64,000 bases of DNA from Leptospirales bacterium. Its GTDB lineage: Bacteria > Spirochaetota > Leptospiria > Leptospirales > Leptonemataceae. The position numbers were made by a program, and so were the translations under genes. Positions 1-64,000 of the stretch are shown here, one piece after another (the first letter of the stretch is position 1; every line of letters starts with the position of its first letter). Below the pieces are notes generated by a model, which saw only the letters and a program-made list of their open reading frames with translations, did no database searches and had not been told where the DNA came from. The stretch covers positions 1 to 64,000 of the forward strand of contig JAIBBN010000007.1 of the NCBI GenBank assembly GCA_019694655.1, given 5' to 3'.

Positions 1-438
1 CAAATCATGTCCGCTGGCGCCGGCATTCTTCACTCTGAATTCAATCATTCTGCAACGGAAGATCTCAACTTCTTGCAGATCTGGATTCTGCCCCGAATTC
101 GCGACATCGATCCGCGCTACCAACAGCTAGCTTTTCAGCCAGCGGATATCGACAATCAATGGCGCTGTCTTGTTGCCCCGGACCGCGAAGATTCTTTGTG
201 GATCAACCAGAATGCCTGGGTGTCGCTCAGCCGAATCAGCTCCGGCTGCCAACTTGCTGCTACTTTGAATCGAAATGCATCACATGCTTACCTGATGTGT
301 CTGGAAGGCGACTTGATGCTGGAGCAGGAACGGCTTGGTCGCCGCGACGCCCTGGCTCTATCCGGATATAGCGAACTTACTTTGAATACCGAGAGCGGCG
401 CCGACCTACTACTGATTGAGTCCCAGTTTGGCGGATAG
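1..438 (+). CDS. Pirin-family (YhaK-type bicupin) protein, 5' truncated by window edge
   Basis: The C-terminal part of a pirin-like protein; the frame is open to base 1, so the N-terminal cupin is missing. Visible motifs are MSAGAGILHSEFN, the stretch where pirins carry cupin metal ligands (H and E are present), and QIWILP, which follows in YhaK/pirin proteins. The second half is the degenerate second cupin. Family members bind iron; some have quercetin 2,3-dioxygenase activity and some act as cofactors, and the role here is not determinable. The ATG at position 7 lies inside the conserved core, so it is not the real start. Confident family call. Confidence 0.85.
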   Translation, partial: QIMSAGAGILHSEFNHSATEDLNFLQIWILPRIRDIDPRYQQLAFQPADIDNQWRCLVAPDREDSLWINQNAWVSLSRISSGCQLAATLNRNASHAYLMCLEGDLMLEQERLGRRDALALSGYSELTLNTESGADLLLIESQFGG

Positions 439-446
439 AGATGCTC

Positions 447-938
447 CTAGCTCTGGAAAGCCCTCTCTACCATTTGCTCTGCAATTCCAAACATTTTTGC
501 GAACTCGGAAACAGTGGGCCGCCGCAAGGCCAGCGCGCCAAGGGCAATGGCAACCGCAGCGAGGCTGGATACCTCGCCGCTCAAAAAATAAAGCGCGGAA
601 GACAGCATTCCGGCGCCTTCCACAGCCGCCCATTGAATGATTTTGGCGGACTGATACTGCGGCAATATCTGGCCTAAGTTGGCCCCCGTATCTACAGCGC
701 CGGCAAAGGCTTCGCGCCGGCGCAATACAAGTTGAGGCAAAGTCCAGGCAACGATCAATGCGAATAGCACAGCGCCCGGCCCGCCAAAGCGCCCCGCGAC
801 TTCCAATCCTTGCGCAGCTCCAGCGTCTCCGGAGCGTAAATAATAGTGCAGGAGAGCCGCTCCTGCCAGGGCAACACAGAGCGCGACATGTATGATTTGC
901 AGCTGACGCCAGCGCGATGCAAGATTCGCAGGATCCAT
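447..938 (-). CDS. Hypothetical polytopic membrane protein
   Basis: About 163 residues with probably four transmembrane helices: near residues 15-33 (IIHVALCVALAGAALLHYY), 50-70, a middle helix around 95-120 (AAVEGAGMLSSALYFLSG) and a short one near 123-140. The topology resembles small four-helix membrane proteins, but I recognise no family motif. A GTG two codons upstream (944) is an alternative start; the ATG at 938 is preferred. It converges on the pirin gene with an 8-base gap and diverges from ccmB. Function unknown. Confidence 0.6.
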   Translation of the reverse strand: MDPANLASRWRQLQIIHVALCVALAGAALLHYYLRSGDAGAAQGLEVAGRFGGPGAVLFALIVAWTLPQLVLRRREAFAGAVDTGANLGQILPQYQSAKIIQWAAVEGAGMLSSALYFLSGEVSSLAAVAIALGALALRRPTVSEFAKMFGIAEQMVERAFQS

Positions 939-1029
939 GAACACGGAATTGGCTCTCCGCCTGGAAAGTCAATCGCACTGAGTAGCGAAAGGACGTTGCC
1001 GATTCTCACGCCTTGCCATTTTTGACCCC

Positions 1030-1713
1030 GTGGTTGCAGCACCCGGATTCTGGAGGACCTTCTGGCGCTCATTGCAGCTTGAAATCAGCGTCGAAAGCCG
1101 ACGCCCGGGCGGTCTGTTCGGCCCCCTATTGTTTACGGCAAGTCTGGCCTTTCTGTTTCGGGCTTCTCTGAACGACGCCAGCGTTGCCGATGCTGCTAAT
1201 CGCGCTGCGTTGATGCTGGCCGCACTCTATGTTTCAGCGACATTGGCAGCCAGCCGCCGCATTCACGCCGAAACCGAAGCCGGCGCCCTGCAGATTCAAC
1301 TCATGGCCCCTGCCGACGCTGCCGCTTTCTTTCTTGCGAAATGCGTCCTCGCCTGGCTGCAGCTCAGTGTACTGGCTCTGCTGCTTGAACCGCTTTATGG
1401 CTGGTTGCTGGTTGGAATTCCATCCGTCGCGACGCAAAACACTGTCATATTTTGCACCTGCAGTCTGGCCCTCGCGCCGCTGGCGACACTTGGAGTCTAC
1501 ATTGGTCGCGGTTCCTCGGCCCGTGAACTTGTTACGCCCGCCCTGACTCTGCCGGCCGCTATTCCAATCTTCTTGCTCAGCGCCAGCGCCTTGAAACAAA
1601 GCAGCGGCGGTCAGTGGCCGGCGCCGCAAACAATCATTGCTTTACTGGCCTCAGGCGCCCTGTATGCTGCCCTTGGCATTCTGCTTTTCACGGCCCTTGG
1701 TTCAGAGGAATGA
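1030..1713 (+). CDS. ccmB: Heme exporter membrane protein CcmB
   Basis: About 227 residues, matching the usual CcmB length, with six predicted membrane helices. The N-terminus (FWRSLQLEI, then hydrophobic segments with RIHAETEAGALQIQLMAP) matches the CcmB pattern in which a conserved E/D-rich cytoplasmic loop precedes helix 3. CcmB is the permease of the CcmABCD complex that releases holo-CcmE during system I cytochrome c maturation. The start is GTG with no clear Shine-Dalgarno. The stop overlaps the ccmC start (ATGA). The ATPase partner ccmA is not adjacent on the upstream side. First gene of a four-gene coupled operon. Confidence 0.85.
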   Translation: MVAAPGFWRTFWRSLQLEISVESRRPGGLFGPLLFTASLAFLFRASLNDASVADAANRAALMLAALYVSATLAASRRIHAETEAGALQIQLMAPADAAAFFLAKCVLAWLQLSVLALLLEPLYGWLLVGIPSVATQNTVIFCTCSLALAPLATLGVYIGRGSSARELVTPALTLPAAIPIFLLSASALKQSSGGQWPAPQTIIALLASGALYAALGILLFTALGSEE

Positions 1714-2441
1714 AAGTCGACATTCACCAGCGCAACACATCAGCTCGCCCAATCTGGCGTCGCAAAGGCGCCGCCGCTCTCGATTGGGCGCTGGTCGCGC
1801 TGGCAGCGGGGGCCGCCGTCATCAGCTTCGTCAGCCTCACTTATCCGCCAACGCTTGCCAGCCAGGGACAGGCCAGTCGCATCCTTTTTGTACATGTTCC
1901 TGTGGCGTGGGTGGCGCTTTATGCACCGTGCCTTTCGGCGCTTGCCGGCATACTGTATCTGCTCACGAGATTGGAGCGTTACGATATCTGGTCTCTGGCC
2001 TGTGCACGCATTGCATTTGTTTTCTCTCTGGCCGTTGTTTTGACCGGCGGAATCTGGGGCTCTGTCGAATGGGGAACCTTCTGGTCCTTTCAGGATCCGC
2101 GTTTGATGTCCTTTGCTATTCTGGTTCTGACGCTCGGCGGCTATTTCATGGCCCGCGGACTCAGCGAAAATCCGGCGCGAACAGCAACCTATGGCGCGGC
2201 TGCATCCATCCTTGCAGCGCTCGCCGCCCTACTCACCTGGTTCGCCATACGGGTTGTAACTCCGGACCTGCATCCGACGCCTGTGATCGGAACCATGTCC
2301 AGGAAAATTGCTCAGACTTTCTGGCTTGCAGTAGGCGCCTACCATTTCGTCTTCCTGGCGCTGCTCCGCGCCGCCGTCCGTCACGAACGAATTGCGCGCG
2401 CCACACGATGGTTGAACGAACTGGAAAACACAAACTCATGA
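1710..2441 (+). CDS. ccmC: Heme handling protein CcmC
   Basis: About 243 residues and six membrane helices. CcmC delivers heme to CcmE using a tryptophan-rich WWD periplasmic loop flanked by two histidines. Both histidine contexts are visible: VHVPVAWVALY (first) and LHPTPVIG (second). The loop reads WGSVEWGTFWSFQDPRL, so the usual second tryptophan of WxWD is replaced by F-Q, an unusual variant. The ATG at 1710 overlaps the ccmB stop and gives the family length; a longer in-frame extension back to 1614 lies within ccmB and is rejected. Its stop overlaps the next gene. Confidence 0.9.
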   Translation: MKVDIHQRNTSARPIWRRKGAAALDWALVALAAGAAVISFVSLTYPPTLASQGQASRILFVHVPVAWVALYAPCLSALAGILYLLTRLERYDIWSLACARIAFVFSLAVVLTGGIWGSVEWGTFWSFQDPRLMSFAILVLTLGGYFMARGLSENPARTATYGAAASILAALAALLTWFAIRVVTPDLHPTPVIGTMSRKIAQTFWLAVGAYHFVFLALLRAAVRHERIARATRWLNELENTNS

Positions 2442-2893
2442 CCATACTCAGAACGCTAACAAACCGGACGACGATCATTGCCGGTCTTTTGCTGCTTTGC
2501 GCAGGCGCGCCCGGAGTTCTATCTGCCGCTCCTCTCGATGCGGAAAGCTTCTTGAACTTGCCTGACGAACAAGCCCGCGAGCAAGTCGGACGATTGACTC
2601 CCGAAGAAATCAACGATCTGATCTCAGCATTGCGTCTGCATGTCCGCCGCAGTAATCCAGACCTTGATCGATTTTACCTCGCAATGGAGCACCTCGAGTC
2701 AATGCGGGCGACGGAGATTGCTCAAAAACGTGTGGATCGACTGGCTCTCGCTTTTGCCTGCATGTTCGCGCTGATTGTCGCCTTTCAAGGCTGGATTTTC
2801 ATCGATCAACGTCGACTGACGCGACGCCTCGCCGAGAAAGAGACTTCTCCAGCCAGAGGCTCGCAGCGCGATGAAATCTACCGCGGCGAATGA
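2438..2893 (+). CDS. Signal-anchored membrane protein with CcmD-like C-terminal helix
   Basis: About 151 residues. There is an N-terminal signal peptide (TIIAGLLLLCAGAPGVLSAA), a hydrophilic, probably periplasmic domain (residues 30-100, helical and charged, with EQVGRLTPEEINDLISAL), a single helix near 104-124 (ALAFACMFALIVAFQGWIF) and a short basic tail (DQRRLTRRLAEKE). A membrane helix followed by a basic tail immediately after ccmC is the position and shape of CcmD, which here would carry an added periplasmic domain; this is inference. Coupled to ccmC by ATGA and to the next gene by ATGA. Confidence 0.6.
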   Translation: MTILRTLTNRTTIIAGLLLLCAGAPGVLSAAPLDAESFLNLPDEQAREQVGRLTPEEINDLISALRLHVRRSNPDLDRFYLAMEHLESMRATEIAQKRVDRLALAFACMFALIVAFQGWIFIDQRRLTRRLAEKETSPARGSQRDEIYRGE

Positions 2894-3858
2894 AGGCTTT
2901 CGGCTTCCGTCAGGCGCGGCCGCGGCTCTGCGCCTTCTATCTTTTTTGCGTCGGCCTTCTCGCATTTTTTCTGGACTGCAGTCAGCTACCGGTAGCTAAT
3001 CTTCAGCGTTGTCACTATGTGCCGGGGATTTCACACCTCCAGGATCTGATCATTGATCGTAGCAGCGGCGGCCTTCCCAGACTGCTACTCAGCGTTCAAA
3101 ATACGCTCGATCGCGACCCCGGCGGACAGCTGTTGCATCGTGGAATGCTGCTCAGCGTCCCGCTTAACACCGAATCTCCCGATACCGAGCCATTGCAGAT
3201 CGAAAATCGCGACGATTGGCCGTTCCATCCCGCAGGCATTGCAATCATTGAGCTGCGAGCGCGCGACGGCTGGCTCTACGTCCTGAATCAGGCGCTATCT
3301 GATCTTTTTGCAGTAGAACTGTATCGAATACAGGGCAATCGCCTGCAATTTATTGATCGCATTCGATCACGTATGCTAGATCGCCCTCGCGAGATCATTG
3401 CAATTGCCAAAGACCAATTTATTGTCTTGCAACGCGACCGATCGATCTTCGGCGGCTCTCCTCTGCTTCTCTTTTATGGGGCGACGGTACGGAGCATACC
3501 GCTGAATATCTCAGCGCCCATTTCGATGACGCTCAACGGCAGGAAACTATATGTACTTTCCGAAGCCGGCGATGTGGAGAGCCTTGATCTGCAGTATCTT
3601 CCGGCGCCGCCTATTTCTGTTGCAACTCTGCCCGGCCAGGCAGCTGCAATTGCCTTGCGCAGCAGCGAACCCGGCCAACTGATTCGAACAAACGCCAACG
3701 GCCTCGGTTACTATCTGGACGGCGACGGCGTCCCGTTGTCGACCGCCTTCGGCGATCCGGAATACACGCGACGCGCTTCGGGTATTCTCCGATACCAGAA
3801 TCGGATCTACATTGCTCGCAATGACGCGTCTGGCCTGGCTATCTGTCAGGCGCCATGA
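2890..3858 (+). CDS. Putative lipoprotein of unknown function in the ccm operon
   Basis: About 322 residues. The N-terminus has a basic region, a hydrophobic core and a cysteine in LLAFFLDCSQ, a loose spirochaete-type lipobox. The mature part is rich in short beta-like segments (for example RLQFIDRIRS, KLYVLSEAGDVESLDL) and could form a beta-propeller-like repeat, but I see no named domain. The start overlaps the preceding stop by four bases, so it is translated with the ccm genes. The 3' end runs 20 bases into the convergent minus-strand glycosyltransferase gene. Function unknown; a link to cytochrome maturation rests only on position. Confidence 0.6.
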   Translation: MKAFGFRQARPRLCAFYLFCVGLLAFFLDCSQLPVANLQRCHYVPGISHLQDLIIDRSSGGLPRLLLSVQNTLDRDPGGQLLHRGMLLSVPLNTESPDTEPLQIENRDDWPFHPAGIAIIELRARDGWLYVLNQALSDLFAVELYRIQGNRLQFIDRIRSRMLDRPREIIAIAKDQFIVLQRDRSIFGGSPLLLFYGATVRSIPLNISAPISMTLNGRKLYVLSEAGDVESLDLQYLPAPPISVATLPGQAAAIALRSSEPGQLIRTNANGLGYYLDGDGVPLSTAFGDPEYTRRASGILRYQNRIYIARNDASGLAICQAP

Positions 3859-5677
3859 AATCAGGAGTGGCTGAACAAAGCTTCAAGCACAGAGATAAGT
3901 AACGGCGAGCAAAGGCAGCGCTGGCTTCCAGCGAACGATAGAATTCGCCGGATCGCGCCAATACTTCCGCCTCCTCCCTGCCTTGCTGGCCAACGCCAGC
4001 TTGAAAGATTGCGCGCTGCATTACCCCGCTCGCAAGCTCCATGCCCGCTTTGTGCGAACGGAGTTCACTATCATACTGCTCCAACTGATTCAAGCCAATT
4101 GCAGTAGACCGCCGCGATTCGAATTCGGCCAACGCTTTTGCCTGCATCGCAATCCCACGCAATCGATCCAGCTCAGTCGAAACATTCTTAAGATCAGCAA
4201 TCCACCCTTCCCGATCCAGTTGAAGCGGAACGAACCTCTCCCCTAAGAAAGTTCGGTCGACCTCCCGCCCGCCTTCCAGTTCAATCGTCGAGCCGGGAAC
4301 TCCTTCCAGCTTCGCGCCGTGCGAGGTCAGGTTGCTAACGCGAATGCCAGCGGCAATATCGACGGCGATACGTCGCTGAAACCAATGATAGAAGATTAGC
4401 AACTTGTCGTTGCTGTGCAGGCCGTTCCCTGCCGATCCTGGCAACCAGCGAACGGGCAGTGCATAGAGCTGGCGGAAATTGTGTAACTCGCGCCTCGCAA
4501 GTCGATGCTCCGTGTATCGTAGCCGCTCTTCGAGAGTCGACCCCCGCGAGTGAGCCAGGCCGCCGCTGAAAGCAAAATCCTGACCGATCAGTACAACTCG
4601 ATTTGCACCCAGCCGTACGGCCAGATCGTAGGCATTCGTAGAAACGGAACCTCCAAAGGCAACTTCGCCCACTGTTTCCCGGCAATATCCGGAAAACCGC
4701 CGAGCAAGTGCAAATGGCGTCTCAAAAAACCAAAGTCGATCTGCAGGCAAACGGCGCAGTGCGGCCGCCGCGCAGGAGGGATCGACAATGAAATGTACCT
4801 CATCCGGAATGCGTTCCAGGTAGAATCGGTTGATTGGTTGCGGATCAACGCAGACGACAAAGTCAGGCTGAAGCCCGGCGTTCAAGAGCGGCTGTAGAGC
4901 TGTGTCTGCGGCTATCAGGACTGAACGATCTCTAGCGCCAGGAATACTAAGAACTCGGGCAGCATCATCGCGCAGGCTCGGTCCTGCGCCGGCCACGATG
5001 CAACAGACGCCTTCGAATTTGCCATACAGTCGACCGACCGGACGGGCGTAGGCGAGAATAGGTAGGTTTGCACAAAGGTTTCGCATCCACAACCTGTCAA
5101 ACCGTGCAAGCGTGGCCTGATTTACGTCGCGTCGATTCAAATATCTTTCCAGATGCTGAAGCGCTCGCTGGTATCGACTATCAGCTTGCGCCAGATTTCG
5201 GTTGATGAGGTAGCAGATGCGCGAACTCGGAGTGGACTCGAACAAACTACCGAGCCCCGCGTCGTCTGGCCAGCGCTGCAAACACTGCAAGCGTTTGCTG
5301 GCAATTGCCTGACGCAGATCAAGCACCGAAAGAACATGATCGCGAAGTTCTGAGATTGGCTCGAACCAAATTACACTCAGCGACGACATTTCCGCTGCTT
5401 GCTCCAGAATGTAGCCCAATCCGCCGCCAAATACGACCAGCAGGCCGTCTGTCCGCCCCTGCAGCGCTCGATCTAGTTGCCGGCGCGCTTCCTGTTGCGG
5501 ATCGTGAGCGCTGTGCAGTCGCCGTCCGCCCGCAGTCGCCAGCCACCGCCCACTGGCGTCTTGCGCGATGTGAAGATCTGAGCTGTGTTCGCCGCGATCC
5601 TCGACAGACTCGCTGCAATTCAAGCCCAGCAATTGCCGCTGCTCATCGGCCAGATCCCTGGAGGCTGCAGAATTCAT
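3839..5677 (-). CDS. MptE-like/DUF115 motility-associated glycosyltransferase (Maf family)
   Basis: About 612 residues. The central domain carries the family signature: VAGAGPSLRDDA, then VLIAADTALQPLLNAGLQP and DFVVCVDPQ (6-hydroxymethylpterin pyrophosphokinase MptE-like fold), followed by FGGSVSTNAYDLAVRLGA and VVLIGQDFAF. Proteins of this family (Maf) transfer nonulosonic acids to flagellin in other bacteria. The N-terminal 200 residues form the usual Maf extension and the C-terminus is helical. The start ATG overlaps the ABC gene stop (ATGA). Substrate unknown. A flagellin target is plausible because flagellar genes lie elsewhere in the window, but it is not shown. Confidence 0.8.
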   Translation of the reverse strand: MNSAASRDLADEQRQLLGLNCSESVEDRGEHSSDLHIAQDASGRWLATAGGRRLHSAHDPQQEARRQLDRALQGRTDGLLVVFGGGLGYILEQAAEMSSLSVIWFEPISELRDHVLSVLDLRQAIASKRLQCLQRWPDDAGLGSLFESTPSSRICYLINRNLAQADSRYQRALQHLERYLNRRDVNQATLARFDRLWMRNLCANLPILAYARPVGRLYGKFEGVCCIVAGAGPSLRDDAARVLSIPGARDRSVLIAADTALQPLLNAGLQPDFVVCVDPQPINRFYLERIPDEVHFIVDPSCAAAALRRLPADRLWFFETPFALARRFSGYCRETVGEVAFGGSVSTNAYDLAVRLGANRVVLIGQDFAFSGGLAHSRGSTLEERLRYTEHRLARRELHNFRQLYALPVRWLPGSAGNGLHSNDKLLIFYHWFQRRIAVDIAAGIRVSNLTSHGAKLEGVPGSTIELEGGREVDRTFLGERFVPLQLDREGWIADLKNVSTELDRLRGIAMQAKALAEFESRRSTAIGLNQLEQYDSELRSHKAGMELASGVMQRAIFQAGVGQQGREEAEVLARSGEFYRSLEASAAFARRYLSLCLKLCSATPDFMAPDR

Positions 5678-6477
5678 GACGATTCGCGCCAGGTCGTAGC
5701 AAAGCGCCGGCCATTTCGATGCAGCTGCAAGGGCAATCCGTAGAGCTCGCTCAATGTTTCCGAGTTCAGGACCTGGTCAATCGGGCCTTGAGCATAAACC
5801 CGGCCGGCCTTGAGCATCAATACATGCGTGCAAAAGGCTGGGATTTCGTCCACGCGATGGACGATATTGATGACCTGGAATCTGTCTGCAGCGTGGCGCG
5901 ACAGAAGCATTTCCAATTCGTAGCGCGATGGCAAATCGAGCGACTCATAGGGTTCGTCCAGCAGCAGCAACCAGGGAACGGCCATCAAGGCTCGCAACAG
6001 CAGCGTCTTGCGACGCTCTCCGGTCGATAGCAGTGCAAACAGGCGCTGGCCATCGAAGAGTCTGTTTTGGCCAAAAGCGCTGCGAAAAAGCTCGCTGGCC
6101 CTTGCTTGCTCCTCGGCGCTGTAGTCGCGGTAGGGAGCAAGCGTAGCATCAGCGCCGGTCAGAATGATCTCAAGGACAGTCGCGTCGGGGTGGTAGATCG
6201 CATGGCGATCCATCTGCGACGGTTGAAACCAGCCGATCCCTTGTCTTTGAATATGTACGGGCGCCGACTCTGGCGACCGACCACGACGTTCAACAAGCCC
6301 GGAAGTAGGCCATTCGTAGCCCAGAATCAGCGCGGCCATCGTCGACTTGCCGGCGCCATTGGGTCCCAGAAACGTCCAGTGCTCGCCGCTGTGCAACGAC
6401 CAATTGATCTTACTCAGGATCGCCGTCTCGCCCCGCTGGAAGCTCAAGTCGTGCAGCTCAAGCAGAGCCCCGGACAT
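5674..6477 (-). CDS. ABC transporter ATP-binding protein (ModF/YlmA-like, no adjacent permease)
   Basis: About 267 residues, one complete nucleotide-binding domain. Walker A is GPNGAGKST (residues ~39-47), the signature is LLSTGERRKTLLLRALM, Walker B is LLLLDEPYESLD, and the H-loop is VNIVHRVDEIP. The signature reads STGE rather than LSGGQ, as in stand-alone ModF/YlmA ATPases. No permease lies beside it. The ATG overlaps the upstream HDOD gene's stop (TAATG), and the gene runs into the Maf gene by four bases, so all three are likely co-translated. The transported substrate, if any, is unknown. Confidence 0.85.
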   Translation of the reverse strand: MSGALLELHDLSFQRGETAILSKINWSLHSGEHWTFLGPNGAGKSTMAALILGYEWPTSGLVERRGRSPESAPVHIQRQGIGWFQPSQMDRHAIYHPDATVLEIILTGADATLAPYRDYSAEEQARASELFRSAFGQNRLFDGQRLFALLSTGERRKTLLLRALMAVPWLLLLDEPYESLDLPSRYELEMLLSRHAADRFQVINIVHRVDEIPAFCTHVLMLKAGRVYAQGPIDQVLNSETLSELYGLPLQLHRNGRRFATTWRESS

Positions 6478-8066
6478 TAGGACTTACTCCGAAATCCCTG
6501 TTCCAGATCCGCAGTAAGCTTCTTAAACTGCTCTTCGTTGGAGATATTCAATAGATCCAGAGCTTCAGCTTCCAGCGAGTAATAGTCCGCCTGCCCGAGG
6601 ATAGCCGCATTCAAGGCGACGCCGGCGTACACTGGCCAAACCCATTCGACCTCCTCCTGCGGCGCGGCAAGCGGCCGAAACTGATAGCGGATACAGGAAA
6701 CAATTTGTTCCGGAAATTGCCATTTCTCGCCCATAAAGGCGCCGATTTCCGCATGACTGATGCCAAGCAAACTTTCCTCCAGAACGCTTGGATTTCGAAT
6801 CCGTCCCGAGTTCACAGCTCGAGTAATCGTTTTCCATACTTCCGGGCGCAGCGCAACCAGTACGATCCGCCCCAGCTGGCTGAGCAGACCGGCCACAGCG
6901 GCCATATCTTGAGCCTGCTGTTTGCCGCGACTGACCCGTCTTGCAATCCAGGAAATGCGATTGGATTCCTCCCAAATTTGCTCCAGATCCTTGATGCGGT
7001 ATTGTCGTTCCAGTACGTTGCGCGCCCCGGTCACAAGCAGGATATTGCGAATGACGTTGATTCCCAGAACCTTGACCGCCTCTGCGATACCGGGGTTGCG
7101 GTTGTAGCGAATATAGCCTGCGGAATGCACCAGTCGAAGCACTTCAGCGGTGAGCGACGGATCCCTGGATATCTCGCCGGCAATTACCTGCATGGAAGCC
7201 CCATCTGAATCACAAAGCTGCATGATGCGGCTCACATGTTCCGGATAGGCTGGGAGCGACTCGATCTCCTTCTCGATTCGATTGTAGAAATCTTGCTCGA
7301 AACCCTTGCTGCGTAATGGCAACGGAATGCGAAGTTCATTGATGGTAACGCCGTCCTTGGATTGCAGGCGATAGTTCTCGGCTTGTATGCCTGCGTTTTC
7401 CAGCAAGGACAGAATCAGGAAGATCCCAAGGCCTGCGCCCTCCGATTCGTCGCGGAGCTCGGAAAAAGCCTTATTGATGTCCCGATACTTCAGATAGCTT
7501 TGGATGCGCGACTTGATTCGATCCCACTCAACCGGGAGAATCTGCACGTTGTTCTCCACCTGGAACAGGATCTCGCTCGCATTTGCCACAACCGAAAATC
7601 GAATGTAGTAGTTCGACTGCAGCCGGCGATGCTGGTAGCTGTCCCATTCCGATAGGACATCCGCAGAAAAGTGGCGCATTCCTCTCTGGTATTCGACTGC
7701 GTCGCCAAGCTTTAGCCCCTTTTCATCAAAGTAGATGCGCTTGGCGTTTGCCTTGGAGCAGTTTGCAAAAATTTCCCTCAAACATACCAGCGTTAGCTCG
7801 CTGAGAAAACCGACGTTGAAGTGGGCGAGCAGTCGAAATACAAACCCAGCAATAAACTGAATCTGCTTGTCCGCCACGGGCGGATACTCAAGGACCACCC
7901 GTTCGCCAGCCAGAATTCGTTCCAATTCGCGGCCGGAGCGTAAGAGCGGGATGGCGGGCACAATTCCAGGAATTGACCGGAATCCCGAAGAGCAACCGAA
8001 TTTCCCGGCCGCCCGCCTGTTGACAATTATGTCACAATGGCCTGCTAGGATCGTCCAATGAAGCAA
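6477..8066 (-). CDS. HDOD-domain signalling protein with N-terminal histidine-kinase-like ATPase fold
   Basis: Up to 529 residues. The N-terminal part (roughly residues 70-260) has an N-box-like helix (LVCLREIFANCSKANAKRIY) and a G-box (EGAGLGIFLILSLLE), suggesting a GHKL/HATPase fold. The C-terminal part (roughly 270-480) is an HDOD domain (SLPAYPEHVSRIMQLC, SRDPSLTAEVLRLVHSA, SHAEIGAFMGEKWQFP). HDOD proteins are signalling proteins related to HD hydrolases that lack the metal site. The start is uncertain: TTG at 8066 is the outer limit and overlaps the divergent gene, and a GTG about 100 bases inside is likely. First gene of a coupled operon with the ABC and Maf genes. Confidence 0.75.
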   Translation of the reverse strand: MLHWTILAGHCDIIVNRRAAGKFGCSSGFRSIPGIVPAIPLLRSGRELERILAGERVVLEYPPVADKQIQFIAGFVFRLLAHFNVGFLSELTLVCLREIFANCSKANAKRIYFDEKGLKLGDAVEYQRGMRHFSADVLSEWDSYQHRRLQSNYYIRFSVVANASEILFQVENNVQILPVEWDRIKSRIQSYLKYRDINKAFSELRDESEGAGLGIFLILSLLENAGIQAENYRLQSKDGVTINELRIPLPLRSKGFEQDFYNRIEKEIESLPAYPEHVSRIMQLCDSDGASMQVIAGEISRDPSLTAEVLRLVHSAGYIRYNRNPGIAEAVKVLGINVIRNILLVTGARNVLERQYRIKDLEQIWEESNRISWIARRVSRGKQQAQDMAAVAGLLSQLGRIVLVALRPEVWKTITRAVNSGRIRNPSVLEESLLGISHAEIGAFMGEKWQFPEQIVSCIRYQFRPLAAPQEEVEWVWPVYAGVALNAAILGQADYYSLEAEALDLLNISNEEQFKKLTADLEQGFRSKS

Positions 8067-8453
8067 TCTCAGATCGATGGCAGCGCGGCGCCACGACCTC
8101 CCGGCCGTTGCTGGCGACAGCTATCCGGTCCTTGGGCGGGATTCCTCCGGATCACAGGCGATGGTCGACTGGAAGTGATGGCGCGGATTCGCGGCAGAGA
8201 GCAAACCCTGGCCTTTGCTCAGGCGCTGGTTCAATCGATCCATGCGGAGCTTGATCTTCAAGAAGCCCAGTACGAGGCGCAGACAAGACCGCGCCGCCGC
8301 CTATCGGAGGAAGCAATGGCAACCGATCCGGAACTGCCGCTGGGCGAAGCGATTGCCCGGCTGCAGCGTAAGCTGGCCAGCATCCCGCCTCTTGCGCCGC
8401 TGTCTGCTATCGGACCGAGTGCAGACCGTCAATCCAGGCGCTTCGCCGGTTAA
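8058..8453 (+). CDS. Hypothetical small cytoplasmic protein
   Basis: About 131 residues, no signal peptide or membrane helix. A basic N-terminal segment (GRCWRQLSGPWAGF) is followed by a probable short beta/alpha region (LRITGDGRLEVMARI) and a charged helix (EQTLAFAQALVQSIHAEL). No family recognised. It diverges from the HDOD gene with overlapping start regions and converges with the next gene by a 4-base overlap (8450-8453). Real-gene status rests on coherent codon use and the lack of a better alternative on the other strand. Confidence 0.5.
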   Translation: MKQSQIDGSAAPRPPGRCWRQLSGPWAGFLRITGDGRLEVMARIRGREQTLAFAQALVQSIHAELDLQEAQYEAQTRPRRRLSEEAMATDPELPLGEAIARLQRKLASIPPLAPLSAIGPSADRQSRRFAG

Positions 8454-9418
8454 TTGTTCCGCAATGGCTGGTGGAAGCCAAATACCCGCTTATAGAGCAA
8501 CGCTGACTCGCCGGCAGCGCTCCCGCCCTGCTGTCCGGCTTGCTCCGCCTTTTTTGCATCAAAAACCAAGATGGCAGCGCGATTGAAAAAGGCATAGTTG
8601 GGACGAAAACGCGAAAAATGATGCGACCTGAAAATCGCAGAGCGTCGCGAAAACTCCACGGTATACTTGTGCTGAATCAGCGTCTTATGAACGCGATTGG
8701 CCCGTTCCTCCTGAGTAGGGGGAATGTAGTTGGTTAAGATACTGCGATCCGTAGGCGGACTATTTTCGCCGCTCAAGGTAATTCGCAATCCCTCCGTTGG
8801 ATGCTGCATCATATAGTGTTCGTACTTCCAAAACGGGGGATGAAAGTCCTCAATTGGAATTACTCCCGCGACTGAATTGCGCATTCTGTTGAGAATCAAT
8901 TGCTGGCGCTGAAATTCCGGATCCTGATCCGTCCAGATCTTGTCATCAGGTATATCAGCTGGCGAAATTGCGATATGGCGAACCAGAAAGGTCTCGCGGT
9001 CAAAGTCGCGGGGCCGCCACGATGGGTAGGGAATCCACTGACGCTGGCGCATATCGACGGCATCCGTCTCATAGAATGCGGCCACAAAGACAAATAGGTC
9101 GAGATCTTGAGCAATATTGCTGCGCAAATCGAAAACGACGTCAAGAAACTCGCCCCAACCGTTTCCGGCAAAGCGCCGATCAAAGTTCACGCCGGTCACA
9201 ACAAAATTCGGACTGGTGACAGCCAGCGGATTGAACTGTTCCAGCAAGACGACGCCGGCTTGCTGCCCCGCGCCGCTGTCTGGTGCAGAGGTCGGGGCGG
9301 GCTGGCCGGACTGAATATTTTGCGACAGGAGCGCCGCGCCGGTTCCAAGTCCGGCGACCAGCAAAATCACGAACAATGCGGCGCGTTGGACAGGGCTTCT
9401 CAAAGCGAGAAAATGCAT
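8450..9418 (-). CDS. Hypothetical signal-anchored exported protein
   Basis: About 322 residues. Residues 13-33 form a hydrophobic anchor or signal (RAALFVILLVAGLGTGAALL), followed by a Q/P/G-rich linker and a globular exported domain. The first part contains short beta-like strands (NFVVTGVNFDRRF, EFLDVVFDLRS, DLDLFVFVAAFYETD); the rest is rich in Trp, Tyr and charged residues (WIPYPSWRPRDFDRETF, FWKYEHYMMQHP). No enzyme motif seen and no family recognised. A Gly/Ala linker (AGQQGGSAAGES) occurs near the C-terminus. Its neighbours give no functional clue. Confidence 0.65.
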   Translation of the reverse strand: MHFLALRSPVQRAALFVILLVAGLGTGAALLSQNIQSGQPAPTSAPDSGAGQQAGVVLLEQFNPLAVTSPNFVVTGVNFDRRFAGNGWGEFLDVVFDLRSNIAQDLDLFVFVAAFYETDAVDMRQRQWIPYPSWRPRDFDRETFLVRHIAISPADIPDDKIWTDQDPEFQRQQLILNRMRNSVAGVIPIEDFHPPFWKYEHYMMQHPTEGLRITLSGENSPPTDRSILTNYIPPTQEERANRVHKTLIQHKYTVEFSRRSAIFRSHHFSRFRPNYAFFNRAAILVFDAKKAEQAGQQGGSAAGESALLYKRVFGFHQPLRNN

Positions 9419-9533
9419 GAGTACAAACCTCTGCGTCTATTATCGAAATTCTGGACAGGCTCAGTGAGCAACAGCCGAAAAAAAGCGGCGCAATTGAGGT
9501 TGTCGGGACATAATTCGCTGCTTCAGTGGACCG

Positions 9534-10619
9534 ATGAAGCATCGGATCCAGGCATTCCTTCTCCTCCACGCGCTGGGGGCCTGTCAGTTATTCAGTCCAG
9601 ATGCCGGGCGATTATTGAATGATCGAATCATTCGCGATTTTGCCTCGACCGAACAGCAACGAGTCTTCTTTGGCACAAACCGAGCAGTCCATGGTCGCCC
9701 CGATTGCCTGAACCGATCCTTCACTACCGAAACCGGCGAGTCTTTGCAATTGGGCCTCTGCGAAGTCAACAGTCCCAAACGTCGCGCGGTGGGTGAGCTG
9801 CCGCAGGCGGACTCGCGCAACGCCAGCAACGACTCCTTCTTCAAGATTGGCCGCTACAGCGCAGCGGATGGGACCCAACTTGCGGCGGCGCTGGCCGCTG
9901 AACCAGGCGAAGAAGTACTGGTCTTTGTTCATGGCTTTAACGTCCGCTTTGAGGAAGCCGTCCTGCGAGCCGCGCAAATTGCTTATGATCTCAAATTTCA
10001 AGGGGCGGTTGCCGTCTTTTCCTGGCCGGCGGGCGCCAGCGACGCTCCTCTGTCCGATCTGTTGATCAATCAAACCTACGCACAAAATCGTCAAGCGGCG
10101 GCGCAGTCCGTTCATCGCTTCAGCGAGTTTATTGAGCTGATCCATCGCAGCAACAAGCGCATTCACCTGCTGGTGCATTCCATGGGACATCAGGTCGTAA
10201 TTCCTGGCCTGCTTGAAGCCAGACAAAGGATTGGCGATTCGTTTCTCCGTGAAGCGATCTTCAATGCTCCCGACTATGCTGCTGATGAGTTTGCATTGCA
10301 ATCCATTCCGCTCCGGCAAAGCGCACGTCGAATCACATTGTATTGCTCGCCGGGCGATAACGCTTTGATCGCTTCGCGACAAACCAATGGCAACTATCGC
10401 ATTGGACTGTGTAAACGGATCGAGGGCATCGACGTCATCAACGTAAACGAGGTGGACTCGCCAGCGCTGGGCCTCGGCGGCCTCGGCCATGGCTACTACA
10501 GCGGCAGAGCAGTGCTAACCGACGTCTATCAAACCTTGCTGGGGATCGATGCTCGTCGCCGACTGTTCGTTCGCTTGAGCGATCCGGGCGGCGGCGAAGA
10601 ATTTATTCTGCGCCATTGA
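9534..10619 (+). CDS. Alpha/beta hydrolase lipoprotein (DUF900-type)
   Basis: About 361 residues. The N-terminal FLLLHALGAC reads as a lipobox. The hydrolase core shows VLVFVHGFNVRFEEAV (oxyanion loop), VAVFSWPAG, the nucleophile elbow LLVHSMGHQV (G-x-S-x-G with the first glycine replaced by V-H) and FNAPDYAADEF. These steps match DUF900 hydrolases (Pfam alpha/beta hydrolase of unknown function), which are often exported. A late Asp (YCSPGDNAL) and the C-terminal LGGLGHGYY are candidate catalytic Asp and His. Substrate unknown; an esterase or lipase role is possible. Confidence 0.75.
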   Translation: MKHRIQAFLLLHALGACQLFSPDAGRLLNDRIIRDFASTEQQRVFFGTNRAVHGRPDCLNRSFTTETGESLQLGLCEVNSPKRRAVGELPQADSRNASNDSFFKIGRYSAADGTQLAAALAAEPGEEVLVFVHGFNVRFEEAVLRAAQIAYDLKFQGAVAVFSWPAGASDAPLSDLLINQTYAQNRQAAAQSVHRFSEFIELIHRSNKRIHLLVHSMGHQVVIPGLLEARQRIGDSFLREAIFNAPDYAADEFALQSIPLRQSARRITLYCSPGDNALIASRQTNGNYRIGLCKRIEGIDVINVNEVDSPALGLGGLGHGYYSGRAVLTDVYQTLLGIDARRRLFVRLSDPGGGEEFILRH

Positions 10620-10656
10620 CGGCGCCAGTACACAGCGGTTCAATACGCAGCGAGCC

Positions 10657-12210
10657 TCAAGCACGGGCACTCGCCGATGCGCATAACGAATACAGCGCCA
10701 CGGCTACGGCGGCGGCGGCATTGAGCGATTCGACGCTCGGACTCATCTGAATGCGCAGCTTTTCGGCCTGGAAACCGACAGGAAGTCCCTGCCCCTCGTT
10801 TCCAACCACCAGGCCGAATGATTTTGGCGCATTGACCTGCCGCAAGTCTTCGCCTGTGGCATCGAGGGCATAAAGGGGCAGCTTTGCATTGCGACACCAA
10901 TCCGGCAGGCCCCGCAAAGGAGGGCCGGCGTACATTGTAAGCTGTAGCGCCAGGCCAGCTGAGGAACGCAGGCTGCGCGGATGATATGGATTGGCCGCCT
11001 CTTGCAGGAGCACAATACGACTGGCGCCCAGGGCTCCGGCGCTGCGCAGTGCAGCGCCAAGATTTTCGGGATCGCCAAGCGGTAAGAATAGCGTGCAGCC
11101 GTCCGGCGACTCCTGCGGGACTGCTGGCAAAGCCGGCGCCTTCACAAGCGCCAGCATGCCGGGCGCCCCGATTTGATTCAGTTCATCGAACAATTCGCGA
11201 CTGAAGACCTCGAGAGCGGGCCCATTGCTACAGCTCTCTTGCCAGGCGCTAGCCTGCTGCAGGGCCGCAGTATCGTGTTCGCGCAGCAGAAAAGCGACGA
11301 CTCGATCGGATTGATGCCGCACTATCTCGGCAATGAAACGTTCGCCGCAGAGCAGGCTCAGTCGCTCCTGTTTGACGTAGCGCCCGGACCACAATGAGAT
11401 GTAACGCTTGAAGCGGGCATTGTCGCGAGAGTGAATCAGCAATGGACTCCCCAATCTGTCTTCCTCCCTGCTTGGCAGTTTCTCGTACACCAGAAGCACG
11501 CGTCGATCTTCGGAATTCGGAAGCGTATAGCGTCTTTGCAGCAGCTGGCGAAAAGGAAACCTGGCTCCCAGATTCGCCGCCTCCTCCTCCCCCGCCGGAC
11601 CCTTCATAAAGATGGCCAATCCGCCATCCTCCAGAATGCTCGCGGCGCGCAACAGCGTGCGCTCAACGCTTTCCACGGCGCGCGTAATCAAAGCCTTTGT
11701 TCGCAGCTCGCTGCGTTCCGAAATCCGTCCGGTGTGAACAATGACATTCTGTAGTTGTAAGGATTCCACCACGCGCTCAACGAAATCGGTCCGTTGCTTC
11801 CGACCATCGGCCAGAATGAAACGATGGTCCGGCAAGGCAATGGCCAGCGGGATTCCTGGAAAACCCGGCCCGGTGCCAAGGTCCAGCATCAACGACGGCC
11901 AGGCCAGGCCGGCTTCGTGTATCAGCTGGATTACAATCAACGAATCTACATAGTGTTTGCGAACGATATTCTCGAAATTATGAATCCGGGTCAGATTGAG
12001 CTCCGGATTACTGGCTCGCAGCATCTGGTGAAATTTCCAGAGCCGCCCGCCGGCCGTTTCAGGCAGCTCGATCCCGGCTCGCTGCAGCTCGGCGCTTAGC
12101 TGTTGCTCATCGATTTGCGACGCAGCTGCCTTTTGCCGAGGCCGGCCGGTCGGACCGCGCCTTCCAGACCCGTCTGCTTGCCGCTTCACAGGCTTCTTGC
12201 CGGGTCGCAT
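10657..12210 (-). CDS. Fusion of 16S rRNA m7G527 methyltransferase RsmG with a SpoU/TrmH 2'-O-methyltransferase
   Basis: About 517 residues with two complete methyltransferases. Residues ~35-245 are RsmG: the SAM motif LDLGTGPGFPGIPLA (109-123), then ADGRKQRTDF and ALITRAVESV. Residues ~255-517 are a SpoU-class enzyme: a substrate-binding subdomain (LIHSRDNARFKRYI), then PLGDPENLGAALRSAGALG (motif 1), GLVVGNEGQG (motif 2) and MSPSVESLNAAAAVAVALY (motif 3). The first 30 residues are basic, as in RNA-binding extensions. RsmG methylates G527 of 16S rRNA; the SpoU target is unknown (2'-O ribose of rRNA or tRNA). No internal stop separates the halves. Confidence 0.88.
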   Translation of the reverse strand: MRPGKKPVKRQADGSGRRGPTGRPRQKAAASQIDEQQLSAELQRAGIELPETAGGRLWKFHQMLRASNPELNLTRIHNFENIVRKHYVDSLIVIQLIHEAGLAWPSLMLDLGTGPGFPGIPLAIALPDHRFILADGRKQRTDFVERVVESLQLQNVIVHTGRISERSELRTKALITRAVESVERTLLRAASILEDGGLAIFMKGPAGEEEAANLGARFPFRQLLQRRYTLPNSEDRRVLLVYEKLPSREEDRLGSPLLIHSRDNARFKRYISLWSGRYVKQERLSLLCGERFIAEIVRHQSDRVVAFLLREHDTAALQQASAWQESCSNGPALEVFSRELFDELNQIGAPGMLALVKAPALPAVPQESPDGCTLFLPLGDPENLGAALRSAGALGASRIVLLQEAANPYHPRSLRSSAGLALQLTMYAGPPLRGLPDWCRNAKLPLYALDATGEDLRQVNAPKSFGLVVGNEGQGLPVGFQAEKLRIQMSPSVESLNAAAAVAVALYSLCASASARA

Positions 12211-12316
12211 AGCGCCTTATGGCCGAGGCCGGGCTGCTGTCAAGGACGCCGGAACTTGGGCCGAGTTGCCGATATTGAAATTCAGGCGGGCCGCAAAGCT
12301 GGCCGGCATCCTGAGC

Positions 12317-13474
12317 ATGTTTGAATGGGTCCACTATCAGTTTCCGGCGCGCGTCTTTTTCGAGCGCGACGCTACCCACAAGCTTGGCAATCTGATTCGC
12401 GACATCGGTTCGCGAGTGCTGGTGCTGGCCATCCGTTCGGAGCTGGCCAATCCCGACGAGCTGGCCGTAATCAAGACGAGCCTGGAGAAGCACACGACCG
12501 GGGCGATCATCTATGATGATATCCTGGATTCGCCAGGACCGGAGGAGCTCGACACAGCCGCCTATTTTGCCAAGCAATGTAAGGCAGATGTAATCCTGGC
12601 ATATGGCTCGCGAAAGACCTTCTACGCGGCGCGCGCCATAGCGACGCTGGCAAGTAACGAGATATTTGCCGCCGATCTGGAGCAATCGATGCTGCCCTTG
12701 CGCAAGCCGCCCCGGCCGGTCGTAACTGCGCCGGTAGGGCCATCGATGGGCGAGGAAACTTCCCCGTCCTTCATGATCTACAATGCAGGCAACCGGCGTG
12801 CTGTCCATGCCTACGACTACCGACTCTTCCCCGCACTGACCTTTATTGATCCGAATATTTCTACTGCTTTGCCGCCAAACGAAATGGCCAGGGGCGGCAT
12901 TGCTGTGCTGAGTTCCGCCATCGAAGCAATTCTCTCCAAGCGCTCCAACGAATTTACAAATTCCATTGCGTTGCGTTCCATCGAGTTGATCACCCGCAAT
13001 CTGGTTCCGTTAATGAATGAACCGGGCAACGCCTCGGCGCGTGCAAACGTTTGTATGGCCAGCGCTCTGGCTGGCATGGCGCATTCGAACAGTATGCTTG
13101 GACTCTGCTACAGCATTGCGGGCGCCGCGGCCAGTCTGACCGGACTCGACTTTCAAATGGCAATGGCGATCTTGCTCCCGCACATAATGGAGTACAATTT
13201 GACGACCTCCGCGGGCAAGTACGTGCAGATCGCTCGCGCGCTCGATGAGGACATCCGCGACATCACCGTAATTGAGGCGGCGATTAAGGCCGTCGAAGGC
13301 GTACGTAAGATTTACCTGGAATTGAAGGTGCCCCAGCGGCTCTCCGAATTCGACATCGAGAAGGCCGACCTGCCGGATATTGCGGAGCTGGCCTATACCA
13401 TGCCGCTGATCAAGAACACGCCGCGCGAACTCGACCGCAATGAGATCGAAACGATCTTGATTGCCGCATACTAA
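12317..13474 (+). CDS. Iron-containing alcohol dehydrogenase fold protein lacking the metal ligands (probable pseudoenzyme)
   Basis: About 386 residues, a normal length for the family. The overall family pattern is clear (SNSMLGLCYSIAG, AILLPHIMEYN), but the four metal ligands, aligned by eye to FucO-type enzymes, are gone: the Asp is A196, and the three His are S200, Y265 and F279. The GGGS NAD motif is also lost (AYGSRK, residues 95-100). The ATG at 12317 is chosen because upstream in-frame codons precede the family N-terminus. A dehydrogenase function is therefore doubtful; a scaffold, ligand-binding or different catalytic role is possible. It sits 94 bases before ilvC. Confidence 0.75.
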   Translation: MFEWVHYQFPARVFFERDATHKLGNLIRDIGSRVLVLAIRSELANPDELAVIKTSLEKHTTGAIIYDDILDSPGPEELDTAAYFAKQCKADVILAYGSRKTFYAARAIATLASNEIFAADLEQSMLPLRKPPRPVVTAPVGPSMGEETSPSFMIYNAGNRRAVHAYDYRLFPALTFIDPNISTALPPNEMARGGIAVLSSAIEAILSKRSNEFTNSIALRSIELITRNLVPLMNEPGNASARANVCMASALAGMAHSNSMLGLCYSIAGAAASLTGLDFQMAMAILLPHIMEYNLTTSAGKYVQIARALDEDIRDITVIEAAIKAVEGVRKIYLELKVPQRLSEFDIEKADLPDIAELAYTMPLIKNTPRELDRNEIETILIAAY

Positions 13475-13534
13475 CGCTCAAGCCACAGGTCTGATCGACG
13501 CCGCAGCGGGCGCGTTGGCAGCAGGCTTTTGGTT

Positions 13535-13553
13535 GGCGCCGGAGGCTGGCGCC
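13535..13553 (+). promoter_or_regulatory. Short GC-rich hairpin upstream of ilvC
   Basis: Two copies of the palindrome GGCGCC flank a 7-base loop (GGAGGCT), giving a 6-bp stem 15 bases before the ilvC ATG. It could be a weak structural element in the leader or simply chance GC sequence. There is no U-run, so it is not a typical terminator. Confidence 0.2.
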
Positions 13554-13568
13554 GGCGTGTGACCGATC

Positions 13569-14570
13569 ATGGCAAAAGTTCTCTACGATAGCGACTGCGA
13601 CCTTTCTCTACTGAACGGAAAAACCATAGCGGTGCTTGGCTACGGCAGCCAGGGCCATGCCCAGGCGCAGAATATGCGCGACCACGGCTACAAGGTCATC
13701 ATCGGTCTCAAATCTGATTCCAAATCTCTGGCCAAAGCGAAAGAAGACGGCTTCGAAGTTCTCGAACCGGCAGCCGCCTCCGCCAAAGCAGACATAATTC
13801 AACTACTGGCCCCTGACCAGGTACAAGGTCAAATCTACCAGGATTCGATTGCGCCGCATCTGAGCGAGGGCAAGGCGCTGGTATTTTCCCATGGCTTCAA
13901 CATTCACTATGAAATAATCAAGCCGCCGTCCAATGTCGATGTGTACATGGTCGCACCCAAAGGTCCGGGCCATCTGGTTCGTCGAGTCTACCGTGAAGGC
14001 GGCGGCGTACCATGTCTGATTGCCGTACATCAGGACGCCACGGGCAAGGCGCGCCAGCGAGCCCTGGCTCACGCAGCAGGAGTTGGCGGCGGCCGCGCAG
14101 GAATTCTGGAAACGACCTTTCGCGATGAAACGGAAACCGACCTTTTTGGAGAGCAGGCTGTGCTCTGCGGCGGACTGACTTCTCTGATCCGCAGCGGTTT
14201 TGAAACATTGGTCGAAGCCGGCTATGATCCAGACATCGCCTACTTCGAGTGTTTGCACGAGGTGAAGCTGATTACTGACCTCCTCTATGAAGGCGGCATG
14301 GCGCGGATGCGCTTTTCCATCTCCGATACCGCTGAATACGGGGATTACACCCGGGGTCCGCGCGTCGTTGACGCTCATGTTAAAGAGAACATGAAGCAGG
14401 TGCTGGCCGAAATTCAAAAGGATAAAGGCATGAAATTTGCCCGGGAATGGCTGGACGAAGCCAAACAAGGGTACCCAAACTTTACCCGGATGCGAGAGAA
14501 CGGGAAACAACATCAGATCGAAGAGGTCGGCGGCAGGCTGCGCTCGATGATGAAGTTCCTCAAGGGCTGA
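13569..14570 (+). CDS. ilvC: Ketol-acid reductoisomerase
   Basis: About 333 residues, class I length. The NADPH-binding Rossmann motif is [11 protein letters not shown] (residues 19-29) and the catalytic region has [12 protein letters not shown] and [14 protein letters not shown] with acidic Mg2+ ligands; the C-terminal knotted domain is present ([12 protein letters not shown]). It converts acetolactate to dihydroxy-isovalerate in valine, leucine and isoleucine synthesis. No strong Shine-Dalgarno is visible before the ATG. A short GC-rich hairpin (13535-13553) lies upstream. No other branched-chain genes are adjacent. Confidence 0.97.
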
Positions 14571-14594
14571 GGCCTGTCTCGCGGGAGACCGCAT

Positions 14595-15851
14595 TTGGAC
14601 CACATCCTCATTGTTGAGGATAGCGAATCAATTGCCGCCCTGCTGGCCGAGCGTTGCGAACGGCAGCTCGGACTGCAGGCGCAAATTGCTCCTTCCGTGG
14701 CCGCCCTGCAAACGATGCTGGCGACGTCGGAGCATCGCTATTTCGCCGCCATCTGCGACCTGAATCTCCCTGATGCTCCGCCGGGCGCCGCCGTCGATCT
14801 ATTGCGAAGCAAGGATATTCCGATTGTCGTTCTCACCGGGGAGTGGAGCGAGGAAATTCGCAGCCGGATCTGGGAGCGCCGTGTTGCCGATTACGTCCTC
14901 AAGGAGTCGTCCGCGGATATCAGCTATGCGCTGAATGTCGTGCGACGATTGCGCTACAATCCACAGGTTGCAGCGCTGGTTGCCGATCCGCTGCAGAGCA
15001 ATCGCGAGGCAATCGCCGATATTTTGCGCGATCAAAAGCTGAAGGTTTTGCAGTGTGAATCGCCAGAGGAAGCGCTTCAGTATATTGAATCGCGACCAGA
15101 TCTACGTTTGGCGCTCATTGACTATGGCATTGGCGGCGATCGCGGCCTTGACCTGACGACGCGAATTCGGCGGCGCAGGAAGCGCGATTCGCTGGCTATC
15201 ATTGCCCTCACTGATTTTGAATTGAAGCGAGCCAGCGCCCGTTTTCTACGCTCCGGCGCCAATGACGTACTGGCGCGGCCGTTTACGCCGGAAGAGCTGC
15301 TCTGTCGAATCAATCTGCACCTCGATACGCTTGATTTGCTTGAACAATTGCGCTCCGAAGCGGAGCAGGACTTCCTTACCGGGCTGGGCAATCGACATTA
15401 TCTGAATGAGCGCGCGACTGCCGTCTACGCGGACTGCCTCAGTCGCGGCATGCCGTTTGCGCTTGCTATGGCCGACATCGATCACTTTAAATCTATCAAC
15501 GATCGCTTTGGCCATCTTGTGGGCGACCGCGCCTTGAAGCATCTCGGCCGCATTCTCAGTGCGAATACAAAAGGCAAGGACGTGGTCGCCCGAATTGGCG
15601 GCGAAGAGTTTGTCATCCTGCTTCCGGATACGCTGCCGGAAAGCGCGGCTCGTTTCTTCGAATCCCTCCGCCGAGAGATTGCCGGGAGCGCCATTGATAC
15701 CGATAGCGGGACCCTGGCGTTTACGGTGTCCTTCGGCGTAGCAACCAATGCCGGAGCGTCGCTGCGCGAAGGATTGGAACGCGCCGATCGCTTGCTCTAT
15801 CGAGCCAAGGCATCCGGCCGCAATCGCGTCGTCACCGATTTGACTGGCTAG
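14595..15851 (+). CDS. Response regulator with two receiver domains and a GGDEF diguanylate cyclase domain
   Basis: About 418 residues in PleD-like order. Receiver 1 (residues 1-120) has ILIVEDSES and the phospho-acceptor CDLNLPDAPP. The second receiver (~125-245) has a less typical start (ALVADPLQSN) with ALIDYGIGG at the phospho-site. The GGDEF domain (~255-415) shows DFLTGLGNRHYLNERA, ADIDHFKSINDRFGH and RIGGEEFVILL (GGEEF, an active signature). It likely makes c-di-GMP under phosphorylation control. TTG start; GGGAGA lies 7 bases upstream. No histidine kinase is adjacent. Confidence 0.92.
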   Translation: MDHILIVEDSESIAALLAERCERQLGLQAQIAPSVAALQTMLATSEHRYFAAICDLNLPDAPPGAAVDLLRSKDIPIVVLTGEWSEEIRSRIWERRVADYVLKESSADISYALNVVRRLRYNPQVAALVADPLQSNREAIADILRDQKLKVLQCESPEEALQYIESRPDLRLALIDYGIGGDRGLDLTTRIRRRRKRDSLAIIALTDFELKRASARFLRSGANDVLARPFTPEELLCRINLHLDTLDLLEQLRSEAEQDFLTGLGNRHYLNERATAVYADCLSRGMPFALAMADIDHFKSINDRFGHLVGDRALKHLGRILSANTKGKDVVARIGGEEFVILLPDTLPESAARFFESLRREIAGSAIDTDSGTLAFTVSFGVATNAGASLREGLERADRLLYRAKASGRNRVVTDLTG

Positions 15852-15865
15852 CGGATTTGCGTCGC

Positions 15866-16369
15866 TCAGGTGCGATCTTGCAGGCTGAGGTCCAGGCCTT
15901 GAAAGTTCTGCTGGCGAAGAGCTTCGTAAAGCGCCAGCGACGCGGCGTTGGCGAGGTTCAACGAACGACAATTGGCAGAAACAGGAATACGTAACAGACT
16001 CGCATCCTGACGCCGGCCAAGCGCTTCGACTATTTCCGCTGGCAGCCCCGAGCTTTCCTGGCCGAAGAGCAAGATATCCGCCTCGTGATATTCGAAATCA
16101 GAATATACCTGGCTGGCGAATCGCGAAAAGGCCGCAATGCGCCCGGGTTTTGCCTCCCCTTCCTTCCACTGCAAAAATGACTGCCAATCGGCGTGCAACA
16201 TCAACGGCAATTGCTCCCAGTAGTCCAGGCCAGCGCGACGCACAGCCGCCTCATCCAGCGAAAAGGCGGGGCGATCAATGATGTGCAAACGGCTGCCAGT
16301 ACAGTGGCACAGGCGACCAATATTACCGGTGTTGGGCGGGATCTCGGGTTTGTACAATGCGATGTGCAT
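15866..16369 (-). CDS. trmL: tRNA (cytidine/uridine-34-2'-O)-methyltransferase TrmL
   Basis: About 167 residues, the family length. Starts MHIALYKPEIPPNTGNIGR, the TrmL/SPOUT N-terminus; then LLFGQESSGLPAEIV (SAM-knot motif) and IPVSANCRSLNLANAASLAL (motif 3). It methylates the ribose of wobble base 34 in leucine tRNAs. An upstream in-frame ATG (16405) adds 12 residues absent from family members, so 16369 is chosen. Diverges from aspC. Confidence 0.93.
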   Translation of the reverse strand: MHIALYKPEIPPNTGNIGRLCHCTGSRLHIIDRPAFSLDEAAVRRAGLDYWEQLPLMLHADWQSFLQWKEGEAKPGRIAAFSRFASQVYSDFEYHEADILLFGQESSGLPAEIVEALGRRQDASLLRIPVSANCRSLNLANAASLALYEALRQQNFQGLDLSLQDRT

Positions 16370-16489
16370 CGCTGTCACAAATTTACTAAAGGCAAAGCGA
16401 TGCAATTCGATGCTTCAGCCAAAATTCACTATCCGTCCAACCTGACCCGCCAATTCTGGCTTCCACTACTTTGCGGGGTGTCCGGTCCC

Positions 16490-17710
16490 ATGCAATTCTC
16501 CGCCCATCGACTCGAGGTTATCGAACCCTCGCCAACTCTGGCCCTCAGCGCGCGCGCCAAAGAATTGAAGGCCGCCGGAAAGGATATTGTCGGCTTTGGC
16601 GCCGGCGAGCCTGACTTCGACACGCCCGAACACATCAAGGAAGCAGCCCGACGAGCGCTTGCCCAAGGACAGACGAAGTACACAGCCGAAGGCGGAAGCC
16701 CGGCTATGAAGAAAGCCATCATTGAAAAGATGCGTCGAGACAATCATCTGGACTACAGCCCCGCCGAAGTCATGGCATCCAACGGCGGTAAGCAGGTAAT
16801 CTATAACCTGTTTATGGCCACGCTGAATCCGGGCGATGAAGTAGTCATTCCGGCGCCTTACTGGGTGAGCTACGCCGACATTGCCAGGCTGGCAGAGGCG
16901 AAGCCCGTATTTGTGCATGCCCCGCTAGAAAGCAATTATCTGATTCATGCCGACCAATTGCGGGCTGCGATCACGCCCAGAACGCGCCTCGTTGTTCTTA
17001 ACTCGCCCAACAATCCCACTGGCGCCGCCTATTCAAGGGCGCAACTGCAGGCAATTGTCCAGGTGCTTATTGACAATCCACAGACGCTAGTCATGAGCGA
17101 CGACATATACGAGCATATCGTGTATGAAGGCTTTGAGTTCGTGAACGTGCTCAATCTTGCTCCGGAACTGCGCGATCGCACTGTCGTTGTCAATGGCGTC
17201 AGCAAGGCATACGCTATGACAGGATGGCGCCTTGGTTCGGCGGCCGGCCCGGAGCATATCATCAAGAACATGGAGAAGCTGCAGGGGCAGAGTACTTCCA
17301 ATCCTTGCTCTATAACACAGGCCGCGGCCATCGCAGCCTTCACCGAATCCCAGGACTGCGTGGAGACAATGCGTATTGCATTCCAGAAGCGCCGCGATCT
17401 GGTTGTCCGTATGCTGCAGGCTATCGATGGCGTGCGCACGCCGGTTCCTCAGGGCGCCTTCTACGTATTTCCGAACCTCGCGGAGATCTACAAACTGCCT
17501 CGCTTCCAGGCCCTCGCGCGGGAGAAGGGCGGACCATCGCTTTCGCGCGTATTTTGCAACCACCTGCTGGATCATTACGATGTCGCCGCCGTACCAGGCA
17601 TTGCCTTTGGAGATGATGCGGCATTGCGAATTTCTTATGCTCTTGACGAAGACAGTCTGCGCAAAGGAATAGACCGGTTGGGCGCCATGGTCCAGGATTT
17701 ACGCGGTTGA
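16490..17710 (+). CDS. aspC: Aspartate/aromatic aminotransferase (class I, PLP)
   Basis: About 406 residues of fold-type I aminotransferase. LEVIEPSPTLALSARAKEL is the usual N-terminus, which supports the ATG at 16490 over an in-frame ATG at 16400. Other motifs are NSPNNPTGAAYSRAQL, the PLP lysine region NGVSKAYAMTGWRLG, and a C-terminal arginine region DDAALRISYAL. It interconverts aspartate and oxaloacetate with 2-oxoglutarate. Three bases separate its stop from amgK. Confidence 0.93.
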   Translation: MQFSAHRLEVIEPSPTLALSARAKELKAAGKDIVGFGAGEPDFDTPEHIKEAARRALAQGQTKYTAEGGSPAMKKAIIEKMRRDNHLDYSPAEVMASNGGKQVIYNLFMATLNPGDEVVIPAPYWVSYADIARLAEAKPVFVHAPLESNYLIHADQLRAAITPRTRLVVLNSPNNPTGAAYSRAQLQAIVQVLIDNPQTLVMSDDIYEHIVYEGFEFVNVLNLAPELRDRTVVVNGVSKAYAMTGWRLGSAAGPEHIIKNMEKLQGQSTSNPCSITQAAAIAAFTESQDCVETMRIAFQKRRDLVVRMLQAIDGVRTPVPQGAFYVFPNLAEIYKLPRFQALAREKGGPSLSRVFCNHLLDHYDVAAVPGIAFGDDAALRISYALDEDSLRKGIDRLGAMVQDLRG

Positions 17711-17713
17711 TCG

Positions 17714-18757
17714 ATGAACCTGAATCGTGAACTGCGAGCCTTTGTCGCAGCCTGCGGCTTTCCAGAGTCGTTTGAGGCGCAAGAGCTGCCGGCTGAGGCC
17801 TCGGCTCGCCGCTACGTACGTTTGCGATTTGCCGCACCAGCAGAGCCCGCCAGTCTGATGCTCTGCGTAGGTCTCCCGACGCCGTACCGCGACCAGGATC
17901 GCTTTGTCGCGCTCTGCACCCATCTGGAAAAGCAAGAACTTCCGGTCCCGCATATCTATGGTGTGGAGCGAGTGCAAGGGGCGCTGCTCCTTTCCGATGC
18001 CGGCGAGTATGATTTGAACTACTACCTGCAACGCGCTCATGCAGCTGGCGAAACCGAGAATAAACGCAAGTTAATTGATCATGCAGTTGATATTCTGGCC
18101 AAATTGCAGCGACTACCTATCCCGGAGGAGATAGAAGATCGCAGTTTCGATCTGGAGAAGCTCTACTCCGAGCTGGAATTTTTGTTTGATGCGGTTCGTT
18201 CTGCGGCCAATGCCCTGTCGACGCCTTACCTCCAGCTCTTTGAATTGTCGCAATTCGGTCGCGAGTTGTGTCGCTATCTCGGAAAGCTGACCCCGCAGAC
18301 GCTTGCGCATCGCGACTTTCACAGTCGCAATATTATGGTTCGGAACGCCGGCGGAAAATTGCACTATACGTTGATTGATTTCCAGGATGCGCGAAAGGGA
18401 TCGCCATTTTACGATCTGGCCAGTTTGCTCTACGACCCCTATGCGCCGCTCGACAGGGAAGAGCGAGGCCGCGCCTTGCATCGTTACCTGGATAGTGCGC
18501 AGTATTCCGCCGCACAAAAACCGATCTATCTTGCCGTAGCCCTGCAACGAATGCTAAAGGCGCTTGGAACCTACCTGCACCAGAGCGTATCTGGAAATTC
18601 GCGGTACGCCGAGAGCATCGCGCCGGCGCTGGATCGAATTGAAGAGATTGTCCAGGAAGGGAGATTTCCGGATTCAGTTTATCTTTTCGCGCGCGAGGTG
18701 CGACGCCGTTTCCTTGAGCCGCTGCGTGAACTGGCATCTGCCAGATCCGCAACATGA
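17714..18757 (+). CDS. amgK: N-acetylmuramate/N-acetylglucosamine anomeric kinase, AmgK-like
   Basis: About 347 residues, aminoglycoside-phosphotransferase fold. The catalytic loop is TLAHRDFHSRNIMV and the metal motif LIDFQDARKGSPFYDLASLL, closely matching AmgK, which phosphorylates the anomeric position of MurNAc in peptidoglycan recycling. The next gene, overlapping by four bases, is a MurU-like nucleotidyltransferase; this amgK-murU pairing is known from Pseudomonas. The family call is firm; the substrate is inferred from the pairing. It starts three bases after aspC. Confidence 0.8.
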   Translation: MNLNRELRAFVAACGFPESFEAQELPAEASARRYVRLRFAAPAEPASLMLCVGLPTPYRDQDRFVALCTHLEKQELPVPHIYGVERVQGALLLSDAGEYDLNYYLQRAHAAGETENKRKLIDHAVDILAKLQRLPIPEEIEDRSFDLEKLYSELEFLFDAVRSAANALSTPYLQLFELSQFGRELCRYLGKLTPQTLAHRDFHSRNIMVRNAGGKLHYTLIDFQDARKGSPFYDLASLLYDPYAPLDREERGRALHRYLDSAQYSAAQKPIYLAVALQRMLKALGTYLHQSVSGNSRYAESIAPALDRIEEIVQEGRFPDSVYLFAREVRRRFLEPLRELASARSAT

Positions 18758-19491
18758 AAACCGGATTTGTTCTGGCAGCAGGCTTTGGACTGCGCATGGG
18801 ACCGCTCACGGCGGCAAGACCCAAGCCTTTACTGCCCGTTAGCGGAATCCCTCTAATCTACTATGCGCTCTTCGCTCTCCAGCGCGCCGGGTGCAAGCGC
18901 GCCGTAATCAATCTGCACTATCGCGGAGAAATGATCGAACGCGAACTGCGAGATTTTTCAGCTCTGGAACTGCAATTCACACACGAAGCGCAAATTCTGG
19001 GCACCGCCGGCGGCCTGCGCAATGCCATGGAGAGCGTCTTACGGCATGACCTGCAAGTCCTGCTGATCAACCCGGATGTGATCTTTCCGTATGATCTATT
19101 TCCCCGCGCCGCCTCCGCCGACCTGCTGCTGAGGCCAGAGCAGGACGATGCCCGACTCTTACTGGGTCGACGCCGACCGGAGAGTAAAGAGACGGGATTG
19201 GCTCTTGGAAAAGGGGATCGTGTTCGTTTTGAAACGGATGGCGACCGCTACTACCTTGGATGTGCCGCAGTTCTGCTCTCAGCCCTCTCGCCATTGGTCT
19301 GCGGAGTCCAGGCGGAGCTGGGTGCATGCTGGCAGGATAGCGCCCGCACTGGCCGATTGGCGGGCGTAGACATGCCCGGAGAAGTGATCGACGCCGGCTC
19401 GCATGGCGCCTATTTGCGTATTTGTGATCAGGCGCCCTATCCGGCAGAGACGATGGCCGAGCTGCGCAGTTTCGCTGGCCGTTCCGCTTGA
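18754..19491 (+). CDS. murU: Nucleotidyltransferase, MurU-like (NDP-MurNAc pyrophosphorylase)
   Basis: About 245 residues, GT-A fold sugar-1-phosphate nucleotidyltransferase. The nucleotide loop is VLAAGFGLRMGPLTAARPKP, with LGTAGGL and the acidic LINPDVIF (metal site). In Pseudomonas, MurU converts MurNAc-1-phosphate to UDP-MurNAc, bypassing MurA/MurB. Coupled to amgK by ATGA. A role on another sugar (e.g. heptose or mannose) cannot be excluded from sequence alone. Confidence 0.78.
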   Translation: MKTGFVLAAGFGLRMGPLTAARPKPLLPVSGIPLIYYALFALQRAGCKRAVINLHYRGEMIERELRDFSALELQFTHEAQILGTAGGLRNAMESVLRHDLQVLLINPDVIFPYDLFPRAASADLLLRPEQDDARLLLGRRRPESKETGLALGKGDRVRFETDGDRYYLGCAAVLLSALSPLVCGVQAELGACWQDSARTGRLAGVDMPGEVIDAGSHGAYLRICDQAPYPAETMAELRSFAGRSA

Positions 19492-20650
19492 GTTTGCAAC
19501 GATTTGCATTCTGCTTTCGGGGGTGAGCATTGTAGGCGACGCCTCGGCGCTGGGCGCGGAAACCATTGGCGCCGCGGCCAATCAGATTGATGGGACGGAA
19601 AGGCGCGAGGCGCCATCTGAGCAGTTGAAGCCAGCTCGACCGAGTCGGACCACAACGTCGCTGCCGACGACGACGCCCGGCGTATCCGATTTTTTTGATC
19701 TGGATGAATTGCGCCGGGCCCGACTGCGCGTCGATATCCGGCAGGTAGTCGCCGAGCTTGTGGCCGCATACAAGTACGGTTATCCCGGCAGGGCGCCGCC
19801 CTTGCTTCGCCGCCTGCAAGAACTGGCGCCGGACTCGGCGGAGGCTGACTACTTTACAGCCTTGCAACAATATGATCGCGGACGAAGGGCAGAAGCGCTG
19901 ATTCTTGCCCAGAGGGCGGCAGCAAAATCGCCGCGCATGTCGCGGGCAAACAGCTTGATCGGCTTGCTGCTGATGGACGCGCAGCGCTACGAGGAAGCGA
20001 CGATAGCCTTCCGGGCGGCGGTAGAGCAAAGTCCTTACAATGCAAACTACCTTTACAATCTGGCCAATGCCCTGCACACTCTTGGCAGAAGTTCCGAGGC
20101 GCTGACCGCGGCAGACCGCGCAATTGCAGCGCGCAGCAATTTCGCCGAAGCGCTCTACCTGCGAGGTTTGCTCCTGCTTAACATGGGCGAGGCCCTCGCC
20201 GCATTGCAATCGTTGAAACGCGCGGAGCATTTTGGCATGCGCAGCGATGGTTTCTATCTTGATCTTTTGCTGGCGGCCGAAAGGGCCGAGCAACAGGAAG
20301 ATGCGATTGCCGCAGCGCGCCAGCTGCAAAGCACCCGGGATCCCCATGCCTTGCGCGAAACGGCTAGAGTCCATCTGCACTTTGGCGAGTCGCAAATTGC
20401 GCTTCGCCGACTCGAGCGATTGGTACAGTTGAAAGAAGCAACGGAGGGCGATTTCGAAATGCTGCTTCGTGCCGCAATTCTGTCCGATGCAAATCCGACG
20501 GTCTATATCATGCGCTACACAAGCGGCGAACGCCGGGCCGCCCTGCTGTTGAAGGCGCGCGAACTGGAACAGCAGCTTGCCAATCGGCCGGCGGCTCGCG
20601 ATTCCGTAGTCCGATCGCCCTACCGGCCGCCGCCAGCAATGCCACAGTGA
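19424..20650 (+). CDS. Exported tetratricopeptide-repeat (TPR) protein
   Basis: About 408 residues from a GTG at 19424; the true start is unclear. An upstream ATG (19403) is also in frame and both overlap the end of murU. The N-terminus has a basic patch (RRPIRQRR) and a hydrophobic stretch (LEFATICILLSGVSIVG) like a signal peptide. Residues ~130-300 are TPR helices (AAVEQSPYNANYLYNLANAL, ALTAADRAIAARSNFAEALY). TPR proteins mediate protein contacts; the partner is unknown. A proline-rich C-terminus ends YRPPPAMPQ. Convergent with capA. Confidence 0.65.
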   Translation: MIRRPIRQRRWPSCAVSLAVPLEFATICILLSGVSIVGDASALGAETIGAAANQIDGTERREAPSEQLKPARPSRTTTSLPTTTPGVSDFFDLDELRRARLRVDIRQVVAELVAAYKYGYPGRAPPLLRRLQELAPDSAEADYFTALQQYDRGRRAEALILAQRAAAKSPRMSRANSLIGLLLMDAQRYEEATIAFRAAVEQSPYNANYLYNLANALHTLGRSSEALTAADRAIAARSNFAEALYLRGLLLLNMGEALAALQSLKRAEHFGMRSDGFYLDLLLAAERAEQQEDAIAAARQLQSTRDPHALRETARVHLHFGESQIALRRLERLVQLKEATEGDFEMLLRAAILSDANPTVYIMRYTSGERRAALLLKARELEQQLANRPAARDSVVRSPYRPPPAMPQ

Positions 20651-20665
20651 CTATCGCTCAGTCCG

Positions 20666-21865
20666 TCAATGAGCTGCGGTTTCTGGACCCGGAATCCTGA
20701 GTTGTATGGCTCCGCCTATTTCGGGCTCCAGCCGGCTGGCTGTCTCTGGCGAAATGTCAAAGACCTGCCAGTAAAAATCATGGGCAAACGCCCTTGCTTC
20801 GGCGGCGTCGAGCGGGGCGGGGCGCGGGTTTTGAGCGCTGAATCTGCCCCAGATTGGAACAAACTGCGCGGCCACAGCCCGCTTTTCTGAAGGAGAAAAG
20901 GTCAGGCGTAACAGGATATTGTGAGTTTGGTCCTCATTGGAACTGCCAAACAAAAAGTTTCCTATCGAGTAGACGATCAATCCGTTGCGATAGAGTTCTG
21001 CTCCTTGTGGAGTGTGCGGATGATGGCCGATGACCAGATCGGCGCCGGCATTGATCAGAGAACGAGCAAGAGCAACCTGGTCAGGACCGGGCCTCTGGTA
21101 GTACTCCGTTCCCCAGTGCAAACTGACTATTGTTATATCCGCCTGGCGATTGACCGCAGCAATTTTCGAAAGGACGGCAGGCGTGTAGATTGCAACCCCC
21201 GGTCGGCCCGAATTGGCCGCCGCGTTCTCTTCCTCGATGAGCGTCAGCGCGAAGAGCGCAAATTGCATGCCATGGCTATGAAGCATCAGTGGCGCCTGCG
21301 CTTCCTGCAGATTCTCGCCGGCGCCAACGGCCGCGATTCCGCCGCTACGCAGCGTTTCCAGCGTCGATCGCAGTCCCTCGGGCCCAAGGTCCATGCTATG
21401 ATTGTTGGCGAGAATGGCTGCATCCAGCCGCAGCGCCTGGAGTACGCGCAATCCCTCCGGCGAAGCGTTGAAGATGTACGGTTTGCCCGGCGGCGGCGAT
21501 CCCCGATCGCTCATTGCTGTTTCCAGGTTAGCGATTCGTAGAGCCGCCGAATCAAACAAGCGTCGAACATGCTCAATCGGCGTCAGCAAGCCGGAACGTT
21601 GTTGCTCGCGCACCCCCCACTCAAAATGCATGTCGCCGGCAAACAGTAGCTGAAATTCCGATACGTTCTGCTCGCGCGCTGAAAAGTAGCGAGCCGCGGG
21701 CAGCGGCGATTCCACCGCCTCCCGAGTTGTCGCCTCCGGCGAGGTCGCGATGTCGCTGGCGCATTGCACAGTCAGTAATGCGCTGCAAAAAAACAGAATA
21801 CCGGACAGCGTACGAGCGAACCTGCGATAGGATTGACGTACCGGATGGCCGCCGCCCTCTTCCAT
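20666..21865 (-). CDS. CapA-family (PGA_cap metallophosphatase-like) lipoprotein
   Basis: About 399 residues. The N-terminal region FARTLSGILFFCSALLTVQC is a signal with a lipobox cysteine. The CapA domain shows LFAGDMHFEWG, ANLETAMSDRG, LANNHSMDLG, VSLHWGTEYYQRP and VIGHHPHTPQG, the metal-binding asparagine/histidine pattern of the family. CapA proteins act in capsule (poly-gamma-glutamate) or cell-wall chemistry; the substrate here is unknown. The ATG at 21865 is chosen; longer in-frame upstream codons run into sppA. Divergent from sppA, starts 26 bases apart. Confidence 0.82.
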   Translation of the reverse strand: MEEGGGHPVRQSYRRFARTLSGILFFCSALLTVQCASDIATSPEATTREAVESPLPAARYFSAREQNVSEFQLLFAGDMHFEWGVREQQRSGLLTPIEHVRRLFDSAALRIANLETAMSDRGSPPPGKPYIFNASPEGLRVLQALRLDAAILANNHSMDLGPEGLRSTLETLRSGGIAAVGAGENLQEAQAPLMLHSHGMQFALFALTLIEEENAAANSGRPGVAIYTPAVLSKIAAVNRQADITIVSLHWGTEYYQRPGPDQVALARSLINAGADLVIGHHPHTPQGAELYRNGLIVYSIGNFLFGSSNEDQTHNILLRLTFSPSEKRAVAAQFVPIWGRFSAQNPRPAPLDAAEARAFAHDFYWQVFDISPETASRLEPEIGGAIQLRIPGPETAAH

Positions 21866-21890
21866 GTTCAGTCTAACGATGAGGAACTTC

Positions 21891-22910
21891 ATGCCCCGTG
21901 TCCTGATCCCCACCATTTTTGGGTGTCTACTACTCGCCAATTGCATTATTGGCAACGACGTCTCCATTGCACCGGGTGCTATCTCCTCCGACCAGGCGCC
22001 GCTGGATGAAGTGCAAATCTATCCGAGCCGAGAAGACCAGGGTCGGTGCCTGAGCGGCGCCATGAGCCGAGGCGGGAGCGGGAAGATTCTGCTGATCAAT
22101 GCAACCGGCGTCATCGATGAAGGCGATTCATTTCGCTATGGAGCCGCTGTCAGTCCGGGCCAACTTCGTCGGATATTAACGCGGGCCGCACAGGATGATG
22201 ATATTGACGCTATTTTGCTGTCGGTCAACTCGCCGGGCGGGTCGGCGGCGGCGTCCGACTTATACTACTCTATTCTTAAGCAATTCAAAGAGGAGCGCAA
22301 GATCCCTGTCTACGCCCACATTACGAATCTTGGCGCATCCGGCGGATACTACATTGCTATGGCAGCTGATGGCCTGAACGCCGATCCGCTTGCGGACGTA
22401 GGCAGCATTGGCGTTATCATTCGCAGTTTTGGCTTTGTAGGGCTGCTGGGTAAATTGGGCGTCGAGTATCGGGCCATCGCCAGTGGCGGAAACAAGGACA
22501 TGCTTTCGCCGTTTTCTGAGATTCGTCCTGAACAAAGGGCGCTACTGGACGCTCAGGTACAGCGCACCTATGAACGATTTCTGGCGGTGGTCCTTGAGTC
22601 TCGTTCAGCCAAACTAACTCGAGAGCAACTATTGCCAATTGCCGATGGTCGGGTGCTGGATGCCAGCGAGGCGCTCAGACTGAATCTCATCGATAGCGTC
22701 GGCTACCTCGAGGAACACATAGAGCGAATCAAGACAATGCGCGCCTGGGAAAACGTTCAGGTCGTCGCTTACGTGCCGCGAGGCGGAGCTCCCCTGGAAC
22801 CCAATCTTTACAATATTACCCGCAGAACTCAGCTGAGTTTGCAGGAAAAGCTGCAATATCTTGCCGTCATTGGACCGCGTACTTTTCTTCTGTACGAGGG
22901 AGGTCTGTAG
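21891..22910 (+). CDS. sppA: Signal peptide peptidase SppA (36K type) lipoprotein
   Basis: About 339 residues. N-terminal VLIPTIFGCLLLANC is a lipobox. The S49 peptidase core has ILLSVNSPGGSAAASDLYY, LGASGGYYIAMAAD (catalytic serine region) and ADVGSIGVI. It degrades cleaved signal peptides in the membrane. GAGGAA at 21881-21886 lies 4 bases before the ATG at 21891; the ATG at 21864 gives an N-terminus of 9 extra residues without a ribosome site. The stop is five bases before the next gene. Confidence 0.85.
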   Translation: MPRVLIPTIFGCLLLANCIIGNDVSIAPGAISSDQAPLDEVQIYPSREDQGRCLSGAMSRGGSGKILLINATGVIDEGDSFRYGAAVSPGQLRRILTRAAQDDDIDAILLSVNSPGGSAAASDLYYSILKQFKEERKIPVYAHITNLGASGGYYIAMAADGLNADPLADVGSIGVIIRSFGFVGLLGKLGVEYRAIASGGNKDMLSPFSEIRPEQRALLDAQVQRTYERFLAVVLESRSAKLTREQLLPIADGRVLDASEALRLNLIDSVGYLEEHIERIKTMRAWENVQVVAYVPRGGAPLEPNLYNITRRTQLSLQEKLQYLAVIGPRTFLLYEGGL

Positions 22911-22915
22911 TCAAC

Positions 22916-24412
22916 GTGGAACCGTTGGTAGACTTCGACAGCCGCCCGCCAGTCGCGGGCACTGGTTCCGATCGCTCTGATCTACAGAAGATTGATGACT
23001 TCAAACGCGGCTACCAGGAGCCGATCGACCGTCACGTGGCCCTCGTCCGCAATGCCCAGCAAATGCTCGCTTCTGCTTCACTGAGCGGCGAAGATCGGAA
23101 GTCTCTGCACGATGCCCGAGCCGCTCTGGACAAATTGCTACTGCACATCCAGACCCTATCGCGTTCACTATCCAGCGATCTTCAGCCGCTCAACCTTGAT
23201 CGCGATGTTATGCGCGACTATCACACCGTATTTGCCGGGGAGGCCAACGATCACCGATTGAGCTACGTTCGCTTTTTGCGGACCTACGTGCTGCTGAAGC
23301 GATTTGCACTGGATGCCAGCGATGCCTGGACCAGTATCCAGAAAATTATCGCCCGCCTGGACCTACAGAGCGGGGCCGAATTTCGCGACCAATTTGTAAG
23401 CTTTGGCGTTACGGCAGGCCTGCGCTCCTGCGAAGGATTTCAGATCTTCTGTCAACGCATGGCTATTCTCTTGCAGCTTCAAAAGGATCCAATTGTTACC
23501 AAGAAACTCGACGGCGCGGCAATTTACTCGCCTGAAATTGACTATCTGCTGTCCGGAGTTTTCCGAGAAGACCTGGCGGCCTGGATGGAAGCGCGGCGCG
23601 ATTCGCTGGCGACGGACCGGGCGCAACTCTCTGATTCGGCCCTGCCCACTGCGACCCGCAAACAGTGGATTGGTCCAGAATCGGCGGGTGCGCCGCGCAG
23701 TATGGACTGGCGGCTCGACGCATCCGGGAAGCAAAGCTGGAATTCAACGCCTCAGTACTATCTACAATACTCGCCGCAGGATCTAGAGGCCGAACGCGCC
23801 GCATTCCAGGAAGTTGTCTATATCGATACCCACATGGGGGCCGATCAGCAATTCATCCGAAGCGACTTTATTTTGACGGTAAGTCGCAAGGATCGCAATG
23901 CCGTCGCTTCTGATATTGAGCGCGAATATGTGAATTTCATGCGCGCCTTTTTCACTCTGGTCACTGACATTTCGATGCTAAATGTGAATGTCCCTCCATC
24001 AGATCGCTATCTCTTTCTATATCACCTGGGACCTCAGGCCTTTTGCGCGCTGGTGGTCAAGTTCTTGCAAGATGTGAAGACAGGATTTATGCATCAACGT
24101 CCGGCAAATCGCAAAGTCATTCGCAAATTCACCCCCATTGAGTTGATCAAGAAGACAATTATCGATTGGTGGCGCACGGAGATCATCCCCGGGGCGGCAG
24201 CAAAGAGCGAGGACTACACGGATTACAAAAGGCTTCTGACCCAGGTCAAATCGGCGCATGCGGCTATGGTCAAGCGGGCGCAAGCCGAATTTGAACGTCT
24301 GCCAGCCGAAGTTCGAGCGCGTGGAAACAAGCAGCAAATTTTTAAGGACCACATGAATGAGTGGTTCGGCGCTCCCAATATTGTAATTTTCAAGCGCTTC
24401 CTGAAGGCTTGA
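22916..24412 (+). CDS. Large cytoplasmic protein of unknown function
   Basis: About 498 residues, no signal peptide or membrane helix. Highly charged and mostly helical by eye (KIDDFKRGYQEPIDRHVAL, ARAALDKLLLHIQTLSRSL, KRAQAEFERLPAEVRARG). The middle holds a probable coiled or helical segment and a Ser/Gly/Trp-rich linker (WRLDASGKQSWNSTPQYY). GTG start with a GGGAGG site about 10 bases upstream. I recognise no family and no catalytic motif. It follows sppA by 5 bases, so co-transcription is likely. A Leptospirales-restricted protein is possible. Confidence 0.6.
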   Translation: MEPLVDFDSRPPVAGTGSDRSDLQKIDDFKRGYQEPIDRHVALVRNAQQMLASASLSGEDRKSLHDARAALDKLLLHIQTLSRSLSSDLQPLNLDRDVMRDYHTVFAGEANDHRLSYVRFLRTYVLLKRFALDASDAWTSIQKIIARLDLQSGAEFRDQFVSFGVTAGLRSCEGFQIFCQRMAILLQLQKDPIVTKKLDGAAIYSPEIDYLLSGVFREDLAAWMEARRDSLATDRAQLSDSALPTATRKQWIGPESAGAPRSMDWRLDASGKQSWNSTPQYYLQYSPQDLEAERAAFQEVVYIDTHMGADQQFIRSDFILTVSRKDRNAVASDIEREYVNFMRAFFTLVTDISMLNVNVPPSDRYLFLYHLGPQAFCALVVKFLQDVKTGFMHQRPANRKVIRKFTPIELIKKTIIDWWRTEIIPGAAAKSEDYTDYKRLLTQVKSAHAAMVKRAQAEFERLPAEVRARGNKQQIFKDHMNEWFGAPNIVIFKRFLKA

Positions 24413-24428
24413 GAACGTAGGCGCGCCG

Positions 24429-26381
24429 CTACTGCTTTGAGATTTGAAATAACTCCAGGCAATAGTCGCCAGAGGGATGCCGGTACTCTTTTTTCCAACG
24501 AACGGTAGAGGACATTTGTGCAGCGCGGTTCTCCAGTTTCTGGCGAGACGCCGGGTCCTGACATTCACTCGCAAGCAACAACGCTTGATCGAAGCGCAGC
24601 CAGTCGCGAATTTCAAATTGCGAGTCGTTGCGCAAGTCTCCGCGGCGATAGGTCCGCATGCGCAGCAAGACATCAAAATCCCAGGCGCGCAAAGGTCCCT
24701 GCATCAGACGTCCTTCCAAAGTTGCTCGCTGCTCAGGCGTCGCGTCGCCCAGGCGGGAGTAGAGCGTCGACAAATCGTGAAATTGATTGAGCAATACGTA
24801 GCGACCATCCGCCGGTAAACGCTGGGCAAACCATCGAACCGGTTCAAAAAGCCGGGCATCATTCCCGGTGAAACACATGCTGCGCGCCCTTACGTAATGC
24901 GGACGAATTGCAGCAAACAAACCGTCCGCAAATAGCCCGCCTTCTCCAATGCATAACATGACCGACGAAATACATACGCTGGCGCCGCAGGCTACGAATC
25001 CTCGGCGGAACCACGACCACGCACGTCCGCTTGAAGGCAGCAGCATATCGCCAGCGCGCAGGCTCAGAACGGCCAGAGTCAGCAGCCCCGCGGGCAACAG
25101 ATGATAGAGATGACGCAGCTGTTTGTTGCCAGTAAGCGCTTCAAGCACCAATAGCTGCAGCAGCAGAAGGATCGCGATACTGACGAGCGGTCGCCGCAGC
25201 ACATCCATCCAGGCAATAGCGCCTGGACGGCGCACCCGCGCGATCGCTGCCATCAGGATTGCCAGCGCAACCAGCGCCAGCAAGGTTGCGGCAAAGCCAG
25301 AGTTATCAAATACCTGGTCGCTTAAACTCGCCAGATAGCTGCGACCGGCCTCCTGGCTTCGTTGCTGTGTGCCCAGAGTGCTGCTCAGACGATCCGGCTG
25401 TAGATAGAGCCAGACAAGGATCGGCATTGCCATCCAGGTCCAGATTCCCCGCCACGCTCGATCCAGCAAAATACGCATGGTAGCTCGGCGGACATAGTAG
25501 ATCCGATGTAGTTCGACCCAGGCGAGCATTGATAGGACATAGAAAGCGTACTTCATCGTTTTTGAATTGAGGGCCGGCCACTTTCGACTGAGTGCATAAG
25601 CTGCTACACTGATTGAAGCCAGCAGCCAAACCGCACGCGAGAGTACACCGGCGCTTCGCCAGATGTGAACTCCGGCCTCCCACAATTGCAGCGGAGAGCG
25701 GAGAAGTTCCAGCGCCGTCCAGGCCATGACCAGCATCAAGCCATAGGGATACTTGGTCTGCAACAGACCCTGGCTGCAGAGCAACAATCCCCAGTAGAGT
25801 CGCCGATCAGGCAGTCCGACCGAAGCGCCTTCCCGTCGCAATTGTTCCCGCTCGTAGACTTTGAACAGAAAGTACATGGTCCAGAGTAGAAAGAACATTC
25901 CCTGTGTTTCAAGCATTGCGCTCGCCGCATACGCTGATAGCTCCCGACTCTGCGTCAGCATAACACAGGCAAAGAGACCGGCGAGCGCTCCATGCAGCCA
26001 ATCTCGCGACAACTCCGCGGCAACAGGCAAGAGCGAAGCCAGCGTAAGAGCGTAGAATGCAAGACCGATGGCAGCATCCAATCGCTGGTCCGGTCCTGCT
26101 GGATTGAGAGCAAATACTACGACCGCGATCAAGTTATGGAGCATCGGCCAGGTTGGCGCATCAAAGAATGGCCGCAGGGCGTCGAAATATCGCTCCTGAT
26201 GAAAATCGCTCAAAATGTTCAGAGAAAGCAGGTAACGCAAAGACGGATCGGCGGAGAGCACATCCGTGTTCGGACATTGTTCCCAGAATACCCGCCAGAT
26301 CGTCTGCAGAACAACTGCGCCAATGTACAACGCTGCTCCGCCGAGCGCCAGAACAGAGACCGCGCGAATGGCAAATCGCAT
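24429..26381 (-). CDS. Polytopic membrane protein, GT-C-like (PMT/ArnT-type) candidate
   Basis: About 650 residues with an N-terminal membrane helix, a short loop (CPNTDVLSADPSLRYLL) and many further hydrophobic segments, then a soluble C-terminal part (LARSMC-type, FDVLLRMRTYRRGDL). The layout of ten or so helices plus a C-terminal periplasmic domain resembles lipid-linked-sugar glycosyltransferases of the GT-C class, but I see no clear DD/DE motif. The function is an inference. A lipoprotein gene lies directly upstream (4-base gap). Confidence 0.55.
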   Translation of the reverse strand: MRFAIRAVSVLALGGAALYIGAVVLQTIWRVFWEQCPNTDVLSADPSLRYLLSLNILSDFHQERYFDALRPFFDAPTWPMLHNLIAVVVFALNPAGPDQRLDAAIGLAFYALTLASLLPVAAELSRDWLHGALAGLFACVMLTQSRELSAYAASAMLETQGMFFLLWTMYFLFKVYEREQLRREGASVGLPDRRLYWGLLLCSQGLLQTKYPYGLMLVMAWTALELLRSPLQLWEAGVHIWRSAGVLSRAVWLLASISVAAYALSRKWPALNSKTMKYAFYVLSMLAWVELHRIYYVRRATMRILLDRAWRGIWTWMAMPILVWLYLQPDRLSSTLGTQQRSQEAGRSYLASLSDQVFDNSGFAATLLALVALAILMAAIARVRRPGAIAWMDVLRRPLVSIAILLLLQLLVLEALTGNKQLRHLYHLLPAGLLTLAVLSLRAGDMLLPSSGRAWSWFRRGFVACGASVCISSVMLCIGEGGLFADGLFAAIRPHYVRARSMCFTGNDARLFEPVRWFAQRLPADGRYVLLNQFHDLSTLYSRLGDATPEQRATLEGRLMQGPLRAWDFDVLLRMRTYRRGDLRNDSQFEIRDWLRFDQALLLASECQDPASRQKLENRAAQMSSTVRWKKEYRHPSGDYCLELFQISKQ

Positions 26382-26384
26382 AAA

Positions 26385-26996
26385 TCAAAACAGACGGAGA
26401 ATATACCAGACGCCGTCGCGCTTGATAAAGATCGGATTATTCAAGTAGTAACTGCGCTCGGGGGCGTCTGCCAGTTCCAATTTCGCCTCGCAGGTCTGGC
26501 CGGACGCTTCCATGAACAGCGTCGCCCGGAGTTTTCTGGTAGTTCGCAAGACATCGCGTACGGAGAGACTGGATTCGTTGCCGGAAAGAGCGCGAAGTCC
26601 GCGCGTATCAAGGTATGCGGTACGCAGGTAACTGCCAGGATCGGCGAGTTCGGCCTGTAACTCAGCAAAACTTCGATGGGCCTTAAGATCTACCCAGAGA
26701 CCATCTTGCTGGCTCACCCTTTGCGGCAGCTCGCTCAAGTCCTGCCGAAAGGTCATTTGGACCATAGCATCCAGCAGCGCGAACACGGCCTGCACATCGG
26801 CCTCGCCGCCCGGCGGAGCGCCATCGGGCCCCCAGCGGACTTCCGCGACTTCCACGGAGGGCGCAGCGTCATATGTCTTGCGTTGGCCCAGGGGCAGATC
26901 CTCGCCGCTGCGGTTGCAACAGAGAGCGGCAGTCAACATTCCCGCCAGCAGCGCCATAAACGCAGTTTTCCCTTTGCCGCGCCCGCCGCCTGTCAT
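26385..26996 (-). CDS. Putative lipoprotein of unknown function
   Basis: About 203 residues. N-terminus MTGGGRGKGKTAFMALLAGM followed by LTAALCC, a signal with a cysteine at the likely lipid site. The mature part is acidic/helical (LLDAMVQMTFRQDLSELP), with a C-terminal beta-like stretch (FIKRDGVWYILRLF) that resembles a nuclear-transport-factor-2-like sheet, though this is weak. Tightly packed (9 bases) after the TPR/Mrr gene and 3 bases before the membrane protein. Confidence 0.55.
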   Translation of the reverse strand: MTGGGRGKGKTAFMALLAGMLTAALCCNRSGEDLPLGQRKTYDAAPSVEVAEVRWGPDGAPPGGEADVQAVFALLDAMVQMTFRQDLSELPQRVSQQDGLWVDLKAHRSFAELQAELADPGSYLRTAYLDTRGLRALSGNESSLSVRDVLRTTRKLRATLFMEASGQTCEAKLELADAPERSYYLNNPIFIKRDGVWYILRLF

Positions 26997-27005
26997 CGCC
27001 TTGAC

Positions 27006-28598
27006 CTACTGCAGAATCCTCTGCAGAATCTCGGCGAAGGCCATATCATTTACAATCGTAATTTTTTTCAAGTTGGCCGAAGCCGTTTCGGCGCCGGTAG
27101 TCAACCGCGCGCCCGCCACCACAAATCCCTGATTGACTTTCAACTCGTTCATGTAATTCTGCTGGTCGCGCAAGAATATATCCGAAATGGGCTGATTTCG
27201 CCACTGTCGAATGCGAAACAAAGCCTTCACCTTCTTATCGGAAAGGCTATTGGCAATGAAATCAGCGCCGTCCTTGTCGCGATAGTTCAGATTGCTGGCC
27301 ATTTTAAATCCGAGATTGGCCATGATACTCTGGCAGGCCTGCAAAAAGGAATCGCCCTTCAAATTGTTGAAGCGCTCAATCAATGCATCAGGGTCAAGTT
27401 CCTGGCGTCGTTCCGGCCGGGAGCGCATCTGTCCCTCGCGAGTGAAGAAAGACAGCACATCAAATTCCTCTTCCTCGCCCAATCCGGACAGTTTGAATAT
27501 GGAATCTTCGGCGAAGCGATTGCGCACCCAATCTTGCATGTGAGCGCGGAAGTCAAAGCCTCGCGGGCTGACCCGATCAACCTCGGCCACCTGCTCTTCC
27601 AGATCCATTCGAAAATCCGAAATCTTCATGACCAGATCATCTGCAGGATTCCGAATTTCCAATTCGAGCAGATGTTCGTTTGCCTTTTCCAGATCGCTGT
27701 TCAATATCGAAAGGTAGGCTACGCTCAAGCGCGCGTCGTACTCTTCCTTCTCCCAGTCCTGCCGAACAGCCAGCTGCAAACAGCTTTCAGCCAATTGCAG
27801 CGCTTTCTGATACTCGCCGCTCATATAGTAAATTGCGGCGCCCAGACGGCTGACGATATAGGAGACCAGCTCGTCCTCCACAGCGGGGAGCAGCTTATCG
27901 AGAATTTCCTTGGTTCGCTCATATTGCTGTTCGCGATAGAGGTGCAGGGCGTACAGGAACTGCGCTGTTTGGTTGCGCGGCGACAGACTGATAGCCAACT
28001 GAAATTCCTCATTGGCTTCTTTGGAGCGCAACATCGACAGGCAAACGCCGCGCGCTATGCGATAGTCCACAACGCTTGGAGCGGCCTTCACCAACCGTCG
28101 GAAGAAGCCATCGGCAATTTGAAACTGCTCCTGGCCTACGGCCATGAAAGCAACGTGAGCAAGAGCTGTCTCGTTCGCGGAATCGTAATTGAGAGCGTCG
28201 AGGTAGCTTTCAAATGATTCCGCAAATCGGTCATCTTCATAGTAAAGTTGACCGATGCGGGCCAGTACCTCCGCCGGCTTGAAGCCGACTCCGGAATAAC
28301 GTCCGATCCGTCGAACCTCGCGCAAGTGCTCCAGTTCCTGATGGGTATTGCCCTCAAACGCATAGATCCTGGACATTACATAGTGCGCCTGAATATCATC
28401 GGGATCACGATCCAGCCGCGGCCGAACGATCGTTCGGGCGTCAACATAGGCGCCTTTCTGAGCAAGTTCGAGTGCGCGCTCCAGCAAGCCGCCGCGGTCT
28501 CGCAGAAACATGAAGTAGATCAGCGCCGTGGCGGCCGCAAGGGCCAGGGCGGCAAGAAGGAGCATCGGCAACATGACGCTGGTTCTATTATCGAACAA
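27006..28598 (-). CDS. Membrane-anchored TPR protein with a C-terminal degenerate Mrr-type nuclease-fold domain
   Basis: About 530 residues. A membrane anchor (residues 9-31: MLPMLLLAALALAAATALIY), then at least five TPR-like repeats (residues ~40-330: ALNYDSANETALAHVAFMA, EEFQLAISLSPRNQTAQFLY), a linker, and at ~425-530 an Mrr_cat-like domain: FLQACQSIMANLGFK, DGADFIANS, the QxK position KALFRIRQW (glutamine replaced by R) and QGFVVAGARLTTGA. Mrr nucleases cut methylated DNA; the changed QxK suggests weak or no nuclease activity. A TPR anchor on such a fold at the membrane is unusual. The start (ATG, 28598) is the first in the open frame. Confidence 0.6.
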   Translation of the reverse strand: MFDNRTSVMLPMLLLAALALAAATALIYFMFLRDRGGLLERALELAQKGAYVDARTIVRPRLDRDPDDIQAHYVMSRIYAFEGNTHQELEHLREVRRIGRYSGVGFKPAEVLARIGQLYYEDDRFAESFESYLDALNYDSANETALAHVAFMAVGQEQFQIADGFFRRLVKAAPSVVDYRIARGVCLSMLRSKEANEEFQLAISLSPRNQTAQFLYALHLYREQQYERTKEILDKLLPAVEDELVSYIVSRLGAAIYYMSGEYQKALQLAESCLQLAVRQDWEKEEYDARLSVAYLSILNSDLEKANEHLLELEIRNPADDLVMKISDFRMDLEEQVAEVDRVSPRGFDFRAHMQDWVRNRFAEDSIFKLSGLGEEEEFDVLSFFTREGQMRSRPERRQELDPDALIERFNNLKGDSFLQACQSIMANLGFKMASNLNYRDKDGADFIANSLSDKKVKALFRIRQWRNQPISDIFLRDQQNYMNELKVNQGFVVAGARLTTGAETASANLKKITIVNDMAFAEILQRILQ

Positions 28599-28636
28599 AT
28601 TGGGCTGCGGCGCGCCGCAAAGTCTCTCCGGCAGGG

Positions 28637-29392
28637 TCAGTTTGGCATGAAAACACTATCCGCCCAGTCGCCCGGGCCGCCGCCGGCCAGCAAGCGACGG
28701 ATTAGAATTTCTCCATGGCTGGCCAGCGATGCCAGCCCGCGCTCTTTGGCCTGCAGCAGCTTGCGCAGCCGGAGCGGGCCCCCTGGAAATCGCAGCGCAA
28801 TGGCCAGTTGTTGCAGCCGACTTTTTCGGGCCCAGCCCCTCGTCAGACTTTCATCTGCGTAAAGATTCCACGCCTCCGGACGATCGCCAACCACCTTGCA
28901 AAGTATTACAACCGTGTCTTCGGAGGAAGCCTCGCTCTGCCCGACTATTCGCAACAAATGAGCCGCTTCCATGTCGCAGATCTGCGACCGAGTTTGTACC
29001 ATAAGGTCGTGCTTCTGCCATGGTTCAAAAAGCGGGCGATGCACGGTAGCCAGGCGAGCGCTGCCTGGACCTCCCGGATATACTATGGATTGAGCGCAAT
29101 CCAGAACTTCGGCTATGCGAACCCGATCGCCAACTTCAAGTTCGCTGCGCTCGTCCAGCAGGCCGACTAGCCCCAGGGAGACGATGACCGTCGGTTGGTC
29201 CTCTTCCAGTATACGGCGCAGCTCGCGCCGACGATTCAGTCCAGCGCCGCCAACAAAGAAGCTCAGACTCCGGAAGGCGCGACAACGATGTAAACGTAGC
29301 TCGCTATCAAAGGAGCACGGGATTCGGTTCAGCAGTAGGAGCAGCTCCTCCTGAACGCCAACAACTGCAAGTATGCGCGGCGAATGCAACAC
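28637..29392 (-). CDS. Phosphorylase/nucleosidase-superfamily protein (MTAN/futalosine-hydrolase-like)
   Basis: About 251 residues. The pattern of the purine-nucleoside phosphorylase (UDP) superfamily is visible: ILAVVGVQEELLLLL (N-terminal strand), SLGLVGLLDERSELEVGDRV (family SxGxxGxL motif), ICDMEAAHLLRI (ribose-binding Met-Glu) and VVGDRPEAW at the catalytic Asp position. Members hydrolyse methylthioadenosine/SAH or futalosine. The exact substrate is not clear; menaquinone synthesis via futalosine is common in spirochaetes. GTG start; the second codon is also a possible TTG start. Confidence 0.7.
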   Translation of the reverse strand: MLHSPRILAVVGVQEELLLLLNRIPCSFDSELRLHRCRAFRSLSFFVGGAGLNRRRELRRILEEDQPTVIVSLGLVGLLDERSELEVGDRVRIAEVLDCAQSIVYPGGPGSARLATVHRPLFEPWQKHDLMVQTRSQICDMEAAHLLRIVGQSEASSEDTVVILCKVVGDRPEAWNLYADESLTRGWARKSRLQQLAIALRFPGGPLRLRKLLQAKERGLASLASHGEILIRRLLAGGGPGDWADSVFMPN

Positions 29393-29408
29393 CGCTAGCT
29401 GCAGCCGT

Positions 29409-30320
29409 TCATTGCCGAACGTCGAATCGAAGCGTAAGCTGATCTTCCTCTACGCCCATGTGCAGGGACTGGCCCGACGACGGACGGTAGATCACTACAT
29501 CCACCAGGTTCCAGGCGTAAAATGCGACGAGTGCAGTACGGAGAAAATTGGCCCGACGCGAAGCCTGCTCCTGCCGAAAGCGGGCATCGCCGACGTCGCG
29601 CGCTTGCAAGAAGCCGCTGATTTGAAATCCAGTCAAATCCGTAATCGGAACGCCCAGAAAGGAAAGCGCCACTGGAGAAGTGACAAGAAATAGATTGGCT
29701 CGATCGGAGTACTTTCCTCGAAGGCGATAGTAGGCGCTTTCCGTTGCGATCGTTGCGCCGGCGAGGGCCAGGTAGCTGCCAGCGTAAATATATCCAGTGG
29801 TGGTCCGACCCTGATAGTATTGTCCCCAACCAGGAAAAATCAGACTGCGCATGAAGGCAGCTATCAAACGGTCGCTGTCAGTTGGATTGGAAACTGTCGG
29901 CGGGCGACGGCCGCTATCCTCGCGTCCGCGATCCAGACGGGCCCATTCCTCATCTATTCTTCGCCGCTCTTCCTCTAACTTGTTTCGCTCTGTATCCAGG
30001 CGACGCCATTCGTCTTCCATCAAGCGTCGATTTTCGGCGCTGAGCGCTTGTGTCTCGCGCAGACGATCCCGCCGCTCCTGCTCGGCGCGAGCCTCTGCGT
30101 CGCTTTGCGTCGGACCGTAAGCAATCCGACGAATATCGGACTTGGCAATGGTCCGAACCGCGCCGGTCACAGGGCGAAAGGTAACTGAAGTGCGCGTCTG
30201 ACCTATGACCTTTCCCTCCAGTTGCTGTCCATTTTTCAGGAAGACCGTATCTGCCAGCAATGCAGCCGGAAGTAGAATCGTCGCCGCGACCAGAATTGCC
30301 AGTATGTAGCTAAGTTTCAT
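29409..30320 (-). CDS. Exported coiled-coil protein with membrane helices
   Basis: About 303 residues. A signal peptide (residues 5-23, ILAILVAATILLPAALLAD) and an SH3-like strand region (VFLKNGQQLEGKVIGQ, typical of periplasmic spirochaete proteins) precede a charged coiled coil (residues ~85-135, RRLDTERNKLEEERRRIDEE). Then LIFPGWGQYYQGRTTTGYIY is a DUF5683/TM2-like membrane helix pair, with more hydrophobic segments. Function unknown. The start ATG overlaps the CoaB stop (ATGA). Confidence 0.65.
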   Translation of the reverse strand: MKLSYILAILVAATILLPAALLADTVFLKNGQQLEGKVIGQTRTSVTFRPVTGAVRTIAKSDIRRIAYGPTQSDAEARAEQERRDRLRETQALSAENRRLMEDEWRRLDTERNKLEEERRRIDEEWARLDRGREDSGRRPPTVSNPTDSDRLIAAFMRSLIFPGWGQYYQGRTTTGYIYAGSYLALAGATIATESAYYRLRGKYSDRANLFLVTSPVALSFLGVPITDLTGFQISGFLQARDVGDARFRQEQASRRANFLRTALVAFYAWNLVDVVIYRPSSGQSLHMGVEEDQLTLRFDVRQ

Positions 30321-31012
30321 GAATTGTTGCGCTGGAGAAGCTGGGGCATTGCACTCTCGATTTGATCGAGTAGCGCCGGCGCCAGTTCGCTCTTTTTGAG
30401 AGGTCCGATCGTTTTTGAATTTCCGGCTCTGTCAATAAGGAAAATGGTATTGACACGATCTCCGAAGCCCTGCTGGTCCCGGAAGACCTCGTTGGCACAA
30501 ATAAAGTCCAGATCCTTTGCTTTCATTTTTGCCGCCGCGTATTCCAGCAGATTGTCAGTCTCCGCAGCAAAACCAACGCGAATCAGATTCTGGAGGCCGG
30601 AAGCGCGAGGGATCAGCGAACGCAAAATATCCGTCGTGGGGGCCAGATCCAGACGCAGCATATCTGTCTGAGTTTTCTTAATCTTGCTGGAGGCGGGATT
30701 GGAAGGCCGGAAATCGGCAGGAGCGGCGGCCATGATCAGCAGGCAGTCATCGCCAATTGCGGCCGCAGTTGCTTCGGCCATGTCTGCCGTCGTTTCTACG
30801 CGTCGTGTTTCGGCGCCATGCAGCGCGCGAAACTGCTCTTCCCCTGGTCCGCTGATCAACAAGACCGAAGCAAATCGAGAAAGCCCGGCGCGGGCCAATT
30901 CCCAGCCAGTGCGTCCGCTGGAGGCATTGCTAATGTAGCGCACTGGATCAATCCACTCGCGGGTTGGCCCGGAGACAACCACCAGGCGCATTGTCTGAAA
31001 CATTCGATTCAA
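30317..31012 (-). CDS. coaB: Phosphopantothenoylcysteine synthetase (CoaB domain as a separate protein)
   Basis: About 231 residues. [24 protein letters not shown] is too long to quote fully; its key part [17 protein letters not shown] is the CoaB dinucleotide-binding loop. Then [12 protein letters not shown] and [18 protein letters not shown] (catalytic) and ADFICANEV-like residues follow. It joins cysteine to 4'-phosphopantothenate in coenzyme A synthesis. In most bacteria CoaB is the C-terminal half of CoaBC; here it is a separate gene beside coaC. The TTG at 31012 overlaps the coaC stop; ATGs at 31003 and 30991 are alternatives. Confidence 0.88.
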
Positions 31013-31548
31013 GCGCCGCCTCGCAGTGTCCGCTGGATAGCTGCCTCAATTTGAGTCACCGAGGCCAGCTTTCCTTGCCCTTCGTCGCCGCAAACCGCCT
31101 CCCCATTTTGGGGATCGATAATTTGCACGCCATCTTCTCGCAGGCGTCCAAGATTCCGCTGTACTGGACGCGACGCATACATAAAAGGATTCATCGACGG
31201 CGCCACGAGTACCGGGAAGTTCGCGGCCAGGTATATGGAACTGATCAGGTCGTCAGCAATTCCATTGGCCATTTTGCCGATGATGTTCGCTGTTGCTGGC
31301 GCAACGCACATCAGAGAGATTCGCTGACGCAAGTCAATATGCGGCATGCCTTCCTCCCATTCTGACACAAAGACTTTTTGTCCGCTGAGCGCTTCAAAGG
31401 ACAGCTTGCCGACAAAGCGCGTGGCATTTTCGGTCATTACAACGCGGACGCGATGGCCAGCCTTCGATAGATTTCGGACCAGATCACATGCGCGATAGGC
31501 CGCTATGCCGCCGCTGACCGCCACCAATAGATTTGATTCATTGCTCAT
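31009..31548 (-). CDS. coaC: Phosphopantothenoylcysteine decarboxylase (CoaC domain as a separate protein)
   Basis: About 179 residues. [20 protein letters not shown] (FMN site), [27 protein letters not shown] and PSMNPFMY match flavoprotein CoaC (catalytic His and Cys context; [12 protein letters not shown] is the substrate clamp). It decarboxylates phosphopantothenoylcysteine. It ends where coaB begins, with a 4-base TTGA overlap, so the two form the split equivalent of CoaBC. GTG at 31554 is an alternative start; GGAGA lies upstream of both. Confidence 0.9.
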
Positions 31549-31574
31549 GATCACGATTCTCCGATCTCAAGCGG

Positions 31575-33368
31575 TCAAGAACGCTGGAACATTGCATCAA
31601 GGTCGTTTCTACTGATGCGCAGGATGGTTGGTCTTCCATGCGGACAGCGCGAGGGATCTTCGCATTCCGATAGCTGTTGCAGTATCTGACTGATCACCTC
31701 GCCGGATACGATGTCATTGCGCTTGATTGAAGCCTTGCAAGCCTTCATTGCCGCGTACTCATCGTAGAGTCTGACGCCGGACTCCCCGTCCAGGATACGA
31801 GAAATGAGCATGGAAAGCACATCGCGCTCTTCGCCAGGTTCGATGTAGTCCGGGCATTCGCGGATCGCGTAGGCCTGCGGACCAAGGGCCTCAATTGCAA
31901 ATCCGCTTGCCTGAAGGTCCGTCATGCGATCAACAATACTCTCCAGCTCTTCCGGTTGACAGTGGATAGCAATCGGCGTCAGCAGGGGCTGACGTTGGTC
32001 GGCGCGCTGCTCAAGGCGCCGACGAAAGAGCTCATAGTTGATTCGTTCATGCGCCGTATGCTGGTCGATGATGCAAAGTCCCTCGTCATCCTCCGCCAGA
32101 ATATATACGCCGGCAATTACGCCAAAATGACGTCGGGGAAGAAAGGCGCTGCGCTTTCCCGGTTTCGAGCGGATCGGAGACTGCGTCGCCAACGCAGCAT
32201 CGTCGGCGACAGCGCGCAAGATCGGGTACTCCTGCGGCGCTGGCGGCGGCGACGCAAGCAACTCGCCCGTTTCCAGATTGATCTGCGCGAGGCTGTGTTG
32301 CACGCGATTCGGAACCTGAAACCGCTCCGTAGCAGCCAGCATCGGCGCATCCGTCTGCAGGGCTCGCTGCAACGCGTCGGTTACCAGGGGGTAAAAATGT
32401 TGTTCATCGAGCATGCGCACTTCGCGCTTGGCCGGATGGACATTGACGTCGACACGATGGGCGTCGATTTCAAAGAACAAGCAGAAGCCCGGATGCATTC
32501 CAGCCGGCAAGAGTTCGCCGTAAGCCTTGCGCACAATGAAGGATAGCGAGCGAATGTCTACAGCACGACCATTTACAAACTGGAACTGCCAGTCGCGCAT
32601 TCCTCTTCGAACCTGCGGCGCCGTCGTGTATCCGGTCAATCGAATGCCTTGACGCTCGCCTTCCACTGGCAGCAGCAGAGAAGCCTGCTCCAGCTGGCAG
32701 ACAGACTGGATACGCTGCCGCAGTTCCTGATGCGCAGGCAGCCTGAAGCGCTCGCGGCCTTCGCGCAGGTATCGAAATTCGACATCTGGCCTTGCAAGGG
32801 CCAGCCGCTGCAATGCTTGAAGATTGCGCAGATTTTCGCTGCGTTCGCTACGCACAAACTTGCGACGCGCCGGCGTAGCAAAGAAGAGTTCCTCGGCCTG
32901 TACCTGTGTACCACGGGGCCAGGCGTCTGAATCAATGTGCAGCTGCTCGCCGCCGCGACATACAAGTCGCACTCCATTATGAGCGCCTGCGCGGCGACTC
33001 CGAATTTCCAGCCTGGAAACTGATGCGATAGACGCAAGGGCCTCGCCGCGAAAGCCAAAGGAATAGATCGCCTCAAGGTCATTCAGATCGGCAATCTTTG
33101 AGGTCGCGTGGCGCTCGACTGCAGCCGCCAGATCTTCCGGGTGGATCCCAAGGCCATTGTCACGGACACGCACCAAATCCATGCCAGCGCCGGCCGTTTC
33201 CACTTCGATCGAGCTGGCGCCGGCATCGAGCGCATTTTCCACCAGCTCTTTGATTACCGAGTAGGGCGCTTCAATGACCTCGCCGGCTGCAATGCGATCC
33301 ACGAGCACTGATGGCAGGGACCGTATTCGAGCTTCAGCCGGCGGCGAGCTACGAGAGAAGCCAACCAT
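31575..33368 (-). CDS. mutL: DNA mismatch repair protein MutL (endonuclease type)
   Basis: About 597 residues from the ATG at 33368; an in-frame upstream extension to 33488 lacks family similarity. N-terminal GHKL ATPase: IAAGEVIEAP, KELVENALDAGA, VRDNGLGIHPEDL, RHATSKI, GFRGEALASI. The C-terminal dimerisation domain carries IDQHTAHERINYE, matching the DQHA(X)2E(X)4E endonuclease metal motif, plus ACKASIKRND and CPHGRPT. So this MutL likely nicks DNA itself, as in bacteria without MutH. It is followed by coaC with a 26-base gap. Confidence 0.95.
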   Translation of the reverse strand: MVGFSRSSPPAEARIRSLPSVLVDRIAAGEVIEAPYSVIKELVENALDAGASSIEVETAGAGMDLVRVRDNGLGIHPEDLAAAVERHATSKIADLNDLEAIYSFGFRGEALASIASVSRLEIRSRRAGAHNGVRLVCRGGEQLHIDSDAWPRGTQVQAEELFFATPARRKFVRSERSENLRNLQALQRLALARPDVEFRYLREGRERFRLPAHQELRQRIQSVCQLEQASLLLPVEGERQGIRLTGYTTAPQVRRGMRDWQFQFVNGRAVDIRSLSFIVRKAYGELLPAGMHPGFCLFFEIDAHRVDVNVHPAKREVRMLDEQHFYPLVTDALQRALQTDAPMLAATERFQVPNRVQHSLAQINLETGELLASPPPAPQEYPILRAVADDAALATQSPIRSKPGKRSAFLPRRHFGVIAGVYILAEDDEGLCIIDQHTAHERINYELFRRRLEQRADQRQPLLTPIAIHCQPEELESIVDRMTDLQASGFAIEALGPQAYAIRECPDYIEPGEERDVLSMLISRILDGESGVRLYDEYAAMKACKASIKRNDIVSGEVISQILQQLSECEDPSRCPHGRPTILRISRNDLDAMFQRS

Positions 33369-33486
33369 CGGCCATCGGCTCCCCTTCCGTCGCTCCGGCA
33401 ACAGATTTCCGTTATTGACTGCCCGTTCTTGCCGGGTCAACTGGCGTATGCTCATTGGCTGGCGGCAGAATCTAGCACGCGGCGGC

Positions 33487-33750
33487 ATGCCGGCCGCTGT
33501 TGTTCACCTGATCATGCTCTACAGTCGCTTTTTCTGGATCGCAGGCAAAGGCCCGGCATGCGCTTCGGAGGGGTGTCCGGACTTGCTTCTGCCCGACCTG
33601 CCGCTCAGTCTCGTCTATTTCTTTCTTCCAGATCTCGGCATTCTGATCTTCTCACTCGTTTTCGGGACATTCTACTGGTGCGTTGCAGGCGCGGGGATAC
33701 TTACCCTGATTCAACGAGCGCTTGGCACCAGCGCCGTGCGTCGGGTCTGA
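33487..33750 (+). CDS. Small membrane protein, hypothetical
   Basis: About 87 residues with two or three hydrophobic segments (LSLVYFFLPDLGILIFSLVF, FYWCVAGAGILTLIQRAL) and a CASEGCPDLLLP loop. The start is uncertain (33448 and 33514 are alternatives). It diverges from mutL and its stop lies 3 bases before the next gene's TTG, so it may be co-transcribed with it. No family recognised. Confidence 0.45.
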   Translation: MPAAVVHLIMLYSRFFWIAGKGPACASEGCPDLLLPDLPLSLVYFFLPDLGILIFSLVFGTFYWCVAGAGILTLIQRALGTSAVRRV

Positions 33751-33752
33751 AT

Positions 33753-34799
33753 TTGAAAACACGGTGGCGAGTCGCCCTGCTTGGACTGGGCCGCATTGCC
33801 TGGACGCTGGAAAAGGATCGTCTGCGGCGACATCCCTGCACCCACGCTGGCGCTCTGGCGGCGCTCCCCGGTCGATTTGAACTTTCGGCCGTCTGCGATC
33901 GAAATCCAGAACGCATCGCTCAATTTGCGCGCTGGTGGAAAAAGCCGATTGCCGCTCAAGGCGTAAGCGCCCACCGGCTGCTGCAAGACGGTCCCTTTGA
34001 CCTGGTCATCAATGCAGCCTCCTCGGAAGCGCACCTGGCTCTTGGACTTGCCGCCGCCCGCGGCGCGGCCGCCGCCCTGGCGCTCGAAAAGCCGCTGGCA
34101 GCCAATCTCCGTCAGGCCGCTCGGCTAGCCGATCAATTGAAGCGCAGCTCCGCTCTGGTCTGGATCAATTTTGAGCGCCGCTACCACAATAGCTACCGAA
34201 CTGCCAGACAGTACATTGCCAGCGGCGAACTGGGCGCACTGCGCAGCATCCACGGACAGGTCTTGACCGGCGCAACGCCCGCCGACGCCGCTCTTGGCCC
34301 ATTGACACACGACGCCGTCCACTGGATTGATCTGTTGCTCTGGTTTTGCGGCTATCCCGACCGAACTTCGGCGCGCGTCGTACGCTCTGCACGCCTGGTG
34401 CAACGGGAGGATCATGTATTTTGCGACTTTGAATACCCGGGCTTCAGTGCGCGACTGGAAGCCGGCGGAGGCCGCAATTACTTTCAATTTGAAATGCAAC
34501 TCGACTTCAGCGACGGACGTATCCAGGTCGGAAATAGCGGCGCCCGATTCTTTCGAAGTTCGACATCGCGTCGCTACGAAGGATTCCGCGAACTGAAAGA
34601 ATTCAAGCCGCGCATCATTGCCGAAAATCCGTGGGTCGAATTTTATCGCGACATCGATTTCCAATTGCTGCGCTCTAAGGACGATCCTAAGTCAGCAAAG
34701 CATAGCTCGCAGTTGCGCATCATGGATGCGTTAAATGGAATGCAGCTGATCCATGAATGCATTCAGCGCGGGCGCAGGACTCTAAGTCCCAACCATTGA
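33753..34799 (+). CDS. Gfo/Idh/MocA-family oxidoreductase
   Basis: About 348 residues. N-terminal Rossmann motif VALLGLGRIAWTLE, sugar-binding loop VINAASSEAHLALGL, catalytic EKPLAANLRQAARLADQLK (EKP motif), and LTHDAVHWIDLLLWF in the C-terminal domain. It is an NAD(P)-dependent dehydrogenase, most likely on a sugar nucleotide or aldose, by analogy with sugar-modifying neighbours. TTG start at 33753, two bases after the previous stop. The GT4 transferase follows 25 bases later, so a surface-polysaccharide role is possible but not shown. Confidence 0.82.
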   Translation: MKTRWRVALLGLGRIAWTLEKDRLRRHPCTHAGALAALPGRFELSAVCDRNPERIAQFARWWKKPIAAQGVSAHRLLQDGPFDLVINAASSEAHLALGLAAARGAAAALALEKPLAANLRQAARLADQLKRSSALVWINFERRYHNSYRTARQYIASGELGALRSIHGQVLTGATPADAALGPLTHDAVHWIDLLLWFCGYPDRTSARVVRSARLVQREDHVFCDFEYPGFSARLEAGGGRNYFQFEMQLDFSDGRIQVGNSGARFFRSSTSRRYEGFRELKEFKPRIIAENPWVEFYRDIDFQLLRSKDDPKSAKHSSQLRIMDALNGMQLIHECIQRGRRTLSPNH

Positions 34800-34824
34800 C
34801 GACTACAGCAGGCTGAACAGGGAA

Positions 34825-35976
34825 ATGATCCGATTCAAAAAGCAAACACCCCATGCCGACACGACGACGGTCAAGGCCCCGACCAGAGTCCTTTTTGATG
34901 CGCGTATGCTCGGCCATTCCGGAATCGGAGTGCAAGTTTACAATGTGCTGCGTCAGCTAATCACACTGGACCAGGTACGGCTGCGATTGCTGGGCGACCC
35001 TCAAGTAATACGGAGGCTCCTGCCCGAATACGATGGACCGATTATACCTTTTACGGCGCCCATCTATTCGCTTCGGGAACAATTGAACTTTCCGACGCCG
35101 GCGCCGGGCGAATTGATTCATGCTCCCCATTACAATGCGCCTATCTTGCGGCTGCGTAGAACAGTAGTTGTTGTTCATGACTTGATTCACTTGCAATCTC
35201 AAGAATTCGCGGGCGTCCACTACCGATTCTACGCCTGGCTGCTTTTGTGGCTGGTCAGCCGCTTCTCATTGCACATTGTAACCGTAAGCGAATTCACGCT
35301 GATTGAGCTGCGGCGGAGATTTCCATCGGCTGCTGGACGCAGCAGTGTAGTCCACAATGGTCTGGATCATCGCATCTTTCGACCGGCGGCGCGCGCTGCA
35401 GTGCAACGCTTCCGCAAGCAGCATAGTCTGCCGGCCAGTTACCTGCTGTGCGTTGGCATCGCTAAACGTCACAAGAATGTCGATTTTGCTGTACGCAGCC
35501 TCGCTAAATTCTGGCGCGACGGTTCTCTAAGGGCGCCGCTCTGCATTGGCGGCGCCGGGGGCCGCTTGCCAGACTATGTTGCCTGCGAAGCCCAACGGCT
35601 GGGCGTCGAGTCCATGGTTCGACCCATGCCGTTCCTGGAAGACAGGGAGCTTGCCTTGCTTTATGCTGGCGCCGATTTGTTCCTGATGCCCTCGCTTTTA
35701 GAGGGATTCGGATTCCCGCTTGTGGAAGCAATGGCCTGTGGTGCGCCAACCATGGCTGCGAATCGCGCCAGCCTGCCGGAACTTGCGTTGAATTCGACGC
35801 TCTACTTTGACCCGACCGACGAAGAATCCTTTCAGAAGGTATTCTGGAAGTTGTACCGCGATCGAGCCCTGCGTCGAAAGTTGAGCGCTGCTGCGAAAAA
35901 GGTAACGATGCGCTTTGACTGGCGCAAACATGCCGCTGAACTCCTGGCGATTTACCGCCAGACAACTAGCGACTGA
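34825..35976 (+). CDS. Glycosyltransferase family 4 protein
   Basis: About 383 residues, GT-B fold. LFDARMLGHSGIGVQVYNVL (N-terminal), VVVHDLIHLQSQEF, IFRPAARAAV, LLCVGIAKRHKNVDFAVR and the C-terminal nucleotide-sugar site PSLLEGFGFPLVEAMACGAP (the E-x7-E signature). It transfers a sugar from an NDP-sugar to a glycan or lipid acceptor, here probably in surface polysaccharide or lipopolysaccharide synthesis. Convergent with the next membrane-protein gene (11-base overlap). Confidence 0.9.
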   Translation: MIRFKKQTPHADTTTVKAPTRVLFDARMLGHSGIGVQVYNVLRQLITLDQVRLRLLGDPQVIRRLLPEYDGPIIPFTAPIYSLREQLNFPTPAPGELIHAPHYNAPILRLRRTVVVVHDLIHLQSQEFAGVHYRFYAWLLLWLVSRFSLHIVTVSEFTLIELRRRFPSAAGRSSVVHNGLDHRIFRPAARAAVQRFRKQHSLPASYLLCVGIAKRHKNVDFAVRSLAKFWRDGSLRAPLCIGGAGGRLPDYVACEAQRLGVESMVRPMPFLEDRELALLYAGADLFLMPSLLEGFGFPLVEAMACGAPTMAANRASLPELALNSTLYFDPTDEESFQKVFWKLYRDRALRRKLSAAAKKVTMRFDWRKHAAELLAIYRQTTSD

Positions 35977-36379
35977 AGCGCTCTTCGGCCCAGAAGTAGC
36001 TGCGATCAATCCAGATGGCGCTGGCGGCGCGCCCATGCCATTCGCGGTAGGCCAGCCAGAATGAAACGCCGGCGTAGGCAAGCGCCAGCGCGCTATGAAT
36101 TCCAAATGCAACCCAATCCAGAACCAGCGCAGCGGTCCCCGTAACACTGCTCATACTACGTATCGCATATAATAGTGAAATTGCTATCAAAAAGGCTGCG
36201 GCTAGAGTTAGACTGCGTCTTCCAGCTCGCAGACAGGCTTCGTCGCGTTCTACGGCGAACGGAATAATCCACAAAGCCAGAAGCGGCAGTGAATAGCAGG
36301 CAGCTCTATGTGCGGATTCGATTGAGCGCTCCAGCCATTTGCGCAGGGCCTCAATTTGCAGCCCCGGATGGATGCTCAC
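35966..36379 (-). CDS. Hypothetical membrane protein
   Basis: About 137 residues with about four hydrophobic segments (CYSLPLLALWIIPFAV, LTLAAAFLIAISLLYAIR, TAALVLDWVAFGIHSALALA). No family recognised. GTG start overlaps the stop of the upstream DUF4870-like gene (GTGA), so the two are probably co-translated. Confidence 0.55.
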   Translation of the reverse strand: MSIHPGLQIEALRKWLERSIESAHRAACYSLPLLALWIIPFAVERDEACLRAGRRSLTLAAAFLIAISLLYAIRSMSSVTGTAALVLDWVAFGIHSALALAYAGVSFWLAYREWHGRAASAIWIDRSYFWAEERFSR

Positions 36380-36828
36380 TTCTTCTCTTCCCGGTCAAAA
36401 AGCTCGCGCAAACGCTGACGCCCTTGGGCAATCAGATCTTCCAGATAAGGTATTTCCCAGCGCTCGCCCTGAAAGGCCTTGGCGGCCGCAGCCGCCGAAG
36501 CCGCAAGGAATCCGGCCACCGATACATACAGAATGGTTCGCGTGATGGGGTGCAGCAGAGAATCGGGGCCAAAAAACCAGGCCGTTATGGGAAATGTTTC
36601 CAGAAACCATACCGCGAAATAGATCAGGCCGATCACAGCGTTAAGCTTAAGACCCTGTCGAGCATGGAACTGGCAGTAGTCGTCTTCCTTCTTGCTGAAG
36701 TAGGCGTAGGCCCAACCCACCAGAGGGATATAGGCAGCCGCTGCGGCGGCATGATCGCCGGATTCCGCGCCGCCCGGACTTGCGTTGCCCAACATGCGGG
36801 CGCGTATGTTGCGAATGCGATCAGACAT
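36376..36828 (-). CDS. DUF4870-type small membrane protein
   Basis: About 150 residues. The family pattern is visible: AAAAAYIPLVGWAYAYFSKKED, then FHARQGLKLNAVIGLIYFAV (conserved FHxxQ-like core) and a further helix before a charged C-terminus (LEDLIAQGRQRLRELF). Members are small membrane proteins of unknown function. Overlaps the downstream gene by four bases. Confidence 0.75.
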   Translation of the reverse strand: MSDRIRNIRARMLGNASPGGAESGDHAAAAAAYIPLVGWAYAYFSKKEDDYCQFHARQGLKLNAVIGLIYFAVWFLETFPITAWFFGPDSLLHPITRTILYVSVAGFLAASAAAAAKAFQGERWEIPYLEDLIAQGRQRLRELFDREEKK

Positions 36829-36860
36829 AGAACGGAGCGCCTCGACTTGGAACTTGACTG

Positions 36861-36948
36861 CGGAGAGGGGGGGATTCGAACCCCCGGCACCCTTTAGGAG
36901 TGCGACAGTTTAGCAAACTGCTCCCTTCGGCCTCTCGGGCACCTCTCC
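36861..36948 (-). tRNA. tRNA-Ser, anticodon GCT
   Basis: Cloverleaf read on the minus strand: 5' acceptor GGAGAGG pairs with 3' CCTCTCC; the anticodon arm is GCAGT TTGCTAA ACTGT with anticodon GCT; a long variable arm and GGTTCGAATCC T-arm follow. Type II (long variable arm), as expected for serine. CCA is not encoded; the discriminator base is G. Decodes AGC/AGU. Confidence 0.93.
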
Positions 36949-36957
36949 TGACTCATT

Positions 36958-37042
36958 CGGAGGGAGTGGGATTCGAACCCACGGCGCCTTGCGGCGCAAC
37001 GGTTTTCAAGACCGCCTCCTTAAACCGCTCGGACATCCCTCC
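36958..37042 (-). tRNA. tRNA-Ser, anticodon TGA
   Basis: Minus strand: acceptor GGAGGGA with TCCCTCC, anticodon arm GCGGT CTTGAAA ACCGT (anticodon TGA), long variable arm (GCGCCGCAAGGCGCC hairpin) and GGTTCGAATCC T-arm. Decodes UCA and, by wobble, other UCN codons. CCA not encoded. Nine bases separate it from tRNA-Ser(GCT), so they are likely co-transcribed. Confidence 0.94.
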
Positions 37043-37109
37043 GCAAGCAAGCGCCTGCGAAAAAGGGCCTGTGTCAACTAAATAGCCCGAGGGAGCCTGC
37101 AAGCAGCGG
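37043..37109 (-). promoter_or_regulatory. Intergenic: possible terminator of ferredoxin and promoter of the tRNA pair
   Basis: On the minus strand a weak GGGC...GCCC stem (37065-37088) is followed by TTTTT (37060-37064), so it may end the ferredoxin transcript. A perfect TTGACA (37077-37072) lies before the tRNAs, but no good -10 box follows at 17 bases. Both readings are tentative. Confidence 0.25.
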
Positions 37110-37403
37110 TCAGCCCTTGTGCTTGTGTCCGTAGAACTCGTAGTTCTGGCCGATAAAGCCCTTCCATTTTTCTGGAACCTCGTCCTCGGCAAAAATCGCC
37201 TGTACCGGGCATACTGGCTCACACGCGCCGCAGTCGATGCACTCCTCAGGGTCGATGAACAGCTGCTTGCCAGCAAGCTTGCCTTCTTCCATGCCTTTCG
37301 AGGACCATTCGTCCTTGGTAGGATGGATGCAATCAACCGGACATACTTCCACGCAGGCTGTATCGCAGACTCCCACGCACGGCTCAGCAATAATATAGGG
37401 CAT
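37110..37403 (-). CDS. Ferredoxin, 2[4Fe-4S] or [3Fe-4S][4Fe-4S] type
   Basis: About 97 residues. Two cysteine clusters: PCVGVCDTACVEVCPVDCI and ECIDCGACEPVCPVQAIF, with an insertion between them, the pattern of 7Fe or dicluster ferredoxins related to FdxA. Carries low-potential electrons in the cytoplasm. The ATG at 37403 follows GGAGGA at a short spacing; longer in-frame upstream codons are not supported. Lies upstream of the tRNA pair, downstream of lpxD. Confidence 0.9.
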   Translation of the reverse strand: MPYIIAEPCVGVCDTACVEVCPVDCIHPTKDEWSSKGMEEGKLAGKQLFIDPEECIDCGACEPVCPVQAIFAEDEVPEKWKGFIGQNYEFYGHKHKG

Positions 37404-37567
37404 GCTCTCCTCCGCTCTCTCTGGTTTGCGCCCCTTGATCAGGCGCCGCCAGTGTGGCTCGTTGCAATGGCCGATCTGCGTCGCATGGCGCCAACCGTTT
37501 TCCAATGCGTCGCGGCTGCTGGAAAGATCGGCGCACGTTGCTGGCGGACTGGCCGGAATATGACGGA

Positions 37568-38644
37568 TCAACTCGACGCGCTGGTCCCCTTCTCCAATTT
37601 TTCCAGCTTTGCTTCTAGGTCTTTGATACGCTTGAGCATTTCATAGCTGCGCTTGAGAGTGGGGTGGTTACGCATATAGTCCTGGATCGGCGTCAGAGGA
37701 TTGCCGGCGTACACCCCGCTCCTAGGTATGTCCGAGAACACCGCCGGCCGATGCAAAAGGATTACATCGTCCGCAATTTTTAGATGGTCCACAATTCCGC
37801 ATTGCCCGCTCAGAACGCATCGCTTGCCGATCGTTGTGGAGCCGGCAACGCCCGTCATAGCAACAAGAATGGAGTCTTCGCCAATTTCAGCGTTGTGCGC
37901 CACATGACAGAGATTGTCAAAAATTGCGCCGGATTTGATGCGCGTCGTCTGGTATGCCGCTCGATCAATGCAATTGTTCGCGCCAATCACAACTCTATCT
38001 TCAATCACCACGATGCCAGTTTGGGGAATACGATGGTGATGGCGCGCATCGTCCTGGGCAAAGCCAAAGCCCTCGCTGCCAATCACGGCGCCTGATTTCA
38101 GAATGCAATTGCAACCGATGATGCAGCCATAGCCAACGGTCACATTGGGATGCACTACCGTTCCTTCGCCAATCTGAGCATCGCGCTCAATGACCGAGCC
38201 GGCCATGATTACGGCGCGACTGCCAATTGCAACCTGCGCGCCAATCACTACGCGCGGTCCGACTACGGCATCGCTCGCCACGGAAGCGGTGTCGTGGATT
38301 ACAGCGGATTCATGAATGCGACCAAACTCCGTGTCGAATAGATCACGGTCAGCATAGCGCTGCTTGATCCAGGCTTGTGCAAGATTGACATTCTCTACAA
38401 TCAGAACTGACAGATCGGCGATCCCCTCCAGCGCTCTGGCGGCTTCGGCGCTGGCGACGGCAATGGCCGGCTTCCCCACGCGCACGATTTCAGCCAGCTT
38501 TGGCTTGCTTACAAAGACCAGGTCTCCCGGCCGACAATCCTCAATCGGCGCAATGCGCGTGGCGCGATTGTCCGGGCCGCGCCGATCGCTGAAAAGCTTC
38601 TGACTTTCAAAGGCGGCAAAGATCTCGCTTGCGGATGCATCCAT
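37568..38644 (-). CDS. lpxD: UDP-3-O-acylglucosamine N-acyltransferase LpxD
   Basis: About 358 residues. N-terminal uridine-binding domain (residues ~1-100), then left-handed beta-helix hexapeptide repeats (VIGAQVAIGSRAVIMAGSVI and following), the active-site CHVAHNAEIG (catalytic His) and a C-terminal coiled coil (KRIKDLEAKLEKLEKG). It adds the second 3-hydroxyacyl chain in lipid A synthesis, so the organism makes LPS. ATG at 38644 gives the family N-terminus; 38680 is an alternative. Downstream gene is ferredoxin. Confidence 0.92.
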   Translation of the reverse strand: MDASASEIFAAFESQKLFSDRRGPDNRATRIAPIEDCRPGDLVFVSKPKLAEIVRVGKPAIAVASAEAARALEGIADLSVLIVENVNLAQAWIKQRYADRDLFDTEFGRIHESAVIHDTASVASDAVVGPRVVIGAQVAIGSRAVIMAGSVIERDAQIGEGTVVHPNVTVGYGCIIGCNCILKSGAVIGSEGFGFAQDDARHHHRIPQTGIVVIEDRVVIGANNCIDRAAYQTTRIKSGAIFDNLCHVAHNAEIGEDSILVAMTGVAGSTTIGKRCVLSGQCGIVDHLKIADDVILLHRPAVFSDIPRSGVYAGNPLTPIQDYMRNHPTLKRSYEMLKRIKDLEAKLEKLEKGTSASS

Positions 38645-38764
38645 GGACGCAGCGAAAAATGGCAGCCGGGACCCGGGCAACTGTTTTCAATAGACGAAGC
38701 GCACTGACAAAGCTCCTTGACAGCTCTGGATTGAGCGCGGCCAGGGTGGTGCATCGCAAGGCTC

Positions 38765-39478
38765 ATGGAGCTTACCTTTGTAACTTACAACATCCACAAG
38801 GGAATCGGCAATGACGGCCGCTACCGCCTGGAGCGGATCGTCGAAGTTCTCCGTGACATTGATGCCGACGTAGTCGCCCTGCAGGAAGTGGATCACAATG
38901 CCCCGCGCTCACGCAGCGAGGATACAGCTCGTATTCTGGCGGAAGAGCTGGGAATGCACTATCATCTTGGTCTCAATGTGAAGTTGAAGCACGGCGCCTA
39001 CGGCAATGCTACCCTATCCAGGTATCCCATCCTGGAATCTAGAAATATGAACATCACCTGGGCCATCAAGAAGCGCCGCGGCTGCTTGATCACCAGGATA
39101 CAATGTCCGCGCCATGAGATTGGCGTTATGAACTTCCATCTTGGGCTTGCATCCTTCGAGCGACAGTGGCAGGCGCGCAAGATACTGAATTCGCACAGCC
39201 TCAAGAGCCTGAATCGATTGCCGCTCATTATTCTGGGCGATTCCAATGATCGCAACGATCGGCTTCGGGCGCCATTTGAAGCGGCTGGACTGAGCGATGC
39301 TTCGGCGGACGCCCAGAAGGCATATACATGGCCCAGCTATGCGCCTCTCTTTCGCCTCGATAAGGTATTCTACTCAGGCCACTGGCGACTTGCCAGACGG
39401 GAGGTGGTTCAAAATAAGAAAACTCGAGTCGCTTCAGATCATCTGCCCCTGGCAGTGACCTTCTCCCTCGGACGTTGA
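38765..39478 (+). CDS. Endonuclease/exonuclease/phosphatase (EEP) family protein
   Basis: About 237 residues. LTFVTYNIHKGIGNDGRYRL (catalytic Asn), VVALQEVDHNAP (metal Glu), VMNFHLGLA (His), LIILGDSNDRNDRL (Asp/Asn) and the C-terminal VASDHLPLAV (SDH motif). All EEP metal and catalytic positions look intact, so it is likely an active phosphodiesterase/phosphatase, on DNA, phosphatidylinositol or other phosphoesters. No signal peptide. Divergent from lpxD. Confidence 0.85.
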   Translation: MELTFVTYNIHKGIGNDGRYRLERIVEVLRDIDADVVALQEVDHNAPRSRSEDTARILAEELGMHYHLGLNVKLKHGAYGNATLSRYPILESRNMNITWAIKKRRGCLITRIQCPRHEIGVMNFHLGLASFERQWQARKILNSHSLKSLNRLPLIILGDSNDRNDRLRAPFEAAGLSDASADAQKAYTWPSYAPLFRLDKVFYSGHWRLARREVVQNKKTRVASDHLPLAVTFSLGR

Positions 39479-39496
39479 CGCGTCTCGCAACTTGCC

Positions 39497-40399
39497 TCAA
39501 ACAAAGTGCGAAAGCTCGGGGTCCTTTTCTACCACTTCTCTTAAAAATGCCTCAACTTCATCGTAGTGAGCGTTGAGCGGCTGTGGCGCGACCCCCTGGC
39601 GCCGTTGCTGGACAAGCCCTGCCAGGCGTAGCAGAGTCTGATGTACTTCAGCAATTTTTGCTTTGTGCTCTTGTGGAAAGTCACGCCGCAGCGAGACGCG
39701 AACCCCGTAAGGATACATTTCACGGATCAACTGTGCCAGTCGCGGCTTATAGTTCTCCGGCGGAAGAACCATCACTTCTTCGCGGGTCGCGGCTTTGTAG
39801 CGCGGCACCGCAAAAGGAAAGCCAAACAATTCCTTTTCAATTGCGTCGCGGCGCGAATCCCCTTGAAATCCGCGCCGGTAGGCGGCCAGCTTCTCATCTG
39901 CAGACATCGTCTGCAGCGTCTTCCCGGCAAGTTCGTCCCTGGCCACGGGGCCGCTGCTGCCGCTCTCGTAGAGCTGAAAACTGCTGGAGTAGGTCTTAAC
40001 ATGAACGACTGCTGGCGCTCGCAATTGATCCTTATCGTGCTGCGTAATCAGAAATAGGCTGAACTCATCGTCGCGCAGGCTATGGCCCGGTCTGCTGCTG
40101 AGGAACCGGCGTTCCGGATAGTCGCGCAGCATATTGCCTGACATAACAGCGAAGGGTGAATCAGGATCGCGCCGGTTCACTACAAAAATCTCAAGGCGAC
40201 CGCGTTCGCTGCGCATTGCAATGATGCCAACGTCGCCCCTTTCCGGGTGCATCAGCGAATTGAGGACAATCTCCTCATCGGGAACCAGGCCGCTGATGCC
40301 CACGCCCTTTCTGGCCTGTAGAGAATTCGCGAGGCCCAGCAAGACCGATCGCACTTCGGCTCGTTCCTCCGCAGTCAATTGATCAATTCCGACGTCCAT
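39497..40399 (-). CDS. Hypothetical protein
   Basis: About 300 residues, charged and without signal peptide or membrane helices. Segments such as SLLGLANSLQ, RGRLEIFVVNRRDPDSP and FSLFLITQHDKDQL suggest a beta-rich N-terminal half and a helical C-terminus (ALRREVVEKDPEL-like). No family recognised. The upstream stretch (40400-40464) is AT-rich, so it probably has its own promoter. Sits between the EEP gene and the CAP lipoprotein. Confidence 0.55.
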   Translation of the reverse strand: MDVGIDQLTAEERAEVRSVLLGLANSLQARKGVGISGLVPDEEIVLNSLMHPERGDVGIIAMRSERGRLEIFVVNRRDPDSPFAVMSGNMLRDYPERRFLSSRPGHSLRDDEFSLFLITQHDKDQLRAPAVVHVKTYSSSFQLYESGSSGPVARDELAGKTLQTMSADEKLAAYRRGFQGDSRRDAIEKELFGFPFAVPRYKAATREEVMVLPPENYKPRLAQLIREMYPYGVRVSLRRDFPQEHKAKIAEVHQTLLRLAGLVQQRRQGVAPQPLNAHYDEVEAFLREVVEKDPELSHFV

Positions 40400-40464
40400 A
40401 GCTCAGTCCGCAATTCAGATTGATAACAGTCCTAAACTGAATCTTTGCCAATAATTTTGCATAT

Positions 40465-40971
40465 TCAATCGCTCAACAGCAACAATGCCAGACAATCGCC
40501 ATCAGTTGTTGCAGTTTGAGCAAATCCAACGCGTACGAAGGAGGCATCGAGCAGGTTGGCCCGCTCCTGGGCGCCATTGCTCCAGGCCGCGAAGGCCCGA
40601 CGGATAAAGTCGGCGCCGCCTGCAAGGCGCACAGCGTTCTCTCCGACTGCGTTTCGGACAATGCCCTCGCGTTGCAGTCGCTGGGCCGGGGTCAATCCAT
40701 CGGCGCGATGATCCAGGCCCGCTGCAACAGCCATCTTGTTGGCCCGTCGCAACGCAATCCGGTCTAGACTGCTGTCGTCGATCAACGCGTTTCTGCCATT
40801 CTGGCGGCGCAATCTGTTGGCCGCCTCGAGAATCCACTGCCCGCTGAGTCTGACATCCGGGCATTCCGCCGCCGCTGTTGCTCCCGAGGACTGACAGCCA
40901 AATGCAATCACAGAGGCCACAGATAGACTGGCCAGCAGCGCCGCGACTCGCTTGATCCGATCACAAATCAT
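40465..40971 (-). CDS. CAP-domain (SCP/PR1) lipoprotein
   Basis: About 168 residues. Lipobox region SVASVIAFGCQSS; mature CAP fold with ILEAANRLRRQNGRNALID, LRRANKMAVAAGLDHRADG (first His), VRNAVGENAVR (Glu) and FAAWSNGAQERANLLDASFV, ending VGFAQTATTDGDCLA. CAP proteins are secreted and bind small ligands or lipids; bacterial ones are often surface exposed. Last gene before the replication cluster on the minus strand. Confidence 0.82.
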   Translation of the reverse strand: MICDRIKRVAALLASLSVASVIAFGCQSSGATAAAECPDVRLSGQWILEAANRLRRQNGRNALIDDSSLDRIALRRANKMAVAAGLDHRADGLTPAQRLQREGIVRNAVGENAVRLAGGADFIRRAFAAWSNGAQERANLLDASFVRVGFAQTATTDGDCLALLLLSD

Positions 40972-40983
40972 ACGCGGGGAGAC

Positions 40984-41340
40984 TCAGACCACGGCGTTGT
41001 GGATCTGATCATATCGGCTTAGGTTCACGCCGTCAGTCAGGAAGCAGTGTGGGCAACCGTAGATATGCACCTGTCGTTTCTGGCTGGCGCCTCGCTCCGC
41101 GTCCATGGCGCAGATCAGATATTCTTCGCGCGTCAATCCCGTCTTACATACGGGGCAAATGCGGCGGTCCGGCGCGCTGCGCAAGATCCGTTCGCTACGG
41201 CCGGCGCGATCCCGCTGCTCGCCGTCCGCCAGAACGGAAGCGGGCAACGGACCACGCTCCAGGCGGTCCCTGGCCTGCAGCAGATTGAGAAAGACGACAA
41301 CGGCCACGACGATCCCGGCCAGCGATAGCAAGGTCATCAT
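40984..41340 (-). CDS. Small membrane-anchored protein with a zinc-ribbon-like cysteine pattern
   Basis: About 118 residues. An N-terminal membrane helix (LLSLAGIVVAVVVFLNLL), a charged linker, then CPVCKTGLTREEYLIC and GCPHCF, giving four or five cysteines in a zinc-ribbon arrangement. Function unknown. The start overlaps the dciA stop (ATGA), so it is translated with the recF-dciA genes. Confidence 0.55.
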   Translation of the reverse strand: MMTLLSLAGIVVAVVVFLNLLQARDRLERGPLPASVLADGEQRDRAGRSERILRSAPDRRICPVCKTGLTREEYLICAMDAERGASQKRQVHIYGCPHCFLTDGVNLSRYDQIHNAVV

Positions 41341-41762
41341 AGCAGCCTCCGCAAGCCTTCAAGCATCTGTTCACGGTCCGCATCCATGCCGGGCTCCGTC
41401 TTAGTATCGGTTGGACCGGGGGCGCTTCCTGGCTGGCCGGACGGAGGAATTCTTCGGCGACCCGCTGCATTCCAGTCGATCGGTCCGTTTTCGATCCGCA
41501 GGTCGCGCAACTCGATGCCAAGCAAAGTAGCGGCGCGCTGGACGATTTCGCGACCGCGCAGTTGCAGCTCTTGAGCATAGACCGATTGCTCAATGCGTAC
41601 TATGAGTCGCCTTTCCCGAAGGGATTGTGGCTCGCAATGTTTGGCCAGAGGGCCAGCAATGTCAGGCCAGAAACACTGCAGTCGCACCAACTGCGCCTCA
41701 GCAATGTTCTCCGAGCTGTCCCTCAATACCAATGATAGCAAGGCATCACGTTCGGCCGACAT
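41337..41762 (-). CDS. dciA: DciA-type helicase-loading protein (DUF721)
   Basis: About 141 residues. The DUF721 core VRLQCFWPDIAGPLAKHCEP (family W and PxxAxH-like positions) and LIVRIEQSVYAQELQLRG (KH-like strand/helix) are present, then a disordered Pro/Ser/Thr tail. DciA is the common ancestral loader of the replicative helicase DnaB in bacteria without DnaC/DnaI. Its place after recF in the dnaA cluster supports this. The C-terminal tail is longer than the core needs. Confidence 0.8.
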   Translation of the reverse strand: MSAERDALLSLVLRDSSENIAEAQLVRLQCFWPDIAGPLAKHCEPQSLRERRLIVRIEQSVYAQELQLRGREIVQRAATLLGIELRDLRIENGPIDWNAAGRRRIPPSGQPGSAPGPTDTKTEPGMDADREQMLEGLRRLL

Positions 41763-41813
41763 AGCTGATTGGACTGGATGATTCGCCAGGATGCAAGCGA
41801 TTCACAGCCGCCA

Positions 41814-42929
41814 TTAACGACGGCTTTGAACAATTCCGGGTTCGCTAACTTCATAGATGCTGATGTCCCCTGAGAACTCGGATAGGTCTCGTTCCATTCC
41901 CTCGAGGTCGGGCGTCGTAAAGAGCGCCTGTCCGGACTCGCGCAGCAGCATGACAAATGCGGCGCGACGGCGTGCATCGAGTTCGCGGATGACATCATCG
42001 ATCAACAACAGCGGCGGATAGCCCAACGACTCCCGCAAGTAGAAGAACTGGGCGATGCGCAGCGCAAGCGCCAGACTGCGCCTCTGTCCCTGGCTGCCAA
42101 AGCGCAGTACGTCCCGACCGCCGGATTCGAAGAGCAGATTATGTCGATGAGGACCAACGGTAGTAAATCCAATAGCGGCGTCACGAACTGCGTTTTGCTG
42201 CAATGCCTGCGCGAGATCGTTCTCCTCCGCGGGCGATGAGAATTGCAGTCTCAAACTGAGACTATCTCGGTCGCCGGAAATCCGTCGCAAGGCCTCCTGA
42301 AACACGCTCTGAAAGTTTGCAATAAAGGCCTGACGGGCGGACACCAGATCCTTTGCCGCCATCGAAAGCGGCGTATCCCAGATGCCGACATCGCTGAGGC
42401 GCGCCTGTCGCGCCTTAACCTTCTTCAGCGCAGCGTTGCGCTGCCGCAATGCGCGATTGTAATGTAACAATTGCTTGAGATAGGACGGACTCTGGTAGCT
42501 GAGCACCATATCCAGAAAGCGCCGACGGTACGCCGGACCTCCTTCGGCAATCAGGATATCATCGGGACTGAATATTACTGCAACGATGTGCCCGATCAAT
42601 TCCTGGCGGCTCTGTAATTGCTTTCCGTTCAGACGGACGCGACGGCGAATCTGCGCGCCAGCCAGCGATACGCCGTAGGACAGCTCGAATTGGGCGCCGC
42701 CTTTTTCAAAGCGCGCGCCGGCGTAGTAGCCAGAAGCGCCATCGCGCTGCATATCCTGGTCGCTAGCGCCCCGAAAGGATTTACCCAGGGCCAGAAGCGC
42801 GATGGCCTCGAGTATGTTTGTCTTCCCATTGGCGTTGGGCCCCGTCAAAAAAGTGAGCCGTGAATCAATAGAGAGATCTAGCGTCGCATAGTTGCGAAAG
42901 TCGCGCAACTCCAGCGCCTGTAAGCGCAT
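41814..42929 (-). CDS. recF: DNA replication/recombination protein RecF
   Basis: About 371 residues. Walker A GPNANGKTNILEAIALL (residues ~31-47), signature FGSQGQRRSLALALRIAQF and Walker B LLLIDDVIRELDARRRAAF. RecF loads RecA at gaps and single-strand breaks with RecO and RecR. Its ATG overlaps the dnaN stop by one base (TAATG). Length matches the family. Confidence 0.97.
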   Translation of the reverse strand: MRLQALELRDFRNYATLDLSIDSRLTFLTGPNANGKTNILEAIALLALGKSFRGASDQDMQRDGASGYYAGARFEKGGAQFELSYGVSLAGAQIRRRVRLNGKQLQSRQELIGHIVAVIFSPDDILIAEGGPAYRRRFLDMVLSYQSPSYLKQLLHYNRALRQRNAALKKVKARQARLSDVGIWDTPLSMAAKDLVSARQAFIANFQSVFQEALRRISGDRDSLSLRLQFSSPAEENDLAQALQQNAVRDAAIGFTTVGPHRHNLLFESGGRDVLRFGSQGQRRSLALALRIAQFFYLRESLGYPPLLLIDDVIRELDARRRAAFVMLLRESGQALFTTPDLEGMERDLSEFSGDISIYEVSEPGIVQSRR

Positions 42930-44044
42930 TAGATTTTCATTGGCATGATCACAGCCACGAAGTCCTTATCATCTGGATCCTCAATGACTGCTGGCGCAGA
43001 AGAAGTGGAGAAGCCTGCCCGAATTGCGCCGCCGCCGATCGTTTTCAGGACATCCAGTAGGTAATTTGAGTTAAAGGCAATAGTGATTTCCTCGGCGCTG
43101 TAGTCAGCCGGCAGCGTATCCTGTCCTTCGCCAATATCCGGGGTGCTGGCGGCTATATTAAGAGCCCCGCCGCCAAAGCTAAGACGCACCTGACGCGAGG
43201 GCTCGGCGGCCATCACTGCTACCTGGCGCAGTGAATTTTCAAAGGCTGCGCGATCAAGGCTGATGCGATGAGCCAGTTTTTTCGGTACGACCTGCTCGTA
43301 GTCCGGAAACTGTCCATCGATCAATTTTGTAATGAGATCAACGCCGCCTATGCGCAGGTAAACGCGTCGGTCTTTCTCATCGAAGGCAATACGGCCCTCT
43401 TCGCTGGAATCCAGCAGCTTGAGCATCTCGCGAACTGCCTTGTTGGGCAGAATGACGCCTTCCTTGAACGGCAAGGCCTGGGGAAATTCGCGAACTACGC
43501 GGGAAAGTCGACGTCCGTCGGTGGCAACGAAGGCAACCCGCGGTCCATCACTGGTGACGAAAAGTCCATTGAAGACGTAGCGTGCGTCTTCTTCTGCCAT
43601 GGCGTAGGCGCACTTGCGGATCATCTCCACCGCCATTGAGACAGGAAAGGCATTGTAGCGGTTGTCTGGCAAAGTTGGGATCTGTGGGTAATCGTTGCTG
43701 GCCGATCCCATCAGTGTAATTCGCGCTTTGCTGACGCCTGTTGCGTCTTGAATTGTGATGCGATTATCGGCGTCTGATTGAAAACTGATTTCAGCGCCAC
43801 GAAACTCGCGAATGGCCTGGCTCAATTTCTTGGCCGGCAAGGTCAGCTGTCCTTTGCGCTCCGTCTGCACTGGCAGCGAAGTCTTGATGCCCATTTCCAG
43901 ATCTGTAGCTGTGAGTGTAATCCGATCCGGCTCCGCTTCAATCAGGATGTTCGATATGATCGATCGAATCTCGCGAGCAGGGATGATGCTGTCGACGGTG
44001 GCAATGGCCTTGTGGAATTCTTGTCGGTCTACTTTGAACTTCAT
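42929..44044 (-). CDS. dnaN: DNA polymerase III subunit beta (sliding clamp)
   Basis: About 371 residues, three clamp repeats. N-terminus MKFKVDRQEFHKAIATVDSI, central YNAFPVSMAVEMIRKC, and the C-terminal AVIMPMKI end that is typical for the clamp. It encircles DNA to make the polymerase processive. Lies downstream of dnaA with a 284-base gap holding a perfect DnaA box, and is coupled to recF. Confidence 0.97.
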   Translation of the reverse strand: MKFKVDRQEFHKAIATVDSIIPAREIRSIISNILIEAEPDRITLTATDLEMGIKTSLPVQTERKGQLTLPAKKLSQAIREFRGAEISFQSDADNRITIQDATGVSKARITLMGSASNDYPQIPTLPDNRYNAFPVSMAVEMIRKCAYAMAEEDARYVFNGLFVTSDGPRVAFVATDGRRLSRVVREFPQALPFKEGVILPNKAVREMLKLLDSSEEGRIAFDEKDRRVYLRIGGVDLITKLIDGQFPDYEQVVPKKLAHRISLDRAAFENSLRQVAVMAAEPSRQVRLSFGGGALNIAASTPDIGEGQDTLPADYSAEEITIAFNSNYLLDVLKTIGGGAIRAGFSTSSAPAVIEDPDDKDFVAVIMPMKI

Positions 44045-44328
44045 AGAATCTGTGCGGTTGTACTAGATGTACTTTAGCGTTTCCTTGCTCTTGTTGGCCC
44101 TGTGGATAAGTGAAAAATGCCCAGGGTAGGCCAGATACTGGGCCGTAGACGCCTTTCTGGCGACGCGCCCGGTGAGCAATGTAAGCTGAGACGAAGCAAA
44201 TCGAAAGGCCGGGAGCCCTGTAAAGCTTCTATTTGTGCAGAATCACGTTCCCGGCGAAACTCTCCAGATCGCCATTCTCAGCCGTAATTTTGACCGGATT
44301 GCCGCTTCTGCTAACCACTCTGCCGAAG
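44045..44328. other. dnaA-dnaN intergenic region (possible origin or regulatory segment)
   Basis: A 284-base gap, the longest gene-free stretch in the window. It holds one exact DnaA box (44101-44109) and a short GTAC-TAGAT-GTAC symmetry (44060-44072). No AT-rich unwinding element is obvious, and no coding frame is convincing. Either an origin or dnaN regulation would explain the DnaA box. Confidence 0.4.
44101..44109 (-). promoter_or_regulatory. Perfect DnaA box between dnaA and dnaN
   Basis: TGTGGATAA on the plus strand is TTATCCACA on the minus strand, an exact consensus DnaA box. It is 57 bases upstream of the dnaN start. It may mark an origin segment or a DnaA-controlled dnaN promoter. 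It is the only exact copy I find in the gap. Confidence 0.75.
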
Positions 44329-45651
44329 TTATTCGCACTCTATTCGCAAGCGCTCCAGGATTTCTTCGAGCTGTCGTTGAAAACCCAGTTCGGTCTGTAG
44401 ACGCTTGGCGATATTTCTTTCCGCATTGATAACTGTGGTATGATCGCTCTTTCGAAAGTAGCGAGCAATAGCCGATTTGTTCAAATTGGCATATTTCAGT
44501 CCAAGAAACATTGATACGTGACGGGGCAAGGTGTACTCGGCGCGTCGTGAGGAGCTCATTACATTGTCGCGGCTCACTTTGTATCGTCGGCAAACGGCGT
44601 CGACGATTTGATCCATGCTGTAGTAGGCCGGACGGTCATCTGATGCCAGCTCGCGCAGCTCTTCGCGCAGCAGCCCAGGCTGATCCATGGGCATTCCAGC
44701 CCGCAACAATAGTTCTACTTTGTTCAGGGCCGACTCCAACTCGCGGATACCGCCCAGAATTTGTGAAGCCAGATAGCTTCGGACCGATGAAGGCAATTCG
44801 ATTCCCCGCTCTTTGCAGCGCATGGCGAGGAATTGTTCGCGCCCATCGCGCGCTGGCAGGCTTAAGCGAACCACCAGACCGGACTGCAGTCGGCTGAGCA
44901 AGCGTCGCGGGGCCATCAATTCCGCCGCAGGCCGGTCGGCGGTAAAAATCAATTGCCTGCCATTGTCGACATAGTGATCAAAAACATGGAACAGCTCTTC
45001 CTGCAGCGCTTCGGCTGTATTGCGCATGCCCTGCAGGTCTTCTAAAATCAAAACATCAAAGCCGCGGTGGCGGGTTTTGAAATTCAGCATATCGCCCTTT
45101 TGCAGCGAATCGCTCATTTCGTCTCGAAAATCGACGAGAGCTACATGTTCGATGCGCAGCTCGGGCCGGCGAGCCAGAGCAAGATGGGCAAAGGCGTGGG
45201 TCAGATGCGTTTTGCCCGCGCCGGATTCGCCGTAGACATAAAGCGGCGTCGCCTGTCCCGGTCTTGTTGCGACGGCTTCAATTGCTGCACAGGCCAGCTG
45301 GTTTTCTTTTGTCCGCAAAAACCGCTCCAGCGTCCAGTGCGGATTTAGCCAGCTGCTCGTTGGAGAGGCCTTCGCTGCTTGTATGCTTTGAAATTCAAGG
45401 CGAATTCGGCGGCCGGTAAGCTCGCTGAGTCGATTTTCAATGGTCTTCGACCATTTACCGCGCAGCTGTGGGGCAAGCGATGAGTCGCGCAGCTCCAGGT
45501 AGAGGCTCTTACGTCCCGAATTGCCGCTCATTTCGCGCAGCGAACTGTCTGCCGAGAGCGCTTTGTGCAGCGCAGGCGGCATTTCGGGTCTGAGATCGCG
45601 CAACGCTTTTTGCCAGATCTCTTTCAACTGCTTAACCCGGGCCGATCGCAT
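44329..45651 (-). CDS. dnaA: Chromosomal replication initiator protein DnaA
   Basis: About 440 residues. Domain III: Walker A VYGESGAGKTHLTHAF, Walker B DVLILEDLQGM (usually I-D-D; here E-D), sensor I/box VII LFTADRPAAEL and RRLLSRLQSGL (usually SRF-x-GL). Domain IV: CRRYKVSRDNVMSSSRRAE and YFRKSDHTTVINAERNI, the DnaA-box-binding signature (GRDHTTV in most). It opens the origin and loads DnaB. The start ATG at 45651 opens the diverging cluster with rpmH on the other side. Confidence 0.96.
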   Translation of the reverse strand: MRSARVKQLKEIWQKALRDLRPEMPPALHKALSADSSLREMSGNSGRKSLYLELRDSSLAPQLRGKWSKTIENRLSELTGRRIRLEFQSIQAAKASPTSSWLNPHWTLERFLRTKENQLACAAIEAVATRPGQATPLYVYGESGAGKTHLTHAFAHLALARRPELRIEHVALVDFRDEMSDSLQKGDMLNFKTRHRGFDVLILEDLQGMRNTAEALQEELFHVFDHYVDNGRQLIFTADRPAAELMAPRRLLSRLQSGLVVRLSLPARDGREQFLAMRCKERGIELPSSVRSYLASQILGGIRELESALNKVELLLRAGMPMDQPGLLREELRELASDDRPAYYSMDQIVDAVCRRYKVSRDNVMSSSRRAEYTLPRHVSMFLGLKYANLNKSAIARYFRKSDHTTVINAERNIAKRLQTELGFQRQLEEILERLRIECE

Positions 45652-45886
45652 GATCGACCAGAGCGGAAAGTTCCCGATCGCAGCCTGGCGCCTTCAAGTC
45701 AAAAAAGAAAGGGTTCAACAGATTACGCGACGCAGGGGCTTGAAACCGCCCGGTCGGGATTGCGCGCGCTGAAGAAGACTCAACCAGGAAATGCTGTTGA
45801 CCCGTTGTACCTTGAACCCAACCCTGGCAAGGTATACTCGTTTTATCTGAAAGCCGTACTGCACGCGCTTTCCCCAGAGACTCGCC
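45652..45886. other. dnaA-rpmH divergent intergenic region
   Basis: A 235-base gap between the diverging dnaA and rpmH genes, where bacterial origins often lie. I see no exact DnaA box here. It holds a candidate rpmH promoter at 45812-45838 and a purine run (AAAAAAGAAAGGG, near 45701-45713). Gene direction on both sides makes it a candidate origin. Confidence 0.45.
45812..45838 (+). promoter_or_regulatory. Candidate sigma-70-type promoter for rpmH-rnpA-yidD-yidC
   Basis: TTGAAC (45812-45817) and TATACT (45833-45838) are separated by 15 bases, slightly short, and lie 49-75 bases before the rpmH ATG. The -10 box matches consensus at five of six positions. A second TTGACC at 45797 is too far away. 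Confidence 0.45.
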
Positions 45887-46042
45887 ATGAAAAGAACGTA
45901 TCAACCTCACAAATTGCGCCGGGTTCGTGTGCATGGATTTCGCGCCAGAATGGCCTCCAGCGGCGGCCGTAAGGTCCTCTCCATGCGCCGGGCTAAAGGG
46001 CGCTACCGGCTTTCGGTTTCCGACCAGGTATTCAAGAAGTAG
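45887..46042 (+). CDS. rpmH: 50S ribosomal protein L34
   Basis: 51 residues, short and very basic. Starts [20 protein letters not shown] and ends in the family form ([20 protein letters not shown], then SVSDQVFKK). L34 is a small 50S subunit protein. First gene of the plus-strand cluster; two bases separate it from the rnpA TTG start. Confidence 0.97.
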
Positions 46043-46044
46043 AT

Positions 46045-46401
46045 TTGGGAACCGGCAATCTTCGCAGGGCTACGCTTCGCGATCGAAAGGATTTCGGTCG
46101 GCTTTTCGATGATGGTCGCTACCAGAAGTATGGCGGCTTTACACTGCTGACTCATCGCGCGGAGGGCCCAAGCCTGGCTGCAGTCTGTGTCGGACGTCGC
46201 TCCGGCAATGCGGTTGTACGTAATCGACTGAAGCGGATCACGCGCGAGGCGCTCAATCCATGGATGAACGATCTGCTGCCCGGATGGAGAATCGCTATCT
46301 TGCCCTTTCCACGCTGGGCCAAATGGGAGTCTCAAGAGCGATCCGAAGCGCTGCGCAACGCTCTCCAGAAATCCGGAGCCCTGAAAACCGAACCGCCATG
46401 A
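46045..46401 (+). CDS. rnpA: Ribonuclease P protein component
   Basis: About 118 residues. The RNR signature GNAVVRNRLKRITREAL is clear, plus LRRATLRDRKDFGRLFDDGR at the start. It pairs with the RNase P RNA to mature tRNA 5' ends. TTG start 2 bases after rpmH; the stop overlaps the yidD ATG (ATGA). Confidence 0.95.
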   Translation: MGTGNLRRATLRDRKDFGRLFDDGRYQKYGGFTLLTHRAEGPSLAAVCVGRRSGNAVVRNRLKRITREALNPWMNDLLPGWRIAILPFPRWAKWESQERSEALRNALQKSGALKTEPP

Positions 46402-46655
46402 ATCACACGGCCATTGCATTGATTCGATTTTACCAACGCTACCCGGGCCGAATCCTCGGCAATCGCTGTCGATTCTATCCGACCTGTTCCGAGTACGCCG
46501 CCCAATGCTACGAACACTACGGTTTTGGTCGGGCTACGTGGAAAAGCGCCTGGCGGATCCTGCGCTGCAATCCGCTGTCTCAAGGCTATTTCGATCCCGC
46601 CGTCCCCGATGATTCAACGGCAACCGTCGCGCCAAACCAACAACCGAGCAATTAG
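46398..46655 (+). CDS. yidD: Membrane protein insertion efficiency factor YidD
   Basis: About 85 residues. AIALIRFYQRYPGRILGNRC and RFYPTCSEYAAQCYEHYG (CRFxPTCSxYA signature) identify the family, followed by GLRCNPLSQGYFDP-like residues. It helps YidC insert proteins. Overlaps rnpA by four bases and ends 4 bases before yidC. Confidence 0.93.
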   Translation: MNHTAIALIRFYQRYPGRILGNRCRFYPTCSEYAAQCYEHYGFGRATWKSAWRILRCNPLSQGYFDPAVPDDSTATVAPNQQPSN

Positions 46656-46659
46656 AACA

Positions 46660-48648
46660 ATGGAAAATCAGGACCAAAATCAGAAAAAGCCAGGAACCTC
46701 CTCCTTTCTTGCCATAGCTGTGATTGGAGTGCTGGGAGTGATCCTCGTTCAAAACTATTTGAAAAAGGATCAGACGCCGCCGCCGCCGCCAAACCCGGAT
46801 GTGCAAAGCGAAACTCTCGAATCGGGCGGCGAGCAGTTTCAGTTTGCACGGCTGCCGGATGGAAATCCAGGGCAGATTACGCGGATCGTCACCGAAAACC
46901 TCATCGTCGAACTATCTACTCGAGGCGCACGCATCGCCCGGCTGTATTTGAAGCAGCACGATCTACTTACAATACCCGGACACGTAATTCAACGCAGCAA
47001 CGATCCCACGGGCCTTGCGAACCACGCGCTGGAAGTTACACGCGGCAATGGGATGGATTTTCAATTGCATGCCTACTGGGGCGGCCCCCGCGATGAAGTT
47101 GGAGATCCGCCGCTCAATGCCGCCAACTTTCGGCTTGTACACGTGAAGAAGGATCCAGACAGCGGAATTGTTGAAGTGCGTTACACACTGCCGGTCTCGC
47201 TGAAAGGCTACAAGTTTGAACTGACCAAAATCTACCGCTTTCTTCCGGGAGAGAATTACTTTCACCAGCTTACTGCCTTTCGAAATCTGGAACACCGAGA
47301 ATTTCGTTGGGGCGCGGAAATGTACTTTAAGACTTTCGGCGATCTTGGGCCGCAAGTCGGTCCTGGCGAAGACCCGGCACAGTATGCCTACGGACGCTTC
47401 TATTACTACAATGACAGCCTCGACATTCTGATGAACACCGCCGGCGGCGGAGGAATGTCATGCGGCAATCCCTTTAGCTGCAATAGCCGCAATGAGGGCG
47501 AGGAATACCACACGGTGCAGGGCGCCGATAACAGTCTGGAATTGATGGGCAGCAAGAGCCGCTATTTCTTTGCCTACGATCAGTTTCTCGGGGACAACCT
47601 GAATCCAGTACACACGCCGGACGGACTGAAGGATCGAAACAAGGAAGACGAAAGCGGCAAACGCCGTTTCACAGCATTCTTCAAACAATTCCGCCTTGCC
47701 GCCAGTCAGGACCAATCGGTCGATTTCGGAGGGCCGGATCGATTGATGCAAGCAGACGGCAGCTTTGTCGGCGCGGACCGCGGCAATCGCGCCTTGATAC
47801 TCTCGCAGCAGAAATCCCGCAGTGATCTGCTGTTGATCGACAACAAAGTGTACGTTGGTCCGCGCAATGACGATGCGCACCGCTTTCAGAATCCGGCCTT
47901 GATGGCGGCCGAATTTGGTCAGGCGGCGCCCGATGAGCATGCTCGCGGCGTGCTTTATAACTCCAGTTTCTTGCGCTATTTCTCCACAATTCGCGATGGT
48001 ATTGTCTGGCTGATGCGATTTCTGTATCAGTATGTTGGTAACTATGGTTGGGTAATCATTATCATTGCAGTAAGTTTCAAACTGGTCACCTGGCCGCTCA
48101 ATCAAATCCAGGCGCGCAGCATGAAGAAGATGTCTTTGCTGCGACCGGAAATGGATAGGATCAACGAAAAATACGCGGACAATCCTCAGGAGAAGCAAAA
48201 GAAGGTGATGGAGCTTTACAAGAAGCACAACATCAACCCGATGAAAGGCTGTCTGCCGATGCTGATTCAGATGCCCATCTTTATTGCATTGTACAGCGCC
48301 TTTTCTGAATCGATTGAACTGTGGCAGAGCCCGTTCATATTCTGGATTCATGATCTGAGCGTTCCCGACACAGTTGGTCATCTGCCATATCTAAATGTCG
48401 CGATCAATATATTACCGCTAATCATGGCAGCTTCGCAGCTCGTACAGCAGCGACTGACGATGGTGTCCGTTGACCAGCAGCAAAAGACAATCATGTATAT
48501 GATGCCAATCATGATGCTGTTCTTCTTCTGGCAAATTCCCAGTGGTGTTACGCTGTACTGGACCGTGCAGAATTTGATCGCGATTATCTGGCAGCTGGCT
48601 ACCAACCGTTTTGGAAGAGATGATGCCGCTGCCGTGGCTCGCAGTTGA
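46660..48648 (+). CDS. yidC: Membrane protein insertase YidC
   Basis: About 662 residues. Residues ~15-35 are the first helix (FLAIAVIGVLGVILVQNYL), then a proline run (TPPPPPNP) and a large periplasmic domain (residues ~50-440). The C-terminal core holds five helices, including VIIIIAVSFKLVTWPLNQIQ and MKGCLPMLIQMPIFIALYSA, and the family cytoplasmic loop YADNPQEKQKKVMELYKKHN. It inserts and folds membrane proteins with or without Sec. ATG at 46660 is chosen because the upstream frame runs through yidD. Confidence 0.95.
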   Translation: MENQDQNQKKPGTSSFLAIAVIGVLGVILVQNYLKKDQTPPPPPNPDVQSETLESGGEQFQFARLPDGNPGQITRIVTENLIVELSTRGARIARLYLKQHDLLTIPGHVIQRSNDPTGLANHALEVTRGNGMDFQLHAYWGGPRDEVGDPPLNAANFRLVHVKKDPDSGIVEVRYTLPVSLKGYKFELTKIYRFLPGENYFHQLTAFRNLEHREFRWGAEMYFKTFGDLGPQVGPGEDPAQYAYGRFYYYNDSLDILMNTAGGGGMSCGNPFSCNSRNEGEEYHTVQGADNSLELMGSKSRYFFAYDQFLGDNLNPVHTPDGLKDRNKEDESGKRRFTAFFKQFRLAASQDQSVDFGGPDRLMQADGSFVGADRGNRALILSQQKSRSDLLLIDNKVYVGPRNDDAHRFQNPALMAAEFGQAAPDEHARGVLYNSSFLRYFSTIRDGIVWLMRFLYQYVGNYGWVIIIIAVSFKLVTWPLNQIQARSMKKMSLLRPEMDRINEKYADNPQEKQKKVMELYKKHNINPMKGCLPMLIQMPIFIALYSAFSESIELWQSPFIFWIHDLSVPDTVGHLPYLNVAINILPLIMAASQLVQQRLTMVSVDQQQKTIMYMMPIMMLFFFWQIPSGVTLYWTVQNLIAIIWQLATNRFGRDDAAAVARS

Positions 48649-48684
48649 GCGGCTGATAAGCAGTCTACTAACAGGGAGAATTCA

Positions 48685-49536
48685 ATGAGCTACTACTTGC
48701 TGGAAATCGAGGGAAAAGCGCGCGGCGATGCCGAGGCATACGCACTGGACCAATTGCAGGCATCGCGCGAGCAGGTAAGTTTCGAGAGCGCCGGTCAGAC
48801 TACAGGGCTGATGCGTTTGGTGAAGCGAGATCAGGGGGTCCTGCGCGTATTGCCCGTAGACGCTACGCCTTTCGAAGTACATGTGCGCGGCGCGCTGCTC
48901 AGCATAGTGGCGCGCCTTGGCGTGGATGCCTGGATCATTCGCACCGGAGAGCGCGATGAGAATTTCTATGTTGAGCTGGGTTCCGAAGAGTCTGGATTTT
49001 TGATCGGCAAACACGGACGCACGCTGGATGCGATTCAGTTTCTAGTTAACCTGATCGTTAATACCCGTACGCGCAAGGGGCAGCGTGTAATGGTCGATGT
49101 GGAATCGTACCGCGAGCGGCGCCAGAAGAGCATTACAAAACTTGCCGAGCGGATGGCAGAGCGAGTGGCTCGCAGCGGTCGCGCCGTGCTGCTCAACTAT
49201 ATGAACCCCTATGAACGCCGAATCGTTCACCTCACCCTGGAAAAGGACGAGCGTGTTTTCACTGAGTCGGATGGCAACGGCGTGTACAAGCGAGTTCGTG
49301 TCATACCCGCAAATCAGCGCGGTCGTTCGGCGGAAGGCCTTGAGGAAGGCGGTCGTCGCGGGCGCGGCGGGCGAGGTGGTCAACGCGGCCCTGGTCGTCG
49401 CGGCGGAGAGACAGCCGGCGGCAACCGCGCTCCTCGCGGCGATGATGAATTTGGCGAATTCCCCGGCGATGACAGCATTGGCAATCGCGTGACGGAAGAG
49501 CGGCCGCTGGATGACGATATCGGCAATCGCCGATAA
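48685..49536 (+). CDS. jag: Jag/KhpB RNA-binding protein with a C-terminal RGG-rich tail
   Basis: About 283 residues. A Jag_N-like start, then a KH domain (GFLIGKHGRTLDAIQFLVN, GKHG loop) at ~112-150 and an R3H domain (LNYMNPYERRIVHLTLEKD, R-x3-H) at ~173-195. The tail (residues ~212-250) is RGG-rich (RRGRGGRGGQRGPGRRGG), then acidic. KhpB binds RNA with KhpA in other bacteria; an RGG tail is not a usual part of the family. AGGGAGAA sits before the ATG. The 3' end overlaps mnmE by 26 bases. Confidence 0.88.
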   Translation: MSYYLLEIEGKARGDAEAYALDQLQASREQVSFESAGQTTGLMRLVKRDQGVLRVLPVDATPFEVHVRGALLSIVARLGVDAWIIRTGERDENFYVELGSEESGFLIGKHGRTLDAIQFLVNLIVNTRTRKGQRVMVDVESYRERRQKSITKLAERMAERVARSGRAVLLNYMNPYERRIVHLTLEKDERVFTESDGNGVYKRVRVIPANQRGRSAEGLEEGGRRGRGGRGGQRGPGRRGGETAGGNRAPRGDDEFGEFPGDDSIGNRVTEERPLDDDIGNRR

Positions 49537-50905
49537 GGCGACGATCGTTGCAATTGCCAGCGCTCAATCGCAGGGCGCTGTTGGCATCATCCGGCTATCC
49601 GGTCCGGATTCGCTGGCAGCGCTGCGTCGGCACTGTCTGAGCGCTGGCCGCCAAACAACTCCGGACTTTGCGGCCCGGCCGCGCCATAGTTTCTATTGCG
49701 AATTCAGCGATGGCGGCAGCCGACTAATCGACGATGGGCTTGCTGCCTACTATCCGGCGCCAGCTTCCTATACCGGAGAGGATTGTGCCGAGCTATCGCT
49801 GCATGGCAATCCGCTGCTACTGGCGCAAATGACCGGCGCCATTCTGGATGCCGCGGGCGGAGCGATTCGACCGGCGCGCCCAGGCGAGTTCACACGTCGC
49901 GCCTATCTGAACGGCAAGATGGACCTCAGTCGAGCAGAGGCCGTACATCGTATCGTCACCGCACGCAGCGAGTGGGAGCTGCAGGCAAGTCGCAAGAATT
50001 TTCAAGGCGAGCTGTCCCGGATCAGTTCGCGGGTGCGATCAGCGCTGATTCATTTGAAGGCAGAGACAGAAGCTGAAATCGATTTCGCAGAGGAAGATCT
50101 GAGTTTTGAAAGTCTTGCACAGCGGATGGAGCGCGCTCGTCTCCTGATAAAGGAAATCGAGCTCCTGTTACAACGCGCGCGAGAAACCGAGCGACTACGC
50201 GCCGGCGTTCAGGCGGCGCTGGCTGGCGCCCCCAATGCCGGCAAGTCTTCGCTGATGAATCGCATTCTGGGTTGGGATCGATCGATCGTTTCTCCGATTG
50301 CCGGTACGACACGTGACTATGTTAGCGAGGAAATCGATTTTAAAGGAGTGCGTTTGCGATTGGTGGATACCGCCGGGCTGCGCGAGACGGGCGATCACAT
50401 TGAAAGCCAGGGAGTGCGCCTGGCGCGAGAGACAATGGCGCGCAGTCAGCTGGTTCTGCACATCATCGATGGATCGGAACCGCTGGAATCCATCGAAGAC
50501 TTTGGCATCGATGGCGCCGTGCTGCGCATTCTCAACAAGAGCGACCTGTCCGGCGTAAAACAGCGCGCCGCCGATGCCAGTAAACAATGGCCTGGCGAGC
50601 GCTGGCTGTCGCTTTCCTGCGTCACCGGCGAAGGACTTGAGGATCTACGCGCCGCCCTGGAGGGCGAGATCTTTCAGCTGCATTCCAGCGAGGCGCTGTT
50701 GCTCGAGGAACGTCATCGCTTTCACCTGCAGCGAGTGATCGAGTCCTTGCAGCGCTGCCTGCAACACTGGTCCGTGGGCGCGCCACAGGAGATTGTCGCT
50801 CTCGATCTGGATCAAGCGTTGGAAGACGCCGGCGCGATTACCGGCCGCATTGACAATGAGGAAATCCTTGGGCGGATCTTCTCTATTTTTTGTGTCGGCA
50901 AGTAG
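49511..50905 (+). CDS. mnmE: tRNA uridine-5-carboxymethylaminomethyl GTPase MnmE
   Basis: About 464 residues. N-terminal THF-binding domain (VAIASAQSQGAVGIIRLSGP), helical middle, and a G domain with GAPNAGKSSLMNRILG (P-loop), DTAGLRETGD (DxxG), NKSDLSG, and the C-terminal FSIFCVGK motif. With MnmG it modifies wobble U34 of tRNAs. The start overlaps jag by 26 bases. No mnmG follows; the next gene is a hydrolase on the other strand. Confidence 0.95.
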   Translation: MTISAIADKATIVAIASAQSQGAVGIIRLSGPDSLAALRRHCLSAGRQTTPDFAARPRHSFYCEFSDGGSRLIDDGLAAYYPAPASYTGEDCAELSLHGNPLLLAQMTGAILDAAGGAIRPARPGEFTRRAYLNGKMDLSRAEAVHRIVTARSEWELQASRKNFQGELSRISSRVRSALIHLKAETEAEIDFAEEDLSFESLAQRMERARLLIKEIELLLQRARETERLRAGVQAALAGAPNAGKSSLMNRILGWDRSIVSPIAGTTRDYVSEEIDFKGVRLRLVDTAGLRETGDHIESQGVRLARETMARSQLVLHIIDGSEPLESIEDFGIDGAVLRILNKSDLSGVKQRAADASKQWPGERWLSLSCVTGEGLEDLRAALEGEIFQLHSSEALLLEERHRFHLQRVIESLQRCLQHWSVGAPQEIVALDLDQALEDAGAITGRIDNEEILGRIFSIFCVGK

Positions 50906-50916
50906 TCGACTGGCGA

Positions 50917-51789
50917 TCAGTCTCCCTGCGACCGATAGAAGGCATGAATAGCATCCAGTACTGCCTGCGCATCTTCCCACTGCGGATAGTGACCGAGTTC
51001 AGGCAAAAGGACAATATCTGGATTGGCGATCAGCTCGCCATAGCGCCTGGCCATGTGTGCGCCGGAAACAGGATCGGCGCCGCCGTTGATGAAGCGCATC
51101 GGTCGCTTGAACTCTTGTAGAGCGCCGACCCAGCGCTGCCGATGACGGCGACGCTCGTTTAAGTAGCGTATCAAGAGGTGATAGATGGCCGGCCCGCCCT
51201 TGTATTCGATCAAACTCCAATGTTCTTCCAGGTCTGTCCGAGAGGGCTGCGTGGAAGCGCCAAAAATTTCCGAAAAACTGCGTTCGAATCGGCGAGCGTT
51301 CAGCAGCCTGGCGATCAGTGGTCCGGCCGGACCAAGCAGCAATCGTTGGATCATTCGCGGCTGATGGACTTCGGGAAAGAGCCCGCCGTTCAGCAAGATC
51401 ACGCTGCGTATTCGCGTAGAGCCTCTTTCCAGTTCGCGGGCCAGCAGCTCTTGAGCGACTGTATCGCCGTAATCATGGGCGAGCAGATGATATTTGGAAA
51501 TGCCGCGCTTATCCAGCAACATTTCGATTTGGTCGGCATGCTCCCCTACCAGGTACTTGTGACGGCGCGGTTTGTCCGAAAATCCATACCCAAGAAAATC
51601 GACACAGAGCGTTCTCCAATCCGCTTCCAGACCTGGCGCAATTTTCGCGAAATCGTAGCTGCAAGTGGGAAAACCATGCAGCAGCAATAGATCCGGCCCC
51701 TGGCCCGCCTGACGATAGAAACATTGATGCCCTTGAAAATCAAAAAAGGCGCCTGCGTCGCGCCACGCTCTTACGTTGCTGGAAAACAT
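50917..51789 (-). CDS. Alpha/beta hydrolase, haloalkane-dehalogenase-like
   Basis: About 290 residues. LLLLHGFPTCSYDFAKI (oxyanion HGxP), DFLGYGFSDKP, nucleophile region LLAHDYGDTVAQEL (Asp in D-Y-G-D, as in haloalkane dehalogenases), and LPELGHYPQWED with the catalytic His. It probably acts on an ester or halide; a lipid or acyl substrate is also possible. The ATG at 51789 gives the family N-terminus. Downstream of the TPM trio; convergent with mnmE. Confidence 0.82.
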   Translation of the reverse strand: MFSSNVRAWRDAGAFFDFQGHQCFYRQAGQGPDLLLLHGFPTCSYDFAKIAPGLEADWRTLCVDFLGYGFSDKPRRHKYLVGEHADQIEMLLDKRGISKYHLLAHDYGDTVAQELLARELERGSTRIRSVILLNGGLFPEVHQPRMIQRLLLGPAGPLIARLLNARRFERSFSEIFGASTQPSRTDLEEHWSLIEYKGGPAIYHLLIRYLNERRRHRQRWVGALQEFKRPMRFINGGADPVSGAHMARRYGELIANPDIVLLPELGHYPQWEDAQAVLDAIHAFYRSQGD

Positions 51790-51793
51790 AGTT

Positions 51794-52783
51794 TCACCAA
51801 CTATCACTGGCCCCGCCGCCGGAGAAATCGCCGCCTCCGCCGCTGAAAGAGTCGCTTGAATCGCTGCTGCTGGAAGAGCTGCTGCTGTTGTAACTGTCCG
51901 AGCTGCTAGACGAGGACCAGAGACTGTCGCCTGTGTCCGAGTTATCTCCTGTCGAGGAGGATCCTCTCCTGCTCCTTCCGCCCTTTGCCGACTGTACAAG
52001 CTTGTAGAGAATCAGCAGCGGGAAGGCCAGCGCCGCAAGCCATATCGCCATTGCATCGAGCGGCGGCCAGTGCAGCCAGTAGAGCGGATAGGCCAGCAGA
52101 ACGAGCCGCAGGGCCGTCAGCGTAAGAAACCATAGCCATGCTACTACGCCGCGAGCATACAGCGCTGGGCGCCAGAAAACGTGCAAAAAAATGGCCGGAA
52201 TCCAGCAGAATATCAGCACTCGAATCAATCCGACCCAATCCAACGAATCCAGTTCATCGTCGGCCTGGTACTCCCCGGAAATGCTGCCAAGGATTGCATC
52301 AACGCCGGCGCGAACGCCGCCGTCGAAATCGCCCTGGCGAAATCGCGGTTTCAATTCATCGCGCAAAATGCGAGAACATCGGGCGTCGGTCAGAGCGCCT
52401 TCCAGTCCCTGTCCAACCTCGATGCGCATCTTGCGATCGTCGCGGACAATCAACAGGAGCGCGCCGTTATCCTTGCGCCGATCGCCCAGCTTCCATTGCT
52501 CAACTACGCGGATGGAAAACTGTTCCAGGTCCTCGCCCTGCAGGCTGGCGATAATCAAGACGGCAACTTGATTGGATGTCGCGCGTTCATGGTCTTTCAA
52601 TTGTGCAATCAGCTGCGTTCGCGCATGGGCGCTGAGCATGCCAGCCTCATCGACAACGCGGGAGCTCAGCGGCGGAATGGGTCGAGCTGCCAGCGTGCCT
52701 GTGGCAAGCAGCGCCCAGAGTACAGGCGCCCACCGCATGCCGACGAAGCGCTTGCGGCGCGCAATCATCTGCCGGCTTACCAT
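51794..52783 (-). CDS. TPM-domain (TLP18.3/Psb32/MOLO-1) exported membrane protein, third of a tandem trio
   Basis: About 329 residues. Signal peptide (VLWALLATGTLA), TPM domain (residues ~45-165: VVDEAGMLSAHARTQLIAQL, VLIIASLQGEDLEQFSIRVV, MRIEVGQGLEGALTD), two to three membrane helices (~190-250) and a low-complexity Ser/Asp/Gly C-terminus ending GGGGDFSGGGASDSW. This is the YgcG architecture. Its start overlaps the upstream TPM gene's stop by 7 bases. Function of the family is unclear; LemA partners it in many bacteria but is absent here. Confidence 0.8.
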   Translation of the reverse strand: MVSRQMIARRKRFVGMRWAPVLWALLATGTLAARPIPPLSSRVVDEAGMLSAHARTQLIAQLKDHERATSNQVAVLIIASLQGEDLEQFSIRVVEQWKLGDRRKDNGALLLIVRDDRKMRIEVGQGLEGALTDARCSRILRDELKPRFRQGDFDGGVRAGVDAILGSISGEYQADDELDSLDWVGLIRVLIFCWIPAIFLHVFWRPALYARGVVAWLWFLTLTALRLVLLAYPLYWLHWPPLDAMAIWLAALAFPLLILYKLVQSAKGGRSRRGSSSTGDNSDTGDSLWSSSSSSDSYNSSSSSSSSDSSDSFSGGGGDFSGGGASDSW

Positions 52784-53754
52784 GATCCTGAAGCGCCTCC
52801 GCCAGAGAATCCGCCGCCGCCCCCGGAAAAGCCCCCGCCGCCGCCAGAAAATCCGCCGCCGCTGCTCCAGGAACTACGGCGCCCGCTGCGCAACAGGATC
52901 TGCAGTCCAATATCAAGAATGCCGCCAACGATAACCTTTTCTGCTTCTGGATGGGGACGCCCGCTACGTTGCCAGCGAAGCTTGTAAAAGATGAGAAGCG
53001 CAAAGAATCCAACTGCAATGGCGGCGCCAAAGCTTGCAAGGACAGCGCCGCGAACCAAGAGCGTGGGACCAACCAGCAGCAGAGAAAAGACGCCATTCAG
53101 CGGAAAAAAAAAGGGCCAGCTCATTGTGCTGCGACTCCAGAGGGCGTGGCGCAGCATCAGCCATGCTACGAAAGCCAGCGCCAGAGAGACAATGAAGGCA
53201 AAGGGCAGTTGACTCGCGTCTAACGCATCTTCGGAGGACGATTCAGACCGATCGCCCGGATCGGCGACGTATTCGCCGGCGACGGCGGCCATGATTTTCT
53301 CCACGCCGGCGACAACTCCGTCATCCATGCGACCTTCGCGAAAAAGCGGCGCCACAGTTTCGCGAATGATACGCGACGCCTGGGCATCAGTCAAGGCGCC
53401 CTCAAGGCCCTGGCCCACTTCGATGCGCATGCGTCGATCTCCCGTAGAAATCAAAAAGAGAATGCCATTGTCATTCTTGGCTGTTCCCAAACGCCACTGC
53501 TCGGCTACCCGGATAGAATAATCTTCTATTGGATCGCCTTCCAGCGACGGCACGATCAAAATGGCAATCTGGTTGCCTGTCTCCCGCTCATGATCGGCCA
53601 GACGCTGTTCCACCGAATGGATCGTCGCTGGCGAAAGCGCGCCAGCCAGGTCAACGATACGCCCGCTTAGCGGCGGAACTTCACGCGCAACGAGTTGCCC
53701 GACAATCCAGAATTGCAGCGCCAAAATGAGCAGAAACTTGCGCACAGTCTTCAA
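52777..53754 (-). CDS. TPM-domain exported membrane protein, second of the trio
   Basis: About 325 residues, a close architectural paralogue of its neighbour: signal peptide (FLLILALQFWIVGQLVA), TPM domain (IVDLAGALSPATIHSVEQRL, MRIEVGQGLEGALTDAQASR), membrane helices around 200-255 and a Gly-rich tail (SGGGGGFSGGG repeats, ending GGGASGSW). The shared core with the next gene suggests duplication. TTG start overlaps the previous stop (TTGA). No catalytic residues known for the family. Confidence 0.8.
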   Translation of the reverse strand: MKTVRKFLLILALQFWIVGQLVAREVPPLSGRIVDLAGALSPATIHSVEQRLADHERETGNQIAILIVPSLEGDPIEDYSIRVAEQWRLGTAKNDNGILFLISTGDRRMRIEVGQGLEGALTDAQASRIIRETVAPLFREGRMDDGVVAGVEKIMAAVAGEYVADPGDRSESSSEDALDASQLPFAFIVSLALAFVAWLMLRHALWSRSTMSWPFFFPLNGVFSLLLVGPTLLVRGAVLASFGAAIAVGFFALLIFYKLRWQRSGRPHPEAEKVIVGGILDIGLQILLRSGRRSSWSSGGGFSGGGGGFSGGGGGFSGGGASGSW

Positions 53755-54401
53755 TCGCCAACAATCAATTCATTGGCCAGTTCGTTGCTATCGTCGTTTC
53801 GCAAGGCGACCCCCCTTCGTTTCAGCAACTCGCCGCAGAGGGCGATGGCTTCGAGCAATCCGTCGGCGGCGCGACCCTGCTTGATACCCTGTACGACGCG
53901 AGCGACAACACTCTGCCATTCCTCTTGCTTGACGCGTGCATTGATACCGCTGTCGCCAAGTACGATGACCATGCGCTCAAAATTGCTGATGAATATCAAT
54001 ACACCGGTCCGATCGCGGGTCTCGAAGATTTCGCGCTCTACAAAGGCCTGCATTGCTCGGCTTCGAACGCGATGTTCCAGAGCCGCCCTGCCGGCCAGAA
54101 TGCGGCGAAGTCCGGGTATCAGACTGACAAGCAGCGCCGCGGCTGCGCCGCCAACGATGACCAGGGCGGAGAGCGTCTCCATGCCAAAGGGAGACCAGAG
54201 CTCGGTGAATTGATAGAGACCATAGACTCCGGCAAGTGTTACCAGCATGCCAATGGCCGCGCCACGCCAGACAGCCTCTGGATAGCCGTCGCTGGCCGCC
54301 ACGTAGTAAGGCACAATTTCTCCGGAGGTCCTGCCTTCGGCGCCAGCAATAGCCTGGGAGATGCGCTTTTGGTCCTGCGGACTGAAGGGGTTACGAGGCA
54401 T
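53751..54401 (-). CDS. TPM-domain membrane protein, first of the trio (signal-less, short type)
   Basis: About 216 residues. The N-terminus SPQDQKRISQAIAGAEGRTS is a TPM start, then GEIVPYYVAASDGYPEAVW, two membrane helices (AAIGMLVTLAGVYGLYQFT, TLSALVIVGGAAAALLVS) and LIFISNFERMVIVLGDSGIN. This matches the 'TPM_phosphatase' membrane-inserted subfamily usually found beside ygcG. First gene of the trio, upstream of the next two; divergent from the DsbA-fold gene. Confidence 0.78.
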   Translation of the reverse strand: MPRNPFSPQDQKRISQAIAGAEGRTSGEIVPYYVAASDGYPEAVWRGAAIGMLVTLAGVYGLYQFTELWSPFGMETLSALVIVGGAAAALLVSLIPGLRRILAGRAALEHRVRSRAMQAFVEREIFETRDRTGVLIFISNFERMVIVLGDSGINARVKQEEWQSVVARVVQGIKQGRAADGLLEAIALCGELLKRRGVALRNDDSNELANELIVGD

Positions 54402-54487
54402 ACTGTGTTTGGTTCAGCGGCCCGCCGCAGTGCAAGCAAAATCGATTGCCGAAACCGAAGGGCGGCGGGCGCGTCTGCCTGAGTAAT

Positions 54488-55141
54488 ATGGAAAGCGAGT
54501 TTCTCTACTTTTCGGACCCGATGTGTTCCTGGTGCTATGGATTTTCAGAAGTCGCTGCCAGACTGGCGCAAGACTATGCGGATCAAACGCCCATGACGGT
54601 CTGCCCCGGAGGGCTGCGCATCGACGAGAAAACGCCAATGCCGGAACCGATGGCACAAGAAATCAGCCGCCACTGGCAGGCTGTGGCGCAGGCTTCGCAA
54701 GCGGTCTTCGATTTCGACTTTTTCCAGAAACACCCCGGTTTCGTTTACAACACAGCGCCCGCCTGTCGCGCCGTGGTAGCCGCAGGCCGCATTGATCGTT
54801 TGAACGCCCTTCGCTATCAAAGCGCTTTGCAGCATCGGTTTTACGCCGCGGGCGAAGACCCAACCGATCATGCGACCTTTCTGGCGGCGGCACAGGATGC
54901 TGGCATTGCAGCCGAAACATTTGCCCTCGCTTACGATGATCCGGCAACCGAGCAGATGACCCGCGAACTATTTGATTTTTCTCGTCGTCTCGGAATCCAC
55001 GGTTATCCCACGCTGGTACTGAGGCTCCAGGATCGACTGCTGGCGATTACACGGGGCTACATTCCTTACGATGCTCTCCGCCAGCGCGTTGCAATTGCAT
55101 TTCAGCAAGGCGCGGCCGACGCTTCGGTGGCAGAAGAGTGA
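54488..55141 (+). CDS. DsbA-fold (FrnE-like) thiol oxidoreductase
   Basis: About 217 residues. Thioredoxin-fold start FLYFSDPMCSWCYGFSEVA with CSWC active site, later GIHGYPTLVLRLQD (cis-Pro) and a helical insert (residues ~65-150). FrnE/DsbA-related cytoplasmic proteins act on polyketide or glutathione-dependent isomer substrates or as chaperones. No signal peptide, so cytoplasmic. ATG at 54488 is preferred over an in-frame 54446 start that adds 14 residues. Confidence 0.82.
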   Translation: MESEFLYFSDPMCSWCYGFSEVAARLAQDYADQTPMTVCPGGLRIDEKTPMPEPMAQEISRHWQAVAQASQAVFDFDFFQKHPGFVYNTAPACRAVVAAGRIDRLNALRYQSALQHRFYAAGEDPTDHATFLAAAQDAGIAAETFALAYDDPATEQMTRELFDFSRRLGIHGYPTLVLRLQDRLLAITRGYIPYDALRQRVAIAFQQGAADASVAEE

Positions 55142-55175
55142 AGTTCCAGCCGCCGTGCTGCTGATAGAAGCGTGT

Positions 55176-56069
55176 TCAATTCCATCCAGCGCCGCGAAAC
55201 AGACGGACCAGGCGCTGGCGATAGAGCCACAGCGGAATCAAGACGATCAACAGCGGCAAGAGATAGATGGCATAGTAAAGCAGCATCAAGCTCAAGTTAG
55301 CCAGATCAATGAAGGCATTGGCGTAAAGCGGGGCTCGAATCCCCTGCGGGGCCTCGGGACCGCGCAGCGATACTTGCAAGGTTGCCCAGGCTGCTCTGTC
55401 GCGAATTCCCCATTGCTCGAGGTAGGCTTGATCGCCGGCATCTTCAGAAGAAGAAATCAGGCGTTCACGATCCGCCCAACTGCGCGTAGTTGCCGGTCCC
55501 TGCAGGCGTCGCTGTGTACGTAGATTCTCCCGGCGTTGCAGCAAAGTCTGACGGAGCAATTCCGCAGTATGGTCTGTAGTCTGAATGCTCTCTGATTGGA
55601 GCGCGCCAATGGCATCCAATTCATCAAGCGCTTGAAACAGATCGCGGACGCGTACCCGCACCACTGCATTCATGTCGCTGCGCTCGCCGACGGCGGCTTC
55701 CGATGAGCTCAAGTAGCCATACTTTCGGGCGATCGTAAACAGTGCGCGACGAGACGCCGGAAAATTGTCGACTCGATAGTTTAAAGCGATTGAGTATTCA
55801 AGAGTTCGGTCGGCTGCCGCCGCAAAAGGTCCCAATTCAGCGCTTTCCAGGCTTCCGCCGGAAAAGCGCGAGTTGAGCTCCTGCTCCTCGCCGGCCGATT
55901 CATCCCCGGCAAGTTGATCGGCAGCGCCGCCCGGCGGCGCCGGCGCGACGCTCTCCGAAGCGCGTCTTTCAGCAATGCTGGGCGCCGCATCCTGCGCTTC
56001 TCGCTTGCAGCTGGCAAAAAGCGAAAGGAAAATGAAGGAGAGTACGATGGCTCTTGGCGTCCCGGTCAT
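55176..56069 (-). CDS. DUF4349-like lipoprotein
   Basis: About 297 residues. Lipobox VLSFIFLSLFASC. The mature part has the DUF4349 pattern: SIALNYRVDNFPASRRALF (DxxF/Y), YGYLSSSEAAVGERSDMNAV and VRVRVRDLFQALDELDAIGA, a central coiled segment (LRQTLLQRRENLRTQRRL) and a C-terminal membrane helix (LSLMLLYYAIYLLPLLIVLIP). Family function is unknown, often membrane-associated sensing. ATG at 56069 chosen by the signal peptide; 56165 is the outer frame limit. Confidence 0.75.
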   Translation of the reverse strand: MTGTPRAIVLSFIFLSLFASCKREAQDAAPSIAERRASESVAPAPPGGAADQLAGDESAGEEQELNSRFSGGSLESAELGPFAAAADRTLEYSIALNYRVDNFPASRRALFTIARKYGYLSSSEAAVGERSDMNAVVRVRVRDLFQALDELDAIGALQSESIQTTDHTAELLRQTLLQRRENLRTQRRLQGPATTRSWADRERLISSSEDAGDQAYLEQWGIRDRAAWATLQVSLRGPEAPQGIRAPLYANAFIDLANLSLMLLYYAIYLLPLLIVLIPLWLYRQRLVRLFRGAGWN

Positions 56070-56088
56070 AGCTGATTGGACGCAGAGC

Positions 56089-56655
56089 TTACAAAGGCGG
56101 TTCGCCAAGACCGGCAAGATTTGCTGCCGATCGGGTCTCAAAGGGATAGCGCGCCATCTCAACATAGTCCGGTCGTTCGGCGGCGCTGCTGTTACGGTGC
56201 GCGCTTACGACTTGCCCGCGATAGACCAAAAATATACCCGGCATTTGCGTGACGTCGCCCATCACCGGGCCCTGACGAACTCCGCCCAACAGTCGCAATG
56301 CAAGAGCGCGCGTCCAGACCTTCCAGCCAAGCATGCGACGGCCCCAACCGCGCTGCAATTGGAAGGCGCGGTAGATCTTCTGTCCGGGATCGCTGAGATG
56401 GATTACGTCGCGCAGTCCGTAACGCTCAAAGACTTCGGCAGCCTCTTCTGGCGAACTCATATGCACCAGCACGATTGCCGAACCCTCCAGCTCGATGGCC
56501 TGTCTCTGCTTGCCAAGGTCGATCAAGGATTCGCGACAGAAGATGCAGCCCAGCTGTCGCAAAAATACAAAAAGCAGCGGCAGCTCATGAGTCAGCTCAG
56601 CTATGTTGTGGCCGCGGTGGCAGTAGTGCGTGCGGAGTATGCCGTCAACGTCCAT
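56089..56655 (-). CDS. AhpC/TSA-like thioredoxin-fold protein (SelL-like) with CxxC
   Basis: About 188 residues. LLFVFLRQLGCIFCRESL carries a CxxC motif in the peroxiredoxin-like (AhpC-TSA_2) pattern, with IVLVHMSSPEEAAEVFERYG and a cis-Pro-like MPGIFLVYRG. Likely a thiol-based antioxidant or redox protein, cytoplasmic. Gap of 111 bases to the next gene. The DUF4349-like gene follows 19 bases downstream on the same strand. Confidence 0.75.
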   Translation of the reverse strand: MDVDGILRTHYCHRGHNIAELTHELPLLFVFLRQLGCIFCRESLIDLGKQRQAIELEGSAIVLVHMSSPEEAAEVFERYGLRDVIHLSDPGQKIYRAFQLQRGWGRRMLGWKVWTRALALRLLGGVRQGPVMGDVTQMPGIFLVYRGQVVSAHRNSSAAERPDYVEMARYPFETRSAANLAGLGEPPL

Positions 56656-56766
56656 GAGAAGATTGCTATGGCCGCCTCAACTTTCTGAGCGGCTTGAAAC
56701 CGACGTTATTGCGGTCAGTATAACACAGCGCCCGCTCGCGGCATTGAAAAAACGTACAGGGCGCAT

Positions 56767-57282
56767 TCATTTGCTTTCAATATTCGCTCGTTCTTGCCGG
56801 CTTTCACGTAACAAAAATGCAGTAACTGCACAAAGCGAGGCCAAAGAGGAGGCCAGCAGCCCGTAGAAAAGCGACATGATCCAGACCTGTTCGCGCTGCC
56901 AGGCCAGAGCAAATCCGAGGCCCAGCAGCGCGCCGCAGAGGCCGCCCAGCCACCAGGCCAGGCACCGGGAGCAGGAGGCCCAGAGATACGCCAGGCGCCA
57001 GCCGCCCCGCAGCTCGCCCCGATCCCGGTGCAGACGACGCAGCAAGCGTGGCTGACCGCGTCGCCCGGCCAACCAGCGCAGTAGACAACGAGTCAAGGCT
57101 TTGCTTTCTGCAAGTCGATCCGAGAGCAGGCCCACAAACAGGGCCCCTGCGAACAGCAAAAGCAACAGTGCGGCGTTACGCTGCAGCCAGAGCCGCCAGT
57201 CCTCTGCAAGCCGCAGCGGAATCGCTGTCAGCAGCAGCGTGGCCAGAAGATGCCGGAGCAAAGTGCGCGGCGTGTAGTCCAT
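56767..57282 (-). CDS. Hypothetical membrane protein
   Basis: About 171 residues. Four hydrophobic stretches (LLATLLLTAIPLRLA, NAALLLLLFAGALFVGLLSD, LAWWLGGLCGALLGLGFALA, MSLFYGLLASSLASLCAVTAF) with a basic loop between (LLRWLAGRRGQPRLLRRLHR). Function unknown. Confidence 0.55.
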   Translation of the reverse strand: MDYTPRTLLRHLLATLLLTAIPLRLAEDWRLWLQRNAALLLLLFAGALFVGLLSDRLAESKALTRCLLRWLAGRRGQPRLLRRLHRDRGELRGGWRLAYLWASCSRCLAWWLGGLCGALLGLGFALAWQREQVWIMSLFYGLLASSLASLCAVTAFLLRESRQERANIESK

Positions 57283-57309
57283 CGCAGTTGTATGAGCAGC
57301 GGTGCGCGG

Positions 57310-58440
57310 CTATTTTACAAACTCAGCGAAATCGCGAAATTTGTAGCCTGGTCCGGGCTTTTGCTCGGTGCCAAAACGCTCCAGATTTCGCGGGTGACGC
57401 AAGCCGCCGCTGCGATGTAGCGCTTCGTTTTGCTGGATGGTTGACTTCTCCGGAGCGCCGCCCGGTTTGCAGCAGCGGTAGGCCTCCTGAATCAAGCGAG
57501 TGCGTTCATCAGAGTCCCAGATGCGCGCCGCCTTCAGTTCCGCCTGATAGGTCTCGTGCGTCCAGATATCGTCCCAGCGCAGCCCAAAGTATTCGTGGAA
57601 GACGGATTCGCGGACGGCCAGGCGACCCGGCTGACATTCCTTGGTGCGCGCAATGTTGATCGGCGTGCGCGATGGATCGATAGGATCCAGCCAGCGTTCA
57701 TCGCGCGGAGCAAATTCGCAGTGCGCATCCAGCCAGTCTGTAACCATGCTGATCATTCTTTCCCAGCGATCCAGAATTCCCTTCCAGCGAGCCAGGCGCG
57801 GCGCGTATTCCCATTCTACCTTCTGGCGCATCAAACGGAATTCCAGGGGATCGGCAATGTGAAAGGGGTGTCTGGCGCAGAGCTCTTCGAATCCCTGCTT
57901 GATCTTGCGCTTCATCTCCACTTCCAGCGGATAACCCATGACTTCTGCACAGTGCAGTTCAAATTCAATGTTTGGACCAGGGCTGCCGGCATTCATTTCG
58001 GCAAACAGTCCCTGCTCTTCGGCCTTACGCAGAAAGACCGGATAGCTGACGCCAGATTTTCCCAGGGCCAGCAGCTTTTGCAGTGGCGGTAAGAGATGCT
58101 GATTTTTGGGATCAGACTTGAGCGTATTGTAGCTGTTTTCGTAAGCGCCTAGACTTTGTTTGAGCAGACTGTCGTCATCTGTGGCCTGTCCCTGACTCTG
58201 GGCGGCCGCAGCCAGCGCTTTAGAGTAGGCGTTGCTGAACTTAACAAAAAGATCCTCAGTAGTGAGCTTCGTAGTATAGGAGATGATATCATCCATCTCC
58301 TTGGCCAGGCGCTCCATCTCTGCCAGCACGGCGTTCATGTCGTCTACCGCCGGACCGCTCAATTTTCGCGCGGCCACGTCCCTGGCCATTCCACGGAAGG
58401 TTCCCAGAATCGAATCGGCGGTACTCTGGTCGATTGGCAT
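57310..58440 (-). CDS. Unknown soluble protein, second gene of an unexplained pair
   Basis: About 376 residues, no signal peptide or membrane helix. Helical and charged in the first half (ERLAKEMDDIISYTTKLTTE, SLGAYENSYNTLKSDPK), then a Trp-rich region (WKGILDRWERMISMVTDWLD) with HCEFAPRDERWLDPIDPSRT and the C-terminal RTRLIQEAYRCCKPGGAPEK. I see no known domain. ATG one base after the stop of the upstream gene (TGAGATG), so co-translated with it. Confidence 0.6.
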   Translation of the reverse strand: MPIDQSTADSILGTFRGMARDVAARKLSGPAVDDMNAVLAEMERLAKEMDDIISYTTKLTTEDLFVKFSNAYSKALAAAAQSQGQATDDDSLLKQSLGAYENSYNTLKSDPKNQHLLPPLQKLLALGKSGVSYPVFLRKAEEQGLFAEMNAGSPGPNIEFELHCAEVMGYPLEVEMKRKIKQGFEELCARHPFHIADPLEFRLMRQKVEWEYAPRLARWKGILDRWERMISMVTDWLDAHCEFAPRDERWLDPIDPSRTPINIARTKECQPGRLAVRESVFHEYFGLRWDDIWTHETYQAELKAARIWDSDERTRLIQEAYRCCKPGGAPEKSTIQQNEALHRSGGLRHPRNLERFGTEQKPGPGYKFRDFAEFVK

Positions 58441-58441
58441 C

Positions 58442-59107
58442 TCAGATCCCCAGATATTTCTTGTGCTCAGGAATGCGGCGTTTCACGCTCTCATCGGGAA
58501 TCGGAATCAACCGGCGGTGCCGATCTTCCCACACCAGGTCGTGATCCATTTGCCAGTCTGGCTTCCATTCCCTGGCGCGCGGCAGCGTAACCTCGCGAAA
58601 TAGCTTGTGCGCTTCTTCATAGGCATGGCGAACAGCCTCGTCGCGCTCCTTGCGCCAGCGCGCAGGAACTTCGCCCTTCTCGTCTTCTTCAATGTTTTCG
58701 ATGCCAATGAAATCGCTATAGAAATAGTCCGCAAATCCATCGACGGAGATCAATTTGCTGGTTTCCTGGCGCAGCAAGTTGGTCGCGTCGATCATTTGCA
58801 TCACGTCGTCAAAGGAGTCGATGACATCCAGAATGCGCTGGCAACCGGCGGCGCGAATTGGCTCCTTCAATTCTTCCCAGTGCTTCTTTTCCGCTGTCTC
58901 CTGATCTTTGACCAGCGCCAGGGCGACCTTGAGATTCAGCTTGCCCGCTTCGAGTTTTGACTTGAATTCGGCTAGTTCTTTGCAGCTGGCAAGCGCTTCG
59001 TAAATCGCTTTTTCGGCGGCATAGGAGTGCGGGTACAGCGGATTGCCCTCGTACTTTTTCATCCGCGCTTTGTAGTAATCAATGTAATCCTGGTGTCTTT
59101 GATCCAT
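58442..59107 (-). CDS. Unknown soluble protein, first gene of an unexplained pair
   Basis: About 221 residues, highly charged, mostly helical (RHQDYIDYYKARMKKYEG, HWEELKEPIRAAGCQRILDV, DEAVRHAYEEAHKLFREVTL), with a His/Trp/Asp-rich stretch near the C-terminus (WKPDWQMDHDLVWEDRHRRL). ATG at 59107 chosen as the first clean start; 14 in-frame codons lie upstream. No family recognised. Divergent from the MaoC gene. Confidence 0.6.
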   Translation of the reverse strand: MDQRHQDYIDYYKARMKKYEGNPLYPHSYAAEKAIYEALASCKELAEFKSKLEAGKLNLKVALALVKDQETAEKKHWEELKEPIRAAGCQRILDVIDSFDDVMQMIDATNLLRQETSKLISVDGFADYFYSDFIGIENIEEDEKGEVPARWRKERDEAVRHAYEEAHKLFREVTLPRAREWKPDWQMDHDLVWEDRHRRLIPIPDESVKRRIPEHKKYLGI

Positions 59108-59173
59108 AGGCCAAATCGCTGTGTAAGAGTGCGCTCCCGCTAGCAGCACAGTCTACCAGTTTTTACGGGACGA

Positions 59174-59202
59174 TTGACAGGAGCGGGGCAGGTCGCTGCA
59201 AT
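59174..59202 (+). promoter_or_regulatory. Weak candidate promoter before the MaoC gene
   Basis: TTGACA (59174-59179), then TGCAAT (59197-59202) after 17 bases. The -10 matches consensus at four of six. Transcription would start at or next to the ATG (59208), giving a leaderless message. Tentative. Confidence 0.22.
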
Positions 59203-59207
59203 GCAAC

Positions 59208-59648
59208 ATGTACCAGAGGGGCAGGAGCTTTGCTGAAATCAACGTCGGCGACAGCGCCTTCTTTGCCAAAACGATCAGCGAGAGCGATATCTATCTTTAT
59301 GCGGGCATCAGCGGCGACTTCAATCCAGTGCACGTTGATGAGGAATATGCGAGGACCACGCCCTTTGGGGCTCGTGTAGCGCACGGCGGTTTGACAGCGT
59401 CCCTGCTTGCTCCGGTGCTCGGCATGCGTTTGCCAGGACTGGGGACCGTTGCCCTCGAGGTTTCGCAGCGCTTCAAACGACCGGTCTATCCCGGCGATAC
59501 CATTACCTGCCGCGTTGAAGTCATACGAAAGATTGCACGCCTGCAGGCAGTGGAAATGAAAGTTGAATGGAAAAATCAACGCGGCGAAGTGGTGGCCTCG
59601 GGCGCCTGTAAGGTTCTGCCGCCGGTTGCGGCGACGGGCGGTCCATGA
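59208..59648 (+). CDS. MaoC-family (R)-enoyl-CoA hydratase (PhaJ-like)
   Basis: About 146 residues. The hot-dog catalytic motif YAGISGDFNPVHVDEEYART (Asp and His) and the loop ARVAHGGLTASLLAPVLG are intact, then YPGDTITCRVEV. It hydrates or dehydrates (R)-3-hydroxyacyl-CoA, in fatty acid or polyhydroxyalkanoate metabolism. Overlaps the GH18 gene by four bases. Confidence 0.9.
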   Translation: MYQRGRSFAEINVGDSAFFAKTISESDIYLYAGISGDFNPVHVDEEYARTTPFGARVAHGGLTASLLAPVLGMRLPGLGTVALEVSQRFKRPVYPGDTITCRVEVIRKIARLQAVEMKVEWKNQRGEVVASGACKVLPPVAATGGP

Positions 59649-60667
59649 TTAACTGGCGCGCCAGCCAGATCGCGCAGCGAGCTGCGATTCTTGTGCTTAT
59701 TTCTCTTTTTGCCTTCGCCTGTACGCAGAGCGCAGAGGAGGCCTCGGGCCCGGACGCCTCGCCGCGACGCATTGACCAGTGGGCTTACCTGATTCCGGAA
59801 TCCTTTCATGCTTCGCATCTGCAGCGAAGACTGGCGGGCTACAGTACGCTGTGCCTGGGCGTTTATCGATTGAATGCGCGGGGCGAACTCTATGCACGAC
59901 CGCAGCTCAGCGCTGCCGCACAAAGGCAGCTTGCTCAGTTGCGTCGGGGGCGTCGGCTTTTTCCATTGATATCGCTGCGCGGCGCCCGCGATGGCGCGGC
60001 GATGCTGCGATCGTCGTCGGCGCGTCGCAATGCCGCTCATCGCCTGGCCGCCCTGCTGGAACGGGAGAGCTTCGATGGGCTGCACATTGATTTTGAATAT
60101 CTGGGCGCTGCCAGCAGCACGGATTTTATCAGTTTCCTTGCAGAACTTCGCCAGCAAGTCGTCAGGCAAAATAGCGTCTTGAGCATCGCAGCCACGCCGC
60201 CGCTACAGGGTACGGCAGATCAGATTGCCTTTTTTGATTTGCCGCGCATCGCTGCGCATGTCGACGAACTGGTGTCAATGACCTACGATTACCATATGCT
60301 CAGTCCAGGTCCTGTTACCCATCTGTACTGGGTGCGAAAGAACATGGAGCTCACGCTGCAGGCCTTCCCTGCCGGTCGGATCTGGATGGGCGTGCCGGGC
60401 TATGGCTACGAATGGCGCCGTCCCGGAAAAAAGCCGCGCCCGCTCAGCGAATCGCACGGCGAGGAATTGTGCCGTCGTTACAGCTGCCGCCGAGAAGATT
60501 CGGGAACGCTCACCGTGATCGGCGCCGCCTATCCTGCCAACTTTGCCGATGCTGAAACGCGCCGGCGTATGCAATCGCTGGCTGGCGAGCTTCACTTGCG
60601 CGGCACGGCGCTCTGGCGTATCGGCTTTGAAAAGTTGCCGGCCGAAGCAGACGATGCTCAACCCTGA
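59645..60667 (+). CDS. Glycoside hydrolase family 18-like (YaaH-type) lipoprotein with altered active site
   Basis: About 340 residues. Lipobox ILVLISLFAFAC. The GH18 barrel is visible: GYSTLCLGVYRLN, RLFPLISLRG, FDGLHIDFEYLG (DxxDxDxE pattern, with the first Asp of the DxD pair replaced by His and the catalytic Glu kept), ELVSMTYDYHM and RIWMGVPGYGYEW. YaaH relatives bind or cut peptidoglycan or chitin sugars. Coupled to the MaoC gene by ATGA; overlaps the convergent next gene by 10 bases. Confidence 0.78.
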   Translation: MINWRASQIAQRAAILVLISLFAFACTQSAEEASGPDASPRRIDQWAYLIPESFHASHLQRRLAGYSTLCLGVYRLNARGELYARPQLSAAAQRQLAQLRRGRRLFPLISLRGARDGAAMLRSSSARRNAAHRLAALLERESFDGLHIDFEYLGAASSTDFISFLAELRQQVVRQNSVLSIAATPPLQGTADQIAFFDLPRIAAHVDELVSMTYDYHMLSPGPVTHLYWVRKNMELTLQAFPAGRIWMGVPGYGYEWRRPGKKPRPLSESHGEELCRRYSCRREDSGTLTVIGAAYPANFADAETRRRMQSLAGELHLRGTALWRIGFEKLPAEADDAQP

Positions 60668-61095
60668 GGCGGCGGATAGTAAATCAATTCCAGGATCAAC
60701 GAGCCGTCGAGACGCAGGCCCAGGTTCCAGCCAGTTTTCAAGAAGGCGTCCAAACGTTTCAGTTCGCGCAGACACTCGCTGGCATCGCGACAGGGATAGC
60801 GCAGGGCGTGCGGCATGGCGTGATAGGCCCAGTAGCGTGCATGCACAACAAGCATCGTAAGATAGCTGTGTCCGTCTTCGTTCTCTATGAGGATATGACT
60901 GACCTGACGCCGGTTGAGGACGCGCGTTTCAAAACTGGCGCCGGGCCTGGGGTAAACGACGCCGCGTTGGAGGCCGACGCTTGGTCCGGAAGGACCTCCA
61001 GGCGGCGCATCGGCGCCAGGCAAGGCCTGCGCCGAAACTTCACCGGCGCCCAGGAGCAGCGCAAGCAGGACGCTGCTGCAGGCGGCCCTCTTCAT
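60658..61095 (-). CDS. Hypothetical secreted protein
   Basis: About 145 residues. A signal peptide ([16 protein letters not shown]), a Gly/Pro-rich stretch and a compact C-terminal region with two cysteines ([15 protein letters not shown]) and hydrophobic strands ([35 protein letters not shown]). No family recognised. The stop of csrA lies at its start (4-base overlap), so it may be translated with csrA. Confidence 0.55.
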
Positions 61096-61334
61096 GAACC
61101 CGGCTTGCGCTTTTTTAGCAGGTCGCCCAGACCCTCTAGCGACGCGGGCGCGCTTTCTGCGGCGCGTTTGTTCTGTTCCTGGATCTCGCGATAAACTTCG
61201 GACCGATGCACGCTGACGTTGCGCGGCGCGCGTATGCCCAGCTTGATCTGATCGCCCTTGATATCGACGACGACGACTTCGATGTCGTCGCCGATCATGA
61301 TCGATTCGTTAACTTTGCGCGCCAGAACCAGCAC
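61092..61334 (-). CDS. csrA: Carbon storage regulator CsrA
   Basis: About 80 residues. [20 protein letters not shown] and [20 protein letters not shown] are the family core with the RNA-binding GxxRAPxxVxVHR residues. It represses or modulates translation by binding GGA-containing leaders. GTG start just after the fliW stop; in spirochaetes and Bacillus, FliW binds CsrA to free it when flagellin is present. Confidence 0.96.
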
Positions 61335-61335
61335 G

Positions 61336-61779
61336 TCAGCCTTCCAGTTGTTCCATAATCGATACGCGTACCAGATGCTCCGGATGATTGGAAATGACCT
61401 GGCGACCGCGGCGCGACCCTTTGTGGATCAGTACCGGGCCCTGGAGGTTGGCGGTCATGCCGCGCGGATTGTTTTGCGGAATGGTCACAATGAGATAAAC
61501 CGAACACTGCTCCACGCCATCGACGCCAAGCGACTCCAATTCGCCAGCCGCCGGTTGCGGACGATAGGCCTGGCGCAGAAAAAGTTCAGGTTCGATCACC
61601 ACAAAGGCCAGGCCGGGCTCCTCTGTCGACTGCAACCATTTGAAGACCGACTCGCCGGATTCAGCCAGCAGCACAAAGTCGCGTCGATCGCCAAAGCCCA
61701 GCAGGCCGTCGGCGAAGGTGATCACATCAGTCGCAGCTATTTCAACTTCGCCAAGCGCTTTCGTTGCCAGTGTCGTCAT
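61336..61779 (-). CDS. fliW: Flagellar assembly factor FliW
   Basis: About 147 residues. [38 protein letters not shown] and [35 protein letters not shown] match FliW. FliW binds flagellin or CsrA, allowing flagellin translation to follow filament assembly. ATG at 61779 gives the family N-terminus (61881 is longer and overlaps flgL). Between flgL and csrA, the usual order. Confidence 0.93.
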
Positions 61780-61799
61780 CTTCTTTGGTTCGAGGGCGT

Positions 61800-63068
61800 T
61801 CAACGGAGGAAGTCCATCAATTGCGGACGTATGATCCGGGCGCCGACATTCATTGCATAGTTGTTCACTGTTTCCAGCCACTTCAGGTTGATGATAGTTT
61901 CCGGAACATCAATGCCTTCGCTTTGCGCCAGCAACTCGGTCATATAGCTCTTATCCCACGAGACCCGCTTGTCATGTTCATCGACGCGATTCTGTCGTGC
62001 GCCCACTTCGGAACGATAGCGGAGAACATTGTTCAATGACTCATCGAGGTTGCCCAGGTCGCGGCCGGAAATCTCCAGCTGATCGCCGGCCAGGAGGTCA
62101 TTGCGAAATTTGATCAGAACATCAAAGATCGACAGGCCGGACAGGCGCGCCGTTTCGCTGTAGTTGTTGGGCGGCTGCGATTTCTCGGGATTGATCAGTC
62201 CGATGTCGCGCAGCGTGGTGCCGCCCTCGACATCCTCCAGCCAGATCTGGTGCGGCGTCGTCGTATGCAAGGAAACAAAATCCTGACCAATCTTGGAGGC
62301 GCGTACTTCCAGATTGGCATTGTTGATTTTGTCGATGATATCATCGATGGTGTCGCCGGCCGCCACGCGAATTTCTACGCCGTCGATTTTGAAACTCTGG
62401 TCGGTGGTCGCGCTGTAGCCGGAATTCTCGACGCTGCCAGTGAGCGTCATGTTTGTTCCCCAAAAAACGCGGTTGCCCGGGATGTTTACGTCGAGGTACT
62501 GCCCGCGTTCTACTTCACGCAACTGGCGACCAATATCGCCGCGGTATTCTACAGAAATGATCTGGTTGGCCAGTTCCACGCCGCGCAAACCGCGGATGTT
62601 CGATTCAATGGGCTCGAAGGGCGGACGCTCCGCCACGTGGCCGCCAAAAAGCGGCCGGCCGACGCCATCGCGTCCATTGGCAATATCGATCAGCGCCCGC
62701 AGATGCTGATCTACTTCCTTGGCAATTGCATTCTTCAGCTCAAAAGCATTGTCGCCCTGATAGATGCCGTTAGAGGCCTGCACGGCCAGTTCGCGCACTC
62801 GTTGGAAGATCGAGCCAACTCGATCCAGCTCGCCATCCATCAGATTCAGCCGGTTGCGCGCTTCGGAAAGCGTACTGTCGAACTGCGAAAGCTCCTCCAG
62901 GCGCGTTCGAAAATGCATCTGGTTGGCGGCGGCTGATGGGTCGTCGCCGGGCCGCTCGATGCGCTGACCGGTGGCCAGCTGATTCTGCACGCGGTCGAAT
63001 TCGTACTGCTGGCGACTCAAGTTGCGCACCAGTTGTCCGTTTTTCATCAGGTCGGTGACTCGTATCAT
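61800..63068 (-). CDS. flgL: Flagellar hook-associated protein FlgL (HAP3)
   Basis: About 422 residues. N-terminal flagellin-like helix (MIRVTDLMKNGQLVRNLSRQ, ATGQRIERPGDDPSAAANQM) and C-terminal VGARQNRVDEH... region with a helical end. The middle holds a variable domain with a GTGGT-type loop (VEGGTTLRDIGLI). It links hook and filament. Follows flgK with a 46-base gap. Confidence 0.93.
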   Translation of the reverse strand: MIRVTDLMKNGQLVRNLSRQQYEFDRVQNQLATGQRIERPGDDPSAAANQMHFRTRLEELSQFDSTLSEARNRLNLMDGELDRVGSIFQRVRELAVQASNGIYQGDNAFELKNAIAKEVDQHLRALIDIANGRDGVGRPLFGGHVAERPPFEPIESNIRGLRGVELANQIISVEYRGDIGRQLREVERGQYLDVNIPGNRVFWGTNMTLTGSVENSGYSATTDQSFKIDGVEIRVAAGDTIDDIIDKINNANLEVRASKIGQDFVSLHTTTPHQIWLEDVEGGTTLRDIGLINPEKSQPPNNYSETARLSGLSIFDVLIKFRNDLLAGDQLEISGRDLGNLDESLNNVLRYRSEVGARQNRVDEHDKRVSWDKSYMTELLAQSEGIDVPETIINLKWLETVNNYAMNVGARIIRPQLMDFLR

Positions 63069-63114
63069 CGTTCCTGTCCTCTCTGATCGCTCATTTTTGT
63101 TTTAGATAACGGGC

Positions 63115-64000
63115 TCAAATCTTTAGCCGGTTGATGATCGTATCCAGAATCTGATCCTGGGTGCTGATCACCTTCGCCGAGGCATTGTAGCTGTGCTGAA
63201 ACTGCACCATATTGCTCATCTCTTCGTCGAGACTGACGCCCATGACGCTCTGTCGCATTTTGTTGAGGTGAACAAGGTCGTCCTTCTGGCGCAGCACGTT
63301 GTTTTCCGCGGCGCGCGATTCCGTACCCAACCTGGCGATCAGCTGTGTGTAGAATTCCTCGGTATTTGCAGCGTCGCCGATCATACGCCGTTCTTGCTTG
63401 AGGGCGGCGGCAATCAAGAGGGCGTTGGAACCATCGCCGGCCCCGCCGGCCTGGTTGTAGTCGCCGGTGCCGCCGATGTCGGCGCCGCGTCCTGCAGCTA
63501 TGGAGGCCGGATCGCGTGCAACCTGTGCTGAAAGCTGCATATAGGCCGAGGGATGAAAGATCGGCGTCAGAGTGATGTCCTGGAGGGGCGAGCGCAGCTT
63601 GGCGATCTCATTGACTCTACGGAAGTCATAGGCGCCGGCTTCTCCGGCGCTATTCAGAATTCCGGCATAGCCGACCAGCAGTTCGCCGGAATCTTCCAGA
63701 TGGCGGATCATGAAGTTGGAGCGTCGATCATCGCTGGCGGTGAGGGCCTTGATCGCCAGCTGGTTGTCATGGCTCATGTAGGCGACTACGCCAGCATCGC
63801 TGTCATTGATACGGCGAATGATATCATTCATCGTGTCGTCGCGCGAGTAGTCGATGCGCACCACTGTATTGGCCGCGTCATTGCGCATCAGAGAAAGCGT
63901 ACCATCGACGCCAACGCGCCGCGTTGGATCGACCACATTGGTTCCGGTCACGCGAAAGACGGCGGTGACTTCGGCTGTTCCGTCCTGATTCAGGTCAAAA
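63115..64000 (-). CDS. flgK: Flagellar hook-associated protein FlgK (HAP1), C-terminal part, truncated by the window edge
   Basis: The frame is open to base 64000, so only the last ~295 residues are present. The C-terminal end is diagnostic: MGVSLDEEMSNMVQFQHSYN and VISTQDQILDTIINRLKI. An inner segment (VQVARDPASIAAGRGADIGG-like) is the variable domain. HAP1 caps the hook before HAP3. The GTG at 63951 is internal, not the real start. Confidence 0.93.
   Translation of the reverse strand, partial: FDLNQDGTAEVTAVFRVTGTNVVDPTRRVGVDGTLSLMRNDAANTVVRIDYSRDDTMNDIIRRINDSDAGVVAYMSHDNQLAIKALTASDDRRSNFMIRHLEDSGELLVGYAGILNSAGEAGAYDFRRVNEIAKLRSPLQDITLTPIFHPSAYMQLSAQVARDPASIAAGRGADIGGTGDYNQAGGAGDGSNALLIAAALKQERRMIGDAANTEEFYTQLIARLGTESRAAENNVLRQKDDLVHLNKMRQSVMGVSLDEEMSNMVQFQHSYNASAKVISTQDQILDTIINRLKI

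Follow-up and report, generated by a model that had tools for sequence, protein, structure and literature searches.

The DNA analysed here, hereafter the window, is a stretch of 64,000 nucleotides from a Leptospirales bacterium (GenBank assembly GCA_019694655.1, contig JAIBBN010000007.1, positions 1 to 64,000). It encodes a protein, P0001, with the fold of the iron-containing alcohol dehydrogenases (Fe-ADHs) and none of their metal ligands. P0001 belongs to a family of apparent pseudoenzymes, termed pseudo-ADHs, that most of the spirochaete phylum has retained and that is connected with the sigma28/FlgM branch of flagellar assembly. We propose that the family is a non-catalytic offshoot of the Fe-ADH superfamily that was probably inactivated a single time and re-used in flagellar biogenesis with the FlgM branch, a reading we consider probable as a whole.

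The pseudo-ADH open reading frame extends from an ATG at 12317 to a stop codon at 13472-13474 with no interruption. P0001 scored 81.9 bits against PF00465 and 118.8 bits against PF25137, both well over the gathering score, and aligned over its whole length by phmmer with 1,3-propanediol oxidoreductase (3bfj, 1.1e-35) and FucO (1rrm, 2.9e-31). Membership in the Fe-ADH superfamily, and the FucO-type relationship given in a preliminary description of the window, are thus borne out; all 39 aligned family members likewise match both Pfam domains at E<=0.001. P0001 is not a FucO equivalog (167 bits versus a curated NCBIfam cut-off of 537) or an ErcA equivalog (NF041833; 165.8 bits versus 550), and any NCBIfam equivalog name was ruled out, the score being far under every cut-off. 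AlphaFold2 runs on P0001 (one sequence; three-row alignment) returned a pLDDT of about 40 and a pTM below 0.3. The divergent neighbor of the gene encodes 517 residues that join RsmG (GidB), the 16S rRNA G527 methyltransferase, to a SpoU-type RNA methylase, and is itself adjoined by a DUF900 alpha/beta hydrolase gene (9534-10619, plus strand). The window's family has at least three more genomes (L056, L074, L075) in which a fusion of similar length adjoins pseudo-ADH. A flagellar cluster on the minus strand occupies the end of the window (61336-64000), approximately 48 kb from pseudo-ADH. Coordinates are collected in Table 1.

Table 1. Features of the window discussed in the text.
Feature	Position	Strand	Basis or remark
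Divergent neighbor, RsmG-SpoU methyltransferase fusion	10657..12210	-	Context; rsmI-flgM upstream in other families
Fe-ADH-fold pseudoenzyme, 385 aa (P0001)	12317..13474	+	Pfam PF00465 and PF25137; orthologues in 58/61 relatives
Degenerate dinucleotide loop AYGSRKTFYA, residues 95-104 (canonical AxGGGSxxDT)	12599..12628	+	Alignment
Degenerate second cofactor motif PVGPSMGEE, residues 139-147 (canonical PTTAGTxxE)	12731..12757	+	Alignment
Ala196 codon, at FucO metal ligand Asp196	12902..12904	+	phmmer and family alignment
Ser200 codon, at FucO metal ligand His200	12914..12916	+	phmmer and family alignment
Tyr265 codon, at FucO metal ligand His263	13109..13111	+	phmmer and family alignment
Gly269 codon, at FucO catalytic His267	13121..13123	+	phmmer and family alignment
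Phe279 codon, at FucO metal ligand His277; Lys/Arg in many relatives	13151..13153	+	phmmer and family alignment
Candidate interaction region, residues 288-343, PHIMEYNLT...DITVIEAAIKAVEGVRK...PQRLS	13178..13345	+	Many of the most conserved family sites
Downstream neighbor, ketol-acid reductoisomerase IlvC	13569..14570	+	Context
FliW-like protein	61336..61881	-	
FlgL-like	61800..63068	-	Flagellin_N match
FlgK-like C-terminal part	63115..63999	-	

In FucO numbering, the metal ligands are D196, H200, H263 and H277, with His267 as the catalytic histidine. The blocks that carry them align with P0001 without gaps: GVDALTHAIE of FucO with GIAVLSSAIE, LGLVHGMAHPLGAF with LGLCYSIAGAAASL, and PHGVANAILLPH with DFQMAMAILLPH. 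The Asp-His-His-His set of a catalytic Fe-ADH therefore reads A/S/Y/F in P0001, confirming all four ligand losses of the preliminary description, and replacement of the catalytic histidine by glycine adds a loss that it had not listed. Its remaining structural claim, a degenerate NAD loop reading AYGSRK, also held: the FucO cofactor loop GGGSPQD has become GSRKTFY, with Gly97 kept and the third glycine and serine gone in P0001 and in nearly the whole family. GSRK and VGPSM stand where GGGS and TTxGT are expected. Canonical Fe-ADHs from the sampled spirochaete genomes retain Asp196, His263 and His277 in 17/17 cases and His200 and His267 in 16/17. Because such proteins nearly always keep their ligands, the substitutions in P0001 go far beyond chance. 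Maleylacetate reductases illustrate that metal loss alone is no proof of lost catalysis in this superfamily; it is the concurrent loss of the cofactor motifs and catalytic histidine that makes the P0001 family, judged from its sequences, very likely non-catalytic.

An orthologue of P0001 is present in 58 of 61 related genomes and in all 42 of those of good quality. All class-level orthologues extracted are without the ligand set, and a wider draw across the phylum produced additional ligand-less relatives in more than 20 further families. The reading frame is intact in all relatives, and dN/dS was below 0.1 in every computable pair of close orthologues, with protein identity of up to 98% and synonymous sites near saturation, indicating strong purifying selection. 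These observations answer the preliminary description's call for orthologues with common substitutions and support its suggestion of a retained non-dehydrogenase function. In a tree built by a quick method (unrooted, ligand columns included, SH-aLRT support only), a single branch with SH-aLRT 99 parted 49 ligand-less proteins, P0001 among them, from 18 canonical spirochaete Fe-ADHs. The ligand-less proteins are, on this sequence evidence, one group, and inactivation probably took place once and early, in an ancestor of the phylum. Two Fe-ADH paralogues outside the FlgM-linked family (L055:5760-6902, minus strand, and L213) have lost their ligands in part (THHQP and TLQNY), possibly as separate losses.

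Among the 49 ligand-less proteins, none has His263 or His267, one has His200, one has His277 and 13 have Asp196, and at most two of the four ligands are retained in any one protein. Substitutions at the old metal place fall into two patterns. Of the 24 proteins with an acidic residue at 196, 19 have Lys or Arg at 279; of the 25 with a non-acidic one, 2 have Lys there. These counts describe related sequences and not independent events. Roughly half of the family carries an acidic/Lys-Arg pair at the metal place, and the rest, including P0001, mostly non-polar residues. In the first of these groups, the cation was likely replaced by a salt bridge, and in the second, by mostly non-polar packing. 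The acidic/Lys-Arg pair offers a clear illustration from nature of how the fold of a metalloenzyme may be stabilized in metal-free form.

Conservation in the group now resides elsewhere. The five former active-site columns rank between 191 and 353 of 385 in information content within the ligand-less set. At the C-terminal positions P288, E292, E327, R330, P339 and R341, conservation reaches 84-100%; of these, R341, R330 and E327 show clearly lower conservation among canonical Fe-ADHs. Such a move of conservation toward the C-terminal domain suggests a binding surface as opposed to a changed active site. In the N-terminal cofactor loop, Gly97 is invariant family-wide, and most members also have Gly98 and Lys/Arg106.

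Clustering of the neighbors of 43 ligand-less loci revealed two recurrent upstream genes on the same strand, encoding an RsmI-type protein and FlgM, the anti-sigma28 factor. The RsmI-type neighbor, a tetrapyrrole-methylase-like protein named by sequence motifs without a family search, occurs at 27 of the 43 loci. A FlgM profile located flgM in the gap upstream of pseudo-ADH at most loci, and an independent scan with the curated FlgM model of Pfam matched the same places. By comparison of positions, flgM lies directly upstream of pseudo-ADH on the same strand in 86 of 112 genomes from 26 families. Direct reading of loci added 11 families (f6, f11, f13, f18, f21, f35, f37, f40, f43, f50 and f51) for a total of 37, with rsmI-flgM-pseudo-ADH as the usual order. 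In the same survey, no canonical Fe-ADH locus had a FlgM neighbor, and in the clustering of 43 loci no flagellar gene other than flgM was conserved beside pseudo-ADH. In one clade (L063-L073), cheW is found on the opposite strand, directly or approximately 2 kb downstream of pseudo-ADH, which adds to the chemotaxis/motility setting. The occurrence of pseudo-ADH across most spirochaete families, usually just behind flgM, argues for a probable re-use in the making or regulation of flagella.

Linkage is usual but inconstant, and the pseudo-ADH group is therefore defined by sequence. Pseudo-ADH is present but unlinked from flgM in f1, the family of the window, and in f14, f19, f26, f28, f31, f32 and f39. 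In f1, it sits between the divergent RsmG-SpoU fusion and ilvC, and both pseudo-ADH and flgM are retained; the flgM of the window's genome is at G000:C19:23927-24112, and its pseudo-ADH is not directly downstream of it.

A sigma28-type site, defined as at least 10 of 12 consensus positions in TAAA-N14-16-GCCGATAA, was found in 69 of 80 regions upstream of flgM; shuffling gave an expectation of 2.9. Most of these sites end 16-31 nt ahead of the flgM start, and the unlinked flgM of the window's genome (L159) has one as well. The flgM unit thus looks sigma28-dependent from its upstream sequence. No sigma28-type site was seen ahead of the window's pseudo-ADH, and a search of its upstream region for a sigma70 or sigma28 promoter yielded no convincing candidate.

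The distribution of pseudo-ADH across the phylum was compared with that of the sigma28 system. The genomes of f33, which we infer from genome size and gene content to be a Borrelia-like lineage, encode flagellin and yielded neither FlgM nor an ADH-like match, nor any FliA scoring over the cut-off; Borrelia is described as being without sigma28 (PMC12655853). In f44, by similar inference Sphaerochaeta-like, there is no flagellin, FliA or FlgM, and ADH matches are canonical but for one unrelated ligand-poor paralogue. Absence of pseudo-ADH in these families tracks absence of FlgM/FliA, in agreement with a link. Flagellin, FliA and FlgM occur together in the absence of pseudo-ADH in several small genomes, those of f42, f46 and f48 and G083, which measures 1.1 Mb. 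In genus g79 of f40 (L096, L131-L133; G147, G192), FliA is found, along with FlgM in most members, with neither flagellin nor pseudo-ADH, and the sigma28 system has apparently been kept without filament genes. Given these flagellin-encoding genomes without pseudo-ADH and the situation in g79, the protein is accessory, not obligatory, and has been lost in some reduced genomes.

We envision that an ancestral Fe-ADH was inactivated early in spirochaetes and then recruited to flagellar biogenesis. Pseudo-ADH would share a transcript with flgM, making it a late flagellar gene under sigma28, and its product would work in the cytoplasm through binding to a member of the FlgM/FliA-flagellin branch, most likely FlgM or FliA. 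The predicted binding surface would center on the conserved C-terminal helical domain (E292, E327, R330 and R341). In the window's family, the gene would have moved off flgM, with both genes kept and the protein still conserved. A role in the flagellar/sigma28 branch is well favored by these data, and direct action on FlgM/FliA is proposed tentatively, with the balance slightly against it. Held with the same reserve is the fuller scenario in which the fold, inactivated at the spirochaete root, became a dedicated FlgM/FliA partner and a new component of late flagellar control. If true, such a partner could help explain the unusual behavior of spirochaete FlgM.

A place beside flgM would suit any function in flagella and does not single out regulation. 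Pseudo-ADH might belong to the same sigma28 operon and yet act independently of FlgM, serving as a chaperone, in export or assembly, or as part of the flagellar structure or the chemotaxis system. The sigma28-type operon and the nearby cheW of one clade are in keeping with such a function, and a filament-related one would fit the joint absence of flagellin and pseudo-ADH from g79; however, flgM alone among flagellar genes accompanies it through 37 families, and we regard this alternative as rather unlikely. Less likely still is a redox or metabolite sensor that relays metabolic state to FlgM/FliA through the remaining nucleotide-binding half of the fold. The persistence of Gly97, Gly98 and Lys/Arg106 would suit a sensor, as would the precedent of ErcA, a Pseudomonas Fe-ADH homologue named as a regulatory protein (NF041833; PMC12997753), but the cofactor loops are degenerate and variable, with P0001 retaining one of three loop glycines.

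Retained catalysis is improbable. Pseudo-ADH could have lost iron and kept an NAD(P)H-dependent reaction, as the superfamily includes metal-independent enzymes such as maleylacetate reductase and many deep members of the family retain GxGG and Lys at 106. Against this, no member has His267, nearly every one is without the TTxGT motif and without the Ser and third Gly of GGGS, and the genomic surroundings point to flagella and not to metabolism. Moreover, a changed active site would be conserved, and the old active-site columns are among the less conserved. Losing all ligands could by itself resemble decay, but a decaying pseudogene or a loss isolated to a single genome is excluded for practical purposes because the loss is common to orthologues that are under purifying selection, intact in frame and retained phylum-wide.

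The preferred reading, a non-catalytic Fe-ADH fold at work in flagellar biogenesis, bears on how spirochaete genomes are interpreted. Databases score P0001 as an iron-containing ADH, which allows it to be tallied under metabolism in these genomes. Spirochaete periplasmic flagella are central to shape and motility, making a conserved, unstudied gene of the flgM operon a direct candidate for study. Our literature search, which covered few subscription journals, found no published ADH-like gene beside flgM, and an earlier mention is possible. In Leptospira biflexa, an FlgM homologue is the best-connected regulator in a biofilm co-expression network (PMC4863578). Spirochaete FlgM is reported to act in an unusual way: in Treponema denticola, it stabilizes FliA, and flagellin expression falls when it is deleted (PMC12655853). 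In the parts of the T. denticola literature available to us, FlgM is TDE0201, TDE0200 is annotated as a tetrapyrrole methylase, and sigma28 promoters carry CCGATAA. The TDE0200-TDE0201 locus numbers match the rsmI-flgM order; those same portions differ from our loci in that their descriptions of FlgM/FliA do not mention an ADH-like gene beside flgM.

Among relatives of the fold, ErcA resembles P0001 as an Fe-ADH homologue implicated in regulation and not bulk metabolism (PMC12997753). ErcA has no flagellar link, however; its gene accompanies that of a histidine kinase in an ethanol-oxidation cluster, and the Pseudomonas putida homologue of ErcA is described as an Fe2+-dependent ADH. P0001 has the same length and domain order as the group III Fe-ADHs FucO (lactaldehyde reductase) and DhaT (1,3-propanediol oxidoreductase), with a core alignment of approximately 360-376 residues, but has lost the catalytic His267, all four of the metal ligands and the two cofactor motifs. 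Maleylacetate reductases have the Fe-ADH fold without a metal, are catalytic and keep cofactor binding; they match P0001 only marginally in sequence (3hl0, 3w5s).
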